DNA from: Paenibacillus sp. cl123
GTDB taxonomy: Bacteria; Bacillota; Bacilli; Paenibacillales; NBRC-103111
NCBI RefSeq assembly: GCF_900101595.1
Contig: NZ_FMYY01000001.1
Coordinates: 876,585 to 940,584 of the forward strand
Reading direction: 5' to 3'
DNA: 64,000 nt
The notes under the pieces were generated by a model. The model was not told the origin of the DNA and searched no databases. It saw only the letters and a program-made list of their open reading frames with translations. Every line of letters begins with the position of its first letter. Position 1 is the stretch's first letter. Below are positions 1 through 64,000 of this stretch, one piece after another. Made by a program: the position numbers and the translations under genes.

Positions 1-2
1 TG

Positions 3-3000
3 CTGTCGACAGGCGGCGTGGACATGCTGGAGGAGGGTGGCATGGCGCCCATAACCTTATCTTGGGGAGACGCAATCGAGGTCGAAGCGGAGCCGATGCT
101 GCCCGCCAGCCTAAGCATCGTCGCTATAGACTCGCAGGACGTTGGGCTCAAAGACATTCATGTGCTTGTATCGGATGAAAACGGGCGTCCGCTTGCGTCC
201 GGCATCACGCAAGAGAGCGGCCAGCTGGACCTAGGTATTTTAAAAGGCATGGTCGGTAAAACAGCGGTTATTCGAGCCGAACCCCAAGACGGATACGACG
301 AGCCGGCGGAAATCCCGGTTCTCTTGGATCCCGGGATGAATCGGCAGGAGATTATGCTGTCGCGGACTATGGATGCCGTACTGGAAGGAAAAGTCTATCA
401 ACCGAACGGAACTCCTCTTGAAGGCGCCGTCGTTACGGTCGTTCAGGGCGGGGCCAAGTATACCGCCTCTACCGACGCGGAGGGCACGTACTCCTTGAAC
501 GTTCCAAGTCTGGGTTCAAGCGTGCAGGCGGTGGCGGACGGCGTATTTCCGTCCGTGCCGCAGTGGATAAGGGCCGTACCCGGCCGGCAAACGGTCGACA
601 TTCAAATCGATACAGCGCTGCCGGCGGTCGTTAAGGTCAACCTGTATACGCAATCCGGAGAGGGGGCATGGGTCGGTCCATACGCTCTGGATTGGACGGA
701 ACGAATTCACTTCCGCGTCCGGGCCGACAAGCCGATCTGGGCGGAGCCCAATAACGACACGATGCTCCTGGTGGCGGATCCCGGCGAGAAGGTAAGCATC
801 TGCGCGGATGGCACTGAGGGAGGGTATTCGTTGTCATGCGCGGATACGGTCATCGACGACAACCGGAGAGGGACGGTCGAGCTGAGACTCCGGGATACGG
901 CAGCTACCGTCGTCGGCAGGCTGTCCAACCTGCTTGAAGGAGTCAGTCAGTATGACTATTCCCTCTTCGAGGTGACAGATGAAGGGCGCCGAAGAGCCGA
1001 ACGGTCCGGCTCCTTCTACAGCGCCGAGTTTTCGCTGAAGCTGAAGGGGGGCCTCCATTATGAGCTTGAGGTCAGAAGCCCCGACGGGAACCAAAGCGTC
1101 GTGCAGTTCTTCGAGACGCAGGCGGGAAGCCGCACCGACCTCGGGGAGCTCCCGCTCGGCACGGCAGGCATACTGGCCGGCAAGCCTGGCAACGTCGTCT
1201 GGATCGGGAGCGGGAAACCGACGGCCGGCGGCATGGCTCAGGTCCGCTCGACCTATTCGAATTCGAGCGCTCACCCGCTGATGGAAGTGGCAGCGGTGCT
1301 GGATGTGCCTGCGGATACGGAGTTGATCTCAGGAACGGTCATTCTGAACGGGACGGCGGTCGAGCCTGATCTTCAGAATGGACGCTATACCGTGCCGCTC
1401 GGCACGATCGGGGCCGGGAAAGGCGGCTCGCTGCAGTATAAGCTGCGCATCGCAGCAAATCCCGCTGCAGGGAGGATTATGTTCGAGCCGGCGATCCGCT
1501 ATAAGCTGGATGGCATCGCGAGGGAGGAGAAGATCGGGCGGGCGGAGGCCGATCTGACGCCGGTGACGCTGAAGGCGCCAAGCCGGACGGGCCAGCGCGA
1601 CTTGACCGTAACGGGCTCGGCGCCGCCGGGCAGCCGTGTCACCTTGTATGAGGGTGACATCGTTCTAGGCGTGACGGAAGCGTCCCCGGCCGGACTGTGG
1701 GATGTTACGACTCATATTCCGGGAGAAGGCGCAACCGCTCTCTGGCGGCTCCGCGCAAATGCGGAGAGCGAGACGGGAAGGTGGAGCAGCAGTGTTGTCA
1801 GCGTCCGCTACGATAAGGGACTGCCGGAGCCGGTCTCCTTCACGATGCGCCAGGCAGACGGGCGCCTCATAACGTTGGATCCGAGAGCCGGCGAATCCAA
1901 ATTTCCCTATGTGTTCGTTCCCGGCAAGCCGTTTACATTGACGGTCGCATTCACCGATCCGCAGCTGGTGAAGGATACCACGTTTCTGTTCGGCGACCAG
2001 CGTATTCCGGCGAGCCTGCAGAACGGCGTCTACCAAGCGGTGATACCTGCCCAAACGAAGGGTGCTCCGATCGGTTTCGATTACACGGAGAAGGAGCCGA
2101 TGGCCAGCATCGATGCGCCGCCTCCGCCGCCGGAGGAGCTCAAGCGGCGGCTGCCGCCAAGCTTTAGGGACGCGACGACCGACTACCTATACATCTCGCC
2201 GCGCCAAAACAACGGGACGAAGCAGTCGGCTTCGTACAAGGGCACGCTGCCGAATCCGAATGGCGACGCGCAGATGGATATCAATGCGACGCTGGAGGAG
2301 ATGAAGTACACGCCGAGCCAGGACGAGCTTGATCAGGCCGAGCGTACGGGCATTCCTTTATACGGCTTCCGGCACAGCTTGTCCTTCAGAGACGGCGTGT
2401 TGCGAGCCGAGCTCACGGGTTACCTGCCAGCCGACCGATTCAGCCATGGGCTGGATGTGGAGAAGGCGATCACAGAACTGGTTGCAGCGGCGGAGTTGAA
2501 CGTCGTACGTATCCCTTCATCCGGCAAGACGCCGAAAGGCAGCGTAAGCGTGCAGTCCGTTCCGAACGCCATACAGGCGGTCAAAGTGACGGTTGACCTA
2601 GCAATGCGTTCTAAAGCTGGCGAGAACACGTGGAAAACGATCGACGCGGCCTTCAGCCTGCACGGCGGGCTTGGCGTCAACGACACGCTGGTCGATCTCG
2701 AGAAGCTGATGGACAAGATTGCATTGAGCTGCCGTCCTGAGCTCGTCCCAATCTATCTGGAGGGTATCATGCTAATCCGAAACAAGATCATCATGGCGGA
2801 GCTTATGAAGGCTGGCATGATGGTGGCGGGAACCGTATTCGGGCCAGCCACGTTCGGGATGGGCACAGTCGGTATGTTCCTCGCGACTAATATGATGGGC
2901 AAGGTGCTGGACGCTACGGTGGCGAGCTCCATGGCCAAGCTGGATGCGAGTGTAGACGAGACATGCGAGACGAAGAATAAGCCTAAGAAGCCTAAGAAGC

Positions 3001-5300
3001 GGCTTGCCGATCCGGAGTGGATCTATGACCCGAGCGGATATGCGTACGAGGTGACGGAGGTCAACCGGATTGAAGGCGTCAAAACGACGGTCTTGCGCTG
3101 GGACGAAGGGGCGCAGCGTTGGAACATCTGGAATGCCGGGCCTTACGGGCAGATGAACCCGATCTATACCGATCCGCAGGGCCGCTATGCTTGGGATGTG
3201 CCGGAAGGTAAATGGAAGGTGCTCTACGAGAAGGAGGGCTATCTGCCGGCCGAGAGCGAGGAGCTCGTCGTGCTGCCGCCGCATTTCGATGTCAACATTC
3301 CGATGATATCCACGCTTCCGGCTAGGCCGATCAAAACCTCGGTTGCGCCGGGCGGGGCGAGCATCGAACTGCTGTTTGACCGCCATGTGCGAAGCGAAGC
3401 GGCGGACGACGGTCTGCTGGTTGTCGTATCGGAGGAATCCGGCGAAGAAGTGGCAGGCGAATGGCAGGCGCTGGAGCCGATCGCCATTAACGGGGCACAG
3501 GCGTCCGCAAGGCTTCGGTTCACACCGGACGATCCGCTGACGGTAGGCGCGGTCTATCGCGTGACAGCGGAAGCGGCGCTGCAATCGTACGCCGGCGTTC
3601 CAACGGGCGAACGTTACGAAGCCGAAGTCACCGTGACCGCTGCTGATACGACACCGCCGCTTCCGGTTGAAGGGCTGCAGGTTGAGGTTGACGCGAAGCG
3701 GGCATTGCTGAACTGGCGGTTGCCAAGGGATCCCGAGCTCGTGAAGGTGGAGCTGCGCTACAAGGAGCAAGCCGCGTCAGGCGAGGCCGGCGAAGTCGAG
3801 ATTCCGGCCGATCAGCCATTCGCGCTGGTCGAGGGGCTGAGCGAATCAACGAATTATGTGTTCCAAATTCTCGCTTACGATGCGGCGGGAAATTATAGTA
3901 CGGCTGAAGTTAAGGCCAGCACGGGCAGTCCGGGGAGCATCGGGCCGGATGTGACGCCTCCTGCGGCCATTCGGGAGCCTTCCGCCAAGGCCGCCGCTAC
4001 CGAAATCGAATTGACCTGGAGCGACCCGGCGGATCCGGACCTTGCCATCGTGAATCTGCAATGGACGAAGACGGGTCAACCGTTCGAAGGCGAACCCGTG
4101 GACGTAAGGAAGGGCGTAGGAAGGTTCGCAATTACAGGGCTGACCCCGGCTACCGAATACGAAATCCGGCATTGGACGGTCGACGAGAGCGGAAATGCTT
4201 CCACAGCGGAGTCGCTGTTCGTCACGACAACCGCCGGCGGAGGCGGCCCGACAGGGCCAACCGATCCGACTGATCCCCCAGATCCTCCCGGCCCAACCGA
4301 TCCGCCCAGTCCGACAAGCCCAACGGGACCGGTCGGCGAACCGGACACCGGCAGTGCGGAGCTCGGCGAAGAGGCGGTTTCCTTCAGCCTGTTCGACGGC
4401 AAGCTGCGATTCTCGCTGCTCGCAGGGAGTAGGGGAACTGCAAGGAAGCTGACGGCCTTGCGCATAGCCGACCCTGTGAAGCCGAGCGATAAGCGGCTGC
4501 GCCTGCTGTCGAGTGCGTACGAGTGGAAGCTTGACAACGGAAAAACGCTGGCAAAGCCGGGACGGTTGACACTTGCATACGACAAGGTCGCGTTTGGCTT
4601 GGGCGATCCCCGTAAGCTGGGCGTCTACCGGCTGGATGCGGCGAGCGGTGTCTGGCGTTATGCTGGCGGCGTCGTGGACGCAAGAGGAGGTGCCGTAGAG
4701 CTTGAGACGGCTCTGCCGGGCGTCTACGCGGTACTGGTCGCGGCATACGGCTTTAGCGATCTGGACGACCACTGGGGACGCGCCGATATCGAGGCGCTCG
4801 CCGCTCGCGGCATCGTGACCGGCGATCCAGGCGGAACGTTCCGTCCGAACGGCAGCGTCACGCGCGCCGAGTTCGTGAAGCTGATGGCTTCGCTTATCGA
4901 TGCGGAGCCGATCGAGGGAGCCAAGCCGTTCGACGACGTGCCTGCGGATGCCTGGTACGCCGAAGCGATAGCCGAGGCGAGTGCGGCGGGCGTCGTCGTC
5001 GGAGACGGCGGAAAGTTCAGGCCCAACGATCCGGTCTCGCGCGAGGAGATGGCCGTCATGCTTTACCGGGCGAGCGTTCCTGATGCCGCTGGCGATCCGA
5101 GCACGTCTTCGCTTGACGGCTATCTGGACGGCGGCGAGGTGTCCGCGTGGGCCCGCGAGGCGGTTGCTTACGAGGTGCGGAGCGGCACACTCCAGGGAAG
5201 CGGCGGACTGCTGAAGCCGACCGCGACCGCCACACGGGCGGAGGCTGCGGCGGTGATTGCCCGGAAGCTGGACGCTCTTGGCCTACTGGTCAAACATTAA
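3..5300 (+). CDS. Giant SLH-domain surface protein, 5' end outside the window
   Basis: The frame is open to the window edge and no signal peptide is visible, so the true start lies upstream. Numbering from the GTG at 18 (1,760 residues), I see a carboxypeptidase-regulatory-like beta domain at about 120-175, Ig-like beta-rich stretches, a glycine/alanine-rich hydrophobic stretch at about 928-965, and a Lys/Pro-rich hinge followed by a second carboxypeptidase-like domain with the DPSGYAYE and WDVPEGKW motifs. Two fibronectin type III domains follow (about 1210-1300 and 1311-1405), then a Pro/Thr/Gly linker and three SLH repeats from about 1576 to the end. SLH repeats bind secondary cell-wall polymer, so the protein is probably attached to the cell surface. 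The rest looks like a long stalk or adhesin. No catalytic domain is recognisable. A strong terminator follows. Confidence 0.9.
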   Translation: MSTGGVDMLEEGGMAPITLSWGDAIEVEAEPMLPASLSIVAIDSQDVGLKDIHVLVSDENGRPLASGITQESGQLDLGILKGMVGKTAVIRAEPQDGYDEPAEIPVLLDPGMNRQEIMLSRTMDAVLEGKVYQPNGTPLEGAVVTVVQGGAKYTASTDAEGTYSLNVPSLGSSVQAVADGVFPSVPQWIRAVPGRQTVDIQIDTALPAVVKVNLYTQSGEGAWVGPYALDWTERIHFRVRADKPIWAEPNNDTMLLVADPGEKVSICADGTEGGYSLSCADTVIDDNRRGTVELRLRDTAATVVGRLSNLLEGVSQYDYSLFEVTDEGRRRAERSGSFYSAEFSLKLKGGLHYELEVRSPDGNQSVVQFFETQAGSRTDLGELPLGTAGILAGKPGNVVWIGSGKPTAGGMAQVRSTYSNSSAHPLMEVAAVLDVPADTELISGTVILNGTAVEPDLQNGRYTVPLGTIGAGKGGSLQYKLRIAANPAAGRIMFEPAIRYKLDGIAREEKIGRAEADLTPVTLKAPSRTGQRDLTVTGSAPPGSRVTLYEGDIVLGVTEASPAGLWDVTTHIPGEGATALWRLRANAESETGRWSSSVVSVRYDKGLPEPVSFTMRQADGRLITLDPRAGESKFPYVFVPGKPFTLTVAFTDPQLVKDTTFLFGDQRIPASLQNGVYQAVIPAQTKGAPIGFDYTEKEPMASIDAPPPPPEELKRRLPPSFRDATTDYLYISPRQNNGTKQSASYKGTLPNPNGDAQMDINATLEEMKYTPSQDELDQAERTGIPLYGFRHSLSFRDGVLRAELTGYLPADRFSHGLDVEKAITELVAAAELNVVRIPSSGKTPKGSVSVQSVPNAIQAVKVTVDLAMRSKAGENTWKTIDAAFSLHGGLGVNDTLVDLEKLMDKIALSCRPELVPIYLEGIMLIRNKIIMAELMKAGMMVAGTVFGPATFGMGTVGMFLATNMMGKVLDATVASSMAKLDASVDETCETKNKPKKPKKRLADPEWIYDPSGYAYEVTEVNRIEGVKTTVLRWDEGAQRWNIWNAGPYGQMNPIYTDPQGRYAWDVPEGKWKVLYEKEGYLPAESEELVVLPPHFDVNIPMISTLPARPIKTSVAPGGASIELLFDRHVRSEAADDGLLVVVSEESGEEVAGEWQALEPIAINGAQASARLRFTPDDPLTVGAVYRVTAEAALQSYAGVPTGERYEAEVTVTAADTTPPLPVEGLQVEVDAKRALLNWRLPRDPELVKVELRYKEQAASGEAGEVEIPADQPFALVEGLSESTNYVFQILAYDAAGNYSTAEVKASTGSPGSIGPDVTPPAAIREPSAKAAATEIELTWSDPADPDLAIVNLQWTKTGQPFEGEPVDVRKGVGRFAITGLTPATEYEIRHWTVDESGNASTAESLFVTTTAGGGGPTGPTDPTDPPDPPGPTDPPSPTSPTGPVGEPDTGSAELGEEAVSFSLFDGKLRFSLLAGSRGTARKLTALRIADPVKPSDKRLRLLSSAYEWKLDNGKTLAKPGRLTLAYDKVAFGLGDPRKLGVYRLDAASGVWRYAGGVVDARGGAVELETALPGVYAVLVAAYGFSDLDDHWGRADIEALAARGIVTGDPGGTFRPNGSVTRAEFVKLMASLIDAEPIEGAKPFDDVPADAWYAEAIAEASAAGVVVGDGGKFRPNDPVSREEMAVMLYRASVPDAAGDPSTSSLDGYLDGGEVSAWAREAVAYEVRSGTLQGSGGLLKPTATATRAEAAAVIARKLDALGLLVKH

Positions 5301-5308
5301 GCAATAGG

Positions 5309-5347
5309 AAGCCTGCAGACCGAGCTCGGTGCTGCAGGCTTCTTTTT
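5309..5347 (+). terminator. Intrinsic terminator after the SLH protein
   Basis: A perfect 10-bp stem, AAGCCTGCAG/CTGCAGGCTT, encloses a second palindrome (ACCGAGCTCGGT). Together they make a hairpin of about 16 bp with one bulge, followed by TTTTT, nine bases after the stop codon. Confidence 0.9.
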
Positions 5348-5482
5348 GCGTTAAATGCAAGCTTGCTCTTCTAAGCGCGTGACCGGGCACGGATAGGGTC
5401 CCGCTAACATTACGGCGACTGGCGGCGGAAGCAAACGGCAATCAAAGAGGACTCCTCGCGGGTACAACGAAATAGTAAGCTG

Positions 5483-5496
5483 AGGACATATGTCCT
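5483..5496. promoter_or_regulatory. 14-bp palindrome, probable Crp/Fnr-family operator
   Basis: AGGACATATGTCCT is a perfect palindrome. Its centre lies about 37-40 bp upstream of the start point expected from a TATTTT box at 5515-5520, which is close to the class II position of Crp-family activators. The operon downstream encodes a Crp/Fnr-type protein, so autoregulation is the simple reading. The -10 assignment is weak. The rest of 5348-5556 shows no gene. Confidence 0.5.
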
Positions 5497-5556
5497 TCCC
5501 ACTAGGCCCGGTTTTATTTTTTAATGAAAGAAAAGAATTTACTGGGGAGTGGAAGC

Positions 5557-5982
5557 ATGATCGGGATATTATTTGCATTCCTAGGCGGGGCTCTGATTAC
5601 GTTGCAGGGAGTGGCGAATGCCCGGATTGGTCAAGATATCGGCACCTGGCAGGCGGCGACGATTACCCAGTTCAGCGGGTTCGCTGCGGCTTTGTTGATT
5701 TTGCTGTTTGTCCGAGACCGCAGATGGCAAACATTTAAACGAGTGAAGCCGATCTATTTGACGGGCGGCGCCTTCGCGGCTATCGTGATTTCCAGCAACG
5801 TTACGTCGATTCAGCATATCGGGGTTACGTTGACGATTGCTTTCGTGCTGATTGCCCAACTGGGCTTGACCTTCCTCATCGACCGGAACGGATGGTTTGG
5901 AGTGGCTAAGACGAGAATGGGGCTGCCGCAATACATCGGCATCGTGATCATGATCGCCGGCGTGGCGATCCTGCGGTTCTAA
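5557..5982 (+). CDS. Small DMT-family (YdcZ/DUF606-type) membrane transporter, first of a pair
   Basis: 141 residues with about five hydrophobic segments (1-20, 29-50, 62-80, 84-105, 120-140) separated by short loops, as in the YdcZ/DUF606 branch of the drug/metabolite transporter superfamily. A start at 5524 is possible, but GGGGAG at 5544-5549 sits 7 bp before the ATG at 5557, and starting there puts the first membrane helix at the N-terminus. Substrate unknown. A second protein of the same type lies two genes downstream at 6730, with a Crp/Fnr regulator between them. In this family half-size proteins often occur in pairs, and I infer that the two may form a heterodimer. Confidence 0.8.
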   Translation: MIGILFAFLGGALITLQGVANARIGQDIGTWQAATITQFSGFAAALLILLFVRDRRWQTFKRVKPIYLTGGAFAAIVISSNVTSIQHIGVTLTIAFVLIAQLGLTFLIDRNGWFGVAKTRMGLPQYIGIVIMIAGVAILRF

Positions 5983-6004
5983 AAAATAGGAGTGAAGCCG
6001 TGTC

Positions 6005-6703
6005 GTGAAAGAGATAAAAGATCGCGAACAACTGCATCATTATTTGCGCGTGCATCAACTGGAGTCCGTTTTTCATAAGTCGCTGCTGCCGTATTTGACG
6101 CTTTACAGCTTTGATCCAGGGGAACTCATCTGTTCCCAAGGGGATCCGGCTCAGTACCTGTATGTGCTTGTCAAAGGGAAAATTAAAATCTTTACCACCT
6201 CGACGGAGGGGAGAGCGCTTATTCTTTCTTTTATAACGCCACTTGAGATGATCGGGGATATCGAATATATCCGCGGGTATGACATCATTAATACGGTCGA
6301 GGCCGTCACGCCTGTTCATATGATCGGTGTCCACTATCGTTGGCTAAAAAAGTACGGAAGCGATCACGCGCCGATGCTGCAATTCATGCTGAATATCATC
6401 ACGCAAAAATTTTATGTGAAATCCAACTCGCTCAGCTTCAATCTGCTGCATCCGGTGGAAGTGCGATTGGCCGGGTATTTGCTGGCCGTCTCCTTCGATG
6501 AGTCCGACTCACAATTCAAGGGTCAGATTCGCACAACAAGCTTGAAGGACGTGGCCAACTTAATCGGAACGAGCTACAGGCATTTGAATCGCGTCATTGC
6601 CCAGCTCTGCGCGGAGGGTTTGCTGGAGCGTACGTCAAGTCTTATCCTAATTAAAAACAAGGAAGCGCTGCTCCGGTTGGCAGGACATAATATCTGCGAA
6701 TAA
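6005..6703 (+). CDS. Crp/Fnr-family transcriptional regulator (YeiL-like)
   Basis: 232 residues. The N-terminal half is a cyclic-nucleotide-binding-type beta-roll: a PGELICSQGDPAQYLYVLVKG-like segment near residues 37-57, then a GDIEY turn. The C-terminal part (about 175-215) carries a Crp-type winged helix with TSLKDVANLIGTSYRHLNR as its helix-turn-helix. There is no N-terminal Fnr cysteine cluster for an iron-sulfur centre, so an Fnr-type oxygen sensor is unlikely. The start is a GTG, since an upstream GTG at 6000 runs straight into a stop; TAGGAG lies about 12 bp before it. It sits between two DMT transporter genes and is probably cotranscribed with them. It may act on the palindrome at 5483-5496. 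Confidence 0.85.
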   Translation: MKEIKDREQLHHYLRVHQLESVFHKSLLPYLTLYSFDPGELICSQGDPAQYLYVLVKGKIKIFTTSTEGRALILSFITPLEMIGDIEYIRGYDIINTVEAVTPVHMIGVHYRWLKKYGSDHAPMLQFMLNIITQKFYVKSNSLSFNLLHPVEVRLAGYLLAVSFDESDSQFKGQIRTTSLKDVANLIGTSYRHLNRVIAQLCAEGLLERTSSLILIKNKEALLRLAGHNICE

Positions 6704-6729
6704 TCGGCCAAAGGAAGAGGAGAGATATC

Positions 6730-7200
6730 ATGGTTACAGGACTTTTACTGGCCCTGCTGGCAGGGTCACTGGTCGGCTTGCAAAATATTTTCAATAGCAA
6801 GGTGAATGAACGAGCAGGAACTTGGGCTACGACTACATTGGTATTAGGATTAGGATTTCTGGCTTCCTTGACGATCGGGTTTCTTTTCGAAGGGAAGGGG
6901 TTGTTTGCATGGCAGCCTATGCAGACTTGGTACTGGTTCAGCGGATTAATAGGCGTAGGGGTGGTTGTGTGCATGGTGCAGGGAACCAGGCGGCTTGGCC
7001 CCACGTATGCCGTCTCGATCGTGCTTACCTCACAGCTGGCGTTTGCGCTGTTATGGGATTCACTCGGTTGGTTAGGACTGACGCAGGTACCTTTTACATT
7101 CAAGCAGTTGATAGGCGTGCTAGTCATTGTCGCCGGCATCCTTCTATTTAAACTAGGCGGCGGTCGGGTGGCCCAGCATGCGGCGGCTAAGTCGACTTAG
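6730..7200 (+). CDS. Small DMT-family (YdcZ/DUF606-type) membrane transporter, second of a pair
   Basis: 156 residues with four to five hydrophobic segments. The N-terminus MVTGLLLALLAGSLVGLQNI resembles that of the partner at 5557 (MIGILFAFLGGALITLQGV), and both end in a hydrophobic helix (GVLVIVAGILLFKLGG here). A GGAAGAGGAG ribosome binding site lies just upstream. The last codons lie in a 14-bp perfect palindrome (CTAAGTCGACTTAG, 7187-7200), which may be chance. Transport direction and substrate cannot be read from the sequence. Confidence 0.8.
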   Translation: MVTGLLLALLAGSLVGLQNIFNSKVNERAGTWATTTLVLGLGFLASLTIGFLFEGKGLFAWQPMQTWYWFSGLIGVGVVVCMVQGTRRLGPTYAVSIVLTSQLAFALLWDSLGWLGLTQVPFTFKQLIGVLVIVAGILLFKLGGGRVAQHAAAKST

Positions 7201-7218
7201 AACATTGGAGCGATCATT

Positions 7219-7363
7219 TTGAAAACATACCGGACGATTATTTTTTGACGTTGACGATACGCTGCTGGATTTTGGCTCGGCTGAAAAAGCGGCACTTCGC
7301 TTGCTGTTTGAGCAGCAAAACATTCCCTATACAGATGAAATTGAGGCGCATTACAAAAGGTAA
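7219..7363 (+). pseudogene. Relic of a YfnB/YjjG-type HAD phosphatase gene
   Basis: A TTG preceded by GGAG opens a frame reading MKTYRTIIF, which breaks in a run of six T at 7241-7246. Removing one T gives DVDDTLLDFGSAEKAALRLL, the first catalytic motif (DxDxT) of a HAD hydrolase, closest to the YfnB/YjjG nucleotidases. That frame stops at 7363, so only about 47 of the usual 230 or so residues remain. The single-base slip could be a sequencing error, but the early stop and missing body show the gene is dead. Confidence 0.75.
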
Positions 7364-7399
7364 ATGGGGGACTCGGATGAGCGATTGCCGGAATATCTC

Positions 7400-7507
7400 A
7401 AAATGATACTTAAAGTCCGTCGACTGCGACGTGCAAATCCGATTAACATGGAGGTATTGCGTGGAAGTTTGCACTGAAGGATGTTCGCTTGCGCCTGAAG
7501 GAGCTTA
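7400..7507 (+). pseudogene. Relic of the promoter and 5' end of an XRE regulator gene
   Basis: This stretch aligns without gaps to the leader of the XRE gene at 29949: the dyad AGTCCGTCGACT (7414-7425), then CGATTAACATGGAGG identical in both, then a start codon (GTG at 7461) exactly 47 bp after the dyad start, as in the intact gene. The coding part continues with ACTGAAGGATGTT (ACTGAAGAATGTT in the intact gene), lacks about 26 bp, and resumes with GCTTGCGCCTGAAGGAGCT, which matches codons for GLRLKEL. The similarity then ends. It is a degraded third copy of this gene family. Confidence 0.75.
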
Positions 7508-7528
7508 TCTTATTAAGGAGGTATTCTC

Positions 7529-8266
7529 ATGAGCACTTATCATCTGCTCGACATCAATTTTGAAACTAACGGACAAAAACAGGTCATTACCCCGATTCTT
7601 CTTCAAAATGAGCTCGATACGATTCTCATCGATTGCGGTTATCCCAATTTTTTGCCTCTTATTGAAGAAGCTGCTAACCGGTATAACGTTACTCTCGATT
7701 CCCTCACTAAAGTAATCGTGACTCATCACGATATGGATCATATGGGATCGCTCGCTGCCTTGAAGAGGACGTACCCGCACATTGACATCATCGCCCACGA
7801 GCTAGAAGCGCCTTATATTGAAGGCACGAAAAAATCGTTGCGGCTGGAACAGGCCGAATCAACGTTTAACGCACTGACGGATGAAGCGAAGCCGTATGCA
7901 GAGCAATTTATTCGCTTCCTACAGTCAATCGAGCCGGCTGCAGTCGATCGGACTGTGACCCATGAGGAATGGCTTCCTTGGTGCGGCGGGATTAAGATCA
8001 TCCACACTCCAGGACATATGCCCGGGCATATCTCCTTGTATTTGCCTGCCAGCAAAACGCTGATCGCTGCAGATGCCGTCGTCATCGAGGAAGGCGAGCT
8101 CGCCATCGCTAATCCCCAGTATACAATGGATTTGGATGAGGCGATCCGGTCCGTAGAGCGATTGCTGGATTACGACATTGAGCAGATTATTTGCTATCAT
8201 GGGGGGTTATTTCATGGCGATGTTCAACAAGCACTCCAACAACTCATTCATAAATATAAGTCTTAA
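7529..8266 (+). CDS. Metallo-beta-lactamase-fold hydrolase (THxDxDH subgroup)
   Basis: 245 residues. The metal-binding loop is THHDMDH at residues 65-71, in which the second histidine of the usual HxHxDH is aspartate; related Firmicutes hydrolases share this variant. Further ligands are the His of TPGHMPGH (about 158), the Asp of AADAVV (about 180) and the His of CYHGG (about 225). AAGGAGG lies 7 bp before the ATG. It is the first gene of a three-gene set with a P450 (75 bp away) and another MBL-fold enzyme. The substrate cannot be assigned; lactonase, glyoxalase II-like or thioesterase activity are all possible. Confidence 0.85.
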   Translation: MSTYHLLDINFETNGQKQVITPILLQNELDTILIDCGYPNFLPLIEEAANRYNVTLDSLTKVIVTHHDMDHMGSLAALKRTYPHIDIIAHELEAPYIEGTKKSLRLEQAESTFNALTDEAKPYAEQFIRFLQSIEPAAVDRTVTHEEWLPWCGGIKIIHTPGHMPGHISLYLPASKTLIAADAVVIEEGELAIANPQYTMDLDEAIRSVERLLDYDIEQIICYHGGLFHGDVQQALQQLIHKYKS

Positions 8267-8341
8267 ATAATCTGAACTGAAGGTAGGGAGAAGTGCTGAA
8301 CCGGCATCTTCTAGCTTCACATCTGTGAAAGGAGCATTATT

Positions 8342-9691
8342 ATGAACGCGTCAAAAGCATTAAACGAACCTCGAGGGCCCAAGGGTTCTTGGATCGGCGG
8401 CAATCTGATGGAATACCGGAAAGATCCGCTCGGATTTTTAACGGAACTTCAAACGAAATACGGAGGCGTCGTCAAAATACGGTTCGGTCCGCAAAAAATG
8501 TATGTTATTTATGACCCCATGCTGCTTAAGGAACTATTGATTACCAAACAGGATCAATTTGTTAAGCTCAAGGCTTTTCAAGAAGCGAGGCTGTTCGTCG
8601 GGGACGGCGTGGCGACCAGTACGGGCGAAAAGCATAAGCGGGTCAGACAATTGATTCAGCCTCATTTCACCAGAGCGCATGTGCAGCTATATGCCGAGCA
8701 AATGGCAGATATCGTGGACAGGGAGCTGCGTACCTGGAAAGCGGGAGAACATCGCATGCTCACCGACGATATCTCGAACATTACCTTCGCGATTATAGCT
8801 AAAACGCTGTTTAGCTTGGACGGAAATGAGCATTCACGCGCCATACGAGAGCCGTACGAGCTGATCAACCGGATGTGCGCCGAGCGAATGCGCTCGATCG
8901 TCTCGGTACCTCTGTTCGTAGCGACCGCTAAAAACAAGGCTTACAAAGCCGCGCTTGAAGCGCTGGATCGTGCTGTTTACGAGATCATCAGACAACGTAG
9001 ACTGGACCCCGAATTCGGCGAAGGCGATCTGCTCTCCGTGCTGCTCACAGCCAAGGACGAACAGGGCAACGGCATGAGCGACCAGGAGCTTCGCGACGAG
9101 CTGATGATTATGTTCATCGCCGGACATGAGACCTCCGCAAATGCGTTATCCTGGGCGTTTTCGTACATTTTGAAGCAGCCGGAGGTAGAACGGAAGCTGT
9201 ACGAGGAATGGGACAGGGTCCTGCAGGATAAGGCGCCCACATATGCGGATTATATGCAGCTCACCTATACGCAAAACGTATTATGGGAGGCCATGCGGCT
9301 TCGCTCCCCGAGCTTCTTCACCGGACGCTCCGCGCTATGCGACGTAGAGTTCGGTTCAATCAAGATTAAAAAAGGACAATCCGTTTTGTTCAGCCCTTAT
9401 GCAATTCACCATAACCCGGCTTATTTTCCGAATCCGGAGTCGTTTATCCCGGAGCGGTTCGAAAACGACTATGTGAAACGCATCCCGCAGTTTTCCTATA
9501 TCCCGTTCGGCGGCGGACCGAGGGGATGCATAGGCAACCACTTCGCTATGCTGGAGATGGTCATCGCCTTGTGCATGATCGGTCAACGCTATCGACTGCA
9601 ATTGAAAGCAGGGCATCCGCCAATCGAAATGGAGCCGCTCATGACCTTGCGGCCTAAAAACGGTATTGAAGTACTGGTAGGAAGCCGCTGA
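8342..9691 (+). CDS. Cytochrome P450
   Basis: 449 residues, the normal length for a soluble bacterial P450, with no membrane anchor. The I-helix oxygen-binding motif AGHETSA is near residue 259, the K-helix ExxR (EAMR) near 316, and the heme-binding loop FGGGPRGCIGNHFA near 389-402, with the cysteine as axial ligand. GAAAGGAGC precedes the ATG. It needs electrons from a ferredoxin or flavodoxin system, none of which is encoded nearby. It lies between two MBL-fold hydrolase genes on the same strand with short gaps, suggesting that oxidation and hydrolysis act on one compound. Substrate unknown. Confidence 0.95.
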   Translation: MNASKALNEPRGPKGSWIGGNLMEYRKDPLGFLTELQTKYGGVVKIRFGPQKMYVIYDPMLLKELLITKQDQFVKLKAFQEARLFVGDGVATSTGEKHKRVRQLIQPHFTRAHVQLYAEQMADIVDRELRTWKAGEHRMLTDDISNITFAIIAKTLFSLDGNEHSRAIREPYELINRMCAERMRSIVSVPLFVATAKNKAYKAALEALDRAVYEIIRQRRLDPEFGEGDLLSVLLTAKDEQGNGMSDQELRDELMIMFIAGHETSANALSWAFSYILKQPEVERKLYEEWDRVLQDKAPTYADYMQLTYTQNVLWEAMRLRSPSFFTGRSALCDVEFGSIKIKKGQSVLFSPYAIHHNPAYFPNPESFIPERFENDYVKRIPQFSYIPFGGGPRGCIGNHFAMLEMVIALCMIGQRYRLQLKAGHPPIEMEPLMTLRPKNGIEVLVGSR

Positions 9692-9733
9692 CACCAAACC
9701 GAATTATTAGCAGCAAGAGAGGAATGAGCTTTC

Positions 9734-10609
9734 ATGCATTCGATTAAGCAAATCGGCGAGCGTTTTTGGTACATGACGCCCGAATTTGAGAACGACCGTC
9801 CCGTACTGGGGATGGTCGTTGGCCGAAATAAGACTTTAATGATCGATGCGGGCAACTCGGAAAGTCATGCCCAATATTTCTTGAACGAACTACGCAAAAG
9901 AGAGATTGCCGGCCCCGATTTTGTGGCGCTTACCCATTGGCATTGGGATCACATTTTCGGTCTGTCAGCTTTGACAGATGCCGTGTCTATTGCTTCCAAA
10001 GCAACGAAAAAGGAAATGGAAAAGCTCCTGCCTTATTCTTGGTCGGATGAGGCGTTAGCTGCTCGTGTAAAGGAAGGAACGGAAATTCAGTTTTGCGCGG
10101 ATGCCATTAAAAAAGAATACGCAAGTCAAAGAGATATCAAGATTATATTGCCGAAAATGATATTTGACTACCGGTTGGAAATCGACCTTGGAGGCGTCAC
10201 TTGCCTTGTGCAGCAGGTGGGGGGGAGTCACGCTTCGGACTCTGTTGTCGTATATGTGAAAGAAGAGAAAATTCTGTTTTTGGGCGACTGTATCTGTGCA
10301 GATATTTATGCGAAAAACAGGAATTATAAAATCGATGAAACCCTTCGGCTGCTCGATCGATTAGCGGCCTTTGATGCAGACACGTATGTGCTCTCCCATG
10401 GGCTTCCTATTTCGAAGAACGAGTTTGAACAGGAAATCACCATGCTCAGAGCAATCGCGACCTTGACGGACCGGTTAAAGGGAAATATCCAACATGTGAT
10501 GGAGACGTATGAGAAATTGGTAGAGCGGGAGCTTACGGAAGATGAGCTGGAAGTCATCCATGAATTCGCGATGGGGTATTTCTTTCGATCGGTGGCCCAT
10601 TCGATCTAA
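9734..10609 (+). CDS. Metallo-beta-lactamase-fold hydrolase (canonical HxHxDH)
   Basis: 291 residues with the full zinc set: THWHWDH at 67-73, a His in GGSHASD near 170, an Asp in LGDCICAD near 188 and a His in LSHGLP near 220. The early part (MTPEFENDRPVLGMVVG) is typical of the large MBL-fold family found beside biosynthetic or detoxification genes. It starts 42 bp after the P450 stop with its own AGAGAGGA site, so it is very likely cotranscribed. It is not a recent duplicate of the MBL gene at 7529: the metal motif and length differ. Confidence 0.88.
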   Translation: MHSIKQIGERFWYMTPEFENDRPVLGMVVGRNKTLMIDAGNSESHAQYFLNELRKREIAGPDFVALTHWHWDHIFGLSALTDAVSIASKATKKEMEKLLPYSWSDEALAARVKEGTEIQFCADAIKKEYASQRDIKIILPKMIFDYRLEIDLGGVTCLVQQVGGSHASDSVVVYVKEEKILFLGDCICADIYAKNRNYKIDETLRLLDRLAAFDADTYVLSHGLPISKNEFEQEITMLRAIATLTDRLKGNIQHVMETYEKLVERELTEDELEVIHEFAMGYFFRSVAHSI

Positions 10610-10802
10610 ACTTTCTAAGATCCTTAGAGTTGATTTTCTTATATCTATCAAAAATTTTTATTTATATTATAATGTAGATTTTTATTTATAAACGATAGCA
10701 AAATGGTTCGATGTATATTTGAATTGTAGGTGTATGTTTTACGGATATATAATGTAACAAAAAGATGGATAAGGTACAGTTAATAAGAATGGGAGGGTAT
10801 TC
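10610..10802 (+). promoter_or_regulatory. AT-rich intergenic region with probable promoter
   Basis: A short hairpin (TCTAAG-ATC-CTTAGA, 10614-10628) with T-rich sequence behind it may end the upstream operon. Two TATAAT hexamers are present, at 10668-10673 and 10748-10753; the second has TTGTAG 18 bp upstream. GGGAGGG precedes the next start. Base composition drops sharply here, marking the left edge of the AT-rich cluster. Confidence 0.5.
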
Positions 10803-12464
10803 ATGAAGTTAAAAGTGCACGTATATAATGAAAAAAAAGAAATGACTTATTGTAAAATTAATTTATGTAATATCGAAGACAGCAAAATGGTAACAGTCTA
10901 TTGTTCGGGAGAATATGAATTTGAACTAGCCTCAGGCGAGTATAAGATTGAATTTTATAAGGGTAATTTGTATATGCCGGTAACGGAGAAAGTGGAAATC
11001 CATGATAAGGACATTGCTCTAGAGATAGGTTTAAATGAAATGGTCGATACTAAAAGCCTCGGCCTTTATTCCTTTGACGCGCATTCTCACGTTTCCAGAA
11101 ATAAGAAATCAACTCTAGGGAATCTTGAATATGCCTCATCCGTTATGAAAGGCGAAGATTTCAATTTCTTTTTTGCAGGGTCGCCCTATGATCGGGAAAC
11201 CCATTTGCAGGATGCAAGAGATAATGATGTTGAAAAGATTCCCTACAGAGAAAAGTATTCGGAGACTATCCAAAGGGTCGAAAACAAAAGTTTTATACTG
11301 GATATTGGTAACGAAATTGTAAAATGCCGATTTGGGCATATGTTTTTAATGAATTATGATCAGATGCCTCCTTATAACAAATATTATGATCAAGAATGGG
11401 ACCCCTGGCTTTTTACCAAAGTAGGAGATGAACCGGCATACCGCATCGCATACCCTTATGAAGCGTTAGGGAAAGAAAGAGGCCGGAACTCTGTTGCTGT
11501 TGCTGCCCATCCTACAAGCTGGTGGTATCATAACGGGGAGTTTATATCTAATATTGCGGCAACATTAGGTTTTGAAATTTTGGCAGGATCGATTGATGCG
11601 ATGGTCATCATGGGATATGACAGCGATCATATCTATTACCAGCAGCTTTGGTATGAGGCATTAAACAATGGTTATTTTGTGCCGGGGGTAGCAGAAACAG
11701 ATCATACTTTCGACACGGCGGCAATGAAGCACCTTAAGTTTAAAACCTACACTTATGTAGACGAATTTAGTATCGATTCCTTATGTACATCCGTAAAAGC
11801 AGGAAGAAATATGGTTTCATCAGGTCCCTTGATTCTATTAAATGTTAACGGTCAGAAGCCGGGGTCCGTATTGAACTATGAAGAAGATGAGGAATTTAAC
11901 ATTGAGCTGGAAGCATTTCAATGTTACCAGGCTTATCTGAGCAAAATCCAGCTTATCGTAAACGGTGAAGTTTGGAAAGAGTATGGAATAAACCATAAGA
12001 GCTATGAACGGAAGGAAAAGCTGAAATTCAATAAGGACAGTTATGTACTTGCAAAGTGCTATGATTTTGCCGGAAATGTTGCCATCACTAATCCTGTTTA
12101 TATAAGAAACGCTCCCTTTGAAAACAGGGACTTCCAATCGGATTTGACTGTGCGGGTCACGAAGGACGGAAATCCTGTCGACGGGCTTTTCTGGATCGAT
12201 GATAGCTTGAATAAAATGGAGTTTTCAAATGAAATCACTTGTAAGATTAAAGTTGCTTCCGTAGTGAATATCGAGGTAGCCGGAATTGTAAAGACAATTA
12301 AACTGTTTGAAATGGAACCATTACAAAAAATATTTAAAAATCTATATTTTGGCCGTTTTAATCGGGACAATCGTTATGCAGCCGGAGAAGTACCTGCCAA
12401 ATATTTTGAACTGGCAGGGATTAAAAGCCTATTAAGCAAGGTTGAGCTTGAGATCAGCTTTTAG
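10803..12464 (+). CDS. PHP-type metal-dependent hydrolase (CehA/McbA-like)
   Basis: 553 residues, no signal peptide. An N-terminal beta domain (about 1-85) precedes a PHP-type metal site: FDAHSHVS near 92-98, a His in FGHMF near 180, AHPTSWW near 235 and ETDHTFD near 298. This order of ligands matches the CehA/McbA-like branch of PHP phosphoesterases. The last 200 residues are beta-rich. It opens the AT-rich cluster that continues with a YesMN pair, an importer and a rhamnosidase, so a role in breaking down an imported ester or phosphoester is possible. That is inference from context only. Confidence 0.7.
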   Translation: MKLKVHVYNEKKEMTYCKINLCNIEDSKMVTVYCSGEYEFELASGEYKIEFYKGNLYMPVTEKVEIHDKDIALEIGLNEMVDTKSLGLYSFDAHSHVSRNKKSTLGNLEYASSVMKGEDFNFFFAGSPYDRETHLQDARDNDVEKIPYREKYSETIQRVENKSFILDIGNEIVKCRFGHMFLMNYDQMPPYNKYYDQEWDPWLFTKVGDEPAYRIAYPYEALGKERGRNSVAVAAHPTSWWYHNGEFISNIAATLGFEILAGSIDAMVIMGYDSDHIYYQQLWYEALNNGYFVPGVAETDHTFDTAAMKHLKFKTYTYVDEFSIDSLCTSVKAGRNMVSSGPLILLNVNGQKPGSVLNYEEDEEFNIELEAFQCYQAYLSKIQLIVNGEVWKEYGINHKSYERKEKLKFNKDSYVLAKCYDFAGNVAITNPVYIRNAPFENRDFQSDLTVRVTKDGNPVDGLFWIDDSLNKMEFSNEITCKIKVASVVNIEVAGIVKTIKLFEMEPLQKIFKNLYFGRFNRDNRYAAGEVPAKYFELAGIKSLLSKVELEISF

Positions 12465-12577
12465 GACGGCTGCTTCCCATATAAATACTGGTATGATAAA
12501 ATATTTCATATCCATATTATGTTACTTTACTTTAGTGGTATATGATCCTGAAATCAAAAAGGAAAAGGTATATATCC

Positions 12578-14191
12578 ATGACCAAACTGCTTATTGTTGA
12601 AGATAACGATTTTGAAAGAAATGCCTTGCAAAATTATATGGACTGGGACATATTGGGCATTCGTCAAGTGGAAACTGCCTTTAACGGTTTGGATGGATTG
12701 GAAAAAGCGAAAACACTTATGCCCGATATTATCATCAGCGATGTGAAAATGCCGGGTATGAGCGGGATTGAGATGGCCAAAAATATACTTAGTTTTTGTC
12801 CTGATGTAAAATTCATTTTTTCCAGTGGACACGAAGAGGTTAGCCTGCTTCAGGAAGCGATGGAAGTAAGGGCGCTAAGCTATCTGTTCAAGCCTTTAAA
12901 ACAAGAAGAACTGATAGCCGTCATAAAAAAAACGACTTCCATTCTAGTAGATGAAAAACTCACAAATATTGAGAATAATAAGATTATCGAGCAATTTAAA
13001 AATAATCTTCACTATTTGCAATCCAAGTTCCTTGAGGAATTAATCGGATCGGGAAAAAGCTCCAATGATACCAAGTCATTGTTTGTTCAGGCAAATGATC
13101 TCAAGCTGAGAATGATTGGGATGTATAGGCTGGCTTTGATCGAGTTTGGATTTGGCGTTGATACGGATATTTTTCAAAACTCCGACCTGCTCAATGTTAT
13201 CCTATACAAACTCGAAAGCATCTGCAGCAATCAAAATGTGATATTGATAAAGTACTCAGGAAATGGAATCATTGTCCTGCTTCATACCTTGGTTCGAGGG
13301 AATGAGGAAGGTGCAAGGATCATAGACGCCATTAAAACAGAAATTGAAACCTTATCCAAGGAAAATAACTATAATTATATCATCGGGGTTAGTGATGTAT
13401 TTGCGAATATTGAGGAGCTAAATATCGCGTATAAACAATCCAGATTTGCAACAAGCAGAAAAATAGAGTTAGGCTATGGACATATTGTGTTTTATTCGGA
13501 GTGTAAAGAGGCTGATTCTGTTTTATTGGAAACGGAACAGAGAGATATAAAAGCTACCATTTTGCAAATGGTTGATATGGCATGTGAAGGAGAAATGGGC
13601 GAGGGGGAAATTAACAAACTGCTTTATTTAATACGTATGGACCCGAATAAAAAGATGGACAGCATCCAAAGCTTGTTTATATTTTTGTTTTCTAACTTAT
13701 CCATGCAAATGGCAGGCAGGGGTGAAAACTTTGGGAAAATTGCAGAAGAGGAAATAGATATTTTTAGGAATATCATTAATTCCAAGACGATTCCGGATAT
13801 TATGCTTTATACAAGTAAAATCTTAAAATCCGTTTCTTCGTATATGGGAAGGAAAAAACTGAATAAGGATGACTACATCGTCAATGAAATATTACATATT
13901 TTAAATCATGAATATCAGAAGCCTATAACCCTTACTTATCTTTCAGATAGGGTATATTTGAGTCCCAACTACCTAAGGATTGTATTCAAGCAAAAAATGA
14001 AGATAAGCATACAAGAATATTTAACGAATCTGCGAATGTGCAAGGCCAAGGAGCTGCTAACTCAAACCAGATATAAAGTGCATGAAATCGGCGAGATGGT
14101 AGGGTATGAGAACAGCACTTATTTCAATATTGTATTTAAAAACTACATTAAGATGACGCCAGGGGATTATAGAAACAGGTTTACGAAATAA
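12578..14191 (+). CDS. YesN-type response regulator with AraC DNA-binding domain (system 1)
   Basis: 537 residues. The receiver domain (1-120) begins KLLIVEDNDFERN, has its phosphoacceptor Asp in ISDVKMPG near residue 54, and a FKPL lysine near 105. A middle region of unknown function follows, then a C-terminal AraC/XylS double helix-turn-helix (about 435-535) ending FKNYIKMTPGDYRNRF. The frame can be extended to 12542, but AAAAGGAAAAGG just before the ATG at 12578 and the receiver N-terminus fix the start. It precedes its probable sensor kinase at 14229; in the other two systems here the kinase comes first. It likely controls the permease/binding-protein genes that follow. Confidence 0.88.
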   Translation: MTKLLIVEDNDFERNALQNYMDWDILGIRQVETAFNGLDGLEKAKTLMPDIIISDVKMPGMSGIEMAKNILSFCPDVKFIFSSGHEEVSLLQEAMEVRALSYLFKPLKQEELIAVIKKTTSILVDEKLTNIENNKIIEQFKNNLHYLQSKFLEELIGSGKSSNDTKSLFVQANDLKLRMIGMYRLALIEFGFGVDTDIFQNSDLLNVILYKLESICSNQNVILIKYSGNGIIVLLHTLVRGNEEGARIIDAIKTEIETLSKENNYNYIIGVSDVFANIEELNIAYKQSRFATSRKIELGYGHIVFYSECKEADSVLLETEQRDIKATILQMVDMACEGEMGEGEINKLLYLIRMDPNKKMDSIQSLFIFLFSNLSMQMAGRGENFGKIAEEEIDIFRNIINSKTIPDIMLYTSKILKSVSSYMGRKKLNKDDYIVNEILHILNHEYQKPITLTYLSDRVYLSPNYLRIVFKQKMKISIQEYLTNLRMCKAKELLTQTRYKVHEIGEMVGYENSTYFNIVFKNYIKMTPGDYRNRFTK

Positions 14192-14228
14192 ATAAAAAGA
14201 GGGATGTTAGTGGGCGGTGAGATAACAT

Positions 14229-15974
14229 ATGATACGTATCAAGAGAAATCACTTTAAATTTTTTCACATCATACTTGCCTTCAACATCCTCACGGTGCTC
14301 ATTTGTTCTGTTACCATCAGTTTTATCATTTACGGCAGATTAAACCAGACTCTAAATATGCAAAATGAAGAGTTTATGCACTATGCCACTTCCCAAGCTC
14401 TCAATGGCTTAGAAAGCATTATAAAAAACAGTGAGTTGACGGCCAGAAGCATTTATTCCGATAGTACAGTGACTAACCTTTTTCTTGGGAAGAGGTCCGG
14501 CGGTGTTGATTATGTTCTATTTAACCAATTTATGAACATTAATAATATATTTGAAAACTATATCACGACAAACCAGGATATCAAAAGTATTTCCATTTAT
14601 AAAATGGACCCCGAGCTTATTACGGACGGTAAAAATATCAAAAGTATAGAGAGCTTTCAAAGACAAGATCTGATGAAAAGGGCAATAGATGCCCGCGGGA
14701 AGGATGTTTGGGTTACCTATGAGGAGGAGGGCGAGGGGATCAAAATCCTTTTGCTTAAATACCTCAATATTAACCTCCCGGGTGGTGTGCTAGCCATAGA
14801 AATGAATCAAGAACGATTAACTGATTTGTATAAAGTCGAGGAGGATGCCAAATACCTGTTTTATGTATTAAGTGAAGGGAATATTGTTTTCAGATCCAAT
14901 CAGAAGGCTCTGATAGGGAAGGAAACACTCGACAACGTGGAAAAAAATGTTGAAAGGGATAAGGTTTATTCTAAAATCAAGCAGGGTAGCAACTTCTATT
15001 ATTCCTATTATGGAAAAGTCAATCATGCATTAAATGTTGTCATCCTCTACGACGCCTACGAGTTAGAGAAGGAAAAGCGATCCATTGCCAAGTATGTCAT
15101 GATGTGTACATGCTTTTTTGTGCTGATTGGCGTTTTGCTGGCCATACTGTTTTCTACGAGATTTGCTCATAACATAGAAAAACTAGTGAATAAAATGAAA
15201 TCAATTGAAAAAGGCAATTTGAAAATATCTCCAGATAAAAGCAGCATTCTTGAAATTTCTGCTCTTGATAAAACATTATGCAAAATGGCGCGAACGATAG
15301 AAGAACTTACGGAAGATATCGCCAGGACAGAACGACAGAAGGTGGAAAGTGAATTCAAGTATTTGCAGAAGCAGATGAATCCCCACTTCCTATATAATCT
15401 CCTTTCGGCAGTGAGATGGATTGCATTCCATAAAAATGAAAATAAAATTGTCACGATCATCGATCTATTAAGTGATTTTTATAGAATCGTTCTCAGCCAA
15501 GGGAGAGACATCATACCGATTAAATCTGAAATCAAACTGATTGAAAAATATGTCGCACTCCAAAATTTATGTCACAGTGATCAGATCAAACTGAACGTAT
15601 ATGTAGGTAAAGAATATGAAGACCTGCTAATTAGTAAAATGACCATACAGCCCTTTGTCGAGAATAGTATTATTCATGGAAGAGTGCACGGGAAAATTAT
15701 CAATATCGATGTGGTTATTCACAAAAAAGGAAATTGCGTTATTATTCTGATCAAGGATAACGGTATGGGGGTAAAGGATAGCTTTATCGAGTACATTAAG
15801 AGTCTGAATAGGGGAGAAATTTCAGACTACAAGGTGGGTTATGGCGTTACGAACACGTTCATGCGCCTCAAATTATTCTACAGCAATGCCAGTATACATG
15901 TGTACCATGGAAACCCGGGAACGATTGTAGAAATATCATTTTCAGTTGAAAACAAACTGGAGTTAAATGCTTAA
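14229..15974 (+). CDS. YesM-type sensor histidine kinase (system 1)
   Basis: 581 residues. A membrane helix (about 12-33), a long extracellular sensor region, a second helix near 288-310 and a HAMP linker lead to the His_kinase domain with QMNPHFLYNLL (His near 386). The ATPase domain carries PFVENSIIHG (N box) and KDNGMGV (G1 box). This is the LytS/YesM class, which phosphorylates AraC-type regulators and often senses sugars, sometimes through a binding protein. It is transcribed after its partner at 12578. A terminator follows, so the importer genes downstream have their own promoter. Confidence 0.9.
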   Translation: MIRIKRNHFKFFHIILAFNILTVLICSVTISFIIYGRLNQTLNMQNEEFMHYATSQALNGLESIIKNSELTARSIYSDSTVTNLFLGKRSGGVDYVLFNQFMNINNIFENYITTNQDIKSISIYKMDPELITDGKNIKSIESFQRQDLMKRAIDARGKDVWVTYEEEGEGIKILLLKYLNINLPGGVLAIEMNQERLTDLYKVEEDAKYLFYVLSEGNIVFRSNQKALIGKETLDNVEKNVERDKVYSKIKQGSNFYYSYYGKVNHALNVVILYDAYELEKEKRSIAKYVMMCTCFFVLIGVLLAILFSTRFAHNIEKLVNKMKSIEKGNLKISPDKSSILEISALDKTLCKMARTIEELTEDIARTERQKVESEFKYLQKQMNPHFLYNLLSAVRWIAFHKNENKIVTIIDLLSDFYRIVLSQGRDIIPIKSEIKLIEKYVALQNLCHSDQIKLNVYVGKEYEDLLISKMTIQPFVENSIIHGRVHGKIINIDVVIHKKGNCVIILIKDNGMGVKDSFIEYIKSLNRGEISDYKVGYGVTNTFMRLKLFYSNASIHVYHGNPGTIVEISFSVENKLELNA

Positions 15975-15992
15975 CCCACATTTATCACCAGC

Positions 15993-16041
15993 AGGGTATT
16001 CTTGCGGGCTTCGACAATCCCCAGGAATACCCTATTTCTTT
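15993..16041 (+). terminator. Terminator-like hairpin after kinase 1
   Basis: A 9-bp perfect stem, AGGGTATTC (15993-16001)/GAATACCCT (16025-16033), with a 23-base loop is followed by ATTTCTTT. Confidence 0.6.
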
Positions 16042-16250
16042 GCTGCGTGCGCGGGCTTCGGCTTGAATTTTGTTATTCATTTAAAATGTTTGTATTTATT
16101 TATTGCTTACATAAAAAATGATGCGGTTAGCTGTATCATTCAATGAATACTTAAATTGAAAATAAAGGTATGCGCCTTCATAATTAAAGCTGTCAGTGAA
16201 TGACGACAAGTTACATAGATCTGAATTCAATTGGATAGGGGAGGAATTCG
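16042..16250 (+). promoter_or_regulatory. AT-rich leader before importer 1
   Basis: About 210 bp without a gene, very AT-rich. I could not fix a -35/-10 pair with confidence, nor find the 21-bp direct repeats seen before the other two importers. AGGGGAGG at 16237-16244 is the ribosome binding site of the next gene. Confidence 0.35.
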
Positions 16251-17216
16251 TTGAGATTGTCAAGTATTTCTGGTTTTAAGCAGAGTATGAAGGTCGCATC
16301 TAAAAAAAATAGCCTAATAAAAAAAATAAGAAGACAGAAAGTACATCTTCTCTTATTGATCCCCTTTATCGCTTTTATCATTATTTTTAAATATGTTCCG
16401 ATGTATGGAGCGCTGCTTGCCTTCAGGGAATTTTCCTTCAGAACCCCATTTGGAGGGAAATGGGTTGGGTTCAAGTATTTTGAGTCCTTTTTTACTAGTC
16501 CTGATTTTTTTGTTGTCATGCGCAACACAATCGTAATCAGTTCGATGAATCTCGTTTTTTCAACCATTGCGGCCATTACGTTCGCCATATTGATTTGCGA
16601 AGTTAGAAATGCCGTATATAAAAAATGGATACAAACAGTTTCTTATCTGCCACACTTTATTTCATGGGTGGTGGTAGCGGGAATGGCTATGACGATATTC
16701 TCCATTGATGAACTTGCACCAGTCAATTCCTTTTTAATTCATATGAAATTATTTGACGAACCGATTAACTTTCTCGGAGAAGAAAAACATTTCTGGCCGC
16801 TGATTACAGGACTCAATGTATGGAAAAATGTTGGATGGAATTCGATTATATATATAGCTGCTATAACATCAATTGATAAGCAGATATATGAATCTGCCAT
16901 GATGGATGGAGCAAGTAAATTTAGACAAATATTCAGTATTACGCTTCCTACTATTATGCCTACCATCATCCTTCTTTTTACCTTTGGTGTTGGTTATATA
17001 TTGAACGCAGGATTAGACCAGCAGCTTTTTCTTCAAAACCCTATGAATATAAGGCATTCAGAAGTTTTGGACACCTACGTATTGAAATATGGCTTGCAGC
17101 AGGCCGCTTACTCCTATGGAGCCGCCGTGGGTTTGTTTAAAAGTGTTGCCGGACTAGCGCTGTTAGTACTGTGTAATTACTTATGCCGGAAGTTCCTGAA
17201 AATGGGTATATTTTAG
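16251..17216 (+). CDS. Carbohydrate ABC importer permease, LplB/YteP type
   Basis: 321 residues, six predicted membrane helices, with the permease coupling loop YESAMMDGASKFRQIF near residues 213-228. The start is TTG, set by AGGGGAGG 6 bp upstream. The N-terminal basic stretch followed by VHLLLLIPFIAFIIIFKYVPMYG is typical of the LplB/YteP group, whose partners are the YtcP-type permease and large LplA-type binding proteins encoded next. These systems import oligosaccharides such as rhamnogalacturonan fragments. No ATPase gene is present. Confidence 0.9.
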   Translation: MRLSSISGFKQSMKVASKKNSLIKKIRRQKVHLLLLIPFIAFIIIFKYVPMYGALLAFREFSFRTPFGGKWVGFKYFESFFTSPDFFVVMRNTIVISSMNLVFSTIAAITFAILICEVRNAVYKKWIQTVSYLPHFISWVVVAGMAMTIFSIDELAPVNSFLIHMKLFDEPINFLGEEKHFWPLITGLNVWKNVGWNSIIYIAAITSIDKQIYESAMMDGASKFRQIFSITLPTIMPTIILLFTFGVGYILNAGLDQQLFLQNPMNIRHSEVLDTYVLKYGLQQAAYSYGAAVGLFKSVAGLALLVLCNYLCRKFLKMGIF

Positions 17217-17251
17217 TGAAATAATCTCAATATCGATAATGGGGGAGTCAG

Positions 17252-18139
17252 ATGAGAGTAACACCGGGAGAACGGTTGTTTTATCTTCTCAATCATGTTT
17301 TTCTGCTGTTCATTGGTTTTCTGGCAGCCTTTCCTTTCTGGAATATTTTTGTTGTGTCCTTTAATGAGGGAAGAGATGCCATGCAAGGCAGCATATATTT
17401 TTGGCCTAGAAAATTTTCATTGGAAGCTTATATCGCCATATTCAATGAAAGCAGCTTAATGCATGCGACCTATATCAGCATAGCGAGAACTGTATCAGGA
17501 ACACTCCTTGGACTTATAGGTTCGGCGATTCTTGCTTATCTATTATCCAACCGGGAGCTGGTATTTAGAAGAGGTATACTTTTTTTCTTCATCTTTACCA
17601 TGTATTTTTCAGGGGGATTGATCCCCGAATTCATGCTCATAAAAAATCTGCACTTATATAATAATTTTCTTGTTTATATTATACCTGGTGCAATCAGTGT
17701 TTGGAACGTAATGGTCATGAGACAGTTTTTTGAAGAGCTCCCTCCTTCCTTAGCTGAATCCGCTAGAATCGATGGGGCGTCTGAGTTAAGTACGTTGAAG
17801 AATATCATACTTCCCATGTCGACCCCCGTGTTGGCAACAATTGCCTTAATGATTGGAGTTGCGCAGTGGACCACTTGGTTCGATACGTATATGTTTACTT
17901 CAGGCTCGAAGGACCTGGCAACTCTTCAAGGGGTTCTTGTAAATATACTGATGGAGACACAGATTCAGTCAACGGACCCCATGCAAGCGGCCAGGCTGGA
18001 ACAAGCAGGTTCGATCCTCACTCCTGAAATCATTAAGATGGCCACCATCACGATCACTACGGTTCCTATTATCATGATTTATCCATTTCTACAAAAATAT
18101 TTTGTTGGCGGGCTTACCGTAGGCGCAGTGAAGGAATGA
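17252..18139 (+). CDS. Carbohydrate ABC importer permease, LplC/YtcP type
   Basis: 295 residues with six membrane helices and the coupling loop ESARIDGASELSTLKNI near residues 169-185. MRVTPGERLFYLLNH is the usual N-terminus of the YtcP group. GGGGGAG precedes the ATG, 35 bp after the first permease. The protein forms the second half of the heterodimeric channel with the product of 16251. Confidence 0.92.
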   Translation: MRVTPGERLFYLLNHVFLLFIGFLAAFPFWNIFVVSFNEGRDAMQGSIYFWPRKFSLEAYIAIFNESSLMHATYISIARTVSGTLLGLIGSAILAYLLSNRELVFRRGILFFFIFTMYFSGGLIPEFMLIKNLHLYNNFLVYIIPGAISVWNVMVMRQFFEELPPSLAESARIDGASELSTLKNIILPMSTPVLATIALMIGVAQWTTWFDTYMFTSGSKDLATLQGVLVNILMETQIQSTDPMQAARLEQAGSILTPEIIKMATITITTVPIIMIYPFLQKYFVGGLTVGAVKE

Positions 18140-18143
18140 TAAA

Positions 18144-18175
18144 GTTTCGGGTTAGCGGATAAGTCTAACGGAAAC
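18144..18175 (+). other. Hairpin between permease 2 and binding protein 1
   Basis: GTTTCGGGTTAG and CTAACGGAAAC can form an imperfect stem of about 11 bp with no T-run behind it. Such hairpins between permease and binding-protein genes often protect the downstream message and allow unequal expression. That role is inferred. Confidence 0.45.
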
Positions 18176-18209
18176 TATTCATAACTAATAACAAGGAAGT
18201 GACAGAGGA

Positions 18210-19871
18210 ATGAAAAAAAATGTAAGCTCTATCATGGTTGCAGCTATGTGTTTAACTGTTTTTAGCGCATGTAGTTCAAACACGGCAAGCAACGTCCCTG
18301 AACCTGCTATTAGCAACCAGACGAGTGAAGTTAAAGAACCTCCGATCGTATTGTCAATTGTTAATTCTGCCGGCGGCACACCTAATTTTCCTACAGGAGA
18401 TCCGTTCTGGGAGGGGAACCCTGTTGCCAAGGAGCTGGAGCAAAAACTTAATATTAAACTTAAATGGGATGTATATTCAGGGAATGGAAGAGATAAATTG
18501 AATGTCGTTCTGGCCAGCGGTGAGTATCCCGATTTAATTATGCTGTCCGATCCGACTAAAGTAATAGCGGATAAAATAGCTATTCCCCTTAATGATTTGA
18601 TCGATAAGTATGGTCCTGATCTGAAAAAGAAATACGGCTCGGCGCTTAATATGCTCAAACAAAGTGACGGTAAGATTTATCACTTAACCAACACCTATTT
18701 ACCAGATGGGGCTACTCCTCCCGGATACGGCTATAGCCTACAGGTGAGAACCGATATATACGAAGCGCTTGGTTCTCCGAAGCTGGAAACGGCCGATGAC
18801 GTTTACAATTACTTAAAGAGCGTAAAGGAAAAATATCCAAAAACTCCTGAAGGACAAACGATGTATCCTCTGAGCGGCTTCAACCGTAACTGGGGATCAC
18901 CGTACTATGGCATGCTCGCTATGGCGGGATCGCCGGCAGATTCCAAACTCTATATTGGGGCGGATGATGCCGTGAAATTCTGGCCAAAGGCACCTTGGGC
19001 GCTGGATGTCCTTAAATTTTACAATAAACTATTTCGCGAAGGATTAATTGATCCCGAAGCATTTACACAAGATTATGCTACATGGCAGAAATCCAAGCTT
19101 TATACGGCAAGGGTTGCAGCACACATAGGCGGCTGGAACCAAACCTTTGATGTGTTGAAATCCTACACGGATGCCAAGCTGCCAAACGCAGAGAACATGT
19201 ACTTCCAAAACGTAGTATTCAAGTTCCCCACCGGCGATAAACCAGCCGTATTATCGGTAAGCAAAAAAGGTACAGGGGCGCTTGTCATTACCGACAAAGC
19301 TAAAAATCCGGAAGCTGCAATGAAACTGCTTAATTACTTGACTACGGAAGAGGGCAACTTCCTGGCCATGAATGGACCCAAAGGGATTCAATGGGACATG
19401 GTTGACGGTAAGCCGACTCTTAAAAAGTCTTATCTTGACAGATGGCTTGCCGGAGAAAAACAGGCAAATATTGAAAAAGAAACCGGTATGAGTCATTATT
19501 CCAGACTCGTCGGATCAGATCTAGGTAAAACCAGCTGGGGGACTTATTGGATTTTGAAGGATGATCCTGTTGCAACCAACAATATCCGGGCGCAGCAAAG
19601 GGATAAGGCACTAAGTCCATACTGGTACGACTCCACCACCATCGGCGATTTGATGGCTGGAGCCGATACGGAAATACTGGCTAAACAGCAGGCCGTTGAT
19701 AAGAGGCTGTACGACAATGCATTCCCAGTCATTTTGGCAAAATCAGAGGCGGAGGTAGAAGCAGAGTTTGCGAAATTTGTAAAGGATCTTGATGCTGCTG
19801 GCGCTGCACAGGTTGAAGCGTACATGACAAAGATGCATAAACAATACATGCAACAGTTAGCGGGGAAATAA
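18210..19871 (+). CDS. Extracellular sugar-binding lipoprotein, LplA/YtcQ type
   Basis: 553 residues. The signal peptide ends in a lipobox (VFSAC, Cys near residue 21), so the protein is anchored to the outer face of the membrane. Its length is typical of the large LplA/YtcQ binding proteins that pair with LplB/YtcP permeases, and clearly above the 440 or so residues of the other two binding proteins in this window. It delivers an oligosaccharide to the permeases encoded at 16251 and 17252. The downstream GH78 gene suggests a rhamnose-containing ligand. Confidence 0.9.
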   Translation: MKKNVSSIMVAAMCLTVFSACSSNTASNVPEPAISNQTSEVKEPPIVLSIVNSAGGTPNFPTGDPFWEGNPVAKELEQKLNIKLKWDVYSGNGRDKLNVVLASGEYPDLIMLSDPTKVIADKIAIPLNDLIDKYGPDLKKKYGSALNMLKQSDGKIYHLTNTYLPDGATPPGYGYSLQVRTDIYEALGSPKLETADDVYNYLKSVKEKYPKTPEGQTMYPLSGFNRNWGSPYYGMLAMAGSPADSKLYIGADDAVKFWPKAPWALDVLKFYNKLFREGLIDPEAFTQDYATWQKSKLYTARVAAHIGGWNQTFDVLKSYTDAKLPNAENMYFQNVVFKFPTGDKPAVLSVSKKGTGALVITDKAKNPEAAMKLLNYLTTEEGNFLAMNGPKGIQWDMVDGKPTLKKSYLDRWLAGEKQANIEKETGMSHYSRLVGSDLGKTSWGTYWILKDDPVATNNIRAQQRDKALSPYWYDSTTIGDLMAGADTEILAKQQAVDKRLYDNAFPVILAKSEAEVEAEFAKFVKDLDAAGAAQVEAYMTKMHKQYMQQLAGK

Positions 19872-19963
19872 AAAATCGGAAATGGCCCGCTGGCAAACAA
19901 ATGGCAATGGGTGGAGAAGTAGACTTCATTCATTGCCTTTATTACGAATGAAGGAGCGAAAAT

Positions 19964-20614
19964 GTGAGACTGACTTTTATAAGGCATGGACAATTAGCGG
20001 GGGATCCCTTCATTTGTCCCGAGCGTCCAGTCAAAGGGTGCTTGTCAGAAATGGGAATCCGGCAGGCTGAGGCAACAGGAGAAGCTTTAAAAGATGAAAA
20101 ATATGACTTTGCGTTTTCATCTCCCTACGGTAGGGCGTTACAAACCGCGGAAGTCGTTCTGGCTGGAAGGAACATGGATATAAAAATATTACCGTTTATC
20201 TATGAGTGGATGCCAAATCGAGATTTAGAAAATCTGCCTCAGACTGCGTTTGAGGAGATACAACGGCAATCTCAGGATGCATACGCCGAGGAAACCTGGA
20301 AAACGGAACTGGGCGAGGGGTATTACGACATGTGCGCAAGGATTATTCCTCCCTTTTTAAAAGAATTGATGAAGCTAGGAATACATAGCCGTATGGGCGG
20401 GTTTGTTCCTGAAAATCATGCAAAAGATCTTTCTATTGTGGTTTTTGCTCATGGAGGTTCTCTTGGTGTATTGCTGAACTTTTTACTCGGAGTCAGGCCA
20501 TTTCCTGTAGGCAGCTTTTCTTTTGAGCATACGGGGGTAGCTGTCATTGATTTCGTGGAACGTAAAAGTATTTTTTACCCTATATTGAAGATCCCAGCCC
20601 TGTGCTATGGATGA
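19964..20614 (+). CDS. Histidine phosphatase family protein
   Basis: 216 residues beginning MRLTFIRHGQL, the RHG phosphohistidine motif of the phosphoglycerate-mutase-like superfamily. A second catalytic histidine is in VFAHGGSLG near residue 165, and an Arg lies in SPYGRALQTAE near 60. The start is GTG: AAGGAGC precedes it, and the ATG one base earlier leads straight to a stop. It lies between the binding protein and the rhamnosidase on the same strand. The substrate is not predictable; a sugar phosphate is plausible. Confidence 0.85.
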   Translation: MRLTFIRHGQLAGDPFICPERPVKGCLSEMGIRQAEATGEALKDEKYDFAFSSPYGRALQTAEVVLAGRNMDIKILPFIYEWMPNRDLENLPQTAFEEIQRQSQDAYAEETWKTELGEGYYDMCARIIPPFLKELMKLGIHSRMGGFVPENHAKDLSIVVFAHGGSLGVLLNFLLGVRPFPVGSFSFEHTGVAVIDFVERKSIFYPILKIPALCYG

Positions 20615-20630
20615 AATGAGGTAGAAGAAT

Positions 20631-23192
20631 ATGGACCCTATTAAAACTTCCGAATGTAGAGGGAAGCTGACAAGGCTTAGATGCGAGTATCTGAAAACAC
20701 CACTTGGAATTGATAAACCTCAGCCCAAATTGAGCTGGGAAATGAAGAGTACCGGCGCTGATTTTGTACAAAACGCATATAGAATCATCGTATCTTCCCA
20801 TAAATCCAATATTGACAATCATATAGGCGATATGTGGGATAGTCACAAGGTTGTCTCTAATCTTCAAAATGCCGTTATCTACAACGGCTGTGATCTTGCC
20901 TCAAAAAGCCGATATTGGTGGAAAGTAAAAATATGGGACCATGATGGAAATGAGTCTCCATGGAGTGAGGAAACTTACTTTGAAACCGGAATGTTCAAAC
21001 ACGAAGACTGGCAATGCCGATGGTTTAATTGTGAGTATCCGAATAGTCCTACCGCCATCTATTATGAGCGCAGGGAATTTATAACGAAAGGCGATACTGG
21101 TATATCGTCGGCAAGAGCCTACATCGGTGCTACCGGCAGCAAAGCGAATTCTTATGAATTACGCATGAACGGTGTCAGAGTGGGGGAAGATCTGATCAGC
21201 CCAGGACAGACGCATTTCAAACGGGGAATGTATCGAACGTTTGATGTTACGGATGTAATAAAATCGGGACCCAATGCTATTGGCATTATGCATGCAAGAA
21301 AGGTGATCTTTCACCTCGATATTCGGTATGCCGACGGTACATCCGAAATTATTACCAGCGACCCATCATGGAAGAGGCTTAAAAAGGGTCCTTATTTAGC
21401 TCTGCGTTATGCAGGAGGCAGTATCTCCGAGGGCAAGGGCGAAACGTATGATGCAAGACTCGAACCTGATGGCTGGGATATGCCCGGTTATGATGACTCT
21501 TTATGGGGAAGACCGATTTCTGAAAACGGCCCTTTGTTGCTGACTGCTCAGATACAGCCAATAAAGTGTATGGAGGAAATAAAACCTGTCTCCATCTCCA
21601 AATTTCCAGGGGATACTTATGTTGTTGATTTTGGCCAAAACATGTTTGGGACCTTATCTTTGGCCGTTGAAGGTACAGCGGGGACTAAAGTCACTTTGCG
21701 GTATGCAGAATGCATGAACTCAGATGGAACAATAAATTCAGACAGTATTGAAGCCGGATGGCTTGCCGAATCGCAGCCTCAATTTGATGAGTACATTCTT
21801 AAAGGTATAGGGGAAGAAACCTATCAGCCCAAATTTTCGTGCCACGGCTTCAGGTATGTAGAAGTTTCCGGCTATCCGGGCAAACTTACAGCCGATCAGA
21901 TTACCGCGAAGGTTGTGCACAACGATATATTGAACGGTTCGGAATTTAGCTGTTCCAATGATTTGTTTACCAAACTGCAGCACAGCGCGATGTGGTCGTT
22001 TCGATCCAATCTAGTGTCTGTCCCCATGGATTGCCCTTCCAGAGAAAGGCAAGGATGGCTTGGAGATGCACATTGCCATTCAGAAGCAGATTGCATTAAT
22101 TTCGATATGGCCGCTTTCTTTGATAAATGGTTTGACGATATTTCCGATTGCCAATTGGAGAACGGCATGGTGCCTCTTATATGCCCGAGTGAAGGCCACG
22201 AGTATTCTTTTGACATGCCCTGGGTTTCCGCGGTTATTTTTATTCCTTGGGACTACTACATGGCGTATGGAGACAGGTCCTTTATAGGAAAGCATTACCC
22301 GTTGATGGAAAAATGCCTGAATTCCTTCAGGCATCATCTGGACAGCAGCTATTTGCTGCAAAACAGCCTCATGTTCGGAGATTGGTTTGGAAGCGCGAAA
22401 GACATCTCCAAACCATTTCTTGCTACGGCCTACTACTACAGATGTCTGGTGTTATTAGCTAGAATGTCCGAACAATTGGGATATATAGACAAAACGGCTA
22501 CATATTCAGAACTGGCGAGCAAAGTAAAAGATGGTATTAATGCAGCTTTTCTGAACGAAGGCGAGTATTACGATACAAATTCGCAAACAGCCAATGCACT
22601 TGCTCTTTATCTCGAATTTGTCCCAGAGGCCTCTAAAGCTGCTGTGTTAGGCAGATTAGTGGAGGATATCCTTTCTAAAAAGACCATGACGGTAGGCTGT
22701 CTTGGCGCAGAGGCAATCTTGTCAGCGCTTGCAGAAAACGGCAGGAATGATATCGCCTATTACCTCGCAAACAATACGAATAAAGGATGCTGGGGGTATT
22801 GGATCAAGGAATATGCCTCAACAACGGCGCTTGAGAGCTTTTCCGATAATAGGTCTTCCAATAACCATGCCTTCCTTATAGGAGGACTCAGCTCCTGGTT
22901 TTATAAGCACGTTGCCGGTATTTCCCCCTTAAAACCAGGGTACGAGGAAATAAAGATAAAACCATTTATACCGGATGATATGAGTAGTGCAAGTGCACAA
23001 ATACAAACTGTAAGAGGGATGGTGAAATCGAGCTGGCAAAAAAACGGCACAGAGCTCGTATTACATGTCGTCATTCCCCCAAATGCAACTGCGAAAGTCT
23101 ATGTTCCATCTGTTGACTTGGGGAATTATGATATCTATTCTGTAGGTTCCGGAAATCACAGTTTTACAGGGAAAAGCCAAATACGAAGCTGA
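20631..23192 (+). CDS. GH78 family alpha-L-rhamnosidase
   Basis: 853 residues, no signal peptide, so it probably acts inside the cell on imported oligosaccharides. Domain order fits bacterial GH78: an N-terminal Fn3-like module (LSWEMKS near 32, RYWWKVKIWD near 90), a carbohydrate-binding-like beta domain around 140-300, an (alpha/alpha)6 barrel with the hallmark DCPSRERQGWLGDAHCHSEA at about 467-486, and a C-terminal beta domain. It removes terminal rhamnose. It starts 16 bp after the phosphatase gene and ends the AT-rich cluster. Confidence 0.92.
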   Translation: MDPIKTSECRGKLTRLRCEYLKTPLGIDKPQPKLSWEMKSTGADFVQNAYRIIVSSHKSNIDNHIGDMWDSHKVVSNLQNAVIYNGCDLASKSRYWWKVKIWDHDGNESPWSEETYFETGMFKHEDWQCRWFNCEYPNSPTAIYYERREFITKGDTGISSARAYIGATGSKANSYELRMNGVRVGEDLISPGQTHFKRGMYRTFDVTDVIKSGPNAIGIMHARKVIFHLDIRYADGTSEIITSDPSWKRLKKGPYLALRYAGGSISEGKGETYDARLEPDGWDMPGYDDSLWGRPISENGPLLLTAQIQPIKCMEEIKPVSISKFPGDTYVVDFGQNMFGTLSLAVEGTAGTKVTLRYAECMNSDGTINSDSIEAGWLAESQPQFDEYILKGIGEETYQPKFSCHGFRYVEVSGYPGKLTADQITAKVVHNDILNGSEFSCSNDLFTKLQHSAMWSFRSNLVSVPMDCPSRERQGWLGDAHCHSEADCINFDMAAFFDKWFDDISDCQLENGMVPLICPSEGHEYSFDMPWVSAVIFIPWDYYMAYGDRSFIGKHYPLMEKCLNSFRHHLDSSYLLQNSLMFGDWFGSAKDISKPFLATAYYYRCLVLLARMSEQLGYIDKTATYSELASKVKDGINAAFLNEGEYYDTNSQTANALALYLEFVPEASKAAVLGRLVEDILSKKTMTVGCLGAEAILSALAENGRNDIAYYLANNTNKGCWGYWIKEYASTTALESFSDNRSSNNHAFLIGGLSSWFYKHVAGISPLKPGYEEIKIKPFIPDDMSSASAQIQTVRGMVKSSWQKNGTELVLHVVIPPNATAKVYVPSVDLGNYDIYSVGSGNHSFTGKSQIRS

Positions 23193-23370
23193 AAAGGGAT
23201 GGGATACAGCAGATGTGAAGTTAATTTAGAAAGGAGGTGAGTTCCTGAGGTAAGAATAGATTCCGTGACCGACTAACCGAGCGCGCCATAGTTTTCGGAA
23301 CAGTCAAATATTCTTACGTTATGTCAACAATTCGTACACACTCTTAAAAATTAGGAGGAGGAAACTCAGG
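23193..23370 (+). promoter_or_regulatory. Region upstream of the GH9 gene
   Basis: 178 bp where composition shifts from AT-rich to GC-rich. At 23329-23340 it contains AATTCGTACACA, similar to half-sites at the importer 2 promoter (45255-45265) and to two boxes after the GH9 gene. A looser copy lies about 20 bp upstream. TAGGAGGAGG is the GH9 ribosome binding site. I could not assign a clear -10. Confidence 0.4.
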
Positions 23371-26300
23371 ATGTTGACCCATAATGCACGGAAGATCTTT
23401 GCTTTCCTTGTCGCCGTTATCGGATTTTGTTTGATTTTTTCCGTCACTCCGGTTAGCACCGCTTTCGCCTTGAAGGAACGTGCGCCGATTGCGCCGGAAG
23501 CGAAGGAGTCCTATGCCGGGGTAATTAATGCAGAATGGATGGAGTTCTGCTTAGTGGATACGCCGTATTCCGATGAGAACGTAACGGACACTGACAATTA
23601 TACGATTACGAGCACGGACGATCCGGATTTCTCCGGGGGCGTCACGCCGATCTTGGTTCATTACCGCTATTTCCCCGAGCAGGCCCCGTACAATCCGTCC
23701 CATAAGGAGAATAAGGGTAAGATTCAAGTCTTCTATCGGGCGTTTCTCAAATTGCCTTCCTCCGTAAAGTTCAAGGAGGGCAAAACCTATTCCATTGCTA
23801 TTAAACCCGCGGTTGCTCAGGCAGGACCATTTTCCTTCAAGTTTGACCTGACCAAACCGAATCTGGTCATCCACTCGAACCAGGTCGGCTATCTGTCGGA
23901 AGGGAAGAAGATCGCCTATCTGTCTCTTTGGACCGGTCAAGGAAGCGTCGAGTTCGGCGCTTATAAGACGTTTTATGTACGGGATCAAACCGGAAAAAGA
24001 GTTTACACCGGACCGGTCACTGCCCCGGATCCTTTCGTCATTGAACGGTGGAGCAAAAGCTACATCTATACGCTGGACTTCAGCGCTCTGCAGGCGGAAG
24101 GAACCTATGAGCTGTATATCCCGGGCGTCGGCGTTTCGTATCCCTTCAGGATCAGCAGCCGGATTTACAAGGACGACATCGCCTATACCATTACGCGTGC
24201 CTTATTCCATCAGCGCGACGGCGAGCATGGACTGGATAACCCTGAATATACCCACTGGAACCGTCCGCCTGCGCATTTGGACGATGCGATCGACCAGGCG
24301 CTTTATCTCGCGAACAACAAGGATGCAACGAAGGCTAAAGTGGACCTGACCGGCGGGCACATGGATGCGGGAGACCGGGGTAAGTACCCGTACAACTCTG
24401 CATACGTCGGCATCGATATGCTGATGGGCGCCCAATATTATCCGCAGCAGGTCGAAGCGCTGGGCGAGTCGCTGGAAATTCCGGAATCGAAAAACGGCGC
24501 GCCCGATTTTCTGGATGAGCTCGTTTACGAGCTCGACTGGCTGTATAAAGCGATCACGAAAACCTCGACGAACGGCATGCTGGCGAATTACCTTCGGCCG
24601 CAGGGCGGCAATCCTAACGAGGGGACGTACGAAGCCGGCCAGCCGCTGACAGGCGCTACAAACCGGATGTTCTATAACGCCACGCAGGGACCGAACAGGG
24701 CCGAGACGTTATTTGCAGCGGGCGTCATGGCGCAAGCTTACAATACGCCGCTTATGCAAAAGTATTATCCGGATAAGGTCAAGGACTATCTGGAGGCTGG
24801 CAAAAAAGCCTTCAACGGATTCATCCAGTATGGAGACAATAAGGAGCATGGAACCTATTACGACCAGACCCCGAATGGAACGATAAAAACCTGGTCGAAT
24901 GAAGTGGTCCTGGCTGCCAGCGCGCTGATGGTCGCGACTGGTGACGTCGAGAAATACATGCCCTATCTCAACAACCACATGCCAAGCATGGATGATCCAA
25001 CCTATAAGAGCATCAAGCTTTGGACGTGGGTGCTGGACCGGTCTTGGCTCGGCGCCTTCGTATCGATGTACGAGAACCCGTATCTCACTCAGGAACAGAG
25101 AAATTGGGCTTATGCCGGCATTATTAATTTCGCGGAGTCGGAATTGAAAAACGAGTCGCCGTTCGGCGCTTCCACGCAGGATGACGGCTTCAAAACGGAT
25201 CAGATCGGCTGGCGATTCACCAGCTCGAACCTAATGCCCGTCTTGGTCGGATATGCCGTCACCGGTGAAGCCAAATACCTGGAGCGGATACAGCGGACAT
25301 GGGACTATACGCTGGGCGGCAATGCGGTCAGCCGGTCGTTCATTACGGGGCTCGGCGATCCGCAGCGGGAGCCGCGCTGGTTCGTTCACGAGATTAACCA
25401 GTACCAATGGGTTCAGCATAAGCAGGCGGAGGCGCAAAACATGAAGGGCGGCTGGGTGGAACCGCCACCAGGCTATCCGAACTCGGATCTGCAGAGTACG
25501 CCATATCCGTACTGGTTCGACGATGCGCATAATACGGTGGCGAAGACGAAGAGCTTTCCGATTTACAAGGATCATGCCATTATGTACCGGTATACGGATT
25601 CGTGGAATGTGGTCAACGAGTTTTCCGTCAACATTTTGTCGGCGAACGCGACATCTATGCTTCCGTTGATTCCGCTGAATACCCACATCCTTACCGTGAA
25701 CGCCGGCGGCGGAGAGGTGCTTCCCGCAGGCGGCAGCTACGCAGAGGGTATGGAGCTGACGCTTACGGCGAAGGCGAAAGCCGGGCTCAAGTTCTCTCAT
25801 TGGAGCGGAAGCGTAACGGGCACGAATAGTACGGTTACGCTCACGATGGACGGGGCAAAAAACGTTGAAGCTCATTACGACGAGGTTCCCGTTAAAACGC
25901 TCAAGGTGAGTGTGGTTAACGGAACCGTCACGCAGGAGAATGCAGACGGAAACTACAGCCAGGACGATATCGTCACGCTAACCGCGGAGCCGGCATATGG
26001 CTATAAATTCCTGGAATGGTCCGGGGCGGCGACGGGAACGAATCCGACCGTAGACATCGTGATGGACGACAACAAATTCATCACCGCCCACTTCGTGCGG
26101 CTGCCCGAGTATACGCTTTCGGCCGGCGTCTCAGATACGCTGAAGGGGACGATCAAGATCAACCCGATCAAAGCGACTTACCTGGAAGGGGAAGAAGTCA
26201 TCCTTACGGCCGTCAAGAAATTCGGGTACCGGTTTAGCGGCTGGACCGGCTTTGACGGCACCGACAATCCCGCTATCGTCCAGATGAACGGCAACAAAAA

Positions 26301-29169
26301 GATTACGGCCAACTTCGCGGCTGTGCCGACCTATACAATTGCCTTCACGTCATCGGAAGGCGGCAAAGTCACGTCCGTCATTAATAAACCGGAGAATATG
26401 CAGGACGGAAAATACGAAGAAGGGACTATTGTGACACTTACGGCAGCAGCCAAACCAGGCTATCTGTTCACCGGCTGGAGCGGCGATATCGTCGGCAGTG
26501 CGAACCCGCTCAAAATCACGGTCGACGGCAGCAAATCGGTCACGGCCAACTTCAAGCCGGCATACGGGCTGATGAGCGTGGATGTCACGCCTGTCGCCGG
26601 ACAGCCGGGCAGCACGACGGTAACGGGTGACGTCTATACGCTGACCAGCCACGGCACAAAATTCGGCGTTGCGCCCGACAGCTTCCGGTATCTGCTGCGT
26701 GCGGGGCAGAAAGGCGACACGGTCTTCACCGCCAGACTGGACTCCTTCACCACCGATAATCCGACTGGAGCCGTAGCCGGCATCCAGATGCGCTCGAGTT
26801 TGGCGGACGATGCCTATTACGCCGCGATTCTGGTGAAGAACGGCAAACTCATCGTCCAGATGAGAAAAGGCGGTCCGTGGTTCGATGTGCTGCCGAAACC
26901 GCCGTTTGTTCACATCGATGCGGAGCTGCCGATCTGGCTGCAAATCAAGCGAACCCTAAACCGGGACGTAGAGCTGAGCTGGTCGAATGATGGCGTAAAC
27001 TGGAACAGCTATTACAAGGACACTATCTGGGGGTGGGACGGGGCCAATACCGAGCTGACGATGGGCCTGTTTGTTTCCGCCGGCGAGAACAATACGGAAA
27101 CCATAAAGACGGCGGCCGCCCAGTTCAGCGAGGTCAACTGGCCGGGCATGCATTACCTTACGGTGAATGCCGGCCAGGGGGGATCGGTGGAAGGCGAATC
27201 CGGTCTATATAACGCAGATTCGGAGATCAGGCTGAGAGCGGTGCCGAATGACGGGTATGCCTTTACCGGCTGGGAACAGGATCTGACGGGAAAGGCGAAC
27301 CCTAATGTTGTGAAGATGGATGGAAATAAGACTGTTAAGGCCACCTTCAGCAAGATGCCTGATATCTGTGAGCTGACCGTGGAGAACGTCACAGGAGGCA
27401 CCATCGTGCTCGACCCCCCCGGCGGCAAATACGCGCCAAATACGGTGGTCAAGGTGAGGGCGATACCCGACAAAGGGTACAGCTTTGTCTCCTGGGGAGG
27501 GGATCTGATCGGTACGGCAGATTCCATCGATCTACTGATGGACGGACATAAAACGATCTCGGCGAAGTTCGTACCGTACAAGAACGCCGATATTCTGACC
27601 ACCCATCCGGGCAGCACGGCCGAAGACGACAGCGGGATCACGGTCCGTGCATCCGGAAGCGCCCTGTGGGGAGAAAACGACAGCTTCCGTTACACCTACA
27701 AAGACAACCTGAGCGGCGATGCCGTTATGGTCGCCAAGGTGACCGAGTTTAACGGAACGGCTAGCAATGCGCGGGCAGGTATTATGATCCGGCAGATAAC
27801 CGACTTGCCGAACGACTACCAAGGCATCTTCATCACCAATGAGAAGAAAATACGCAGTCAGTTCCGCATCAACAACAAGTGGACGGTCGTCGAGTACCCG
27901 GCTAACGGGCAGGTTGCCGACGCCTTGGATCTTCCGGTATGGCTGAAGGTGGAGAAGATCGGCACGCGGCTGACCACGTACTCCTCGGCGGATGGCGAGA
28001 ACTGGGTCCAGAGGGGCTCCCAGACGATCGCATCCATCCAGGGTTCGTATACGGCGGGGCTGGCCGTGACCGCAGGTCAAGACGGGAAGTTCGTCACGGC
28101 CAAGTTCGGTCATGTGGAGTGGCCGGCTGTGCCTACGTTTGCCTTACAGACCGAAGCCGTTAACGGAATGATCTCGGTCAGCCCGTCGGGTGCTGTACAT
28201 CCGGCAGGCACCGAGGCGACGGTGACCGCAAGCGCGTATACCGACTACGTCTTCACCGGCTGGAGCGGCGACCTGAGCGGCTTGACCAATCCGGCCACGA
28301 TTACGATGAATGCCGACAAGCTCATCAAGGCTAATTTCAGGAAGCAAACGGACAAATACACGCTCACCGCCACAGCAGAGCATGGCGTTATTACACGGAG
28401 CCCTGAGCAGGAATCCTACAGCCCGGGGTCGCAAGTCATCCTGACCGTTACGCCAAATGAACGCTACGTCTTCTTGGGCTGGAGCGGCGATGTCGTCAGC
28501 ACCTCGAACCCTCTTACCGTCATCATGGATGGGAACAAAACGCTTACCGCAAACTTTGCTTTTGTGCTAAAGCCCGGGGACTATGAAAATGCGGATGTCG
28601 GAGGAGCAGCCAACGGCGCTACGGTTCATGAAGGAGCCTCCATGAAGGTAACGGGCTCCGGAACGAACGTCTGGGGCATGACCGACAAGTTCAGGTATGT
28701 TTACCAGCATGTAAAAACCGGCGATGCTGCGATCGTCGCCAGAGTCGACGGGATGACCTACTCGGGCAGCGCGCCGCATTCGGACATCAAGGTCGGCCTC
28801 ATGCTCCGTCAAAGCGAGGCGGCAGATAGCGCCCATCAAGGCATATTCGTGAGCGGCAGAGGCGAGCTCGTAAGCATCAAGCGCGATTTTGCCGGAGCGT
28901 GGTCGCAGATCATTCCATCCGATGCACCTCTCGTGAAGGTTTCAGGGCCTATCTGGCTGAAGATCGAGAAGACGGGGGATGTCGTGAAGACTTACTCATC
29001 CATCGACGGCGCGGAATGGATCGAGCGAAGCGCGCACACCCTAGCCCTCGCTAGTCCTTATACGATGGGGTTGGTCGTTTCCGCGGGTATGGATGGCCAG
29101 TTCGTCGAGGGAACCTTCAGCAACATCATGTGGCCGGTGCTCCCAGCGGCTGACGATCAGCCGGAATGA
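23371..29169 (+). CDS. Secreted multimodular GH9 glycoside hydrolase
   Basis: 1,932 residues. A signal peptide (about 1-33, ending STAFA) is followed by a CelD_N-type Ig-like domain (about 165-262) and a GH9 (alpha/alpha)6 catalytic domain (about 270-760). The base motif is GGHMDAGDRGKY (328-339), RSFITGLG lies near 652, and the general acid Glu is in VNEFSVNILSA near 749. Then come eight divergent InlB B-repeat-like units of 65-75 residues (signature FTGWSGD...N..TANF) and three jelly-roll, DUF1349-like modules, in the order 4 repeats, module, 2 repeats, module, 2 repeats, module. There is no SLH, sortase or dockerin signal, so it is probably released. GH9 enzymes cut beta-glucans and related polymers; exact specificity unknown. 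Confidence 0.9.
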   Translation: MLTHNARKIFAFLVAVIGFCLIFSVTPVSTAFALKERAPIAPEAKESYAGVINAEWMEFCLVDTPYSDENVTDTDNYTITSTDDPDFSGGVTPILVHYRYFPEQAPYNPSHKENKGKIQVFYRAFLKLPSSVKFKEGKTYSIAIKPAVAQAGPFSFKFDLTKPNLVIHSNQVGYLSEGKKIAYLSLWTGQGSVEFGAYKTFYVRDQTGKRVYTGPVTAPDPFVIERWSKSYIYTLDFSALQAEGTYELYIPGVGVSYPFRISSRIYKDDIAYTITRALFHQRDGEHGLDNPEYTHWNRPPAHLDDAIDQALYLANNKDATKAKVDLTGGHMDAGDRGKYPYNSAYVGIDMLMGAQYYPQQVEALGESLEIPESKNGAPDFLDELVYELDWLYKAITKTSTNGMLANYLRPQGGNPNEGTYEAGQPLTGATNRMFYNATQGPNRAETLFAAGVMAQAYNTPLMQKYYPDKVKDYLEAGKKAFNGFIQYGDNKEHGTYYDQTPNGTIKTWSNEVVLAASALMVATGDVEKYMPYLNNHMPSMDDPTYKSIKLWTWVLDRSWLGAFVSMYENPYLTQEQRNWAYAGIINFAESELKNESPFGASTQDDGFKTDQIGWRFTSSNLMPVLVGYAVTGEAKYLERIQRTWDYTLGGNAVSRSFITGLGDPQREPRWFVHEINQYQWVQHKQAEAQNMKGGWVEPPPGYPNSDLQSTPYPYWFDDAHNTVAKTKSFPIYKDHAIMYRYTDSWNVVNEFSVNILSANATSMLPLIPLNTHILTVNAGGGEVLPAGGSYAEGMELTLTAKAKAGLKFSHWSGSVTGTNSTVTLTMDGAKNVEAHYDEVPVKTLKVSVVNGTVTQENADGNYSQDDIVTLTAEPAYGYKFLEWSGAATGTNPTVDIVMDDNKFITAHFVRLPEYTLSAGVSDTLKGTIKINPIKATYLEGEEVILTAVKKFGYRFSGWTGFDGTDNPAIVQMNGNKKITANFAAVPTYTIAFTSSEGGKVTSVINKPENMQDGKYEEGTIVTLTAAAKPGYLFTGWSGDIVGSANPLKITVDGSKSVTANFKPAYGLMSVDVTPVAGQPGSTTVTGDVYTLTSHGTKFGVAPDSFRYLLRAGQKGDTVFTARLDSFTTDNPTGAVAGIQMRSSLADDAYYAAILVKNGKLIVQMRKGGPWFDVLPKPPFVHIDAELPIWLQIKRTLNRDVELSWSNDGVNWNSYYKDTIWGWDGANTELTMGLFVSAGENNTETIKTAAAQFSEVNWPGMHYLTVNAGQGGSVEGESGLYNADSEIRLRAVPNDGYAFTGWEQDLTGKANPNVVKMDGNKTVKATFSKMPDICELTVENVTGGTIVLDPPGGKYAPNTVVKVRAIPDKGYSFVSWGGDLIGTADSIDLLMDGHKTISAKFVPYKNADILTTHPGSTAEDDSGITVRASGSALWGENDSFRYTYKDNLSGDAVMVAKVTEFNGTASNARAGIMIRQITDLPNDYQGIFITNEKKIRSQFRINNKWTVVEYPANGQVADALDLPVWLKVEKIGTRLTTYSSADGENWVQRGSQTIASIQGSYTAGLAVTAGQDGKFVTAKFGHVEWPAVPTFALQTEAVNGMISVSPSGAVHPAGTEATVTASAYTDYVFTGWSGDLSGLTNPATITMNADKLIKANFRKQTDKYTLTATAEHGVITRSPEQESYSPGSQVILTVTPNERYVFLGWSGDVVSTSNPLTVIMDGNKTLTANFAFVLKPGDYENADVGGAANGATVHEGASMKVTGSGTNVWGMTDKFRYVYQHVKTGDAAIVARVDGMTYSGSAPHSDIKVGLMLRQSEAADSAHQGIFVSGRGELVSIKRDFAGAWSQIIPSDAPLVKVSGPIWLKIEKTGDVVKTYSSIDGAEWIERSAHTLALASPYTMGLVVSAGMDGQFVEGTFSNIMWPVLPAADDQPE

Positions 29170-29178
29170 CCCGCTGGG

Positions 29179-29209
29179 AGGGGGCGGAAAATCGTACAAA
29201 ACGCCCCCT
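29179..29209 (+). other. Hairpin after the GH9 gene with a repeat box in its loop
   Basis: AGGGGGCG (29179-29186) pairs perfectly with CGCCCCCT (29202-29209) around a 15-base loop holding most of an AAAATCGTACAAAACGC box (29188-29204). No T-run follows. Confidence 0.5.
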
Positions 29210-29256
29210 ACTGGCGATCAAAGTGTGAAATCTATGCGAAAAATCGTACAAAACGC
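29188..29256 (+). repeat. Two direct copies of AAAATCGTACAAAACGC
   Basis: Identical 17-base copies lie at 29188-29204 and 29240-29256, starting 52 bp apart. They resemble the AraC-regulator half-site at 45251-45265 (GCAAAATCGTACACA), yet no gene follows for about 700 bp. They may be a relic of a regulated promoter. Confidence 0.55.
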
Positions 29257-29367
29257 TCAAGCCTTGCGGTAAAAATTAGGGGACTAGTCCGGTACGTCCG
29301 TTACTACTGAGGTCCCCTAGTGAACGGAAGACCCCAGTTGTAGCAAATATCCTGTCATTCTTTAAAT

Positions 29368-29405
29368 GAGGCTGACCGCTGCATAGGGACAGCCTCTTCT
29401 TTTTA
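29368..29405 (+). terminator. Probable terminator
   Basis: GAGGCTG (29368-29374) pairs with CAGCCTC (29390-29396), followed by TTCTTTTTATT. It is about 200 bp after the GH9 stop and may end a long 3' untranslated region. Confidence 0.7.
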
Positions 29406-29901
29406 TTGCGTCCGGCCCTAGAAGCAAGGAGGCAGAACATTTATGAGCTTTCCAGTGAAGGATGAACTTTCACTATTTATCGGAAATGTTTGTTTCTATC
29501 TTTGCGGACATAATAAAGAATGAACTTCTATCGAAGCGAGCCTGCGCTTAACCGGTGTTCATCCATTTATTTCTATCGATTATGTTTATATCTATGTATT
29601 TTGCGTTCAAAAAACGAATACGAATGGCGATAGAATTCGATAAATTCTTAGATTGAACTTCAGTCGGCGCGCCACCATAATTGAGATATGAATACCGGAA
29701 TGAGCCGCCGGAACTGCCGAATTCGGATACTCAGAGCGGCCGGCCAACGCGGCGAGCAGGCTGCCGCTCATTCGGGCGGAGACGCATACGCATCATTTGT
29801 CCATATGCGCTTAGTGATACCTTTCCGATAAGCTGGCTCCGGCCCCGTGCCGGCGTCAGCTTGTTCATTCATTTGCCGGGATACAAAAGAATGAGACTTA
29901 T
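29406..29901. other. Gene-free stretch before XRE gene 1
   Basis: No convincing gene. An AAGGAGG at 29426-29432 opens a 26-codon frame (29443-29523) with no recognisable product. The middle part is AT-rich, the later part GC-rich without clear coding signal. Confidence 0.4.
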
Positions 29902-29913
29902 AGTTCGTCAACT
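29902..29913 (+). promoter_or_regulatory. XRE dyad, copy 1 (AGTTCGTCAACT)
   Basis: AGTT-CGTC-AACT. The relic at 7414 and the minus-strand copy at 33262 have AGTC-CGTC-GACT, so both arms change together and the dyad is kept. It lies 47 bp before the start of the XRE gene and is probably the regulator's own operator. Confidence 0.6.
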
Positions 29914-29948
29914 CCGTTGCAGGGGACCGATTAACATGGAGGGAAAGC

Positions 29949-30650
29949 ATGGGAATTCGTACTGAAGAATGTTGTCCAATGAATATATTAGAGGATTTCG
30001 GCTTGCGCCTAAAGGAGCTGCGGCTGCGTTCGAACATGTCGCAAGACATGCTCGCCGCCCGTTCGGGATTGGATCGCACCTACATTGGCAGCGTAGAGCG
30101 CGGCGTTCGCAATATTTCGCTGAAGAATATCGAGCTGCTCTGTAATACGCTTGATGTTGACATCAGCTATTTTTTCCTGCACGAGCGTTTCTCCCTACAT
30201 ACGGCGTCCTTGAAAAAGGAGCTGGAACGACCGCTCCGTGAGCGCTTCAACTATCGCGTTGATCCGGTGTACAATGTCATCACCTGGCAAGTCACCGGCG
30301 GGATCAGCAGGGATGAGATTAGACAAATCGTGGCCGACCTCAAGAGCGCCTGCCTGCAGCTTGTTTCCGGCAAGGTCAAACTGCTGATCGATAACCGGAA
30401 AATGATGGTGCAAGGACAACCTATCGTGTTTCAACAAGAAGTCAACGAGAAATGGGAGGAGTTGCAGAGATGGTTTCTGCCTTATTGCGAACAAGTCGTC
30501 GTCTTGTGTAACTCCAAGCTTATGCAAAACCAAATGAATCGGCTTGCCAAACGGAGCGGAATCATTAAAGTTCAGAAAAGCCTTTTCGCCGAAGGGGAGG
30601 CTTGGCTTAGCGAAGACCCGGACCCTTGCTCGTTTTTCGAAACGCGTTAG
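29949..30650 (+). CDS. XRE-family regulator with C-terminal STAS-like domain, paralogue 1
   Basis: 233 residues. An XRE/SinR-type helix-turn-helix spans about 17-70 (MSQDMLAARSGLDRTYIGSV then ERGVRNISLKNIELL), close to restriction-modification controller proteins in this part. The remaining 150 residues contain alternating strands and helices with DNRKMMVQGQP, WFLPYCEQVVVLCNS and QMNRLAKRSGI, which suggests a STAS- or SpoIIAA-like fold; this is inference. ATGGAGGG before 29949 fixes the start. Its close paralogue is on the other strand at 32525-33196, facing it across a stalk-domain surface protein. There is no cysteine or metal cluster to suggest a ligand. Confidence 0.85.
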   Translation: MGIRTEECCPMNILEDFGLRLKELRLRSNMSQDMLAARSGLDRTYIGSVERGVRNISLKNIELLCNTLDVDISYFFLHERFSLHTASLKKELERPLRERFNYRVDPVYNVITWQVTGGISRDEIRQIVADLKSACLQLVSGKVKLLIDNRKMMVQGQPIVFQQEVNEKWEELQRWFLPYCEQVVVLCNSKLMQNQMNRLAKRSGIIKVQKSLFAEGEAWLSEDPDPCSFFETR

Positions 30651-31001
30651 GTGCATCTTTAAGTTATACATCTGAAAAGAAGCGTTAGAGGAGCGAAACC
30701 GTTTATCATAACACCAAAATTGACGTTCCCAGAATTCTGCTGGTCAAACACCCGGAACACTTTCCCTAATTTTTTTAGCCACTCAAAGTCGTCTTCCTCT
30801 TATAATTGAAACAATATATCTTCCATTGAAATTGTAACTCTGCTTTTCGTCATTTGCCACCTCCGCTATAGTTTGCTGAACGCTCCCACCTGGATTCCGA
30901 ATCATTAGAGTTGGGCCCAACGCAATGCGGCCATCGGCTTGTATAAAGAGCCGATGGCCTTATTCGTATCCTATTGGGAGATGCAACGGATTACTTCTTC
31001 A
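30651..31001. other. Gene-free stretch between convergent genes, with hairpin
   Basis: About 350 bp without a recognised gene. At 30929-30959 an 11-bp perfect stem (GGCCATCGGCT/AGCCGATGGCC, 9-base loop) lies close to the 3' end of the minus-strand gene and may act as its terminator, though neither strand has a strong T-run. GTTGGGCCCAAC at 30910-30921 is a 12-bp palindrome. Confidence 0.5.
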
Positions 31002-32384
31002 TTATTGCTCTTTAGCATCCGTGATGAAAATCTCGCCTTCGTCGAAGAACACCTTCATACCGAGCGACTCGCTTACGAAACGAACGGGCACTAATGTAAT
31101 GTCGTTTTTCACAATCGCCGGTGAATCCAACAGCACTGCCTTCCCGTTCACAGCAGCTTGTTTGGCATCGATCACAAGCTCGATCTTCTCCGAACCTTTC
31201 GTAATGGTAACCCGGCGATCTGTATTATCCCAGTCTACCTTTGCGCCAAATGCCTCGCTGACGAACCGGACTGGCACCATAGTACGACCTTCCTGCGAAA
31301 AAGGTGCGACTTCCAGCTTGAAATATTTATCATCAACCGTCGCATCCTCCGAATTTAACTTCAGCGAGATGGTCTTGAACGGAAAGACCGAGTCGTCCTT
31401 GTAGATGGAGCCTTCCTTGCCGAACTCGATCGGCTTGGACTTCACAGTGCCGAACTGCGTCTCGACCTCAATCACGTAATGCTGGCCGTTTTTAATCGAG
31501 CCGTTATTGGTTGCAAACAAATCCAAAGCGACAACTCCCTGGAACGCGCCAACCGGAATCGTCTCATCTTTGTTGAACTCGGGGTTGATGATCTCATCTC
31601 CCTTGACGAGCCCCAGGAGCCAACCCACACCGGCCCGGTTGGTGCGCCAAATGCCGGCAGATACTGCTTTACCGTCCTTGTCTGTCGGACGAAGAATGAC
31701 TGAAAGCACTTGAATCTTTTGCGCGAACGCTAGCTTCAACTTGAAATGGCCGTCTTTGCTCCCGTCCTCTCCGAACGCAGCGCTTCCGATCTTGTCCTGA
31801 TTCAGATCGACCCAGCCGAATTCGCGGATAATTACTGGTGCGTAGGAGGTATCGGCGTCAACAAAAGGCGTAACTTCCGATTTGACAAGTCCGTCACTTG
31901 TCATGATCTCCAAGTAGTAATATTCGCCATCCTTCATGCTATTATTGTCAGAGGCATACAATTCGAATTGATTAACTCCCTTGAATGAACCTAGCGATGA
32001 TTGAAATGTGCTGTTAACCGCCTTCCCGTCATGCTCTACGGCAAGCAGATATTTACCTACGTCGCCCGGTTCCTTCCATGTCGTCCATACGCCGTGTCCC
32101 GTATCGCTTCCTTTTTTGTCAGCAGCCTTCATCGTAATGGACTTGATTTCCGTTCCTTCGCCGGCATCGAACAGCAGACTGAGGTGACCGTCACGCGTAC
32201 CGTCCGGCGTGCCTATTTTCTCCAGCGAAATCCGGTCCATTTCCTTATCCAGATATTGGAATTTCTTGATTTGTACATTTGTTTTCGAGTTTTCTGCCCC
32301 TAAGGCAACCCCGCCTATTATCATTCCATTGAATAGTACAGCACCGATTATTGTTGTTTGCAGGGTTCGTATAAACTTTTTCAC
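31002..32384 (-). CDS. Secreted protein with copper-amine-oxidase-type stalk domain
   Basis: 460 residues; the start is GTG with GAGGAGG 7 bp upstream. A signal peptide (1-29, ending ALGA) is followed by two similar beta-sandwich repeats of about 140 residues (each opening with a strand, then GxxDGxxDGHxxLxF, and ending in a YxLEIxT-like strand). The C-terminal stalk domain (about 340-455) has the paired MVPVRFVSEAFGAKV and LVPVRFVSESLGMKV motifs of the Cu_amine_oxidN1 family. Despite the name these domains are not oxidases; they occur on many Paenibacillus surface proteins. It lies 140 bp downstream of XRE paralogue 2 on the same strand, so it may be cotranscribed. Confidence 0.85.
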   Translation of the reverse strand: MKKFIRTLQTTIIGAVLFNGMIIGGVALGAENSKTNVQIKKFQYLDKEMDRISLEKIGTPDGTRDGHLSLLFDAGEGTEIKSITMKAADKKGSDTGHGVWTTWKEPGDVGKYLLAVEHDGKAVNSTFQSSLGSFKGVNQFELYASDNNSMKDGEYYYLEIMTSDGLVKSEVTPFVDADTSYAPVIIREFGWVDLNQDKIGSAAFGEDGSKDGHFKLKLAFAQKIQVLSVILRPTDKDGKAVSAGIWRTNRAGVGWLLGLVKGDEIINPEFNKDETIPVGAFQGVVALDLFATNNGSIKNGQHYVIEVETQFGTVKSKPIEFGKEGSIYKDDSVFPFKTISLKLNSEDATVDDKYFKLEVAPFSQEGRTMVPVRFVSEAFGAKVDWDNTDRRVTITKGSEKIELVIDAKQAAVNGKAVLLDSPAIVKNDITLVPVRFVSESLGMKVFFDEGEIFITDAKEQ

Positions 32385-32524
32385 TGTTGCTCCTCCTCGT
32401 AATTTGCTTTCCTTACCTTTGTCTTTTAGCTTTTGGGGTCAAACCGGATCTTGAAGGCCCCACCAAAGTTCTTCTGCTGGTGAGCGTGTCACGGTTGCAG
32501 TGCTTATTCCTATTCTCCTTTCAT

Positions 32525-33196
32525 TCAGTGAGTCTCGAATAAAAAGCTCGGGTCCATGTTTTTTGTCAGCCAATCTTCTTCTTGCTGGAAAAGACTCTTT
32601 TGCACGGCAATGATTCCGCTTCGATTCGCCAATCGTTTCATCTGGTTCTGCATGAGCTTGGAATTGCACAAGACGATAACTTTCTCACTGTGAGGCAAGA
32701 ACCAGCGCTGCAGTTCTTCCCAACGCTCCGTGATTTCAGGCTGAAACACAAGAGGCTGCCCCCCTAACATCATCTTCCGGTTATCGATCAGAAGCTTTAC
32801 TTGTCCGAGTACAAGCTGGCGGCAGGCGGATTTTAAATCTGCAGTTATGCTTGTGACTTCATCCAAACTTAAAGCTCCAGCTACCTGCCAGCTGATTAGG
32901 TTTCGCTCCACATCGACGCGATAGCAGAACCGTTCTTGAATCGGCCGTTTCAGTTCGCTCTTTAGATGAGCTGAATGTAAGGAAAAGCGTTCGTGATCGA
33001 AAAAATAACTGATGTCAACATCAAGCGTATTACAGAGCAGCTCGATATTCTTCAGCGAAATATTGCGTTCGCCACGTTCCACGCTCCCAACATACGTGCG
33101 GTCCAGTCCGGAGCGGGCTGCCAGCATATCCTGCGACAGATTCGAGCGCAGGCGCAGCTCCTTCAACCGTAGTCCGAAATCAGATAAAATATTCAT
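32525..33196 (-). CDS. XRE-family regulator with C-terminal STAS-like domain, paralogue 2
   Basis: 223 residues from the ATG at 33196, chosen because GAGAAGGA lies 8 bp upstream and the paralogue's homology begins at MNIL; the frame extends to 33229. The helix-turn-helix is nearly identical to that at 29949 (LSQDMLAARSGLDRTYVGSV, ERGERNISLKNIELL). The C-terminal half has diverged but keeps KLLIDNRKMM, GQPLVFQ, EELQRWFLP, VLCNSKLMQNQM and RSGII. The two genes are in inverted orientation, so the locus carries an inverted repeat of about 0.7 kb. The stalk-domain gene at 31002 follows on the same strand. Confidence 0.85.
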   Translation of the reverse strand: MNILSDFGLRLKELRLRSNLSQDMLAARSGLDRTYVGSVERGERNISLKNIELLCNTLDVDISYFFDHERFSLHSAHLKSELKRPIQERFCYRVDVERNLISWQVAGALSLDEVTSITADLKSACRQLVLGQVKLLIDNRKMMLGGQPLVFQPEITERWEELQRWFLPHSEKVIVLCNSKLMQNQMKRLANRSGIIAVQKSLFQQEEDWLTKNMDPSFLFETH

Positions 33197-33261
33197 GGCG
33201 ACCATCCTTCTCGCATTCCTCTGCCGCATTTATTTATATATTAATATGGAAAGCGCGGGTA

Positions 33262-33273
33262 AGTCGACGGACT
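33262..33273 (-). promoter_or_regulatory. XRE dyad, copy 2 (AGTCCGTCGACT on the minus strand)
   Basis: On the minus strand the dyad is preceded by AAATGATACTCAT, matching AAATGATACTTAA in front of the relic at 7414. It lies 77 bp before the chosen start of XRE gene 2. Confidence 0.55.
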
Positions 33274-33289
33274 ATGAGTATCATTTATG

Positions 33290-33678
33290 GGTTTTGGTAA
33301 TCTGCCCCATGGAGAATGCAGGCAGTAAGTGGGGGAAATGGCCTTTCGCTCTATAGCCTAGTTCTGGTCTAAAACAGGCTATTCTAGCAAGGGAGGGGGA
33401 GGTTAGCATTGAAAGCCAGAGAGGTCATGGTGATGAAATCTAACTGAGGCAGCTCTTCGGCTGCCATCGGATGATGAGATTCTTCCGTGACAACGCAATA
33501 TTTTTCTAGGACCAGACAGTTGAGTTAATGTATTTACTCCCCTAATTACACGAAATCTCAGAATATATGAGCCATAACAAAATCGTATCACTCCCAGATG
33601 CAGGAATTTTATTAAGATTACCGAATAGTAACCAACATATGGTATGTTATTGAATATTTTGGAGTAAGGGGTTAAGCC
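33290..33678. other. Gene-free stretch with a dyad before the CbrC gene
   Basis: No gene recognised. GGCAGC-TCTTCG-GCTGCC (33448-33465) is a tight hairpin without a T-run. AACATA-TGG-TATGTT at 33634-33648 is a perfect dyad about 30 bp before the CbrC-family start and may be an operator. Confidence 0.4.
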
Positions 33679-34209
33679 ATGAACTTTCCAAAGTTTAAAT
33701 ACAATGCAGACCCAATTAAACTAAAAGTTATTGTACAAAGAAAAACATGTTGTCCGGTTTGTAATAAAGAAAGAGATTATGCGTATCAAGGTCCATTCTA
33801 TACAACAGCAGCTGTAGAAGGGATTTGTCCATGGTGTATTGCTGACGGGAGCGCCGCTAGAAAATATGATGGAGACTTTCAAGATATTGCATCATGTGAG
33901 AGAGTGGACAGTCCCGGCTTCCTGGATGAGCTGATTCATAGAACACCAGGCTTCTGCGGCTGGCAGCAAGAACACTGGTTGTCATGCTGCGGAGACTTTT
34001 GCGCAATTACTGATTATATGGGCTGGAAACAAATTCAGCAACTTGTTGAAGAATTTCCAGAGCAAACGAGAGCAGACTTTGAGCAACTTTTAAAGGATTA
34101 TAGGATATCTGAACACGAATTTAAGACTGCTTCTTATGATCACATTCAAGGTTATTTATTCAAATGCATGCATTGTAATAATCTAAGGTTTTACACAGAT
34201 TGCGACTAG
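33679..34209 (+). CDS. CbrC family (UPF0167) protein
   Basis: 176 residues, AT-rich codons. The N-terminal region has a zinc-ribbon-like arrangement: CPVC (25-28) and CPWC (50-53), with further Cys in WLSCCGDFC near 97-103 and CMHC near 163. GFCGWQQEHW is a family signature. CbrC of Escherichia coli has been linked to colicin E2 tolerance; the molecular role is unknown. Members often sit in small accessory clusters like this one. AAGGGG precedes the ATG. It is followed 12 bp later by a small unknown gene. Confidence 0.85.
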   Translation: MNFPKFKYNADPIKLKVIVQRKTCCPVCNKERDYAYQGPFYTTAAVEGICPWCIADGSAARKYDGDFQDIASCERVDSPGFLDELIHRTPGFCGWQQEHWLSCCGDFCAITDYMGWKQIQQLVEEFPEQTRADFEQLLKDYRISEHEFKTASYDHIQGYLFKCMHCNNLRFYTDCD

Positions 34210-34221
34210 AAGGAGATAAAT

Positions 34222-34752
34222 ATGAATTTCATAAACAACGTCCATGTCGAGATACAAGACGCAATACTCTCCGGATGTTTAAATGAAGGAATCATCGAAT
34301 GGTACATAGACATTAAGTGCGGAAGCTTCTTCACCGTAGATGGTATCGAAGCAAAACCAAGAATATATATGGAGAACCAATTGTGGGATATTAGTTCAAT
34401 CAACGAAATAACTAAGAAGTCTTTAGTTATCGAAGTGGGTTGTGAACCTACAGCAAAGACTATTATGCCAGGTCATAGGCTGAGTTGCATTTATGTTTTT
34501 CAACATAATGTGCTTTACGATAATATTATCGAGTTTTATGAAAGCGCTAATGCTTTAAAGGTTAGATGGAAAGCTGCAACCAAAGATTCGTATGATCCAT
34601 ATGAGATTAATATCGACACGATAATTCAATTTCTGGGGATTAGTCTAGGGCAATTAACGAAGGAAGAGGCTGAGGATATTTTGGATTTTGATACAACGGG
34701 ATTATCTTACTGCGAAGAAGACGGGGAGCTTTATCTGCTGCCTTCCGACTAA
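34222..34752 (+). CDS. Small acidic hypothetical protein
   Basis: 176 residues, not recognised. No signal peptide or membrane helix; many Asp/Glu, ending EEDGELYLLPSD. The AAGGAG site and the 12-bp gap from the CbrC gene indicate one transcript. Size, acidity, AT-rich codons and partner are what is often seen in immunity proteins of polymorphic toxins, but no toxin is nearby, so this is only a suggestion. Confidence 0.7.
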   Translation: MNFINNVHVEIQDAILSGCLNEGIIEWYIDIKCGSFFTVDGIEAKPRIYMENQLWDISSINEITKKSLVIEVGCEPTAKTIMPGHRLSCIYVFQHNVLYDNIIEFYESANALKVRWKAATKDSYDPYEINIDTIIQFLGISLGQLTKEEAEDILDFDTTGLSYCEEDGELYLLPSD

Positions 34753-35053
34753 AGTTTTGCAATACTTAGGTGGATTCGATTGTGTTCCCGTAATGCGGCC
34801 GCTAGTACATCACAGAGTAAAAACCGATGCACAAGTCGAGAATCCAAATCCTCGCAAACCGACAGCGGCGGCCATCTTCCGATTTTTTTAGTCGCGAGGT
34901 CGTCGTGCTTCTCCCGCCGGACGGGATACGAGACTGACCGAAAAATCGAAGCAAGACTATACAATCGTATAATATCGCAACGAAATTCGCGATGCTAAAC
35001 TGGCGTAGACCTAACAGCCTTGGCTTGACGGTCGAAAATTTATAAGGAGAGGA
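34753..35053. other. Gene-free stretch before stalk protein 2
   Basis: 300 bp with no gene recognised. TATAC-AATC-GTATA (34958-34971) overlaps a TATAAT at 34968-34973. CTGACC at 34934-34939 lies 18 bp before the TATACA at 34958. TAAGGAGAGGA is the next gene's ribosome binding site. Confidence 0.35.
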
Positions 35054-36238
35054 ATGTTTAGCTTGTTCAGAACCATGAATATTGGATATCGCCTATCGGC
35101 AAAGGCGGCTATTTGGATAACCGTCTTATCGCTTTTGATCGCGATCATGTGTCAAACGGGTGCATCGGCGGCCCCGAAGGAGATCAGCGTATATTACAAT
35201 GGGGAATTAGTGACGTTTAAGGAAGCGCCGCCGATCATCCGGGACGGCAGGACGCTTGTGCCGTTCCGGTCCTTGCTGGAGACACTGGGTTTTGAAGTAG
35301 ACTGGGAGAGCGCCAATGGGGAATCGAAAGCAACCGGCACGAAGGAAGGACTTGTTATCGAGCTGACGATCGACAATAAAATCGCACTTGTCAACGGTCG
35401 TAAAGTAGAGCTTGATGTGCCTGCGCAAATTGTGGACGAACGGACGATGGTTCCGCTACGATTTGTTTCGGAAGAGAGCGGATATGCTGTCTCATATAAC
35501 GATTCTAACGATAAAATCGTGATTCGCATTACCGATAAGAATGGTGTGGCGACAGGAGACGGAACAGCGGCCAACGACGGGAACGATACTGTTGAGCCTT
35601 ATATCCTGAAGGGCGTTGTCGTCGATTTGGGCGGTCGCCCGGTTCCAGGAGCTACCATCTACGCTGACAATCAGCTGCTTTACAACAGCAACGAGATTGC
35701 CGTTACAGACGCGAATGGCCGCTACCGGATTGAGCTGAGCCGGATGGCGACAACCTGGAGCGCTAGCGGAGAGGCCGCGATCGAATTGAACGGCGTATCG
35801 TCCAAGGTTGATCTAACGCCGGACAATGACGATCCGTTCGCTGGGAATACGGGCGCTATTCGCAACTTTGTGATGAAAACGGCCACAGGCTCTATCATAT
35901 TTCATATGGCTGACTTATGGAACCCCGTGGATAGTTCGCTCCCGCCTCCAGACCGGGAAGATGTCGAGTTGACAGTGGAGCCGGTTGGCGAATCTTCCGG
36001 TGGGGCGGGCAAAACGTATGTCGGACACGGTGGGGTAACGAACAACGGTTTTGGAATAGAGGGGGTACCGATCGGCCGGTACAAGATCACGGCCCGCCTT
36101 TTGCCCAAAGGGGAACCAGCGCAAAAATTGCTGGTCCGAACTCTTGACAAGGGAGAATTTGCAGAGTCGCTAGTGACCGATTTTGAGAATATTATAGGGG
36201 CATACTACCGCATCGAGATTGAACTGAAGCTGCCATAA
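35054..36238 (+). CDS. Secreted stalk-domain protein with carboxypeptidase-regulatory-like domain
   Basis: 394 residues. Signal peptide about 1-39 (ending GASAA), then a copper-amine-oxidase-type stalk domain (about 42-155) with LVPFRSLLETLGFEV and MVPLRFVSEESGYAV, then a beta-sandwich of the carboxypeptidase-regulatory type (about 182-275, VVVDLGGRPVPGATIYADN then TDANGRYRIEL) and a further beta-rich region. Secreted or wall-associated; no catalytic residues seen. It differs from the stalk protein at 31002 in domain order, since the stalk domain is N-terminal here and C-terminal there. Confidence 0.85.
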   Translation: MFSLFRTMNIGYRLSAKAAIWITVLSLLIAIMCQTGASAAPKEISVYYNGELVTFKEAPPIIRDGRTLVPFRSLLETLGFEVDWESANGESKATGTKEGLVIELTIDNKIALVNGRKVELDVPAQIVDERTMVPLRFVSEESGYAVSYNDSNDKIVIRITDKNGVATGDGTAANDGNDTVEPYILKGVVVDLGGRPVPGATIYADNQLLYNSNEIAVTDANGRYRIELSRMATTWSASGEAAIELNGVSSKVDLTPDNDDPFAGNTGAIRNFVMKTATGSIIFHMADLWNPVDSSLPPPDREDVELTVEPVGESSGGAGKTYVGHGGVTNNGFGIEGVPIGRYKITARLLPKGEPAQKLLVRTLDKGEFAESLVTDFENIIGAYYRIEIELKLP

Positions 36239-36312
36239 GCAACCCGGAGCCTTGGCCATTTTCAGGCTTCGTCCACGCACGTCCTTACTCGGCAACCTTA
36301 TACCCTTAAGCC

Positions 36313-36344
36313 AAAACTCTTCCTAAGGAAGAGTTTTGCTTTTG
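36313..36344 (+). terminator. Terminator after stalk protein 2
   Basis: An 11-bp perfect stem, AAAACTCTTCC/GGAAGAGTTTT, with a TAA loop is followed by GCTTTT. Confidence 0.8.
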
Positions 36345-36535
36345 GGACAGAGCGCTATTCCCACATTTGAAGAACAAGTTAAGAGAAATCCGCACGCTGG
36401 GCTCTAAATGAAAAATCGCCTGCTCGGTTATGCTTTTAATGCCGAGCGGGGAAATTCAAGCTGCGCCCGCAGCAAAATTTGTCCCGTTAAATCGCAACAA
36501 ATGTCCATGGCATTTACACAAGAGGAGGGATTACA

Positions 36536-36541
36536 ATGTAA
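36536..36541 (+). other. Start-stop codon pair (ATGTAA) after a strong ribosome binding site
   Basis: GAGGAGGG at 36522-36529 is placed 6 bp before an ATG that is directly followed by TAA. The siderophore-binding gene starts 36 bp further on. It may load ribosomes upstream of the Fur site, or be chance. Confidence 0.3.
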
Positions 36542-36548
36542 ACGTCAT

Positions 36549-36563
36549 TGAGAATTGTTATCA
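36549..36563 (+). promoter_or_regulatory. Fur-box-like site before the siderophore-binding gene
   Basis: TGAGAAT-T-GTTATCA matches the Bacillus 7-1-7 Fur box TGATAAT-N-ATTATCA at 12 of 14 positions. It lies just before the ribosome binding site, which predicts repression when iron is plentiful. Confidence 0.7.
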
Positions 36564-36576
36564 AATGGAGGTCTTT

Positions 36577-37611
36577 ATGTTGCAGCGGCTCTTTACTAAA
36601 TGTTCCTTTTCTCCCTCATCGCTACTTTTTATGCTCATCATGCTGGTTATCCTCTCAGGCTGCGGAGCAGGCGGGGCGGGGACGAAACCTGCCGTAGAAA
36701 CTGTACCGGCTGCGCCAACCACAGCATCTGCAGCGCCTGCGCCTGCGAATGAAGCAGCCAAGAGTGCTGTCAGGATTTATCAAGATGCGAAATCCAGAGA
36801 GGTTGAGATCCCCGCCCATCCCACGCGGATCGCAGCGCATTATTTTGCCTCGGAGATGGTTGCGCTTCAAGCTCCTGTCGTTGCTACAAACCACTTGAAC
36901 GCGAAGCTTTCTCTAACGCCGGAGCAGCTGTCCAAGATCGAAGATATTGGGGGAGATGGAGTCAATCCCAATGTGGAGAAGCTGCTTTCCGTGAATCCCG
37001 ACCTTATCATCCTGCCGGATTTTCTGGAGCAGAAAACCATCGATGCGGTTGCCAAAATCGCTCCTACAGTTGTCATGAACTATAGCGAGGATGCTTTCAC
37101 CCGTTTGAAGAAGCTGGGGGATGTCGCGGGGGTTCCCGCGGCGGCTGACCAATGGCTTAGCGCCTATGACGCGAAGATCAAAAAGAAGAAAGAAGAGCTG
37201 GAACCGTTGTTGAAAAACGGCGCTACGGCGACGGCCTTCGTGCTTCACTCCGACAAGAAGCTGTATGTATATGGCGCTCAGCGGTTGGGTCCTACGATGT
37301 ACAATGCGCTGGGATTCAAGCAACCGGATAAGGTGAAGGAGCTATTCGCCAATGATCCGCAAGCGCTTTGGAAGGAAATTTCGCTAGAAGTGCTGCCTCA
37401 GTATGCGGGTGATTATATTTTCATCGTAACTGCGGCCAAGGATGGGAAAGCGGTCACGGAAATGGACGAGCTGCTCAGCAGCCCGATCTGGAAGAGCCTC
37501 CCCGCGGTTAAAAACGGGAAAGCCCATGTGGTGGGTACGCGATGGGGGCTGAACGACCCGCTTACCTTGGAATGGCTGTTGGATGAGATGTCTAAAGCGC
37601 TAAAGCAGTAA
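36577..37611 (+). CDS. Iron-siderophore ABC transporter binding lipoprotein (FeuA/FhuD type)
   Basis: 344 residues from the ATG at 36577, which has ATGGAGG 5 bp upstream; the frame extends to 36430 without such a site. Lipobox LSGC with Cys29. The mature part is a two-lobe helical-backbone binding protein: IPAHPTRIAAH, the NVEKLLSVNPDLIILPDF signature and a C-terminal lobe with KNGKAHVVGT. No permease or ATPase genes are adjacent. The next gene is a Btr-like regulator that carries the same kind of binding domain, and both have Fur-like sites, so this is an iron-uptake component. Confidence 0.9.
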   Translation: MLQRLFTKCSFSPSSLLFMLIMLVILSGCGAGGAGTKPAVETVPAAPTTASAAPAPANEAAKSAVRIYQDAKSREVEIPAHPTRIAAHYFASEMVALQAPVVATNHLNAKLSLTPEQLSKIEDIGGDGVNPNVEKLLSVNPDLIILPDFLEQKTIDAVAKIAPTVVMNYSEDAFTRLKKLGDVAGVPAAADQWLSAYDAKIKKKKEELEPLLKNGATATAFVLHSDKKLYVYGAQRLGPTMYNALGFKQPDKVKELFANDPQALWKEISLEVLPQYAGDYIFIVTAAKDGKAVTEMDELLSSPIWKSLPAVKNGKAHVVGTRWGLNDPLTLEWLLDEMSKALKQ

Positions 37612-37616
37612 GAATG

Positions 37617-37667
37617 AAAAAGAAGCTGATTTTGTCGTCATCGACGCAAAGCCGGCTTCTTTTTTTG
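37617..37667 (+). terminator. Terminator after the siderophore-binding gene
   Basis: AAAAAGAAGC (37617-37626) pairs with GCTTCTTTTT (37656-37665), with an inner TGTCG/CGACG pairing in the loop. The distal arm runs into seven T. Confidence 0.75.
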
Positions 37668-37695
37668 GAGCAAATTTTATATACTAGAGCTTAGA

Positions 37696-37710
37696 TGATA
37701 TTCATTCTCA
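37696..37710 (+). promoter_or_regulatory. Fur-box-like site before the Btr-like gene
   Basis: TGATATT-C-ATTCTCA matches the 7-1-7 Fur box at 12 of 14 positions and lies 9 bp after a TATACT (37681-37686), where it would cover the start point. Confidence 0.65.
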
Positions 37711-37767
37711 ATTGCGGGGGCGATAAAGCTGCTTATCGAACAAGTCGAAATCTTAACTCCTCCGCCT

Positions 37768-39396
37768 ATGTATATATTAAAGGAAATTCGCAAATGGAGC
37801 GTGGAAGAGCAGTCCATGCCCGATCATACCGCAAGCTTTTCATGGAAGATCGAGAACCGCGCGCTTTTGCTGGTGATACAAGGCAAAGCAAGCCTTGAAA
37901 TCTGTGGCCGAATCTGCGACGGCTACGAGGGCACCGGGTTTATGCTGCCCCCAGGCTCCAGCGTGCAAGTGGACATCCCAAGGTTGGATAAGCTTCAAAT
38001 GGTTCTCCTGCAGTATCAGTCATTGAATGATACATGGGACTATCTCGAAGAAACGATGGAGTTTAGCTTCTCCAAGCCGGGTTCGTTGCAAAGAAAGATA
38101 AAACACTTGATGGAGCAAAGCGCTGCCGGGGGCATGCAGGCGCTGCAAAGTCATATTATATTCCAACAACTGATGCTGCAAATATGGAAGGAACGCCCCT
38201 CATTGGAAACGGAATCGCTCTGGGAAATCGAGGATATCCACAAGCAATGGAGCCATGAGGAGCAGCACGAGAATGAGGCCGCCGTGGAGCGTACCATCTC
38301 CTATATCCACGAACATTATGCCAAACGGATTCAGATCGGCGCTTTGGCCCGCGACGCCCATATGACCCGGTGGCACTTCGGCCACTTATTTAAATCGCTT
38401 ACGGGACAAACCCCGATGGATTATTTGACTGCGCTGCGCATTGTGCTTTCCAAGCAGCTTATGTCGGTCAATCCGGATTCCCGACTTCGCGATATCGCCG
38501 TCAGAGTCGGATTTCAAGATGAATTTTATTACAGCCGGCGGTTTAAAAAGCTGACGGGCATATCGCCCAATCAATTCAAGGCGCAGGGGGCGAAGCCGCC
38601 TCGAATGGTTTGTATACAGTATTTAGGGGAATTGCTGTCATTGGGAATCAGACCCGTTGCTGCCAATAGAAGCATACATCAATTGCTTGAACAGCATGCC
38701 GAAGGCATTCATGCATTGAGCGAGCCTCTTGTGGTCGAGGAAATCATGGCTCTCCAGCCCGATTTAATATTGTATCCTTCTTATATGCCTCCCGCGCTTG
38801 TAAGTGAATTTCGACGTATAGCGACTTCGGTGGAAATTAGCTGGAAAGATGATGTCGCCGCTCGGCTGCATAAAATGGGAACCCTATTTGGCAAGGAGCA
38901 GGCGGCAAATGAATGGATAGCCAGCTATGCGAACCGAGCCGAATACTGGCAGCGAGTCCTGCATGGCCGGATTGGGCCCAAGGAGACCGCGGTTGCTTTT
39001 GTCTACCACCTCGGCTTATTTGTGTATACGGGGCATCATTTTGGCCATACGCTCTACAGCGGTTTAGGGTTTGAACCGCCAGACCGTGTCCGAGAGCTGA
39101 TTGAGCAAGAACCGCATATGAAATGGAAGCGCATATCGCTGGCATCCATTCATGCGTATGCCGCCGACCGTATCTTTATGGCTGTGCCTGTCTTCGGCCC
39201 TGATGCCGCGGAGGTTCGCCGGCTGCTGGAGGACGAAGTTTGGCTAACGCTCCCTGCGGTGAAAGCCGGACGCGTCAGCTATGTGGATTTGTCGTTGGCC
39301 AACTATAACCCGATTACGCTGGAGGCTCAGCTTGAAACGATTGGCACCTCCTTGCTGGAGGGAAGTGAAGGCGAGAGAGCTGCTTCATTGCTTTAG
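37768..39396 (+). CDS. Btr-like AraC regulator fused to an iron-siderophore binding domain
   Basis: 542 residues. An N-terminal cupin-like part (1-160) precedes an AraC helix-turn-helix pair (about 172-272, IGALARDAHMTRWHFGHLFK and IAVRVGFQDEFYYSRRF), and a periplasmic-binding-type domain (about 278-535, with EEIMALQPDLILYPSYMP and NYNPITLEAQLETI). In Bacillus subtilis Btr the same architecture binds ferric bacillibactin and activates feuABC. There is no good ribosome binding site before 37768; a GTG at 37801 or ATG at 37816 could be the true start. A weak hairpin (39416-39434) follows. Confidence 0.85.
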   Translation: MYILKEIRKWSVEEQSMPDHTASFSWKIENRALLLVIQGKASLEICGRICDGYEGTGFMLPPGSSVQVDIPRLDKLQMVLLQYQSLNDTWDYLEETMEFSFSKPGSLQRKIKHLMEQSAAGGMQALQSHIIFQQLMLQIWKERPSLETESLWEIEDIHKQWSHEEQHENEAAVERTISYIHEHYAKRIQIGALARDAHMTRWHFGHLFKSLTGQTPMDYLTALRIVLSKQLMSVNPDSRLRDIAVRVGFQDEFYYSRRFKKLTGISPNQFKAQGAKPPRMVCIQYLGELLSLGIRPVAANRSIHQLLEQHAEGIHALSEPLVVEEIMALQPDLILYPSYMPPALVSEFRRIATSVEISWKDDVAARLHKMGTLFGKEQAANEWIASYANRAEYWQRVLHGRIGPKETAVAFVYHLGLFVYTGHHFGHTLYSGLGFEPPDRVRELIEQEPHMKWKRISLASIHAYAADRIFMAVPVFGPDAAEVRRLLEDEVWLTLPAVKAGRVSYVDLSLANYNPITLEAQLETIGTSLLEGSEGERAASLL

Positions 39397-39513
39397 CAGA
39401 GCGTTCGTTTAGCCGAGGCGAACGGAATTCGCCTTCAAACAAGGAATCTCACTCCCTGCTGTTGAATGTAATGAGGTAAACACCATTATGTCTAGCATGC
39501 AGGGGGCGAGCAC

Positions 39514-40092
39514 TTGAATCCGAAGTTCAATCATCAAAAATACGTGGTTAGAAAACAGATCCTGTCTCTAGTTGGGGCTAAAATCGATATTTTCGACATG
39601 AATGAAAATCCAATTTTGTTCTCGAAGATGAAAGCCTTCAAGCTGAAGGAAGACATCCGAATATACGGGGATGACACCATGCAGGAATGCTTGATCAGCA
39701 TTCAAGCCCGAAGCGTCATTGATTTTTCCTCAACCTTTGACGTAGTGGATGTCGAAACCGGGAACAAGATAGGTGCTTTGCGACGCAAAGGGATGAAATC
39801 GATTTTCAAGGATGAATGGACGATTTTGAATCCAAATGATTCGGAGATCGGATTGATCAAGGAAGATAACGCGCTGCTGGCCCTTTTGCGAAGATTTATG
39901 ACGAATTTGATCCCTCAGCATTACAACGCGGAGCTGAACGGGAGCCAGGTCGCAGAGTACAAGCAGAATTTCAATCCTTTCGTCCAAAAGTTGAACGTCG
40001 ATTTTGCCGCCGATTACAACGGCAAATTTGATCGCCGCTTGGGCCTTGCCGCCGCTGTGCTGCTGATCGCCGTCGAGGGCAATCAGGGATAA
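39514..40092 (+). CDS. LURP-one-related (Tubby C-terminal-like) protein
   Basis: 192 residues; TTG start with AGGGGG 7 bp upstream. The pattern of short beta-strands with FDMNENPILFSKMKAF, IDFSSTFDVVDVETGNKIG and RRKGMKSIFKDEWTI, ending in a hydrophobic helix (GLAAAVLLIAVEG), fits the LURP-one/phospholipid-scramblase-like family with a Tubby-type barrel. Function in bacteria unknown; association with lipid is assumed from the fold. It converges with the nitroreductase gene, with 7 bp between the stops. Confidence 0.8.
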   Translation: MNPKFNHQKYVVRKQILSLVGAKIDIFDMNENPILFSKMKAFKLKEDIRIYGDDTMQECLISIQARSVIDFSSTFDVVDVETGNKIGALRRKGMKSIFKDEWTILNPNDSEIGLIKEDNALLALLRRFMTNLIPQHYNAELNGSQVAEYKQNFNPFVQKLNVDFAADYNGKFDRRLGLAAAVLLIAVEGNQG

Positions 40093-40099
40093 GGCGAAG

Positions 40100-41131
40100 T
40101 CATAAATGCGTGATAATAAGGCGTGGAAGAGAAGGCGGTTCCGATTGCGGCGGGCGGCCGTTTTCTCCGAGCTCCAATACCGCTACGATCCGCTCCCCCG
40201 GCTGGATGCCGAACGGCTTACATTGGTCCTCGTCATAAATCCAATCCGGTATGGATCGGCGCGCATGCCACTCTCCGGATTTGAGCAGCAGTTGAACGTT
40301 TTGAATCAAGCAGCACACCGCCGCATAATCCTCCTCCCGCTTGTGGGGATCAGCTTCTTGCTTGGCCACAACCAAAAGGAGGGCTGGCTTCGCGTTTCTA
40401 TCCGATTCCGAGAGTTTTGCCGCCGCTTGGCTGCCCGTCACATAGATAAAGCGCCATGGTTCCCTTAACCCGTCATTCGGCGCCCAGACGGCGTCATTCA
40501 GTACCTTCAGAATGCTTTGCGCTGGAATCCGGACGTAATCCGGTTGAAGCGAGTCCGCTGCCGCATCTTCTCCGATTGCGGTCCATTTCTGCTCTGCCGG
40601 CGTCCTTCTTCGAGCTCTCGGCGCCTTATCGAAATAGCCTATATGTAAAATGCCGGCAAATCGTTCCCCCTTCTGCAGCCCGATTTCTGCATGAAATGAC
40701 TCGCTTTGAAGCATGGGGTCCGTGTCCCACAGCGCGCCCAACCCGCGTTCCCAGCCAAGCAGTTGAAAATTTTGCATCACACTGCATACGGCCGCGTAAT
40801 TTTCATCGCTCCGCCGCCGATCGGAGGCGGATTCCGCGATGAAGATCAGGTGAGCGGGCATATCCGTTATTTGTTTGATGAAAAAATCGATCATTTTGGC
40901 AGGCATCAGCTTTACGAATCTGCTTTCCTTCATTTTAGCCGTCATGCTTTTGACCAGCCTATGACGCGACTCCGGCGTGCCGGCGAACAGGCAGCGCCAA
41001 CGCGGCGTGCCTTCGTCTTCATACAGGTTGGCCGCATCGGTTAACAAGGATACGACCAGTTCCGGCGTTACCGGTGTTGAGTTGAATCTCCGGATGGTTC
41101 TGCGTTCTCTTATCGTATGGGGAATATTCAA
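40100..41131 (-). CDS. Tandem nitroreductase-fold protein
   Basis: 343 residues from the TTG at 41131, chosen because GAGGAGG lies just upstream; the frame extends to 41158 through that site. Two nitroreductase-like halves are joined: 1-185 (TIRERRTIRRFNSTPVTPEL, ENYAAVCSVMQNFQLLGWERGLGA) and about 200-343 (SILKVLNDAVWAPNDGLREP, EDYAAVCCLIQNVQLLL). A single chain would thus make the FMN-binding site that ordinary nitroreductases build from two subunits. Quinone or nitro-compound reduction is likely. It is preceded by a MarR gene, and a MarR-type operator lies 20 bp before the start. Confidence 0.85.
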   Translation of the reverse strand: MNIPHTIRERRTIRRFNSTPVTPELVVSLLTDAANLYEDEGTPRWRCLFAGTPESRHRLVKSMTAKMKESRFVKLMPAKMIDFFIKQITDMPAHLIFIAESASDRRRSDENYAAVCSVMQNFQLLGWERGLGALWDTDPMLQSESFHAEIGLQKGERFAGILHIGYFDKAPRARRRTPAEQKWTAIGEDAAADSLQPDYVRIPAQSILKVLNDAVWAPNDGLREPWRFIYVTGSQAAAKLSESDRNAKPALLLVVAKQEADPHKREEDYAAVCCLIQNVQLLLKSGEWHARRSIPDWIYDEDQCKPFGIQPGERIVAVLELGENGRPPQSEPPSLPRLIITHL

Positions 41132-41150
41132 TTTAATACCTCCTCTATTT

Positions 41151-41168
41151 TTGTTCACCAGTAAACAA
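41151..41168 (-). promoter_or_regulatory. MarR-type operator before the nitroreductase gene
   Basis: On the minus strand TTGTTTAC-TG-GTGAACAA is an 18-bp dyad with 7 of 8 arm positions matching. It lies between the MarR stop and the nitroreductase ribosome binding site. ACTAAA-TTTT-TTTAGT (41173-41188), overlapping the MarR stop, may be a weak terminator. Confidence 0.6.
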
Positions 41169-41183
41169 AAAGACTAAAAAAAT

Positions 41184-41669
41184 TTAGTTATTCTCGCCTA
41201 TGTAACGGGCCATCCCGTGAAAAAACTTCAAAATCGTTTGCAGTTCGACATCGGAGTAATCATCCAAAAAACGCTCAAAGCGCTGCTTCTCCGTTTCGTG
41301 CAAAACCTGATGCAAATCGAACAGCCGCTTTCCCTGGGGAGTCAGACGAAAATAAACCTCTTTGCGGTTGTCACTGAGCTGGGTCCGGTGAATAAGATCA
41401 AGCGCAAGCAGCTTCTTGCTAATCTTGGTGATGCTCGCCTTGGACAATTTTAATTTCTCAACAATCGCAGAATGATTAATCGGTTCATGCTGGCCGATGC
41501 AATCCAGAACATGGATGGTAGATAAACTTCCGGGTATGCCTTTCAGCTGATGAAGCTCCCCCAGCTCTTTGATTTCTCTAAGCTCCAGATCCATTCGCTG
41601 TTCATGCAAATGAGAGGAGTGAAGCAGCTGTTCATAAATTAACGTCTTGATGCTGTCAGGGGAACTCAT
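41184..41669 (-). CDS. MarR-family regulator
   Basis: 161 residues. The winged helix spans about 45-115, with the recognition region NHSAIVEKLKLSKASITKIS, and the wing has LSDNRKEVYFRLTPQGKRLF, a MarR hallmark. Long helices at both ends would form the dimer. There is no cysteine suitable for a YodB-like redox switch. It is upstream of and codirectional with the tandem nitroreductase gene. Likely operators are at 41151-41168 and 41691-41708, suggesting autoregulation. Confidence 0.88.
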   Translation of the reverse strand: MSSPDSIKTLIYEQLLHSSHLHEQRMDLELREIKELGELHQLKGIPGSLSTIHVLDCIGQHEPINHSAIVEKLKLSKASITKISKKLLALDLIHRTQLSDNRKEVYFRLTPQGKRLFDLHQVLHETEKQRFERFLDDYSDVELQTILKFFHGMARYIGENN

Positions 41670-41690
41670 GAATCCAACTCACACTCCATA

Positions 41691-41708
41691 TTGTCTACTT
41701 GGAAATAA
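41691..41708 (+). promoter_or_regulatory. Second MarR-type operator, before marR
   Basis: TTGTCTACTTGGAAATAA agrees with the operator read on the minus strand at 41151-41168 (TTGTTTACTGGTGAACAA) at 12 of 18 positions. It is 22 bp upstream of the marR start, a fitting place for autoregulation. Confidence 0.4.
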
Positions 41709-41864
41709 AATAACACAGTTTATCGGTTTCAGCAAGCTTGAGTAATTAATCCGAATGGCGCTCCAGATAGGATCAGCTCAGAAGCTTGTATCACGCTCAG
41801 TGTGAGGGGAACCCGGCTGGCAGCTTCAGGTTGACGAAAAAGGAAAATTATTGTACCTTTATAT

Positions 41865-41884
41865 TGACATTACAGTAGGTCAAA
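41865..41884 (+). promoter_or_regulatory. Imperfect dyad before the TetR gene
   Basis: TTGACATTACAGTAGGTCAA has perfect TTGAC/GTCAA arms and sits 20 bp before the tetR start. This is a normal place for a TetR autoregulatory operator. TTGACA could also serve as a -35, but no -10 fits before the ribosome binding site. Confidence 0.4.
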
Positions 41885-41904
41885 AAAAGGAGGGCTTTTC
41901 GATT

Positions 41905-42504
41905 ATGTCTCCCCGAACGAAGGAGCAAAACGAAGAGATTCGTGTGACCCGGATCCGGCAAATGCAGCGGGCAGCTGCGCAGGTGTACATAGATAAAGGC
42001 ATAACTATGGAAATGCGGGATGTCGCCGCCCAAGCCGGACTCGGTTACGGAACCGTTTATCATTATTACAAAAATAAATACGAATTGTTTGACGAGATGC
42101 TGTTGGGCGCTTTCGAGCAGGCGAGATCGGTTACTGAAACCGCCTTGGGCGAAGGACCGTGGTTTGAGCGACTGCGCAATTATATGGTGCTTATGCTGCG
42201 CCAATGGTCGGAGGATCTAGCTGTATTCATCTTGTACAAAATGTCATCGGAAAATTTCCACCAGCTGCCTGGCGGCCGCTACAGAGAGCTCTCCCGACGG
42301 TTCCATGAAGAGCTGTACTTGCCGCTGGTGGAGGTTTTGCGGGAATGCGACGGCGGGAGAAGCCCGGAAAAAGCGGCCAACATGCTGATTGGCTCGCTGG
42401 TCGGCTATGCGGGGCTGCATATTCATCATCGGCATGAAGAAGTGGACGCGGATGAAGCTGCGAAAATCTTGCTTACGGGACTTTTGCCTGAGGGGGGCCG
42501 ATAA
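41905..42504 (+). CDS. TetR-family regulator
   Basis: 199 residues from the ATG at 41905, which is preceded by AAAGGAGGG; the frame extends to 41851 without support. The helix-turn-helix is at about 30-55 (MEMRDVAAQAGLGYGTVYHYYKNKYELF). The C-terminal ligand domain includes a TetR_C-like stretch ending LIGSLVGYAGLHIHH. The stop codon is one base away from the start of a methionine aminopeptidase gene, so the two are cotranscribed. Confidence 0.9.
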   Translation: MSPRTKEQNEEIRVTRIRQMQRAAAQVYIDKGITMEMRDVAAQAGLGYGTVYHYYKNKYELFDEMLLGAFEQARSVTETALGEGPWFERLRNYMVLMLRQWSEDLAVFILYKMSSENFHQLPGGRYRELSRRFHEELYLPLVEVLRECDGGRSPEKAANMLIGSLVGYAGLHIHHRHEEVDADEAAKILLTGLLPEGGR

Positions 42505-42505
42505 T

Positions 42506-43255
42506 ATGGTTACTTTGAAATCGGCGGCGGAAATCGAAAAGATGAAAATAGCCGGGCAATTCGTGGCGGCATGCCATAAAAGAGTGGCCGAAATGATTCG
42601 TCCGGGTATAACGACGCAGGAGATTAACGATGAAGTTGAGCGGCTCATCGCGAAAGCCGGGGGGAGAGCGCCCACTTTGGGCTACAATGGCTACCGGTAT
42701 GCAACGTGTGCTTCCGTGAACGATGTGATCGCGCACGGGTTTCCGAGCAGCAAGCCGCTCAGGCAGGGAGACATCGTCACGATCGATATCGTGGCGGAGC
42801 TGAACGGCTGGGTCGGAGATTCCGCATGGAGCTATGCGATTGGCGATATATCGGAAGAGGCCGAGAAGCTGATGCGGGTCACGAAAGAGTGCATGTATAT
42901 CGGAATTGAACGGGCAACGGTCGGCAGCCGGATCGGCGATGTCGTTTATGCCATTCAACAGCATGCGGAGCAAAATGGGTTCGGCGTCGTACGCGACTTG
43001 CTTGCCCATGGCGTGGGGAGAAGCATGCATGAGGAGCCTAATTTTCCGCATGTCGGGTCGCCGGGGAAAGGGTTCCGTCTTAAGGAAGGCATGGTTTTTA
43101 CCATTGAGCCGATGTTGAACGCAGGAACTTACCGGATGACGGTCGATGACGACGGCTGGACTGCGAGAACCGCTGACGGGAAGCTATCCGCTCAGTATGA
43201 ACATACCATTGCCATTACGCAAGAAGGACCCGTTATTTTGACATCGCAGGAATAG
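42506..43255 (+). CDS. map: Type I methionine aminopeptidase
   Basis: 249 residues; the ATG at 42506 is set by GAGGGGGG upstream and by family length. The five metal ligands are in place: Asp94 (VTIDIVAEL), Asp105 (VGDSAW), His168 (AHGVGR), Glu201 (FTIEPM) and Glu232 (YEHTIA). They keep the spacing of the Escherichia coli enzyme exactly, shifted by three residues. It removes initiator methionine from new proteins. GDSAW and DVIAHGFP differ from the usual GDTxR and NEVVCHGIP, which, with its place behind a TetR gene rather than in the ribosomal-protein operon, suggests a secondary, inducible enzyme. Confidence 0.92.
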   Translation: MVTLKSAAEIEKMKIAGQFVAACHKRVAEMIRPGITTQEINDEVERLIAKAGGRAPTLGYNGYRYATCASVNDVIAHGFPSSKPLRQGDIVTIDIVAELNGWVGDSAWSYAIGDISEEAEKLMRVTKECMYIGIERATVGSRIGDVVYAIQQHAEQNGFGVVRDLLAHGVGRSMHEEPNFPHVGSPGKGFRLKEGMVFTIEPMLNAGTYRMTVDDDGWTARTADGKLSAQYEHTIAITQEGPVILTSQE

Positions 43256-43276
43256 GTCTGTGCATCCAATAAGCTT

Positions 43277-43314
43277 CCGGGATCAGCTGCGCGTGCAGCG
43301 GGTTCCGGTTTTTT
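43277..43314 (+). terminator. Terminator after methionine aminopeptidase
   Basis: Hairpin with CCGG/CCGG at the base and GCTGC-GCGT-GCAGC at the top, followed by six T at 43309-43314. Confidence 0.7.
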
Positions 43315-43327
43315 GCGTTTGAAAAAG

Positions 43328-43390
43328 TCAAAATACTGCACAGATGGGTCAGAATCTTCACCTGTGCTTCGATTCCAAGGCTTGTATAGT
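43328..43390 (+). promoter_or_regulatory. Activator-type promoter of importer 2: 21-bp direct repeat plus -10
   Basis: Half-sites TCAAAATACTGCACA (43328) and TCAGAATCTTCACCT (43349) start 21 bp apart. The -10 TATAGT starts at 43385, 36 bp after the second half-site. There is no recognisable -35, which fits a promoter needing an AraC-type activator, probably the response regulator at 48511. Confidence 0.7.
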
Positions 43391-43420
43391 AAATGTACAA
43401 GTTGAAGCATATAGAGGTGA

Positions 43421-44368
43421 ATGGAGATGGAGATGACTAAAACGGAGGCTGCACGGGCGCCTGTCGGCAGACGGCGGCATTTTTGGAACAACGAGCGTAA
43501 GGAAACCTTGGCAGGCTGGCTGTTTCTGGCTCCGGAGTTTATCGGAATTGTGTTTTTGTATGTGTTTCCGGTGTTTTTCTCCCTGTATTTAAGCTTAAGC
43601 GATTGGAATCTGGTCGGGGGGCTCTCTTCGATCAAGTTCGTCGGATTGGATAACTTTGTGAAGCTGTTCCAGGATGAGAAAGTGATGCTGGCGCTGAAAA
43701 ACAACTTCATCTATACGCTGCTTACGGTTCCGATCGGCATGATCCTGGCGCTTATTTTGGCGGTGATCATTCATTCGAAGGTTTACTTGCAGAGCTATTT
43801 CAAGGTAGCTTTCTTTATTCCGTATATTTCGTCCATCATCGCCTTGGGCGCGGTATGGAGTGCGCTGTATCATCCTTCGCAGGGGCCTATTAACCAATTT
43901 TTGATCAGCATCGGGATCACCGAGCCTCCGAACTGGCTGGCTGACACGAAGTTTTCGTTGATTTCGATCATTATTATTGCCGTATGGGCCGGAATCGGGT
44001 ACCAGATTGTTATCTATTTGGCCGGGTTAACGAACATTCCGGAGGAGCTGTACGAAGCGGCCGGCATCGACGGAGCGTCCCCGCTGCAGCAGTTCAAGAG
44101 CATCACGATGCCGCTGCTGGGGCCGACAACCTCCTTTCTGTTCATTACCTTGCTTATGTCTTCGTTTAAAGTATTCGATCTGGTGGCGTTCCTCACCAAC
44201 GGGGGACCGAACGATTCATCGACCGTTATCGTATACCGCATCTATGAAGAAGGCTTCCGCAACTTCAAGATGGGCTATGCTTCTGCGATCTCCTGGCTGT
44301 TGTTTGCGATCGTAGGTATTGTGACCTTCATCTCGTGGCAGCTCCAAAAACGAAAAATACATTATTAA
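43421..44368 (+). CDS. Carbohydrate ABC importer permease, MalF type (importer 2)
   Basis: 315 residues with six membrane helices after a basic N-terminal stretch. The coupling loop is YEAAGIDGASPLQQFKSI near residues 210-227. Three in-frame ATG codons (43421, 43427, 43433) are possible; AGAGGTGA at 43413-43420 fits the second best. CUT1-family permeases import di- and oligosaccharides. The gene order permease, permease, binding protein is the reverse of the usual one. Confidence 0.9.
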   Translation: MEMEMTKTEAARAPVGRRRHFWNNERKETLAGWLFLAPEFIGIVFLYVFPVFFSLYLSLSDWNLVGGLSSIKFVGLDNFVKLFQDEKVMLALKNNFIYTLLTVPIGMILALILAVIIHSKVYLQSYFKVAFFIPYISSIIALGAVWSALYHPSQGPINQFLISIGITEPPNWLADTKFSLISIIIIAVWAGIGYQIVIYLAGLTNIPEELYEAAGIDGASPLQQFKSITMPLLGPTTSFLFITLLMSSFKVFDLVAFLTNGGPNDSSTVIVYRIYEEGFRNFKMGYASAISWLLFAIVGIVTFISWQLQKRKIHY

Positions 44369-44391
44369 AGCTTCAAGTCAGGAGGGACAGT

Positions 44392-45228
44392 ATGCTTGCT
44401 CGTAAATTGGAAATGCCGAAGGTAGTCGTTACCGCGATTATGGGAGCTTTCTCCTTGTTTTTCTTGCTGCCGCTCGTATGGATGGCTTCCGCCGCCTCTA
44501 AGCTGGAGAAGGACGTCATGGATTTTCCGATCCGCTGGATTCCGGAGACGTGGAATTTTGCCGCCAACTTCAAGCAGGTTTGGATGGGCAATGTGCCGTT
44601 TTATTTATTTTACTTCAACTCGCTGAAGCTTGCGATTATTATGACGGCGTGTACGATCGTTTTCTCCTCGATGGCCGCATTCGCGTTCACCAAGCTGCGC
44701 TTTCGGGGACGTGATTTCGCCTTCGGGATGCTGCTTTCTTTCATGATCATTCCGGAGCAGGCGACGCTTGTTCCACGTTACCTGCTAATGAAATGGTTCG
44801 GTTTATACAACACGCACGGCGCGCTTATCATCATGGGCATGTTCTCGATCTACTTTACATTCCTGCTGCGGCAATTTATGATGGGAATCCATAACGATTT
44901 TATCGAAGCGGCCAAAATTGACGGCGCCGGTTATTTCACCACGTACTGGAAGGTTATGCTGCCGCTGTGCAAACCGATATTGGCTACGGTCGGTATCATA
45001 AAATTCATCTGGACATGGAATGATTATCAAAATCCGCTTATTTTCCTGATCAACAAAAAGCTTTATCCGATTACGCTCGGGATGCAGATGTTCAAGGACG
45101 ATTATGCCGACAATTACGCGGTCATTATGATGGCCTCCTTGTCTGCGATCATCCCGCTGCTTATTATTTTTATCGTGCTGCAGAAGCAGGTCATCAACGG
45201 CATTGCCCTCGGCGGCGTCAAAGGATAA
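44392..45228 (+). CDS. Carbohydrate ABC importer permease, MalG type (importer 2)
   Basis: 278 residues from the ATG at 44392, preceded by AGGAGGG; the frame extends to 44335, inside the previous gene. Six membrane helices, with the coupling loop IEAAKIDGAGYFTTYWKV near residues 174-191 and the conserved C-terminus INGIALGGVKG. It pairs with the product of 43421. Confidence 0.92.
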   Translation: MLARKLEMPKVVVTAIMGAFSLFFLLPLVWMASAASKLEKDVMDFPIRWIPETWNFAANFKQVWMGNVPFYLFYFNSLKLAIIMTACTIVFSSMAAFAFTKLRFRGRDFAFGMLLSFMIIPEQATLVPRYLLMKWFGLYNTHGALIIMGMFSIYFTFLLRQFMMGIHNDFIEAAKIDGAGYFTTYWKVMLPLCKPILATVGIIKFIWTWNDYQNPLIFLINKKLYPITLGMQMFKDDYADNYAVIMMASLSAIIPLLIIFIVLQKQVINGIALGGVKG

Positions 45229-45229
45229 G

Positions 45230-45292
45230 TCAAAATCTTGCACATTTAAAGCAAAATCGTACACATCGTTTTAAGCTGGCAATCGGTATAAT
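45230..45292 (+). promoter_or_regulatory. Activator-type promoter of binding protein 2: 21-bp direct repeat plus -10
   Basis: TCAAAATCTTGCACA (45230) and GCAAAATCGTACACA (45251) start 21 bp apart; TATAAT starts at 45287, again 36 bp after the second half-site. The layout copies that at 43328 to the base, so the same regulator should act on both. The binding protein can thus be expressed apart from the permeases. Confidence 0.75.
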
Positions 45293-45336
45293 GCATCATG
45301 TAAACATTCACAACTGATCCTAAGGGGGATTTCAAC

Positions 45337-46671
45337 ATGAAAAAGACAAGCGCTATTCTCATGAGCAGCGTATTGGTGCTCTTGGCCGGCTGCGGCGCAG
45401 GGAACGAGGCGGCAAGTCCTGCAGGAACCGGCGGCTCCGCGGCTCCGCAAAATGTAACGCTCAAATATTACAACTGGGACAACGATGTGATGGCATCGAC
45501 TACCAAGTCGCTGATCGACAAGTTTCAAGCCGAAAATCCGAATATTAAAGTGGAGTCGATCTCGCTGGTGCCGGGCAACTCGGTGGAGACGCTCAAAAAA
45601 TTGGACGTGACGATGTCTTCCGGCGAGCAGATCGACGTTGTGCTGTTCCCTAGCATCGACGAAACATTGGCCCGGGCGGCACAAGGCGTACTTGCTCCGA
45701 TGGATGAATGGTACACGAAAAATAATATAAACGCAGAAGAGGAATACTATGTAAATCCCAAGTATAAAGGGAAATACTATGCGACGATGTACCAACGCAG
45801 CAACTGGCTTGTGCTGTTGAACCAGAATGCCCTCGACGAAGCAGGCTTGAAAGTGCCTGAGCTCGGCTGGACATGGGATGATTTCCGCGAATATGCGAAA
45901 AAGCTGACCAAAGGAGAAGGCAACAACAAGCGTTACGGAGCCTACTTCCACAACTGGGGAGACTATGCCAACCCGATCCTCTTCAACGAACGGCAAAATC
46001 CGTTCCTGAAAGAGGATGGCACGACTCAATTCAGCGATCCGTCGATGATCTCGTTCTTTAACCTGCGCCGCGCGATGGAGAAGGAAGACAAGTCCGCCAA
46101 AACGCATGCCGACATCGTGGGAGCCAAGCTGGCTTACCGCACCGAATTTTTCAACGAAAAAGCGGCTATGCTGGTAACGGGCAGCTGGATGGTGGCGGAT
46201 TCGGCCGATACGACGAAATACCCGCATAACTTCAAGGTTGCATTCGCTCCGGTACCGCGTTCTTCCGCGGACGCCGAGCTCGGCTTGACCAGCATCGGCG
46301 GTCAATACGCTTCTATCGCCAACAGCTCCAAGCATAAGGAAGAAGCATATAAATTTATTCGCTTTATCACGACAGACACGGCGGCCAAGAAAGAGCTGTC
46401 CGGCTGGAAGAAGGCCGACGACAAGAAAACGATCGAGACGACGATTGCGGCCAACAAACAATTGTTTAACACGGACTCGTTGGACAAGGCGCTGTTCGAT
46501 AAGCGGATTCACGCTCCTGCGCCATCCGAGGTTGTCGCTCCTTACGCTCCGCAGCTGAAGAAAGTGCTGGAGGACGGGTTCGGCAAATTTATTCTGGACA
46601 ACATCTCGGCTGAAGAAGCGCAAAAAACGATGGTGGACCAGGCCAACAAAATTATTAAGGAAAACAAATAA
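45337..46671 (+). CDS. Extracellular sugar-binding lipoprotein (importer 2)
   Basis: 444 residues. Lipobox LLAGC with Cys19; mature part has the type I solute-binding fold: NVTLKYYNWDND, a hinge with GKYYATMYQRSNWLVLLNQN, and LVTGSWMVADS. AAGGGGG precedes the ATG. It has its own activator-type promoter immediately upstream and a terminator behind it, giving separate control of the most abundant importer part. Ligand unknown. Confidence 0.92.
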   Translation: MKKTSAILMSSVLVLLAGCGAGNEAASPAGTGGSAAPQNVTLKYYNWDNDVMASTTKSLIDKFQAENPNIKVESISLVPGNSVETLKKLDVTMSSGEQIDVVLFPSIDETLARAAQGVLAPMDEWYTKNNINAEEEYYVNPKYKGKYYATMYQRSNWLVLLNQNALDEAGLKVPELGWTWDDFREYAKKLTKGEGNNKRYGAYFHNWGDYANPILFNERQNPFLKEDGTTQFSDPSMISFFNLRRAMEKEDKSAKTHADIVGAKLAYRTEFFNEKAAMLVTGSWMVADSADTTKYPHNFKVAFAPVPRSSADAELGLTSIGGQYASIANSSKHKEEAYKFIRFITTDTAAKKELSGWKKADDKKTIETTIAANKQLFNTDSLDKALFDKRIHAPAPSEVVAPYAPQLKKVLEDGFGKFILDNISAEEAQKTMVDQANKIIKENK

Positions 46672-46694
46672 GAGCGCTTGACGCTTATAGGAGG

Positions 46695-46719
46695 AAGGAC
46701 GCAAACCGGCGTCCTTTTT
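46695..46719 (+). terminator. Terminator after binding protein 2
   Basis: AAGGACGC-AAACCG-GCGTCCTT, an 8-bp perfect stem running directly into a T-run. A TATAGT at 46743-46748 may be the -10 of the kinase gene downstream. Confidence 0.85.
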
Positions 46720-46788
46720 CCTGTCTCGCTGCGCGGACTTCGTATAGTATAGAAGGAGACTCGACATCACACGAACAGAGGGATCGAC

Positions 46789-48507
46789 ATGAACCATATT
46801 TTCCGGTTTACCTATTACCGCCGCATTCAGCTCTCCTTTTTCGTGCTGATCCTGCTCCCGATTATCGCGGTCTCCGTTATATTGCTCATGATGACAAGAA
46901 ATGCCGTCATGGATAAAATCCGCGTAGCGAACAAAGCGGTGCTCGAAGTGATGGCCAAGGATGTCACAAAAACGATCGATGATTTAACGTATGCCTCGAA
47001 CTTTTTCGTTCAGGATCAAAATGCGCTCAATCAGCTGCGCGGCTTTAGAAATACGAGGGCTATCGAAAGCTTTGAGGATTACAGGAAGCAGCAGGAGATT
47101 AAAGATTTTTTCGGTCTGGTGACGGCGAAAACGCTCAACACGGACATCAAGATGTTTCTCGTCAATCCGACCGGCTTTACGATTCCGTCAAGCGTGACGG
47201 AGCATGATAGTTTGGTTGCCTTTCAGCAGCATTGGCAGACGATTCACCCCTTGGTCGATCCGGACAGGCCGAGGGAGCTGCAATGGCTTGCTTTGGTCGA
47301 AGGCGAGAAGGACAGCGAGCCGTCAAACTACTACGCGGCTCGCGTCATACGCGATCCGGCCGATCAGGCGCTTCTGGGCGTTCTCTACATCGGGATACCT
47401 CGCACCTACTTCGATAAGCTGTTCAACCAGATGGATACCGGAAAGTTTGCCTTGTTTGATAGCGCAGGGGCCGTCATTGCCGGCGATTCGTCGCTTGGTT
47501 ACCAGAAGGACCGCAGGCATGCGGACGATGTCCGATCCGAATCGAAGCTGACCAAAAACGGCTGGACCATCATATATGAGACGCCCGAACGGGAAGTAAC
47601 CGGAGAAATATCGCGGATGTTTTATGCGGCGCTGCTTTTTGTGGTGCCATTCTTCGTTCTGTTTTTTGTCGTCTCGCTAGTGTTCGCCCGCAGGCTGCAT
47701 CGGCCTATTCAGAAGCTGCAGTCGATAGCCCAGCAGTTCGGGCAGGGGAACCGGATACTTCGCTTTCATGTCAAGGGGAAGGACGAAATAGCGGAGCTCG
47801 GACAAACGCTGAATCAGATGCTGGACCGAATCGACCAACTGATCGTGGATATCGAGCAGGAGCAGGAGCAGAAGAGAGTGATGGAGCTGCAGGCGCTGTT
47901 TGCGCAAATCCGGCCGCATTTTCTCATCAATACGCTTAACTCGATTAAGGTGAGTCTATACTTGAACAAGGACCGCTATCACGGCGGCCAAATCGATTCG
48001 CTGACGAGCCTGCTGCGCGCGTATCTGAAGATGGGAGAGCCGGCGACGCTGCGCAGCGAATGTACGCTGCTCGGGCATTACATCGACATTATGAATATGC
48101 GCAACGCCATGCGGCTGGAGCTTAAGGTCAGGCTGGAGCCGGAGCTGGAGACGTTCGAGGTGCCGAAGCTGCTTCTGCAGCCGTTAGTGGAAAATGCGAT
48201 TGTGCATGGCTTCGTGGAAAAAACGTCGGACAGCCGGATCGAAGTGAGCGCGGCCAAGCGAAACGGCGTGATCGAGATTCGCGTGGACGACAACGGATGC
48301 GGCATGCCGATGGAACAGCTTCAGGAAATGAATGAGCTGCTGAGCGTGAGGGAAGCGGACAGGCAGCCTTCCTATAAACGCGTGGGTCTTCTGAATGTAG
48401 TCCAGCGACTTACCTTAACATATGGACCGTCGGCAGCGATGTATATGGAAGCTAACGAAGAGGGCGGAGTAACGGTTGTGCTGCGCCTGGCAGAAAGCGA
48501 GGAATAG
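46789..48507 (+). CDS. YesM-type sensor histidine kinase (system 2)
   Basis: 572 residues. Membrane helix near 15-36, extracellular sensor region, second helix near 282-305, HAMP domain, then IRPHFLINTLNSIK with the phosphorylated His near 377, and the ATPase domain with PLVENAIVHG and VDDNGCGMP. AGAGGGA precedes the ATG. It is followed 3 bp later by its response regulator, with which it forms one transcript. Confidence 0.92.
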   Translation: MNHIFRFTYYRRIQLSFFVLILLPIIAVSVILLMMTRNAVMDKIRVANKAVLEVMAKDVTKTIDDLTYASNFFVQDQNALNQLRGFRNTRAIESFEDYRKQQEIKDFFGLVTAKTLNTDIKMFLVNPTGFTIPSSVTEHDSLVAFQQHWQTIHPLVDPDRPRELQWLALVEGEKDSEPSNYYAARVIRDPADQALLGVLYIGIPRTYFDKLFNQMDTGKFALFDSAGAVIAGDSSLGYQKDRRHADDVRSESKLTKNGWTIIYETPEREVTGEISRMFYAALLFVVPFFVLFFVVSLVFARRLHRPIQKLQSIAQQFGQGNRILRFHVKGKDEIAELGQTLNQMLDRIDQLIVDIEQEQEQKRVMELQALFAQIRPHFLINTLNSIKVSLYLNKDRYHGGQIDSLTSLLRAYLKMGEPATLRSECTLLGHYIDIMNMRNAMRLELKVRLEPELETFEVPKLLLQPLVENAIVHGFVEKTSDSRIEVSAAKRNGVIEIRVDDNGCGMPMEQLQEMNELLSVREADRQPSYKRVGLLNVVQRLTLTYGPSAAMYMEANEEGGVTVVLRLAESEE

Positions 48508-48510
48508 AAC

Positions 48511-50094
48511 ATGCACAAAGTGATGCTGATCGACGATGACGTGCCGATGCTCAACTATTTGCATCAGTTGGTCGAATGGGACCGGCTCGGCTTGCAGGTG
48601 GCAGGCGATACGTATTCCAGCGTGAAGGCGCTCAGGCTATTCCAGGAGCTTATGCCGGATATCGTGGTTACGGATATCGGCCTGCCGCAGATGAACGGGC
48701 TGGAGCTGGCCGCCGAGTTCATCCGGATCAAGCCGGGCGTACGTTTGATTTTTCTGACCTGCCATGAGGATTTTCAATATGCCAAGCAGGCGCTCAAGCT
48801 CGATGCCGACGACTATCTGATCAAGGACGAGCTGACCGCGGAGCAGCTGGAGCAGAGCTTGACCAAGTCGATCAAGCTCCTGCAGACGTCGTCCGTGAAT
48901 TTGGAGCAGTTGTCCTACCGGGAAGATTTAAACCGGAATATCGATTTGCATAAGCAAGCCTTGTTCAAGCAGCTGATCAAAGGCGACGATGGAGAGGCGC
49001 TGCTCGGTTATGCGGGCAGATTGGGCATCCATTGGGATCACCCATCCTTTCGAATAGGCATCGGCTATATGACCTGCTCCTCCTTTGTGTCCAGCTACTC
49101 GTACAAAGACATCTCGCTGATCCGGTTCGGAGTCTATAATATTGCAAGCGAGCTGGCTCAGGATTTCGAAGGCTTTACGTTGTTTAACGAACCGGATTTC
49201 CTGGTTATGGTGCTGAATTACCGGCATACGCTGAAGCTGAACGCGCAGCAGGCGATGCAGTCGTTTATGTCCGAGCTGCGGGAGAAAAGCAGGCAGTATC
49301 TGAAGGTCGAGCTAGGCTTCCTGTACGATCCGGACAAGCTGGAGTTATCCGGTGTAGGGACGGCATACCGGCAGCTCATCCGGGCCCAATACAGCGATTA
49401 TTACACCCAGCCTTCGACGGCCTTGTCGCGTCCTGCGCTGGTCCGCAGCTACTTGCCGCTTGCCGGCTTGCCGGGCAGCTTGACCCGCGAGCTGCACGAT
49501 GCGGTCAAGCAGGGAGATCCGGCGCTGGTGGAAGCGGGCTTGGCAAGCTTGCACGAGTTTGCGCAAGCTGCTCAAGCCGAGCCTGGAGAGCTGATTCAGA
49601 GCTGCGGGGACATCCTTCGATTCATCGAGCTGAGCGATAAGAAGCCGGGCGCTTCCGAGGATTTTTATGGGCTATTGCAATCCACGCTTCATCTGGACGA
49701 TACGCTGGGGCTGATGCGCTGGAAGCTGCTGCAAATATTGAAAAACCGGCCCGCCTCGGAGGAGGCTCACACGAAGGAGACGAAGCTGCAGCAGATTGAG
49801 CAATATATTTCGCAGCATTTAGCGGAAAATCTCACGTATCTGGACATGGCCAACTATTTGTTTTTGAACCCGAGTTATTTCTCCCGATACTTCAAACGGT
49901 TAACCGGGGAAAATTTTACCGATTACGTACACAGATACAAAATCAAAATCGCTTCCAAAATGCTGGAAAGCTCGAATGATTCCATTGAAATGGTGGCTTT
50001 GAAGCTTGGCTATTCGGACCGTACTTATTTCTCCAAAGTGTTTAAAAAATATATCGGGATGACGCCTGGCGAGTACAAGTCCAAGAATGGCTAA
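48511..50094 (+). CDS. YesN-type response regulator with AraC DNA-binding domain (system 2)
   Basis: 527 residues. The receiver has its phosphoacceptor Asp55 in VTDIGLPQMNG. The usual Lys-Pro is KDE here (YLIKDEL), a common variant. The AraC double helix-turn-helix is at about 425-525 (LAENLTYLDMANYLFLNPSY and VALKLGYSDRTYFSKVF). Its likely targets are the two phased 21-bp repeats at 43328 and 45230. Confidence 0.92.
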   Translation: MHKVMLIDDDVPMLNYLHQLVEWDRLGLQVAGDTYSSVKALRLFQELMPDIVVTDIGLPQMNGLELAAEFIRIKPGVRLIFLTCHEDFQYAKQALKLDADDYLIKDELTAEQLEQSLTKSIKLLQTSSVNLEQLSYREDLNRNIDLHKQALFKQLIKGDDGEALLGYAGRLGIHWDHPSFRIGIGYMTCSSFVSSYSYKDISLIRFGVYNIASELAQDFEGFTLFNEPDFLVMVLNYRHTLKLNAQQAMQSFMSELREKSRQYLKVELGFLYDPDKLELSGVGTAYRQLIRAQYSDYYTQPSTALSRPALVRSYLPLAGLPGSLTRELHDAVKQGDPALVEAGLASLHEFAQAAQAEPGELIQSCGDILRFIELSDKKPGASEDFYGLLQSTLHLDDTLGLMRWKLLQILKNRPASEEAHTKETKLQQIEQYISQHLAENLTYLDMANYLFLNPSYFSRYFKRLTGENFTDYVHRYKIKIASKMLESSNDSIEMVALKLGYSDRTYFSKVFKKYIGMTPGEYKSKNG

Positions 50095-50217
50095 AGCAGA
50101 TTCAATGCTAGGCGAGTATATCCTTTTGCTGTTTATTTGAGCTGCAGCACAACTTCTATTCTATTTCTTAGTCATATATACTAAATGACTGAAATAAAGA
50201 ATAGAGGAGCCGTCCTT

Positions 50218-52203
50218 ATGTGGAAAAAAATTTCAATCCTCATCTTGTTCGCAGCGGGCATACAGCTTGGGTTGTTCAGCGCGGCGGGGCATGCCTCCGA
50301 ATACGCCGATACGCCAACGGAGCAGGCGGACGGCATGTTTATCCCGAAGCAGCTTACTTTTGTTGAGAATATGCCTTATTATGTCATCCCGAATACGCTG
50401 CTCAATCAGCCGGAAGGCAGCTTCGCGCCGCAAACGGTTGAAGTCGTGGAAGCCGAGGTTCATTGGGCGACATCGGGCAACTGGTGGAAAATAAAGACGG
50501 ACATCGGCGACCGCTGGGTTAAAACAGCTCCCTGGCAAATAGAAGTCCCGCCGCCCCCGACCTTGCGCCTCATGTCCGAAACGCCGTTATACGCACGGCC
50601 TTCGGAAGCTGGAGGCAAAACGGCGGCGCTATCTCCGCAGGAGGTCGCTGTCGTCGATGCGGAGAAGAGCTGGTTTCGTCAAGCCGAAGGGGAGTATAAC
50701 CCGAAACGGTGGATCAAGATCCGCACGACGTGGCTAGGAGATCAATGGGTTCATTTGCACCTGGACGAGATCGGGAACCTGCTCCCGCTGGACCGGCAGG
50801 TTTTCTACCCGAGCATTTATTACAACAGCACGCCCCATGTGGACTACGTCTCGTATCAATATGAGGGGTATTTAACTTCCATTTTCGTTCATCAAACCGC
50901 GAAGTTCCGTTCCTTGCTTGGAAGCTCCTATCAATTTGAAACGGCGCAAGGGCCAAAATGGGCGTTTGGACCCGGCATGCCGATTGTGCCAGACAAGCAA
51001 CTTCTCAAACGGAAGCAGCCAAGTCCTTTATTCGTCTATCCGGATGAGTACTCCGAGATTGCAGCAACAGTTCCAGCAGGCGAGCTGACCGTCACGGAAA
51101 CGGCGACGGACCCGGAGGCATGGTGGGGGTCCGAGCGGTGGTATCACGTCAAAACGGATCAAGCCGAAGGCTGGTTTAGCCCGACCTATGCCGAACCCGA
51201 GGATGCCGTGGACGATACTGCGTCCCTTGTGCTCAAGGCGTCGGTGACCAGTATCTACCGGTTCCCGAATACAAGAATATCGCTGAATAATGGACAAATT
51301 GGCCCCCAAACCGTCCAACCGCTTGCTGCCTGGACCGCACCTGACGGCACAAGGTGGTACAAAATCAGTTCCTTTGTAGGCCAAGGCTGGATTCAATTAA
51401 ACCCTTATCTGGACGGTGTCGTATTGAAAGACCGCGATCAAGATATCCAAGTTCGGTCTAAAAGGTCCTACCAAGGGGTGTTTTATCAGAACGAAGCCGG
51501 CGAATTTACTCATGGCTCCGATACGATCGGCAGGATCATGGATGGAGAACCCGCCTTCCGTTCAGATTTCGTGGCCAGCCTTTATCATTATGAACGAATC
51601 GGGCCTGACGCCGAAGGTTGGTGGACCTTCAAGCACGCGAACGGCTATGCGGTTCAAGTGAAGGACGGCGAGTTGGCCGTCAAGACGTTCTGGGACAGCC
51701 AGCCGGCCGGGGTCGTCACGCTCACTGAAGCGCCGGTTAAGGATCGGGATTCGAAACAAGAGGCCCTCCTTCTAAGCTTAACTCATCTCAGGACTTTATT
51801 CGGCATAACCGCGGCCTACAACGATAAGGTTGCCTATGGGGATAAACATGTGACACTCAGCACGTTGGAGCATGAGATTTCAGGCTTTGATCTGCCGAAG
51901 ACGGCTGATGCCGGGAAGCTCCATCTCTCCGGGCTGCTCTATGAAGATCTGTACATGGACGAGAAGGAGATTGGCCCGAAGCTTCAAATCATGGTCAAGC
52001 ATCGTGAAGCGGCGGACGCAGCGTCCTCTGTCCAGCTTGCACAAATAAACCACCTGTACAAGCTGGGTTATCAATCCGGCTTAGCCGATATCGGACTGGA
52101 TGTGCCATTGAAGCCGGGGATCAATCCTCTGACCATCCAGTTCAAGGTCGGGGAACGCATCGTGCTGCAGCGGGATTGGGAAGTGACCGCGGCGGGCGGG
52201 TAA
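50218..52203 (+). CDS. Secreted protein with SH3-like repeats
   Basis: 661 residues from the ATG at 50218 (GAGGAG upstream); the frame extends to 50185. A signal peptide ends near GHASE (about 30). The next 400 residues hold five or six diverged units of 60-70 residues with the pattern Y..P......PQ.V.V..A...W..IKT..G..WV, like SH3/GW domains that bind wall polymers. The end has a short stalk-like stretch (LLLSLTHLRTLFGITAAYN) and a beta domain. No catalytic motif. It follows response regulator 2 but is 120 bp away; no shared promoter signal was found. Confidence 0.75.
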   Translation: MWKKISILILFAAGIQLGLFSAAGHASEYADTPTEQADGMFIPKQLTFVENMPYYVIPNTLLNQPEGSFAPQTVEVVEAEVHWATSGNWWKIKTDIGDRWVKTAPWQIEVPPPPTLRLMSETPLYARPSEAGGKTAALSPQEVAVVDAEKSWFRQAEGEYNPKRWIKIRTTWLGDQWVHLHLDEIGNLLPLDRQVFYPSIYYNSTPHVDYVSYQYEGYLTSIFVHQTAKFRSLLGSSYQFETAQGPKWAFGPGMPIVPDKQLLKRKQPSPLFVYPDEYSEIAATVPAGELTVTETATDPEAWWGSERWYHVKTDQAEGWFSPTYAEPEDAVDDTASLVLKASVTSIYRFPNTRISLNNGQIGPQTVQPLAAWTAPDGTRWYKISSFVGQGWIQLNPYLDGVVLKDRDQDIQVRSKRSYQGVFYQNEAGEFTHGSDTIGRIMDGEPAFRSDFVASLYHYERIGPDAEGWWTFKHANGYAVQVKDGELAVKTFWDSQPAGVVTLTEAPVKDRDSKQEALLLSLTHLRTLFGITAAYNDKVAYGDKHVTLSTLEHEISGFDLPKTADAGKLHLSGLLYEDLYMDEKEIGPKLQIMVKHREAADAASSVQLAQINHLYKLGYQSGLADIGLDVPLKPGINPLTIQFKVGERIVLQRDWEVTAAGG

Positions 52204-52224
52204 GCCATCCGCATAACCGTAACA

Positions 52225-52264
52225 AAAGGCCGGGAAATGATGTCGCCATCGGTTCCCGGCCTTT
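52225..52264. terminator. Bidirectional terminator between convergent genes
   Basis: A perfect 12-bp stem, AAAGGCCGGGAA/TTCCCGGCCTTT, lies between the stops at 52203 (plus) and 52275 (minus). The A/T ends of the stem give short U-runs in both directions. Confidence 0.8.
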
Positions 52265-52274
52265 GTATGCCCCG

Positions 52275-53087
52275 TTACTTGGCCGGAAGCCACTCCGGCA
52301 CCCGGCTGCGGCCCCAGTCGCATATTTCCCACAGATCGGCGACCGGCTGGCGCGTATACGGCTGCACATGCATATACCCTGGCGGGCCATATTCCGGCGT
52401 ATACGTGAATTGCTCCGCTCCGGCGCTCTGCCTGGCTTCATAAATACGCCGCCACCAGCCCTCGTGCAGGCTTACCTCGGGCGCGACCTCCGGCGCGCGC
52501 GGATCGGCGACCTGCGGGCCGTGAATATAGCCGACACGGCCATGGATATGGAGCGCGCGCCGGATGGCGAGTTCTACGTCGTCGGCGCTTGCCTGAAGGA
52601 AGGACTCGGTCACGCATACCCAATGGCTGAAATCCGCGCAGATGTTCAGTTCCGGATAAGCCTTAAGCAGTTTGGCCGTCGTCCATGGCGTGTACATGCA
52701 GCGGCTGCGGTGCGTTTCATGGGCGACGGCTATGCCTACTTCAGACTCGTGCTGCAGCACGCTGCCGAATAAGCGAAGCTGCTCATCGGCTTCCATGCGG
52801 TCGCGTCCGGTATGGCAGTTCACGAACAGCGGCCCGTATTCCGCCGCCTGCCGGAGCCGCTCGCCGAAGACGGCGGCATGCTCATCAGCTTCATCGCCTC
52901 CTATAGTCGACATCTGGGCGATATAGCTAAGGTTGTGTTCATCCAGCAGAGCGCGGAACGCACCCGGCTTCATGTTGTCCGGCACGGGAGCCTCAACGGC
53001 ATCGTAGCCGCCTTCGGCGATCCGCCGCACTTTTTCCTCCACGGAGCCGTCCATTCCCCAAAATGCTTTTGCTATGATCGTTTTCAA
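52275..53087 (-). CDS. Sugar phosphate isomerase/epimerase family protein (TIM barrel)
   Basis: 270 residues of xylose-isomerase-like TIM barrel: GGYDAVEAPVP near 27-37, FVNCHTGRD near 90, the metal-site AHETHRSRCMYTPW near 122-135, NICADFSHWV near 150 and HIHGRVGYIHG near 185. A C-terminal YTPEYGPPGYM carries a further Glu ligand. Probably a cytoplasmic sugar or inositol isomerase. It lies 88 bp after the PhyH dioxygenase gene on the same strand. Confidence 0.88.
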   Translation of the reverse strand: MKTIIAKAFWGMDGSVEEKVRRIAEGGYDAVEAPVPDNMKPGAFRALLDEHNLSYIAQMSTIGGDEADEHAAVFGERLRQAAEYGPLFVNCHTGRDRMEADEQLRLFGSVLQHESEVGIAVAHETHRSRCMYTPWTTAKLLKAYPELNICADFSHWVCVTESFLQASADDVELAIRRALHIHGRVGYIHGPQVADPRAPEVAPEVSLHEGWWRRIYEARQSAGAEQFTYTPEYGPPGYMHVQPYTRQPVADLWEICDWGRSRVPEWLPAK

Positions 53088-53175
53088 ATCGCAGCCTCCT
53101 TAGGAATCCGGCCGCAGAGGGCTCCATGTAAAGCGCCAAGCTGCCTTTATCGTTGCTATCATCTCCCATGGACGC

Positions 53176-54072
53176 TCAGCACTCTGCGTCGGTCATCTCA
53201 TTCGTATAGATTCGCTTGTATTCATCCGGCCGCACCTTGCGTGAGGACTGGCCGGCGTAATGGAACTGCAGCGCCCGGCGGCGTTTGTCGCTGCCGTTGG
53301 GCGGGGTCCCGTGATGCAGCATGCCGTGGAAAAACAACGCCCCGCCCGGCGGCAATGGGACAGCTACGTCATGCTCGACGCGTACGTTCGTGTCGCAGAT
53401 CTGCCAGTCGCGCACGGCATAATGCGGCACCCCGCCATCCATATGCGATCTCGGGATCACATGCATGCAGCCGTTATCGAGCGCCGCCTCATCCAGCGCG
53501 ATCCAGACGCCCACTACCGGCTTGTCATAAGCGAGCGGCCCGTAGGCCATGTCCTGATGCCACGGCTTTTCGCCTCCGCCATGCGGCGGCTTCAGCAGCG
53601 CCATGTTCTGCGCGAGCACAGGCTCGTCGCCCAGAATCAGGCGCAGCTTGGCGATCAGCTCCGGATCGTAAGCGATCCTGGTCAACGTTTCGTCGCTCGG
53701 AACGTAATCATGCACCTTGCGCACCGCAAGCTCCTGCTCTTCTTTGTTGTGCAGCTCGCTTTTCGGCTTCGTGTACTGGATGCGAGCTTCCTTCGCGTCC
53801 TCGAAAATAAGGTTCATCAGCGCTTCCGTGGCCGACCGGACTGTTTCGCCGGAAAGCAAGCGCTCGACAGCGACATACCCCTGCCTCTTGTAAAGCTTCA
53901 ACTGCTCGTCGTGGAAGTCGGCGAGCGAGGGCAGCAGCGGGGCGGTGTGCTCGTACCGGTACAGCTGCGAAGCGATTTCCTCGTCCGTCAGCACGGCTCC
54001 GCGCATCGCGACCGTTTTTCCCTCGTATAAGCCTTCCGCTATGTCGGAGGAACCATGTTTTTTTGTACTCAT
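53176..54072 (-). CDS. Phytanoyl-CoA dioxygenase (PhyH) family protein
   Basis: 298 residues. A non-heme Fe(II)/2-oxoglutarate oxygenase: the iron triad is His and Asp of KPWHQDMAYG (near 171-173) and a distal His in FHGMLHHGTPP (near 247), followed by the Arg of RRRALQFHY that would bind 2-oxoglutarate. GGGAGGT precedes the ATG. Cotranscribed with the sugar isomerase and divergent from an AraC regulator. Substrate unknown; context suggests a sugar derivative or small metabolite. Confidence 0.88.
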   Translation of the reverse strand: MSTKKHGSSDIAEGLYEGKTVAMRGAVLTDEEIASQLYRYEHTAPLLPSLADFHDEQLKLYKRQGYVAVERLLSGETVRSATEALMNLIFEDAKEARIQYTKPKSELHNKEEQELAVRKVHDYVPSDETLTRIAYDPELIAKLRLILGDEPVLAQNMALLKPPHGGGEKPWHQDMAYGPLAYDKPVVGVWIALDEAALDNGCMHVIPRSHMDGGVPHYAVRDWQICDTNVRVEHDVAVPLPPGGALFFHGMLHHGTPPNGSDKRRRALQFHYAGQSSRKVRPDEYKRIYTNEMTDAEC

Positions 54073-54099
54073 CGTCTATTACCTCCCTAACAATCATGA

Positions 54100-54135
54100 T
54101 CTCGTGCTATACTTTATATTAATAAGATCACGAGA
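54100..54135. promoter_or_regulatory. Inverted repeat in the divergent PhyH/AraC promoter region
   Basis: TCTCGTG (54100-54106) and CACGAGA (54129-54135) are perfect inverted arms 29 bp apart, enclosing an AT-rich stretch (CTATACTTTATATTAATA) suited to the -10 of the minus-strand operon. Likely operator of the AraC protein at 54200. Confidence 0.5.
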
Positions 54136-54199
54136 ATTTAAGAATGTACGGGAATCCTGACTTTTTGTATTAAAATGCTAAAATCAAGGAGGGGATAAC

Positions 54200-55108
54200 A
54201 TGAACGCAACGCCCCGGGACTCGCTTCACGGCAGCCGGCAATCCGGCAAAGCCCGCTGCGAGAAGGGCTGGAACTGGAAGCCGCAGCCGCTGACCGATTA
54301 CGATCTCTGGTATGTCGTATCCGGTGAAGGCGAGGTGATCCTGAACGGCAGCAAGTATCCGGCTTATGCCGGCTGCTGCTTTCTGTTTCGTCCAGGCGAC
54401 CGGATCGCCGCAGCCCAGGACGACAGCCGGAGGCTGACCGTCATCTTCCTGCATTTCAACGGCATCGCGGATGAGCTTCAAGGCTTGCCGCCTTGTGTCC
54501 AGCTGACCGACACGGCCTGGGCGGAAACGCTGCTCAGCCGGCTGCTGACGCTGGATGATCCGCAGCCCGGCATATCCGCCGCTGCGCAGGCTCTGGACGA
54601 TGCCGAGTTCGCCGCTTTGCTGCGGGCGATGCTGTGCATGCTGGCCCGGGCGGCGTCTGCCGAACAAGACCGCCCGGACAGGCATCTGCCCGTCATCCGC
54701 CGCACCATGCGGCTCATCAAGGAATATGCCGCCGCGCCTCCGCGCCACGAGGAGCTAGCCGCGCAGGCGGGGCTGTCGCCGCGGTATTTGAACGAGCTGT
54801 TCAAGCGGCACACCGGGCTGTCTCTCAAAACGTTCATCGCGCGAGCGCGGGTGGAGAGGGCGTGTCATCTGCTGGCGGAAAGCACCTTGAACGTGTCGCA
54901 GATCGCAGACACGCTCGGGTATTCGGATATTTACTTTTTCAGCAAGCAGTTCAAGCAGTTTACCGGCGAATCGCCGCTCCGCTACCGTTCCCGCGCGCTT
55001 GAGCCGCGAAGCCATCACGGGGCCCTTGCCCCAGAAGGAGAGGACAGCTCCGATACAAATTCCAGCGGACTTTTGCCGGTAGCGCCGCGGAAAACCCGGC
55101 TGAAGTAG
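54200..55108 (+). CDS. AraC-family regulator with cupin sensor domain
   Basis: 302 residues. N-terminal cupin (about 25-110, LWYVVSGEGEVILNG and CCFLFRPGDRI), C-terminal AraC helix-turn-helix pair (about 170-270, HEELAAQAGLSPRYLNELFK and IADTLGYSDIYFFSKQF). AAGGAGGGG precedes the ATG. Family homology ends near SPLRYRSR (about 264). The last 37 residues run antisense into the 3' end of the response-regulator gene, so the two coding regions overlap by 94 bp tail to tail. Probable regulator of the divergent PhyH/isomerase operon. Confidence 0.9.
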   Translation: MNATPRDSLHGSRQSGKARCEKGWNWKPQPLTDYDLWYVVSGEGEVILNGSKYPAYAGCCFLFRPGDRIAAAQDDSRRLTVIFLHFNGIADELQGLPPCVQLTDTAWAETLLSRLLTLDDPQPGISAAAQALDDAEFAALLRAMLCMLARAASAEQDRPDRHLPVIRRTMRLIKEYAAAPPRHEELAAQAGLSPRYLNELFKRHTGLSLKTFIARARVERACHLLAESTLNVSQIADTLGYSDIYFFSKQFKQFTGESPLRYRSRALEPRSHHGALAPEGEDSSDTNSSGLLPVAPRKTRLK

Positions 55109-56652
55109 GCCGCATCGATAAAACCTACCTTCTCCGCCACCTCCGAGATCAAATACCGCTTCGTGCGCATCAGCTCCTTGGCGCGCTCGATGCGGTATTG
55201 GGTCAAGTATTGAATAAAGCTGACGCCGGTTTCCCGTTTGAACACATAACCCAGATAGTTGCGGGACAGATGCAGCTCGGCGGCTATTTGCGCAAAAGAA
55301 AGCGGCTGGCTGTAGCCGGCTTCCACCTTGTTTTTCACCATAGCCGTGTAATCGCTCGCCTGCTCGCGCCCGCCCGCGCGCTGCTCAATCAGCTTCGTGC
55401 GCACAAAGTCGCCGATAATCCGCCGGACGTCTTCGCGCGACCTGGCGGTTTGAATATCCTGGAAGACGCGAAACGACTGCAGCGCATCTCCTTCCGGCAG
55501 CTGCGCGCCCCGCTCGGATAATCCGAGGAGCAGGTGGCTGATCATGGAGATGGACGCCGTCTGCATCAGCCTCAGACCCGGACGGTCCGCCTCCAGCCGC
55601 CGCTCGATATCCGTCCACAGCCGCAGCGATTCCGTCTCATCGCCGCGCGCAAGCGCCTCCGTCAGCAGCCGCAGCAGCTCATTGGAATGCGTCTGCTCGC
55701 CTCCTGACATCTGCTCTTCTCCGGCGCATAGCGTCAGCTGATACCCCTCATGCTCGCCAAGCCGCAGCATATGGGCCGACTCCTTGAAGGATAGCCCGTA
55801 TTTATCCGATTCCCCATACCATCTGCCGATTCCGGCATTGGCCTCGACGCCGATAAAGCGGGCGATCCGGTCGAGCAGCAGAGTGGCGAGGCGAAGGGCC
55901 TGTTCCTTGGTTTCGGACGCAGCGCATCCGCACACCAGAATCGGCAGCCGATCTTCCATATACTGCAGCGGATAAGCGGAGAGGGAGGGCTCGCTCGTCA
56001 GCGTTTCCTGCACGATATTCATCGCGGAAAATTTGAACAGCTGCCAGTCCCGCTCCGACTCATAATGCCGCTCCGTCGTGCGGTACAGTCCGATGGTCAG
56101 CAGCAGCGCTCCCGCTACAATCTCTTCCGGCAGCTCGTAGAACTTCAGCTGCTCTCTGGAAATATCCCGGGGGCGCAGTCCCGTCGCCACCATCTTGTAC
56201 AGGAACTGCTCGCGCAGAGCGGGCAGCTGGCTTTGCACCATACGGTTAAATTCCTCCGTATATTGCTTCCGCTTCGCTTCCTGGCACTGCTTCTGGATCA
56301 CCTCGGACAAAATCTGCTCGATTTCGGGCAGAACGATAGGCTTCATCACATAGTGCAGCACGCGCAGGTGGAGCGCTTTTTTGGCGTATTCGAATTCATC
56401 GTACCCGCTCAAAATAATCGCGGGCGTGTCCGGGTCCGTCTGCCGCACCCGCTCCAGGAACGCCAGCCCGTTCATGACGGGCATCGTAATATCCGTCACG
56501 ATCAGATCGGGCTTGCTCGCCTCGTAGCGGCTTAGCGCCTGAGCGCCGTTGGCGGCCGTGTCTACAGCGGTAACGCCGAGCCGCCCCCAGTCGACCAACT
56601 GCGCGAGTCCGTCCGTAATGTGGTTTTCGTCATCGACGATCAATACTCTCAT
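55015..56652 (-). CDS. YesN-type response regulator with AraC DNA-binding domain (system 3)
   Basis: 545 residues. Receiver with MRVLIVDDENHITDG, phosphoacceptor Asp in VTDITMPVMNG near 55 and Lys in VMKPI near 104. C-terminal AraC domain about 435-535 (FAQIAAELHLSRNYLGYVFK and VAEKVGFIDAAYFSRVF). Its start overlaps the kinase stop by 4 bp (ATGA), so translation is coupled. Last gene of the minus-strand importer 3 cluster; its likely target is the repeat pair at 62800-62835. Confidence 0.92.
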   Translation of the reverse strand: MRVLIVDDENHITDGLAQLVDWGRLGVTAVDTAANGAQALSRYEASKPDLIVTDITMPVMNGLAFLERVRQTDPDTPAIILSGYDEFEYAKKALHLRVLHYVMKPIVLPEIEQILSEVIQKQCQEAKRKQYTEEFNRMVQSQLPALREQFLYKMVATGLRPRDISREQLKFYELPEEIVAGALLLTIGLYRTTERHYESERDWQLFKFSAMNIVQETLTSEPSLSAYPLQYMEDRLPILVCGCAASETKEQALRLATLLLDRIARFIGVEANAGIGRWYGESDKYGLSFKESAHMLRLGEHEGYQLTLCAGEEQMSGGEQTHSNELLRLLTEALARGDETESLRLWTDIERRLEADRPGLRLMQTASISMISHLLLGLSERGAQLPEGDALQSFRVFQDIQTARSREDVRRIIGDFVRTKLIEQRAGGREQASDYTAMVKNKVEAGYSQPLSFAQIAAELHLSRNYLGYVFKRETGVSFIQYLTQYRIERAKELMRTKRYLISEVAEKVGFIDAAYFSRVFRGATGKSPLEFVSELSSPSGARAP

Positions 56653-58466
56653 AGCCGCTCCTCCTGTTTCGGTTCCGGCGGATGCGAAGCTGCCGGGAGC
56701 CGGATCTCCGCACGCGCTCCTCCTTCGGGGCGGTTGCTGAGCGCTACGCCGTATGCCTCCCCGTAGTAAAGCCGGATTCGCTTGCGCACGTTATCCATCC
56801 CATGGCCGCCCTCCGTCTGCCGCATGTGTGCCGCGCCATCCGTGCCGCCCGGCCGGCTCTCCGTCTCCGACTCCGCTACGCCATCGCCGTTATCCTCGAC
56901 CACGATCCGCAGCTCGCTATGGTCCGGACCGGCCAAATAAGCGCTCACGGTAATGCAAAAGATTCGTTCGCCCGTCGGATTGCGGAAGCCGTGCACGATC
57001 GCATTCTCGACGAGCGGCTGAATGATCAGTTTGGGCACATAAAGCTGGGCCGCCTCAGGCGTCATGCGCTCCTCGTACAGAAATGATTCCTTAAACCGCG
57101 CCTGCTGAATTTGCGCATAGATCGCGGCATGCTCCATTTCCTCGGCCATGGTGATCAGCGATTTGCCGCGGCTGAGGCTCAGCCGGAACAGCCTGCCCAG
57201 CTTGGCCGACATCAGGCTTGCTTCCTTGGCTCCTTTGGCGGCGGCCATCCAGTTGATCATGTCCAGCGTATTGTACAGAAAATGCGGATTGATCTGATTT
57301 TCCAGCGCGCGGTATTCGGCCTGCTGGGCCGCCCGCTGCTCCCGCTCGCGACTGTCGATCACCGTATTCAGCTCATCGATCATCCGGTTAAACGCCAGGG
57401 CAATCTGGCGGTATTCGAATATGGCATGCGACTCGGAAATTTTCGTGTCCAGCTTGCCGACCTGCACGCGGCGAAAAGCGCCGAGAAGCTCGGGAATTTG
57501 CCGGGTCATCCGGCCGGATAAATAGTAGGCGATGACGAAGGTCAGCAGCAGCCCCGCAATCCCGATGGCCAGCACCGCGTTGCGGATCTGCTTGACCGGA
57601 CCGTAGATGCGCTCCGTCGGGATCAGCTCGATCAGCCGCCACTGCGATTTATCCGGGTAGGAGAAGAGCACCAGATAGTTCTGGCCGCCAATCCGTATCG
57701 AACGGTAGCCGTCCTGCTGCACGCCACCGACATCCCCGAGCCATCCCGAGCCGCTTAAGGCCTCGGCGCTTTTACCTTCCGCATAAGGCGTCAGCTGGGA
57801 CATGATACGCCCCCCGCCGTCGGCGATGAGCAGGATGCCGTCATACATCTTGCGCTCGCCCCGGAGAAGCTGGGAGAGGGACTGTTCCTCGACATTCATC
57901 TCGACGAGACCGACGACGCGTCCCTGGCTGTTGAATATTTTGCGCACATAGGAGATGACCTGCTTGGTCTGATAAGCGGCGACCGGATCGGGATGCGAGC
58001 CGATCCAGACCGAGTCGGAGCGGGAGAGCGGCTCCTGGTCCCATTCGATAGCCGAGAGCGGATAGACGCGGTCTTGAGCGGATTGCGGCAGGTCCTTGAA
58101 CCGGTCGTTAAACAGCCGGACGCTGGATAAATAAGGCTTGGAGTAGAGGAAGGGGTTGACCAGATTGTTGACAACCTCGCGGCGGGTCTGGATCAGGCTG
58201 TACAGATCGCCGCTGCTGTCGCCGAAGGCGTCGATCAGCTTCGGATTGGAGGAGATGACCAGCGCAATTTCTTCCACATCGCGGAAGCGCGAGCTAATTT
58301 GGCCGTGCGTCTGGTCGATCAGCTCAAGCCGGTTATCCACGATCTGGCCGATGACCGTTTTGGAAACGTTCCAATAGAAGATGAGGCAGGTGAACAGCAG
58401 GAGCAGCCAAGTCAGCGAGATAAAGCTTAGCAGCAATATCGGCCGGATTCGCCATTGTCCTCTCAT
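56649..58466 (-). CDS. YesM-type sensor histidine kinase (system 3)
   Basis: 605 residues from the ATG at 58466, which has CAGGAGGT upstream; the frame extends to 58553 into the GH105 gene. Membrane helices near 8-30 and 290-312, extracellular dCache-like sensor part, HAMP, then INPHFLYNTLDMINW (His near 395) and the ATPase domain with PLVENAIVHGF, VEDNGDGV and GHGMDNVRKRI. Coupled to the response regulator by a 4-bp overlap. Confidence 0.92.
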   Translation of the reverse strand: MRGQWRIRPILLLSFISLTWLLLLFTCLIFYWNVSKTVIGQIVDNRLELIDQTHGQISSRFRDVEEIALVISSNPKLIDAFGDSSGDLYSLIQTRREVVNNLVNPFLYSKPYLSSVRLFNDRFKDLPQSAQDRVYPLSAIEWDQEPLSRSDSVWIGSHPDPVAAYQTKQVISYVRKIFNSQGRVVGLVEMNVEEQSLSQLLRGERKMYDGILLIADGGGRIMSQLTPYAEGKSAEALSGSGWLGDVGGVQQDGYRSIRIGGQNYLVLFSYPDKSQWRLIELIPTERIYGPVKQIRNAVLAIGIAGLLLTFVIAYYLSGRMTRQIPELLGAFRRVQVGKLDTKISESHAIFEYRQIALAFNRMIDELNTVIDSREREQRAAQQAEYRALENQINPHFLYNTLDMINWMAAAKGAKEASLMSAKLGRLFRLSLSRGKSLITMAEEMEHAAIYAQIQQARFKESFLYEERMTPEAAQLYVPKLIIQPLVENAIVHGFRNPTGERIFCITVSAYLAGPDHSELRIVVEDNGDGVAESETESRPGGTDGAAHMRQTEGGHGMDNVRKRIRLYYGEAYGVALSNRPEGGARAEIRLPAASHPPEPKQEERL

Positions 58467-58483
58467 GCGTCCACCTCCTGTTG

Positions 58484-59551
58484 TTAGTCGGCATGCATCA
58501 AGCTCTCGACCAGCAAGAGCAGCGTCATGGATTGGCCGTACGGCATAGGGCATTGCGGAATATCTTTGTAAAATTGCTGCGTTCTTCCCATCCGCGTGCC
58601 GTAGGAAACCCCATGCACCGCGCCGCCGTCGTCAATTTGGCCGATCACCGCTTCAAGCGCCCTCAGGCCGATATCCCGCCGGGAGGGATCGGTGTAGCCC
58701 ATGCGCACGGCTTTCAGAATCCCGTAGGCAAAGCCGGCGGAAGCCGAAGTCTCCTCGTAGGAGGACGGGTCGTCCAGCAGCGTGTGCCAAAGGCCGCTTT
58801 CCGCCTGAAGCTCGGCCAAAGCGTCTATTTGCCGGCCAAGGGAAGTCAGCAGAAATTGACGGACGCCCTCCGGCAGCTGCACCATGTCGAGGTAATCGAC
58901 AAGACCTGCCGTGTACCAGGCATTGCCGCGCCCCCATAACGCATGGGCAAAATGATGCCGTTCCTTGAAGCTCCACCCGTGAAAAAAAAGTCCGGTACGG
59001 ACGTCAGTCAAATATTTCAAATGAACGAGAAACTGCCGGATGCTCTCCTGCACATAATCGTCGCGCTTCAGCAGCATCCCCATGCGTCCGATCAGCAGTA
59101 CTGTCATATACAGCGTATCGTCCCACAGCTCGCCTTCGTTGGGGCTATCGGCAGCCGTGTGGGCGATTCCGCCCTCGGGCGTGCGCGGCAGCTTCCGCAC
59201 GGCGTAGTCCACCCACTCCGAGCACAGGCGCAGCGCCTCTTCGTCGCCGGTCCGCTCATACAGAAAGCTGAGCGTCAGCAGCGGGCACATCGTATTGATA
59301 TTGCGTTCCGGCAGCCCTTCTTGGACGCGTGTCCTGAACCAGTCGTTCAAATAAAACAGCATGTTCGAATCGCCTGTCTCTTCATAATATCGGTAAAGCG
59401 AGAACAAGCCAACCCCCTGCGACCAATCCCATACGTCCATGGAAATAATGCTGGCCGGCGTATCCTCGTTCACTGAAATTTCCAGTCTGTGCATTCCGCG
59501 GATCACCCTGGTCATGGCTTCCTTCAGAACAGACTTGCTTAGTGGCGGCAC
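58484..59551 (-). CDS. GH105 unsaturated rhamnogalacturonyl hydrolase (YteR/YesR-like)
   Basis: 355 residues, no signal peptide, so cytoplasmic. An (alpha/alpha)6 barrel with the catalytic Asp in ELWDDTLYM near 143 (the YteR Asp143 position), HFAHALWGRGNAWYTAGL near 200-215 and YEETSASAGFAYG near 270. Such enzymes split the unsaturated galacturonyl-rhamnose disaccharides left by rhamnogalacturonan lyases. It follows permease 2 of importer 3 by 25 bp, so the importer probably carries rhamnogalacturonan fragments. Confidence 0.92.
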   Translation of the reverse strand: MPPLSKSVLKEAMTRVIRGMHRLEISVNEDTPASIISMDVWDWSQGVGLFSLYRYYEETGDSNMLFYLNDWFRTRVQEGLPERNINTMCPLLTLSFLYERTGDEEALRLCSEWVDYAVRKLPRTPEGGIAHTAADSPNEGELWDDTLYMTVLLIGRMGMLLKRDDYVQESIRQFLVHLKYLTDVRTGLFFHGWSFKERHHFAHALWGRGNAWYTAGLVDYLDMVQLPEGVRQFLLTSLGRQIDALAELQAESGLWHTLLDDPSSYEETSASAGFAYGILKAVRMGYTDPSRRDIGLRALEAVIGQIDDGGAVHGVSYGTRMGRTQQFYKDIPQCPMPYGQSMTLLLLVESLMHAD

Positions 59552-59576
59552 GCAGCGTTTCCTCCTTGTCCGTGAG

Positions 59577-60425
59577 TCAATTTTTCATGCCGGTTGTGGC
59601 AATCCCCTGTACAAAATGCTTTTGCGCGAGCAGAAAAACGATAAAGCTCGGAACGAGCGACAGCACCGACATGGCAAACATGGCGCCCCACTGGCTGGTG
59701 CCCCCTCCGTCCAAAAACAGCCTCAAGCCAAGCGGCACGGTAAATTTAATCGGGTCGTTGATATAGACCAGCTGTGTGAAGAAATCGTCCCAAGTCCAGA
59801 TGAAGCTGAAAATGGCTGTCGTAATCAGGGCAGGGACGCACAGCGGCATGATGATCCGCCAGAACGTCTGAAAGACGCCGCAGCCGTCGATACGGGCCGA
59901 CTCATCCAATTCCTTGGGCAGACCGCGGATAAATTGCACCATCAGAAAAATAAAGAAGGGAGCGGCGCCGAAAAAATGCGGCACGATGAGCGGCAAATAC
60001 GTATTCACCCAGCCCATCTCATTGAACAGCAAATATTGCGGAATAAGAATAATCTGGGCGGGCAGCATCATGGTCACCAGCATGATCGAGAACCAGAGGT
60101 TTTTCAGCTTAAACTCCAAGCGGCCGATGGCGAAGCCGGTGAGCGAGGCCGATAGGACATTTCCAACGACGACCGCGCCAGCCACTATAAACGAGTTTAT
60201 AAAAAATGTGCCGAATCCGATCTTCGGAACGCCATGCCAGCCGGAGGCATAATTGGCAAGCGACCATACCTCGGGCAGCAGCGACGACGAGGAGAAAATA
60301 TGGGAATCGTCCTTAAATGAGCTGAGCAGCATCCAAAGCACCGGGTAGACCATGGCGACTCCAAATGCCAGCAGCAGCAGGTGAAGCAAAGCTTGGCGAA
60401 ACCGGGAGGCCTGCTTGCGGATCAT
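59577..60425 (-). CDS. Carbohydrate ABC importer permease, MalG type (importer 3)
   Basis: 282 residues, six membrane helices, coupling loop DESARIDGCGVFQTFWRI near residues 177-194, and C-terminus FVQGIATTGMKN. The start overlaps the stop of the MalF-type gene by 4 bp (ATGA). Partner of 60422-61318. Confidence 0.92.
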   Translation of the reverse strand: MIRKQASRFRQALLHLLLLAFGVAMVYPVLWMLLSSFKDDSHIFSSSSLLPEVWSLANYASGWHGVPKIGFGTFFINSFIVAGAVVVGNVLSASLTGFAIGRLEFKLKNLWFSIMLVTMMLPAQIILIPQYLLFNEMGWVNTYLPLIVPHFFGAAPFFIFLMVQFIRGLPKELDESARIDGCGVFQTFWRIIMPLCVPALITTAIFSFIWTWDDFFTQLVYINDPIKFTVPLGLRLFLDGGGTSQWGAMFAMSVLSLVPSFIVFLLAQKHFVQGIATTGMKN

Positions 60426-61318
60426 GCGCGATCACCGCCTGTCTCGTAATAAACCCAATACCGCGAAGTGGCGAAAAACAGCAGCGTGCATAAGCCGATG
60501 GCTGCCAGCAGCACCCAGGACAGGGCCGAGGCGTAGCCCATCTTCAGGAACGAGAAGCCCTGTTCGTAGAGGAACAACGCGTATACCAGCGTCGAATCCA
60601 TCGGTCCGCCCTTGGTCACGATAAACGCCTGAGTAAACATCAGAAAGGCGCCGATCGTCTGCATCACCAGGTTGAAAAACAGCACGGGAGACAGCATGGG
60701 CAGCGTGATGGAAATAAATTGCCGGAGCTTTCCCGCGCCGTCAATGGCCGACGATTCATACAAGTACTCCGGAATTTGCTTGAGCCCGGCCAGGAAAATG
60801 ACCATCGACGAGCCGAACTGCCAGACGGCCAGCAGACAGATCGTATAAATGGCATACGTGGGGCTGGCGATCCAGATGGTCATACCATCCGCGCCGAACA
60901 GTGACAAGAACCGGTTGAACAAGCCGTCTCCGCCAAAAATCTGGCGCCACATCACGGCGACGGCGACACTGCCGCCGATGAGCGACGGGACGTAATATAC
61001 GGTGCGGTACAGCCCGATAAACCGCAGGTTGCGGTTGAGCAGCAGAGCAACGCCCAGCGCCGCCGACAGCTTCAGCGGTACGGCTACGCCGACGAATAGC
61101 GCCGTTGCCCGCACGGCCTGATAGAAACGTTCGTCCGCGAACATCCCGCTGAAGTTTTGCAGCCCGATCCAGCGCGGAGCCGTCACCAGATCATACTGGG
61201 TAAACGATAAATACAACGAAGCCAGCATCGGCCCGATCATAAATAAAAACAGCCCGATCAGCCATGGCGCCAAAAACAGGTAGGCGCTGAGATTGGCCCG
61301 GAATGCCCTGCTTCCCAT
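60422..61318 (-). CDS. Carbohydrate ABC importer permease, MalF type (importer 3)
   Basis: 298 residues from the ATG at 61318, which has GGAGAGGG upstream; the frame extends to 61396 across that site. Six membrane helices, NLSAYLFLAPWLIGLFLFMI as the first, and coupling loop YESSAIDGAGKLRQFISI near residues 190-207. Forms the channel with the product of 59577. Confidence 0.92.
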   Translation of the reverse strand: MGSRAFRANLSAYLFLAPWLIGLFLFMIGPMLASLYLSFTQYDLVTAPRWIGLQNFSGMFADERFYQAVRATALFVGVAVPLKLSAALGVALLLNRNLRFIGLYRTVYYVPSLIGGSVAVAVMWRQIFGGDGLFNRFLSLFGADGMTIWIASPTYAIYTICLLAVWQFGSSMVIFLAGLKQIPEYLYESSAIDGAGKLRQFISITLPMLSPVLFFNLVMQTIGAFLMFTQAFIVTKGGPMDSTLVYALFLYEQGFSFLKMGYASALSWVLLAAIGLCTLLFFATSRYWVYYETGGDRA

Positions 61319-61402
61319 AAGTCTCACCCTCTCCGAAACAAAAGCGATCCGCGGGGGGCGGATGGTAAGACCGCCGCCCGGGATCGCGTCATGCACCGAT
61401 AT

Positions 61403-62731
61403 TTATTTGGATTGCAGAATCTGATTGGCTTTCGTGATAAATTCGGCTGCGGCTTCGGCAATGCCCTTCTTCTCGAACTGGACCTGCTGGGTAATGTTGA
61501 CGAGCAGGCTCTGCACCTCGCCTGCGCCCGGCGGCTGGTTCGGATCGAACGGCGTGGCCACCTTGGCCATCTCGTCGATAAACGCGAACTGCTTTTTGTC
61601 CGTGGCGCTGAGGGAGCTTCCGACCGCTTCCCGCACTTTGGCGGAAATCGGCACGCCGCGGTTGGCGCCGAGAATTTTGGCCGCTTCCAGATCGTTCGTC
61701 AGGAAGTCCAGCAGCATGCCCGCTTCTTTCGCATGGGCGCTCTTCTGGTAGATGGACCAGGAGACGCCTGCCGAAATATAATGCCCTTCCTTGCCGCCTT
61801 CCATGGAAGGCCACAGCATCATCTGCAGCTCGCGGTTAGCCAGCGACTGCATGCTGCCGATCTGGTTCGAGCCGAGCAGCACGACCGGGCTTTTGCCGCT
61901 GACGATCAGCTGCTTCTCCAGCTCGCCGCTCGTAACCGAGGCCGAAATTTCCGCGGGAGCCGCCGCACCCGATTTGCGCAGGCCGTCCCAGTAGGTGAAG
62001 AACTCGGCAAGATCGGCCTGCTCGAAGCCGAGCTTTTTGCCGTTGAAGAACGACTTGCCCTTCTGCCTCATGAAATAATTCAGCATATCCGGGTTGTTCA
62101 TATAATCGGGCGTTCCGTAGGAGCCTTTGCCCAGCTTCTCGGCCACCTGCTTGCTCGCTGCCGCGAACTCGTTCCAGGTGAAGCGGTTTTTGAGCGTAAT
62201 GCCGGCTTTCTGGAAGAGCGCCGGGTCGATGGCGAAAGCGGATGTATTGACGCCGGCCGGCAGCATCATCAGCTTGTCTTGATAGAGGCCGATTTTGCGG
62301 GTGCCTTCATCCACGTCGGCCAGGTTAAGCTTCAGCGTATTGAGATCGAGCAGCGCGCCGCGCGAGGCATAGTCATTCATCACCTGGTAGGTGATCTGAA
62401 ATAAATCCGGCGCGTTGCCTCCGCTGACCTGCACGTTTAATTTGTCGAAGTAGCCGTCGAATCCGGAAAATTCCGGCTTTACTTTGATGTGCGGGTATTT
62501 TTTCTCGAACAGTTCAAGCGCCTTGACCGTCATGTCATGTCTGTCCTGCGTTCCCCACCATAAGACGCGAAGCTCCACGTTTTTCTGCGACGCTGCTGCT
62601 CCGCCCGCCGTGCTTGGCGCAGGCGCCGCCGTTGTCCCGCCAGTTCCGGCGTTTCCGCTGCTGCACCCCGCCGCCAGCGCCAGCGACAGCATCATGGCTG
62701 CGCCCGTCCCCCATACTCGTTTCTTGCCCAT
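61403..62731 (-). CDS. Extracellular sugar-binding lipoprotein (importer 3)
   Basis: 442 residues. Lipobox ALAAGC with Cys23; type I solute-binding fold: VELRVLWWGTQDRHDMTVKA, a middle MNDYASRGALLDL and a C-terminal lobe with FLTNDLEAAKILGANRGVP. GGGAGG precedes the ATG. First gene of the six-gene minus-strand cluster. Given the GH105 gene it probably binds an unsaturated rhamnogalacturonan oligosaccharide. Confidence 0.92.
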   Translation of the reverse strand: MGKKRVWGTGAAMMLSLALAAGCSSGNAGTGGTTAAPAPSTAGGAAASQKNVELRVLWWGTQDRHDMTVKALELFEKKYPHIKVKPEFSGFDGYFDKLNVQVSGGNAPDLFQITYQVMNDYASRGALLDLNTLKLNLADVDEGTRKIGLYQDKLMMLPAGVNTSAFAIDPALFQKAGITLKNRFTWNEFAAASKQVAEKLGKGSYGTPDYMNNPDMLNYFMRQKGKSFFNGKKLGFEQADLAEFFTYWDGLRKSGAAAPAEISASVTSGELEKQLIVSGKSPVVLLGSNQIGSMQSLANRELQMMLWPSMEGGKEGHYISAGVSWSIYQKSAHAKEAGMLLDFLTNDLEAAKILGANRGVPISAKVREAVGSSLSATDKKQFAFIDEMAKVATPFDPNQPPGAGEVQSLLVNITQQVQFEKKGIAEAAAEFITKANQILQSK

Positions 62732-62771
62732 ACTCTATTCGCCTCCCTGTATGTGTGCGCTTTCATCTCTA

Positions 62772-62835
62772 ACTATACAAGGAGGTGCGCCTGGCGTGAA
62801 TGAAAAAACGAACGGTTGGCTTGCAAAAAACAACG
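62772..62835 (-). promoter_or_regulatory. Activator-type promoter of importer 3: 21-bp direct repeat plus -10
   Basis: On the minus strand CGTTGTTTTTTGCAA (from 62835) and CGTTCGTTTTTTCAT (from 62814) start 21 bp apart and agree at 11 of 15 positions. TATAGT starts at 62777, 37 bp after the second copy. The base sequence differs from the importer 2 sites, but the geometry is the same to within one base. Confidence 0.65.
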
Positions 62836-62869
62836 CATTTCCGTCGGTAAATCGTGTTGGCCGTATAAC

Positions 62870-63125
62870 CTTTCAGGGAAGCTGAGGGTCGTAGAGCGTA
62901 GTCCCTAGAGTCCGTCAATGGATATGGATGTGTGCTTGAGTGGCTCAGCGGGGGCGGAGCTGTAGCTTAGATGGAAGACCGTTATGGAAGACCGGAGTGG
63001 TCCTAGAGAAGTCGGAGGAAGCACGGGGGAGAATATGGAGCCCCATATCCATTCCTCCCCACGCGCCCAAAGCAGGGAACCGTACGAGGGGATATTCAAG
63101 CGCTGGCCGATGGTCAGCTTTTCTT
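62870..63125 (+). ncRNA. Candidate structured RNA or gene-free region with alternative pairing
   Basis: No protein is recognisable. AATGGATATGG (62917-62927) pairs perfectly with CCATATCCATT (63043-63053); part of the second arm can instead pair locally with ATATGG at 63033-63038. GCTGAG (62881-62886) pairs with CTCAGC (62944-62949). ATGGAAGACCG occurs twice, 13 bp apart (62971, 62984). A terminator-like hairpin closes the region. No known riboswitch or ncRNA family was recognised, and transcription is not shown. Confidence 0.35.
63102..63125 (+). terminator. Plus-strand terminator-like hairpin
   Basis: GCTGGCC-GAT-GGTCAGC (one mismatch in seven) is followed by TTTTCTT. It is oriented for plus-strand transcription, although no plus-strand protein gene precedes it and it touches the end of a minus-strand gene. 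Confidence 0.5.
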
Positions 63126-64000
63126 AATAAACGTCGTACTTCAAATCCATCGTAGCGAAGCCGCAAAACTCGGGAAAGCTTCGCAAAACGCTATCGATTT
63201 CCGACTGGGAATAGCCCATTTTCTGCAGATGCAGCTGCTTCGCTTTGTCGGCAACCGATTGGGCTGTCACAAAGTCCTCGATTTGCTCAAACAGCTTGGC
63301 TCCCCATTTTTTGCCGAACTGGACATGCAGCCGCTCGTCGGCAATGTCGTATTCGGATTGCAGCGAGGACAAGTCGTCGCCGTGATGCTTGAAGGCGTCG
63401 ATCGACTTGCGTTTTTTGATAAATGAGCAGGGCTCCATCACCATCGTCAGCGTCGAATAAAATTCGGGGAACGTGCGCTCCAGATTGTCCGGCGTCAAGG
63501 CGGTGGACGGATGCCAGGAGAAATCCTCGGTCCGGTAGCCAAGCTGCTTCAGGCGTCGCACGCCCATCCGGCTGTGGCGCGATTCGTCCCAGGTATGGCG
63601 GGCGACGTCATGGTAGAAGTCCATGGGCATTTTCTGCACCCCATAATACAGATAAGTTAGGCTTTCGGTCGCGGACATTTCGCTGGCATTGATAAAGATC
63701 ATATGCTTGACGCTGTCATAGGTCGGCGACGCGGGATCGAACATGGCGCTTCTGTATTTTGTGAGATCGACATGCGGATATTTCGGATCGTTAGCCGGGG
63801 AAGCGGGAACCGGCCCGGCCGGAGGATGCTGCAGCCGCTCGGCCCATTCTATCGCCGCATGCTCTTGATCGGACGCCAATTCGTCCCACATGCGGTCGGC
63901 GTATTTGCGCCAGCTGTCGAAGCGCTTCCTCCCCTCGGGATCATCCACATAAGCGAAGCGGACATGCGGGTCGGCCCAGCCGATCATCAGCTGTCGATCC
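63124..64000 (-). CDS. Ferritin-like diiron protein, 5' end outside the window
   Basis: At least 287 residues; the frame is open to the window edge, so the start is unknown. Four helices carry the diiron pattern: Glu in ATESLTYLYY, ExxH in WDESRHSRMG, Glu in TMVMEPCSF and ExxH in ADERLHVQFG. This is the E...ExxH...E...ExxH set of ferritin-like oxidases and related carboxylate-bridged diiron proteins. It is longer than ferritins or bacterioferritins. An oxygenase, oxidase or iron-storage role cannot be told apart from the sequence. Confidence 0.75.
   Translation of the reverse strand, partial: DRQLMIGWADPHVRFAYVDDPEGRKRFDSWRKYADRMWDELASDQEHAAIEWAERLQHPPAGPVPASPANDPKYPHVDLTKYRSAMFDPASPTYDSVKHMIFINASEMSATESLTYLYYGVQKMPMDFYHDVARHTWDESRHSRMGVRRLKQLGYRTEDFSWHPSTALTPDNLERTFPEFYSTLTMVMEPCSFIKKRKSIDAFKHHGDDLSSLQSEYDIADERLHVQFGKKWGAKLFEQIEDFVTAQSVADKAKQLHLQKMGYSQSEIDSVLRSFPEFCGFATMDLKYDVY

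Follow-up and report, generated by a model that had tools for sequence, protein, structure and literature searches.

Putative C-box-type operators before controller-protein-like XRE genes and unrelated genes of Paenibacillus sp. cl123

In restriction-modification (R-M) systems, the textbook timing switch is the controller (C) protein, which is portrayed as consisting of a helix-turn-helix domain alone and as tied to R-M. C-protein systems repress from a full second box (OR) placed on the -35 element. For C.Esp1396I, the cited parts of the published work describe base contacts by T36 and R46 (PMC4041747) and, on the oligonucleotide ATGTGACTTATAGTC..., contacts to GAC/GTC and to an outer TG, with a TATA spacer (PMC3758141). 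Activation by C proteins is described, in the section cited here, from a position upstream of the -35 (OL) (PMC3695507), and one account states, in its cited part, that C proteins have "no additional domains" (PMC5282649).

The window, by which we mean the whole 64-kb stretch of Paenibacillus sp. cl123 DNA analyzed here, encodes XRE1 (29949..30650, plus strand; 233 amino acids) and its paralogue XRE2 (32525..33229, minus strand; 234 amino acids), which are 73 to 75% identical. Their closest solved relatives by sequence are C.AhdI (1.8e-14), C.BclI (6e-14), and C.Esp1396I (3e-11); the general helix-turn-helix (HTH) fold is common to SinR and phage repressor-type XRE proteins as well, but the sequence match to SinR is far weaker (merely 4e-4, versus 2e-14 for C.AhdI). 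The PADLOC Control_protein profile recognizes the XRE proteins at 1e-18 and 2e-20, equal in strength to true C proteins, and residues 11 to 76 of the predicted model superimpose on C.AhdI with a Z score of 14.0 and 50% identity over 66 residues. As in the C proteins of type II R-M systems (C.AhdI, C.BclI, C.Esp1396I, and C.PvuII), the HTH carries the base-contacting Thr and Arg: by alignment, with the numbering offset inferred, T44 and R54 of XRE1 match T36 and R46 of C.Esp1396I, R54 being invariant in 11 aligned rows and T44 present in 10 of the 11 (Ser in L032).

The two proteins differ from those C proteins in being three times longer, with a STAS-like domain added at the C terminus (about residues 82 to 231 in XRE1) where C proteins are small and single domained. 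An alternating β/α, SpoIIAA-like fold is predicted for this half, in which residues 82 to 231 of the model align with the SpoIIAA-like structure 2q3l (Z score, 11.3; rmsd, 3.0; 120 residues aligned; 12% identity), and Pfam PF11964 matches XRE1 at an E value of 0.005, below the cut-off. The structure was predicted from 11 sequences (mean pLDDT, 72.9) and searched with VIA-align as one full model; because most of the resulting rows concern the HTH, the C-terminal assignment draws mainly on one fold row and the weak Pfam match. The domain, which probably takes up a signal or a partner, sets the XRE proteins apart from SpoIIAA-like/STAS proteins through its fusion to an HTH. In the NsoJS138I C-protein/endonuclease fusion, a C-protein domain is likewise joined to another domain and acts from a C-box, but according to the cited part of that report the endonuclease is the partner and the fusion still belongs to an R-M system (PMC3850674). 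A literature search found no paper on a fusion such as that of XRE1 or on C-boxes in Paenibacillus, although an earlier mention is possible (e.g., in the Sorokin 2009 survey).

A further difference from type II R-M C proteins is the absence of an endonuclease and methyltransferase partnership. No R-M families were found among 100 neighbor proteins of window-type XRE homologues (those with 64% identity or more), whereas 2 to 3 of 142 neighbors of other-type homologues (down to ~37% identity) are R-M subunits, mainly of type I; these were placed by reading an open reading frame listing that was shortened in its middle part, and the PADLOC scan of the alignment names no matching members. The latter set comprises 142 of 177 proteins after exclusion of 35 near duplicates, proteins longer than 400 amino acids were cut to 400, and neither set covers the window or L022, L025, L032, L033, L166, and L161, which are duplicate or fragment loci.

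The first-pass annotation had described a dyad in front of the XRE genes, and it lies where it was placed: AGTTCGTCAACT precedes XRE1, and AGTCCGTCGACT precedes both XRE2 and an XRE relic. The pattern AGTYCGTCRACT occurs in the window at exactly three positions, 7414-7425 (plus strand, relic), 29902-29913 (plus, XRE1), and 33262-33273 (minus, XRE2), against 0.02 expected, and none of 100 shuffles reached three; the looser AGTY-N4-RACT is unremarkable there, with five matches against 2.1 expected. The dyad is, however, only the right part of an element of about 22 bp, TGATACTYATAGTCCGTCGACT. With the left half added (ATACTTATAGTCCGTCGACT) and up to three mismatches allowed, those same three places are found against 0.00 expected, and the left half, GAYACTYATA, which had been overlooked, is conserved at least equally; the dyad is real, but it is half of the unit. 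The element consists of three half-sites, GACT, AGTC, and GACT, laid out as GAyACT-yAT-AGTC-CGTC-GACT with an outer TG. The three C-box-like candidate operators are those of XRE1 (29892..29913, plus strand; TGAGACTTATAGTTCGTCAACT, with half-sites GACT, AGTT, and AACT), of XRE2 (33262..33283, minus strand; TGATACTCATAGTCCGTCGACT), and of the relic (7404..7425, plus strand; TGATACTTAAAGTCCGTCGACT).

At the scale of the 7.27-Mb genome, the 12-mer by itself is not enriched (6 matches versus 12 for a reversed control pattern) and was rejected as a genome-wide mark. The 23-mer ATGATACTTATAGTCCGTCGACT, with up to three mismatches, gives five matches and its control none: the three window sites, C19:586009 before a third, decayed XRE copy, and C19:598186 before an esterase gene. 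The sixth 12-mer match, C22:72672, lies inside a reading frame named by eye as an ABC-transporter permease and was taken as chance.

When the leaders of the XRE family were aligned, the element was kept in 61 of 74 (a count in which the genomes of L022/L109, L025/L110, L032/L117, and L033/L115 are doubly represented), with a score that no more than 3 of 100 shuffles attained, and 52 of 61 distinct leaders match TGnnACTnATAGTC with no more than two mismatches. A convincing element is absent from the other 13 leaders, two of them from the close homologues L112 and L116, so that loss of the dyad, which had been named beforehand as an outcome against the operator, does occur in a minority; L112, L116, and several downstream tandem XRE copies have no site within 330 nt. 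The element accompanies the family into homologues of about 40% identity (37 to 42%) and into several genera, which favors its reading as an operator, and it also fronts unrelated genes. Other-type leaders carry it in reverse orientation and at a greater distance upstream of the gene; one promoter mechanism therefore cannot serve all.

Element and regulator also co-occur in a sample of 392 genomes of the order. Of the 9 genomes with a window-type XRE, 7 have the exact window-type motif, and none of the 383 others does (Fisher p, 1e-13); at up to one mismatch the counts are 8 of 9 and 6 of 383. The other-type motif is present in 19 of the 43 genomes that have an XRE match and in 3 of the 349 that have none (p, 1e-17). 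Among these last three, G026 carries a truncated XRE gene and G243 a controller-protein gene. One exact other-type element, in G288, has no neighboring XRE and is unexplained. The one-mismatch matches in G117, G090, G369, G325, and G153, which have no window-type XRE, were rejected as partners; G240, the sixth such genome, was excepted, its match being an R-M controller promoter. At the level of the order, the one-mismatch match L171 precedes a controller gene that is accompanied by a type II endonuclease and methyltransferase (PADLOC, 3e-21, 1e-66, and 1e-175).

Selection on the dyad had originally been argued from a joint change of both arms (C-G to T-A). This change is real in XRE1, but it is confined to one lineage and has a counterexample, and we have dropped it as the main argument. 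The pair in question is Watson-Crick in 51 of 52 aligned operators; it differs from C-G in XRE1 (T-A), in three related genes whose right half is altered (A-T), and in L161, with its uncompensated AGTT-CGTC-GACT. The recognition helix of XRE1 is identical, except for S48/G48, to that of an 88% identical Cohnella homologue whose operator is the C-G version, so the T-A version has no counterpart in a changed recognition helix.

Measured against the C-box, the element has the inverted GACT/AGTC half-sites, the TATA-like spacer, and the outer TG, and, as with the C-boxes of type II R-M systems, it occupies the -35 position before the regulator's own gene. The first half-site of the window type reads TAC, not GAC, in 23 of 25 cases, which makes the first box imperfect; the perfect inverted pair is formed by half-sites 2 and 3, i.e., the dyad. 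Known C-protein operators have two adjacent boxes, OL and OR, of which the second is represented here by a single conserved half-site. A TAnnWT -10 hexamer follows at 17 to 18 bp in 29 of 34 window-type sites and in none of 8 from other genomes, which places the box on the -35 of a promoter that the sites have in common; in the window the hexamer lies 18 bp past the operators of XRE1 (TAACAT, 29932..29937, plus), XRE2 (TAATAT, 33238..33243, minus), and the relic (TAACAT, 7444..7449, plus). The -35 position itself is poor everywhere (TCGACT/TCAACT) and is overlapped by the third half-site.

On this layout, the XRE proteins themselves would bind the three-half-site operator, with half-sites 1 and 2 (the first box) probably occupied by a dimer just upstream of the poor -35 and half-site 3 on the -35. 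With one half-site left of the second box, the regulator would be expected to activate, its own gene included, and to repress from that box little or not at all. We consider it highly probable that the regulator is of the C-protein type, autoregulatory and most likely an activator, bound to a C-box-type operator and taken over for a chromosomal regulon. Many XRE/Cro/CI proteins repress, and plain autorepression, in which the XRE protein on the dyad over its own -35 simply represses its own gene, draws on this and on the third half-site overlapping the -35. We judge it rather unlikely, however: the best conserved first box is upstream of the -35, the poor hexamer fits an activated promoter, and C proteins activate from the same position, as the cited section describes (PMC3695507). 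That the 22 bp are instead the -35 region of an alternative sigma factor would explain the fixed 17 to 18 bp to the -10-like hexamer but is very improbable, given that the other-type element is inverted and more distant, that the element also precedes R-M controller genes, and that it equals a structurally known C-box.

Slightly less credible still is that the copies are alike merely through recent duplication of the XRE genes together with their leaders. Paralogy does link XRE1, XRE2, and the relic, and the leaders of the relic and XRE1 are alike beyond the operator, but the element is kept while the flanking leader changes: it recurs in homologues of 37 to 42% identity, in reverse orientation, and ahead of unrelated genes, and this retention refutes recent duplication as a full account. 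An RNA hairpin of AGTC-CGTC-GACT in the leader mRNA, which the dyad could form, scarcely deserves consideration, since the dyad lies upstream of the shared -10, hence outside that promoter's transcript, and occurs in both orientations.

Under the preferred reading of a C-protein-type activator, the module would no longer control R-M, and its targets would be its own gene and a small regulon including a P450, an esterase, a secreted copper-amine-oxidase-N protein, and others. Tentatively, Paenibacillales may have domesticated an R-M controller switch. Acquisition of a STAS-like sensory domain and loss of most of the repressing half-operator would have made it a signal-gated and self-amplifying activator, whose lineage-specific regulon grows by promoter donation; we hold this to be possible, at somewhat under even chances. 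It would be a C-type switch, with a DNA code recognizable to the base, that operates outside R-M, fused to a sensory-type domain, over several promoters, and its operators are suited to asking how loss of the second box alters the circuit. The series from full regulator through truncated regulator and relic to bare operator would make the birth of a regulon traceable.

The relic at 7.4 kb (7431..7505, plus strand) is borne out as what is left of an XRE leader and the beginning of its gene: against a profile built from 15 XRE leaders, its leader gives an nhmmer E value of 4.7e-7, and ~60 nt of the XRE gene remain, with an internal deletion. Directly behind its promoter lie, all on the plus strand, an MBL-fold hydrolase-like gene (7529..8266; family assigned by reading the translation), a cytochrome P450 gene (8342..9691) whose product is 77 to 81% identical to P450s encoded beside XRE or behind their own operator elsewhere, and, in the same row, a second MBL-fold hydrolase-like gene (9734..10609; likewise named by reading). 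XRE2 is followed by the gene of a secreted-type copper-amine-oxidase-N-domain protein (31002..32384, minus strand), 73% identical homologues of which have their own operator in two Cohnella genomes. Unlike the C-boxes of R-M systems, the sites thus stand at several unrelated chromosomal genes: non-XRE genes lie behind 16 of 34 distinct window-type sites, and those for P450, copper-amine-oxidase-N, esterase, S9-like, and MSVEVHG proteins have homologues across genomes, with the site present in more than one. From sequence, the proposal that the dyad is the regulator's own operator survives as that of a putative protein-binding site, for which the simplest identity is the operator of the XRE family, but these sites and the MBL-P450 row speak against a self-operator only. 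Part of the regulon may have arisen by decay of duplicated XRE genes that left operator and promoter before the next gene, as at 7404-7505. By the leader profile, such an origin is clear at one of 17 non-XRE sites (7.4 kb) and suggestive at L035 (0.044), with no support from the same profile at the other 15. By eye only, the leaders of L019, L026, and L182 resemble XRE starts.

The first-pass annotation described a dyad, AGTT-CGTC-AACT in front of XRE1 (29949-30650, plus strand) and AGTC-CGTC-GACT in front of the paralogue XRE2 (32525-33229, minus strand) and of a decayed XRE relic near 7.4 kb, and the positions and sequences of all three copies match that description exactly. The dyad is present, but the conserved unit extends beyond it. 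With up to three mismatches, ATGATACTTATAGTCCGTCGACT was found at five places in the window's genome (reversed control, 0 matches). Three are the relic, XRE1, and XRE2; the others are a third, decayed XRE copy on a different contig and the region upstream of an esterase gene. Scanning 84,980 species genomes with ATACTYATAGTYCGTCRACT returned 19 stretches, of which 17 came from Paenibacillus or Cohnella records and 2 from unrelated ones. XRE-homologue regions were taken from 392 genomes of the order, and 330 nt upstream of 74 homologous stretches, some of them duplicated, was scanned. In 61 of these leaders no more than 3 of 100 shuffles equaled the best element match; in the other 13, more than 3 did.

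In homologues at least 64% identical (window type) the element is GATACTYATAGTCCGTCGACT and almost always runs in the direction of the gene. In homologues about 37 to 42% identical (other type) it is GTGACTYAWAGTC, then CGTGGA, AACAGAC, GACAGAC, or similar, and it runs against the gene, about 50 to 120 bp upstream of the HTH. Invariant across both element types are an A and a C in the first half-site and a T in the second, and the outer TG is almost always present. By eye, a second stretch resembling CTACAACTTTGACC lies between operator and gene in six other-type leaders (L127, L129, L132, L134, L138, and L156). In Paenibacillus endophyticus (L032/L117, around 3518-4611), a single operator serves as the common site of two divergently oriented XRE genes, one of each type, and in Cohnella thailandensis (L022/L109) another is common to XRE and a P450. 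An exact other-type element stands at a gene end, with no adjoining XRE, at G288:C1:1904536 (L195).

The C-G to T-A covariation, previously read as evidence of selection, is a real change, but it is confined to one lineage, with XRE1 the only T-A. The pair is Watson-Crick in 51 of 52 aligned operators (C-G, 47; A-T, 3; T-A, 1; T-G, 1, at L161); shuffles averaged 43.6 and 0 of 2,000 reached 51, a figure that is not a probability because the sequences are related. The three A-T operators are related sequences with an altered right half. What argues for selection on the element is instead that it persists in leaders that have diverged, in either orientation, and in front of unrelated genes.

The features of the element are those of C-boxes, the operators of controller (C) proteins of type II restriction-modification (R-M) systems, for which GACT inverted repeats, a TATA spacer, and specific contacts to GAC/GTC and an outside TG are described (PMC3758141). 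The left-operator oligonucleotide of C.Esp1396I starts ATGTGACTTATAGTC (PMC3758141). Two order-wide pattern matches stand upstream of controller-protein genes, one (L171) accompanied by genes for a type II endonuclease and its methyltransferase partner and the other (L205) by a second gene with no PADLOC match. The nearest solved proteins to XRE are C.AhdI, C.BclI, and C.Esp1396I, and PADLOC control-protein models matched XRE1 and XRE2 as strongly as they matched the C proteins of L171 and L205. The predicted XRE HTH superposes on C.AhdI (Z, 14.0; 50% identity), and both base-touching residues of C.Esp1396I are conserved. In the predicted model the C-terminal half has the strand/helix order of a SpoIIAA-like fold (against 2q3l: Z, 11.3; rmsd, 3.0; 120 residues aligned). 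In size and R-M linkage, XRE falls outside the C proteins. Judged from sequence and predicted structure, XRE and its element are a C-protein-type regulator and a C-box-type operator outside R-M, which would work like a C protein yet is not a member.

When 398 genomes from across the phylum were searched with the XRE profile, scoring at most seven candidates per genome, only 2 matches emerged beyond the window's own genome; because both were HTH only, the HTH-STAS-like fusion looks confined to this order within the genomes sampled. Several genomes from the same genus and family as the window's own also have open frames of about 150 to 180 amino acids (L065-L078) whose match covers the STAS-like C-terminal half only, with no HTH in it; these are possible stand-alone partners or decayed regulators.

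No R-M proteins were among 100 neighbor proteins of window-type homologues, which included P450s (8), chemotaxis-receptor domains (5), copper-amine-oxidase-N proteins (4), and CBM_3 (3). Of the 177 neighbor proteins of other-type homologues, 142 were examined, and two or three of these were R-M subunits, mainly type I; by eye, the genes next to the tandem copies at L139 are among them. Tandem other-type XRE copies at L139, and also at L133 and L134, adjoin genes resembling type I R-M, possibly a surviving link to R-M. Upstream of XRE1 lies a 1,932-amino-acid protein of the GH9 cellulase type that contains many repeat modules (23371-29169).

Non-XRE genes follow 16 of the 34 window-type sites. 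Some targets have homologues as targets in other genomes: P450, 76 to 81%; copper-amine-oxidase-N protein, 58 to 93% (including copies behind XRE or P450); esterase, 83%; S9-like, 65%; and MSVEVHG protein, 84 to 91%. TAnnWT begins 17 (8 sites) or 18 bp (21 sites) past the final ACT in 29 of the 34 distinct window-type sites, all from genomes holding the XRE, and in 0 of 8 sites in other genomes; four of the five remaining sites have GATTAAAT there. This places TCGACT at -35 with an 18-bp spacer. For PvuII, it is reported that the C protein activates from OL and represses from OR, which overlaps -35, and that disrupting OR strongly raises C-dependent transcription (PMC3695507). By analogy, the reduced second box of the XRE operators suggests activation.

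At the 7.4-kb relic, the operator, spacing, and -10 are intact and the XRE gene is down to about 60 nt. Behind it, two MBL-like genes (7529-8266 and 9734-10609) flank a P450 (8342-9691), all three closely spaced on a single strand. Elsewhere an XRE gene is followed directly by a P450 (L021 and L111) or the operator stands in front of a P450 (L169 and L184). Most simply, the XRE of a former XRE-P450 unit would have been lost while the promoter was retained, and XRE1 or XRE2 may now serve that promoter. The third XRE copy (G000:C19:585174-586031; L166 and L217) is a mosaic relic made up of the operator, a window-type XRE start, an internal piece of P450 (67% over 36 residues), and a C-terminal XRE portion that looks more like the other type. 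Just upstream of the 7.4-kb operator, a seemingly broken frame start (7215-7363) resembles a HAD hydrolase by eye.
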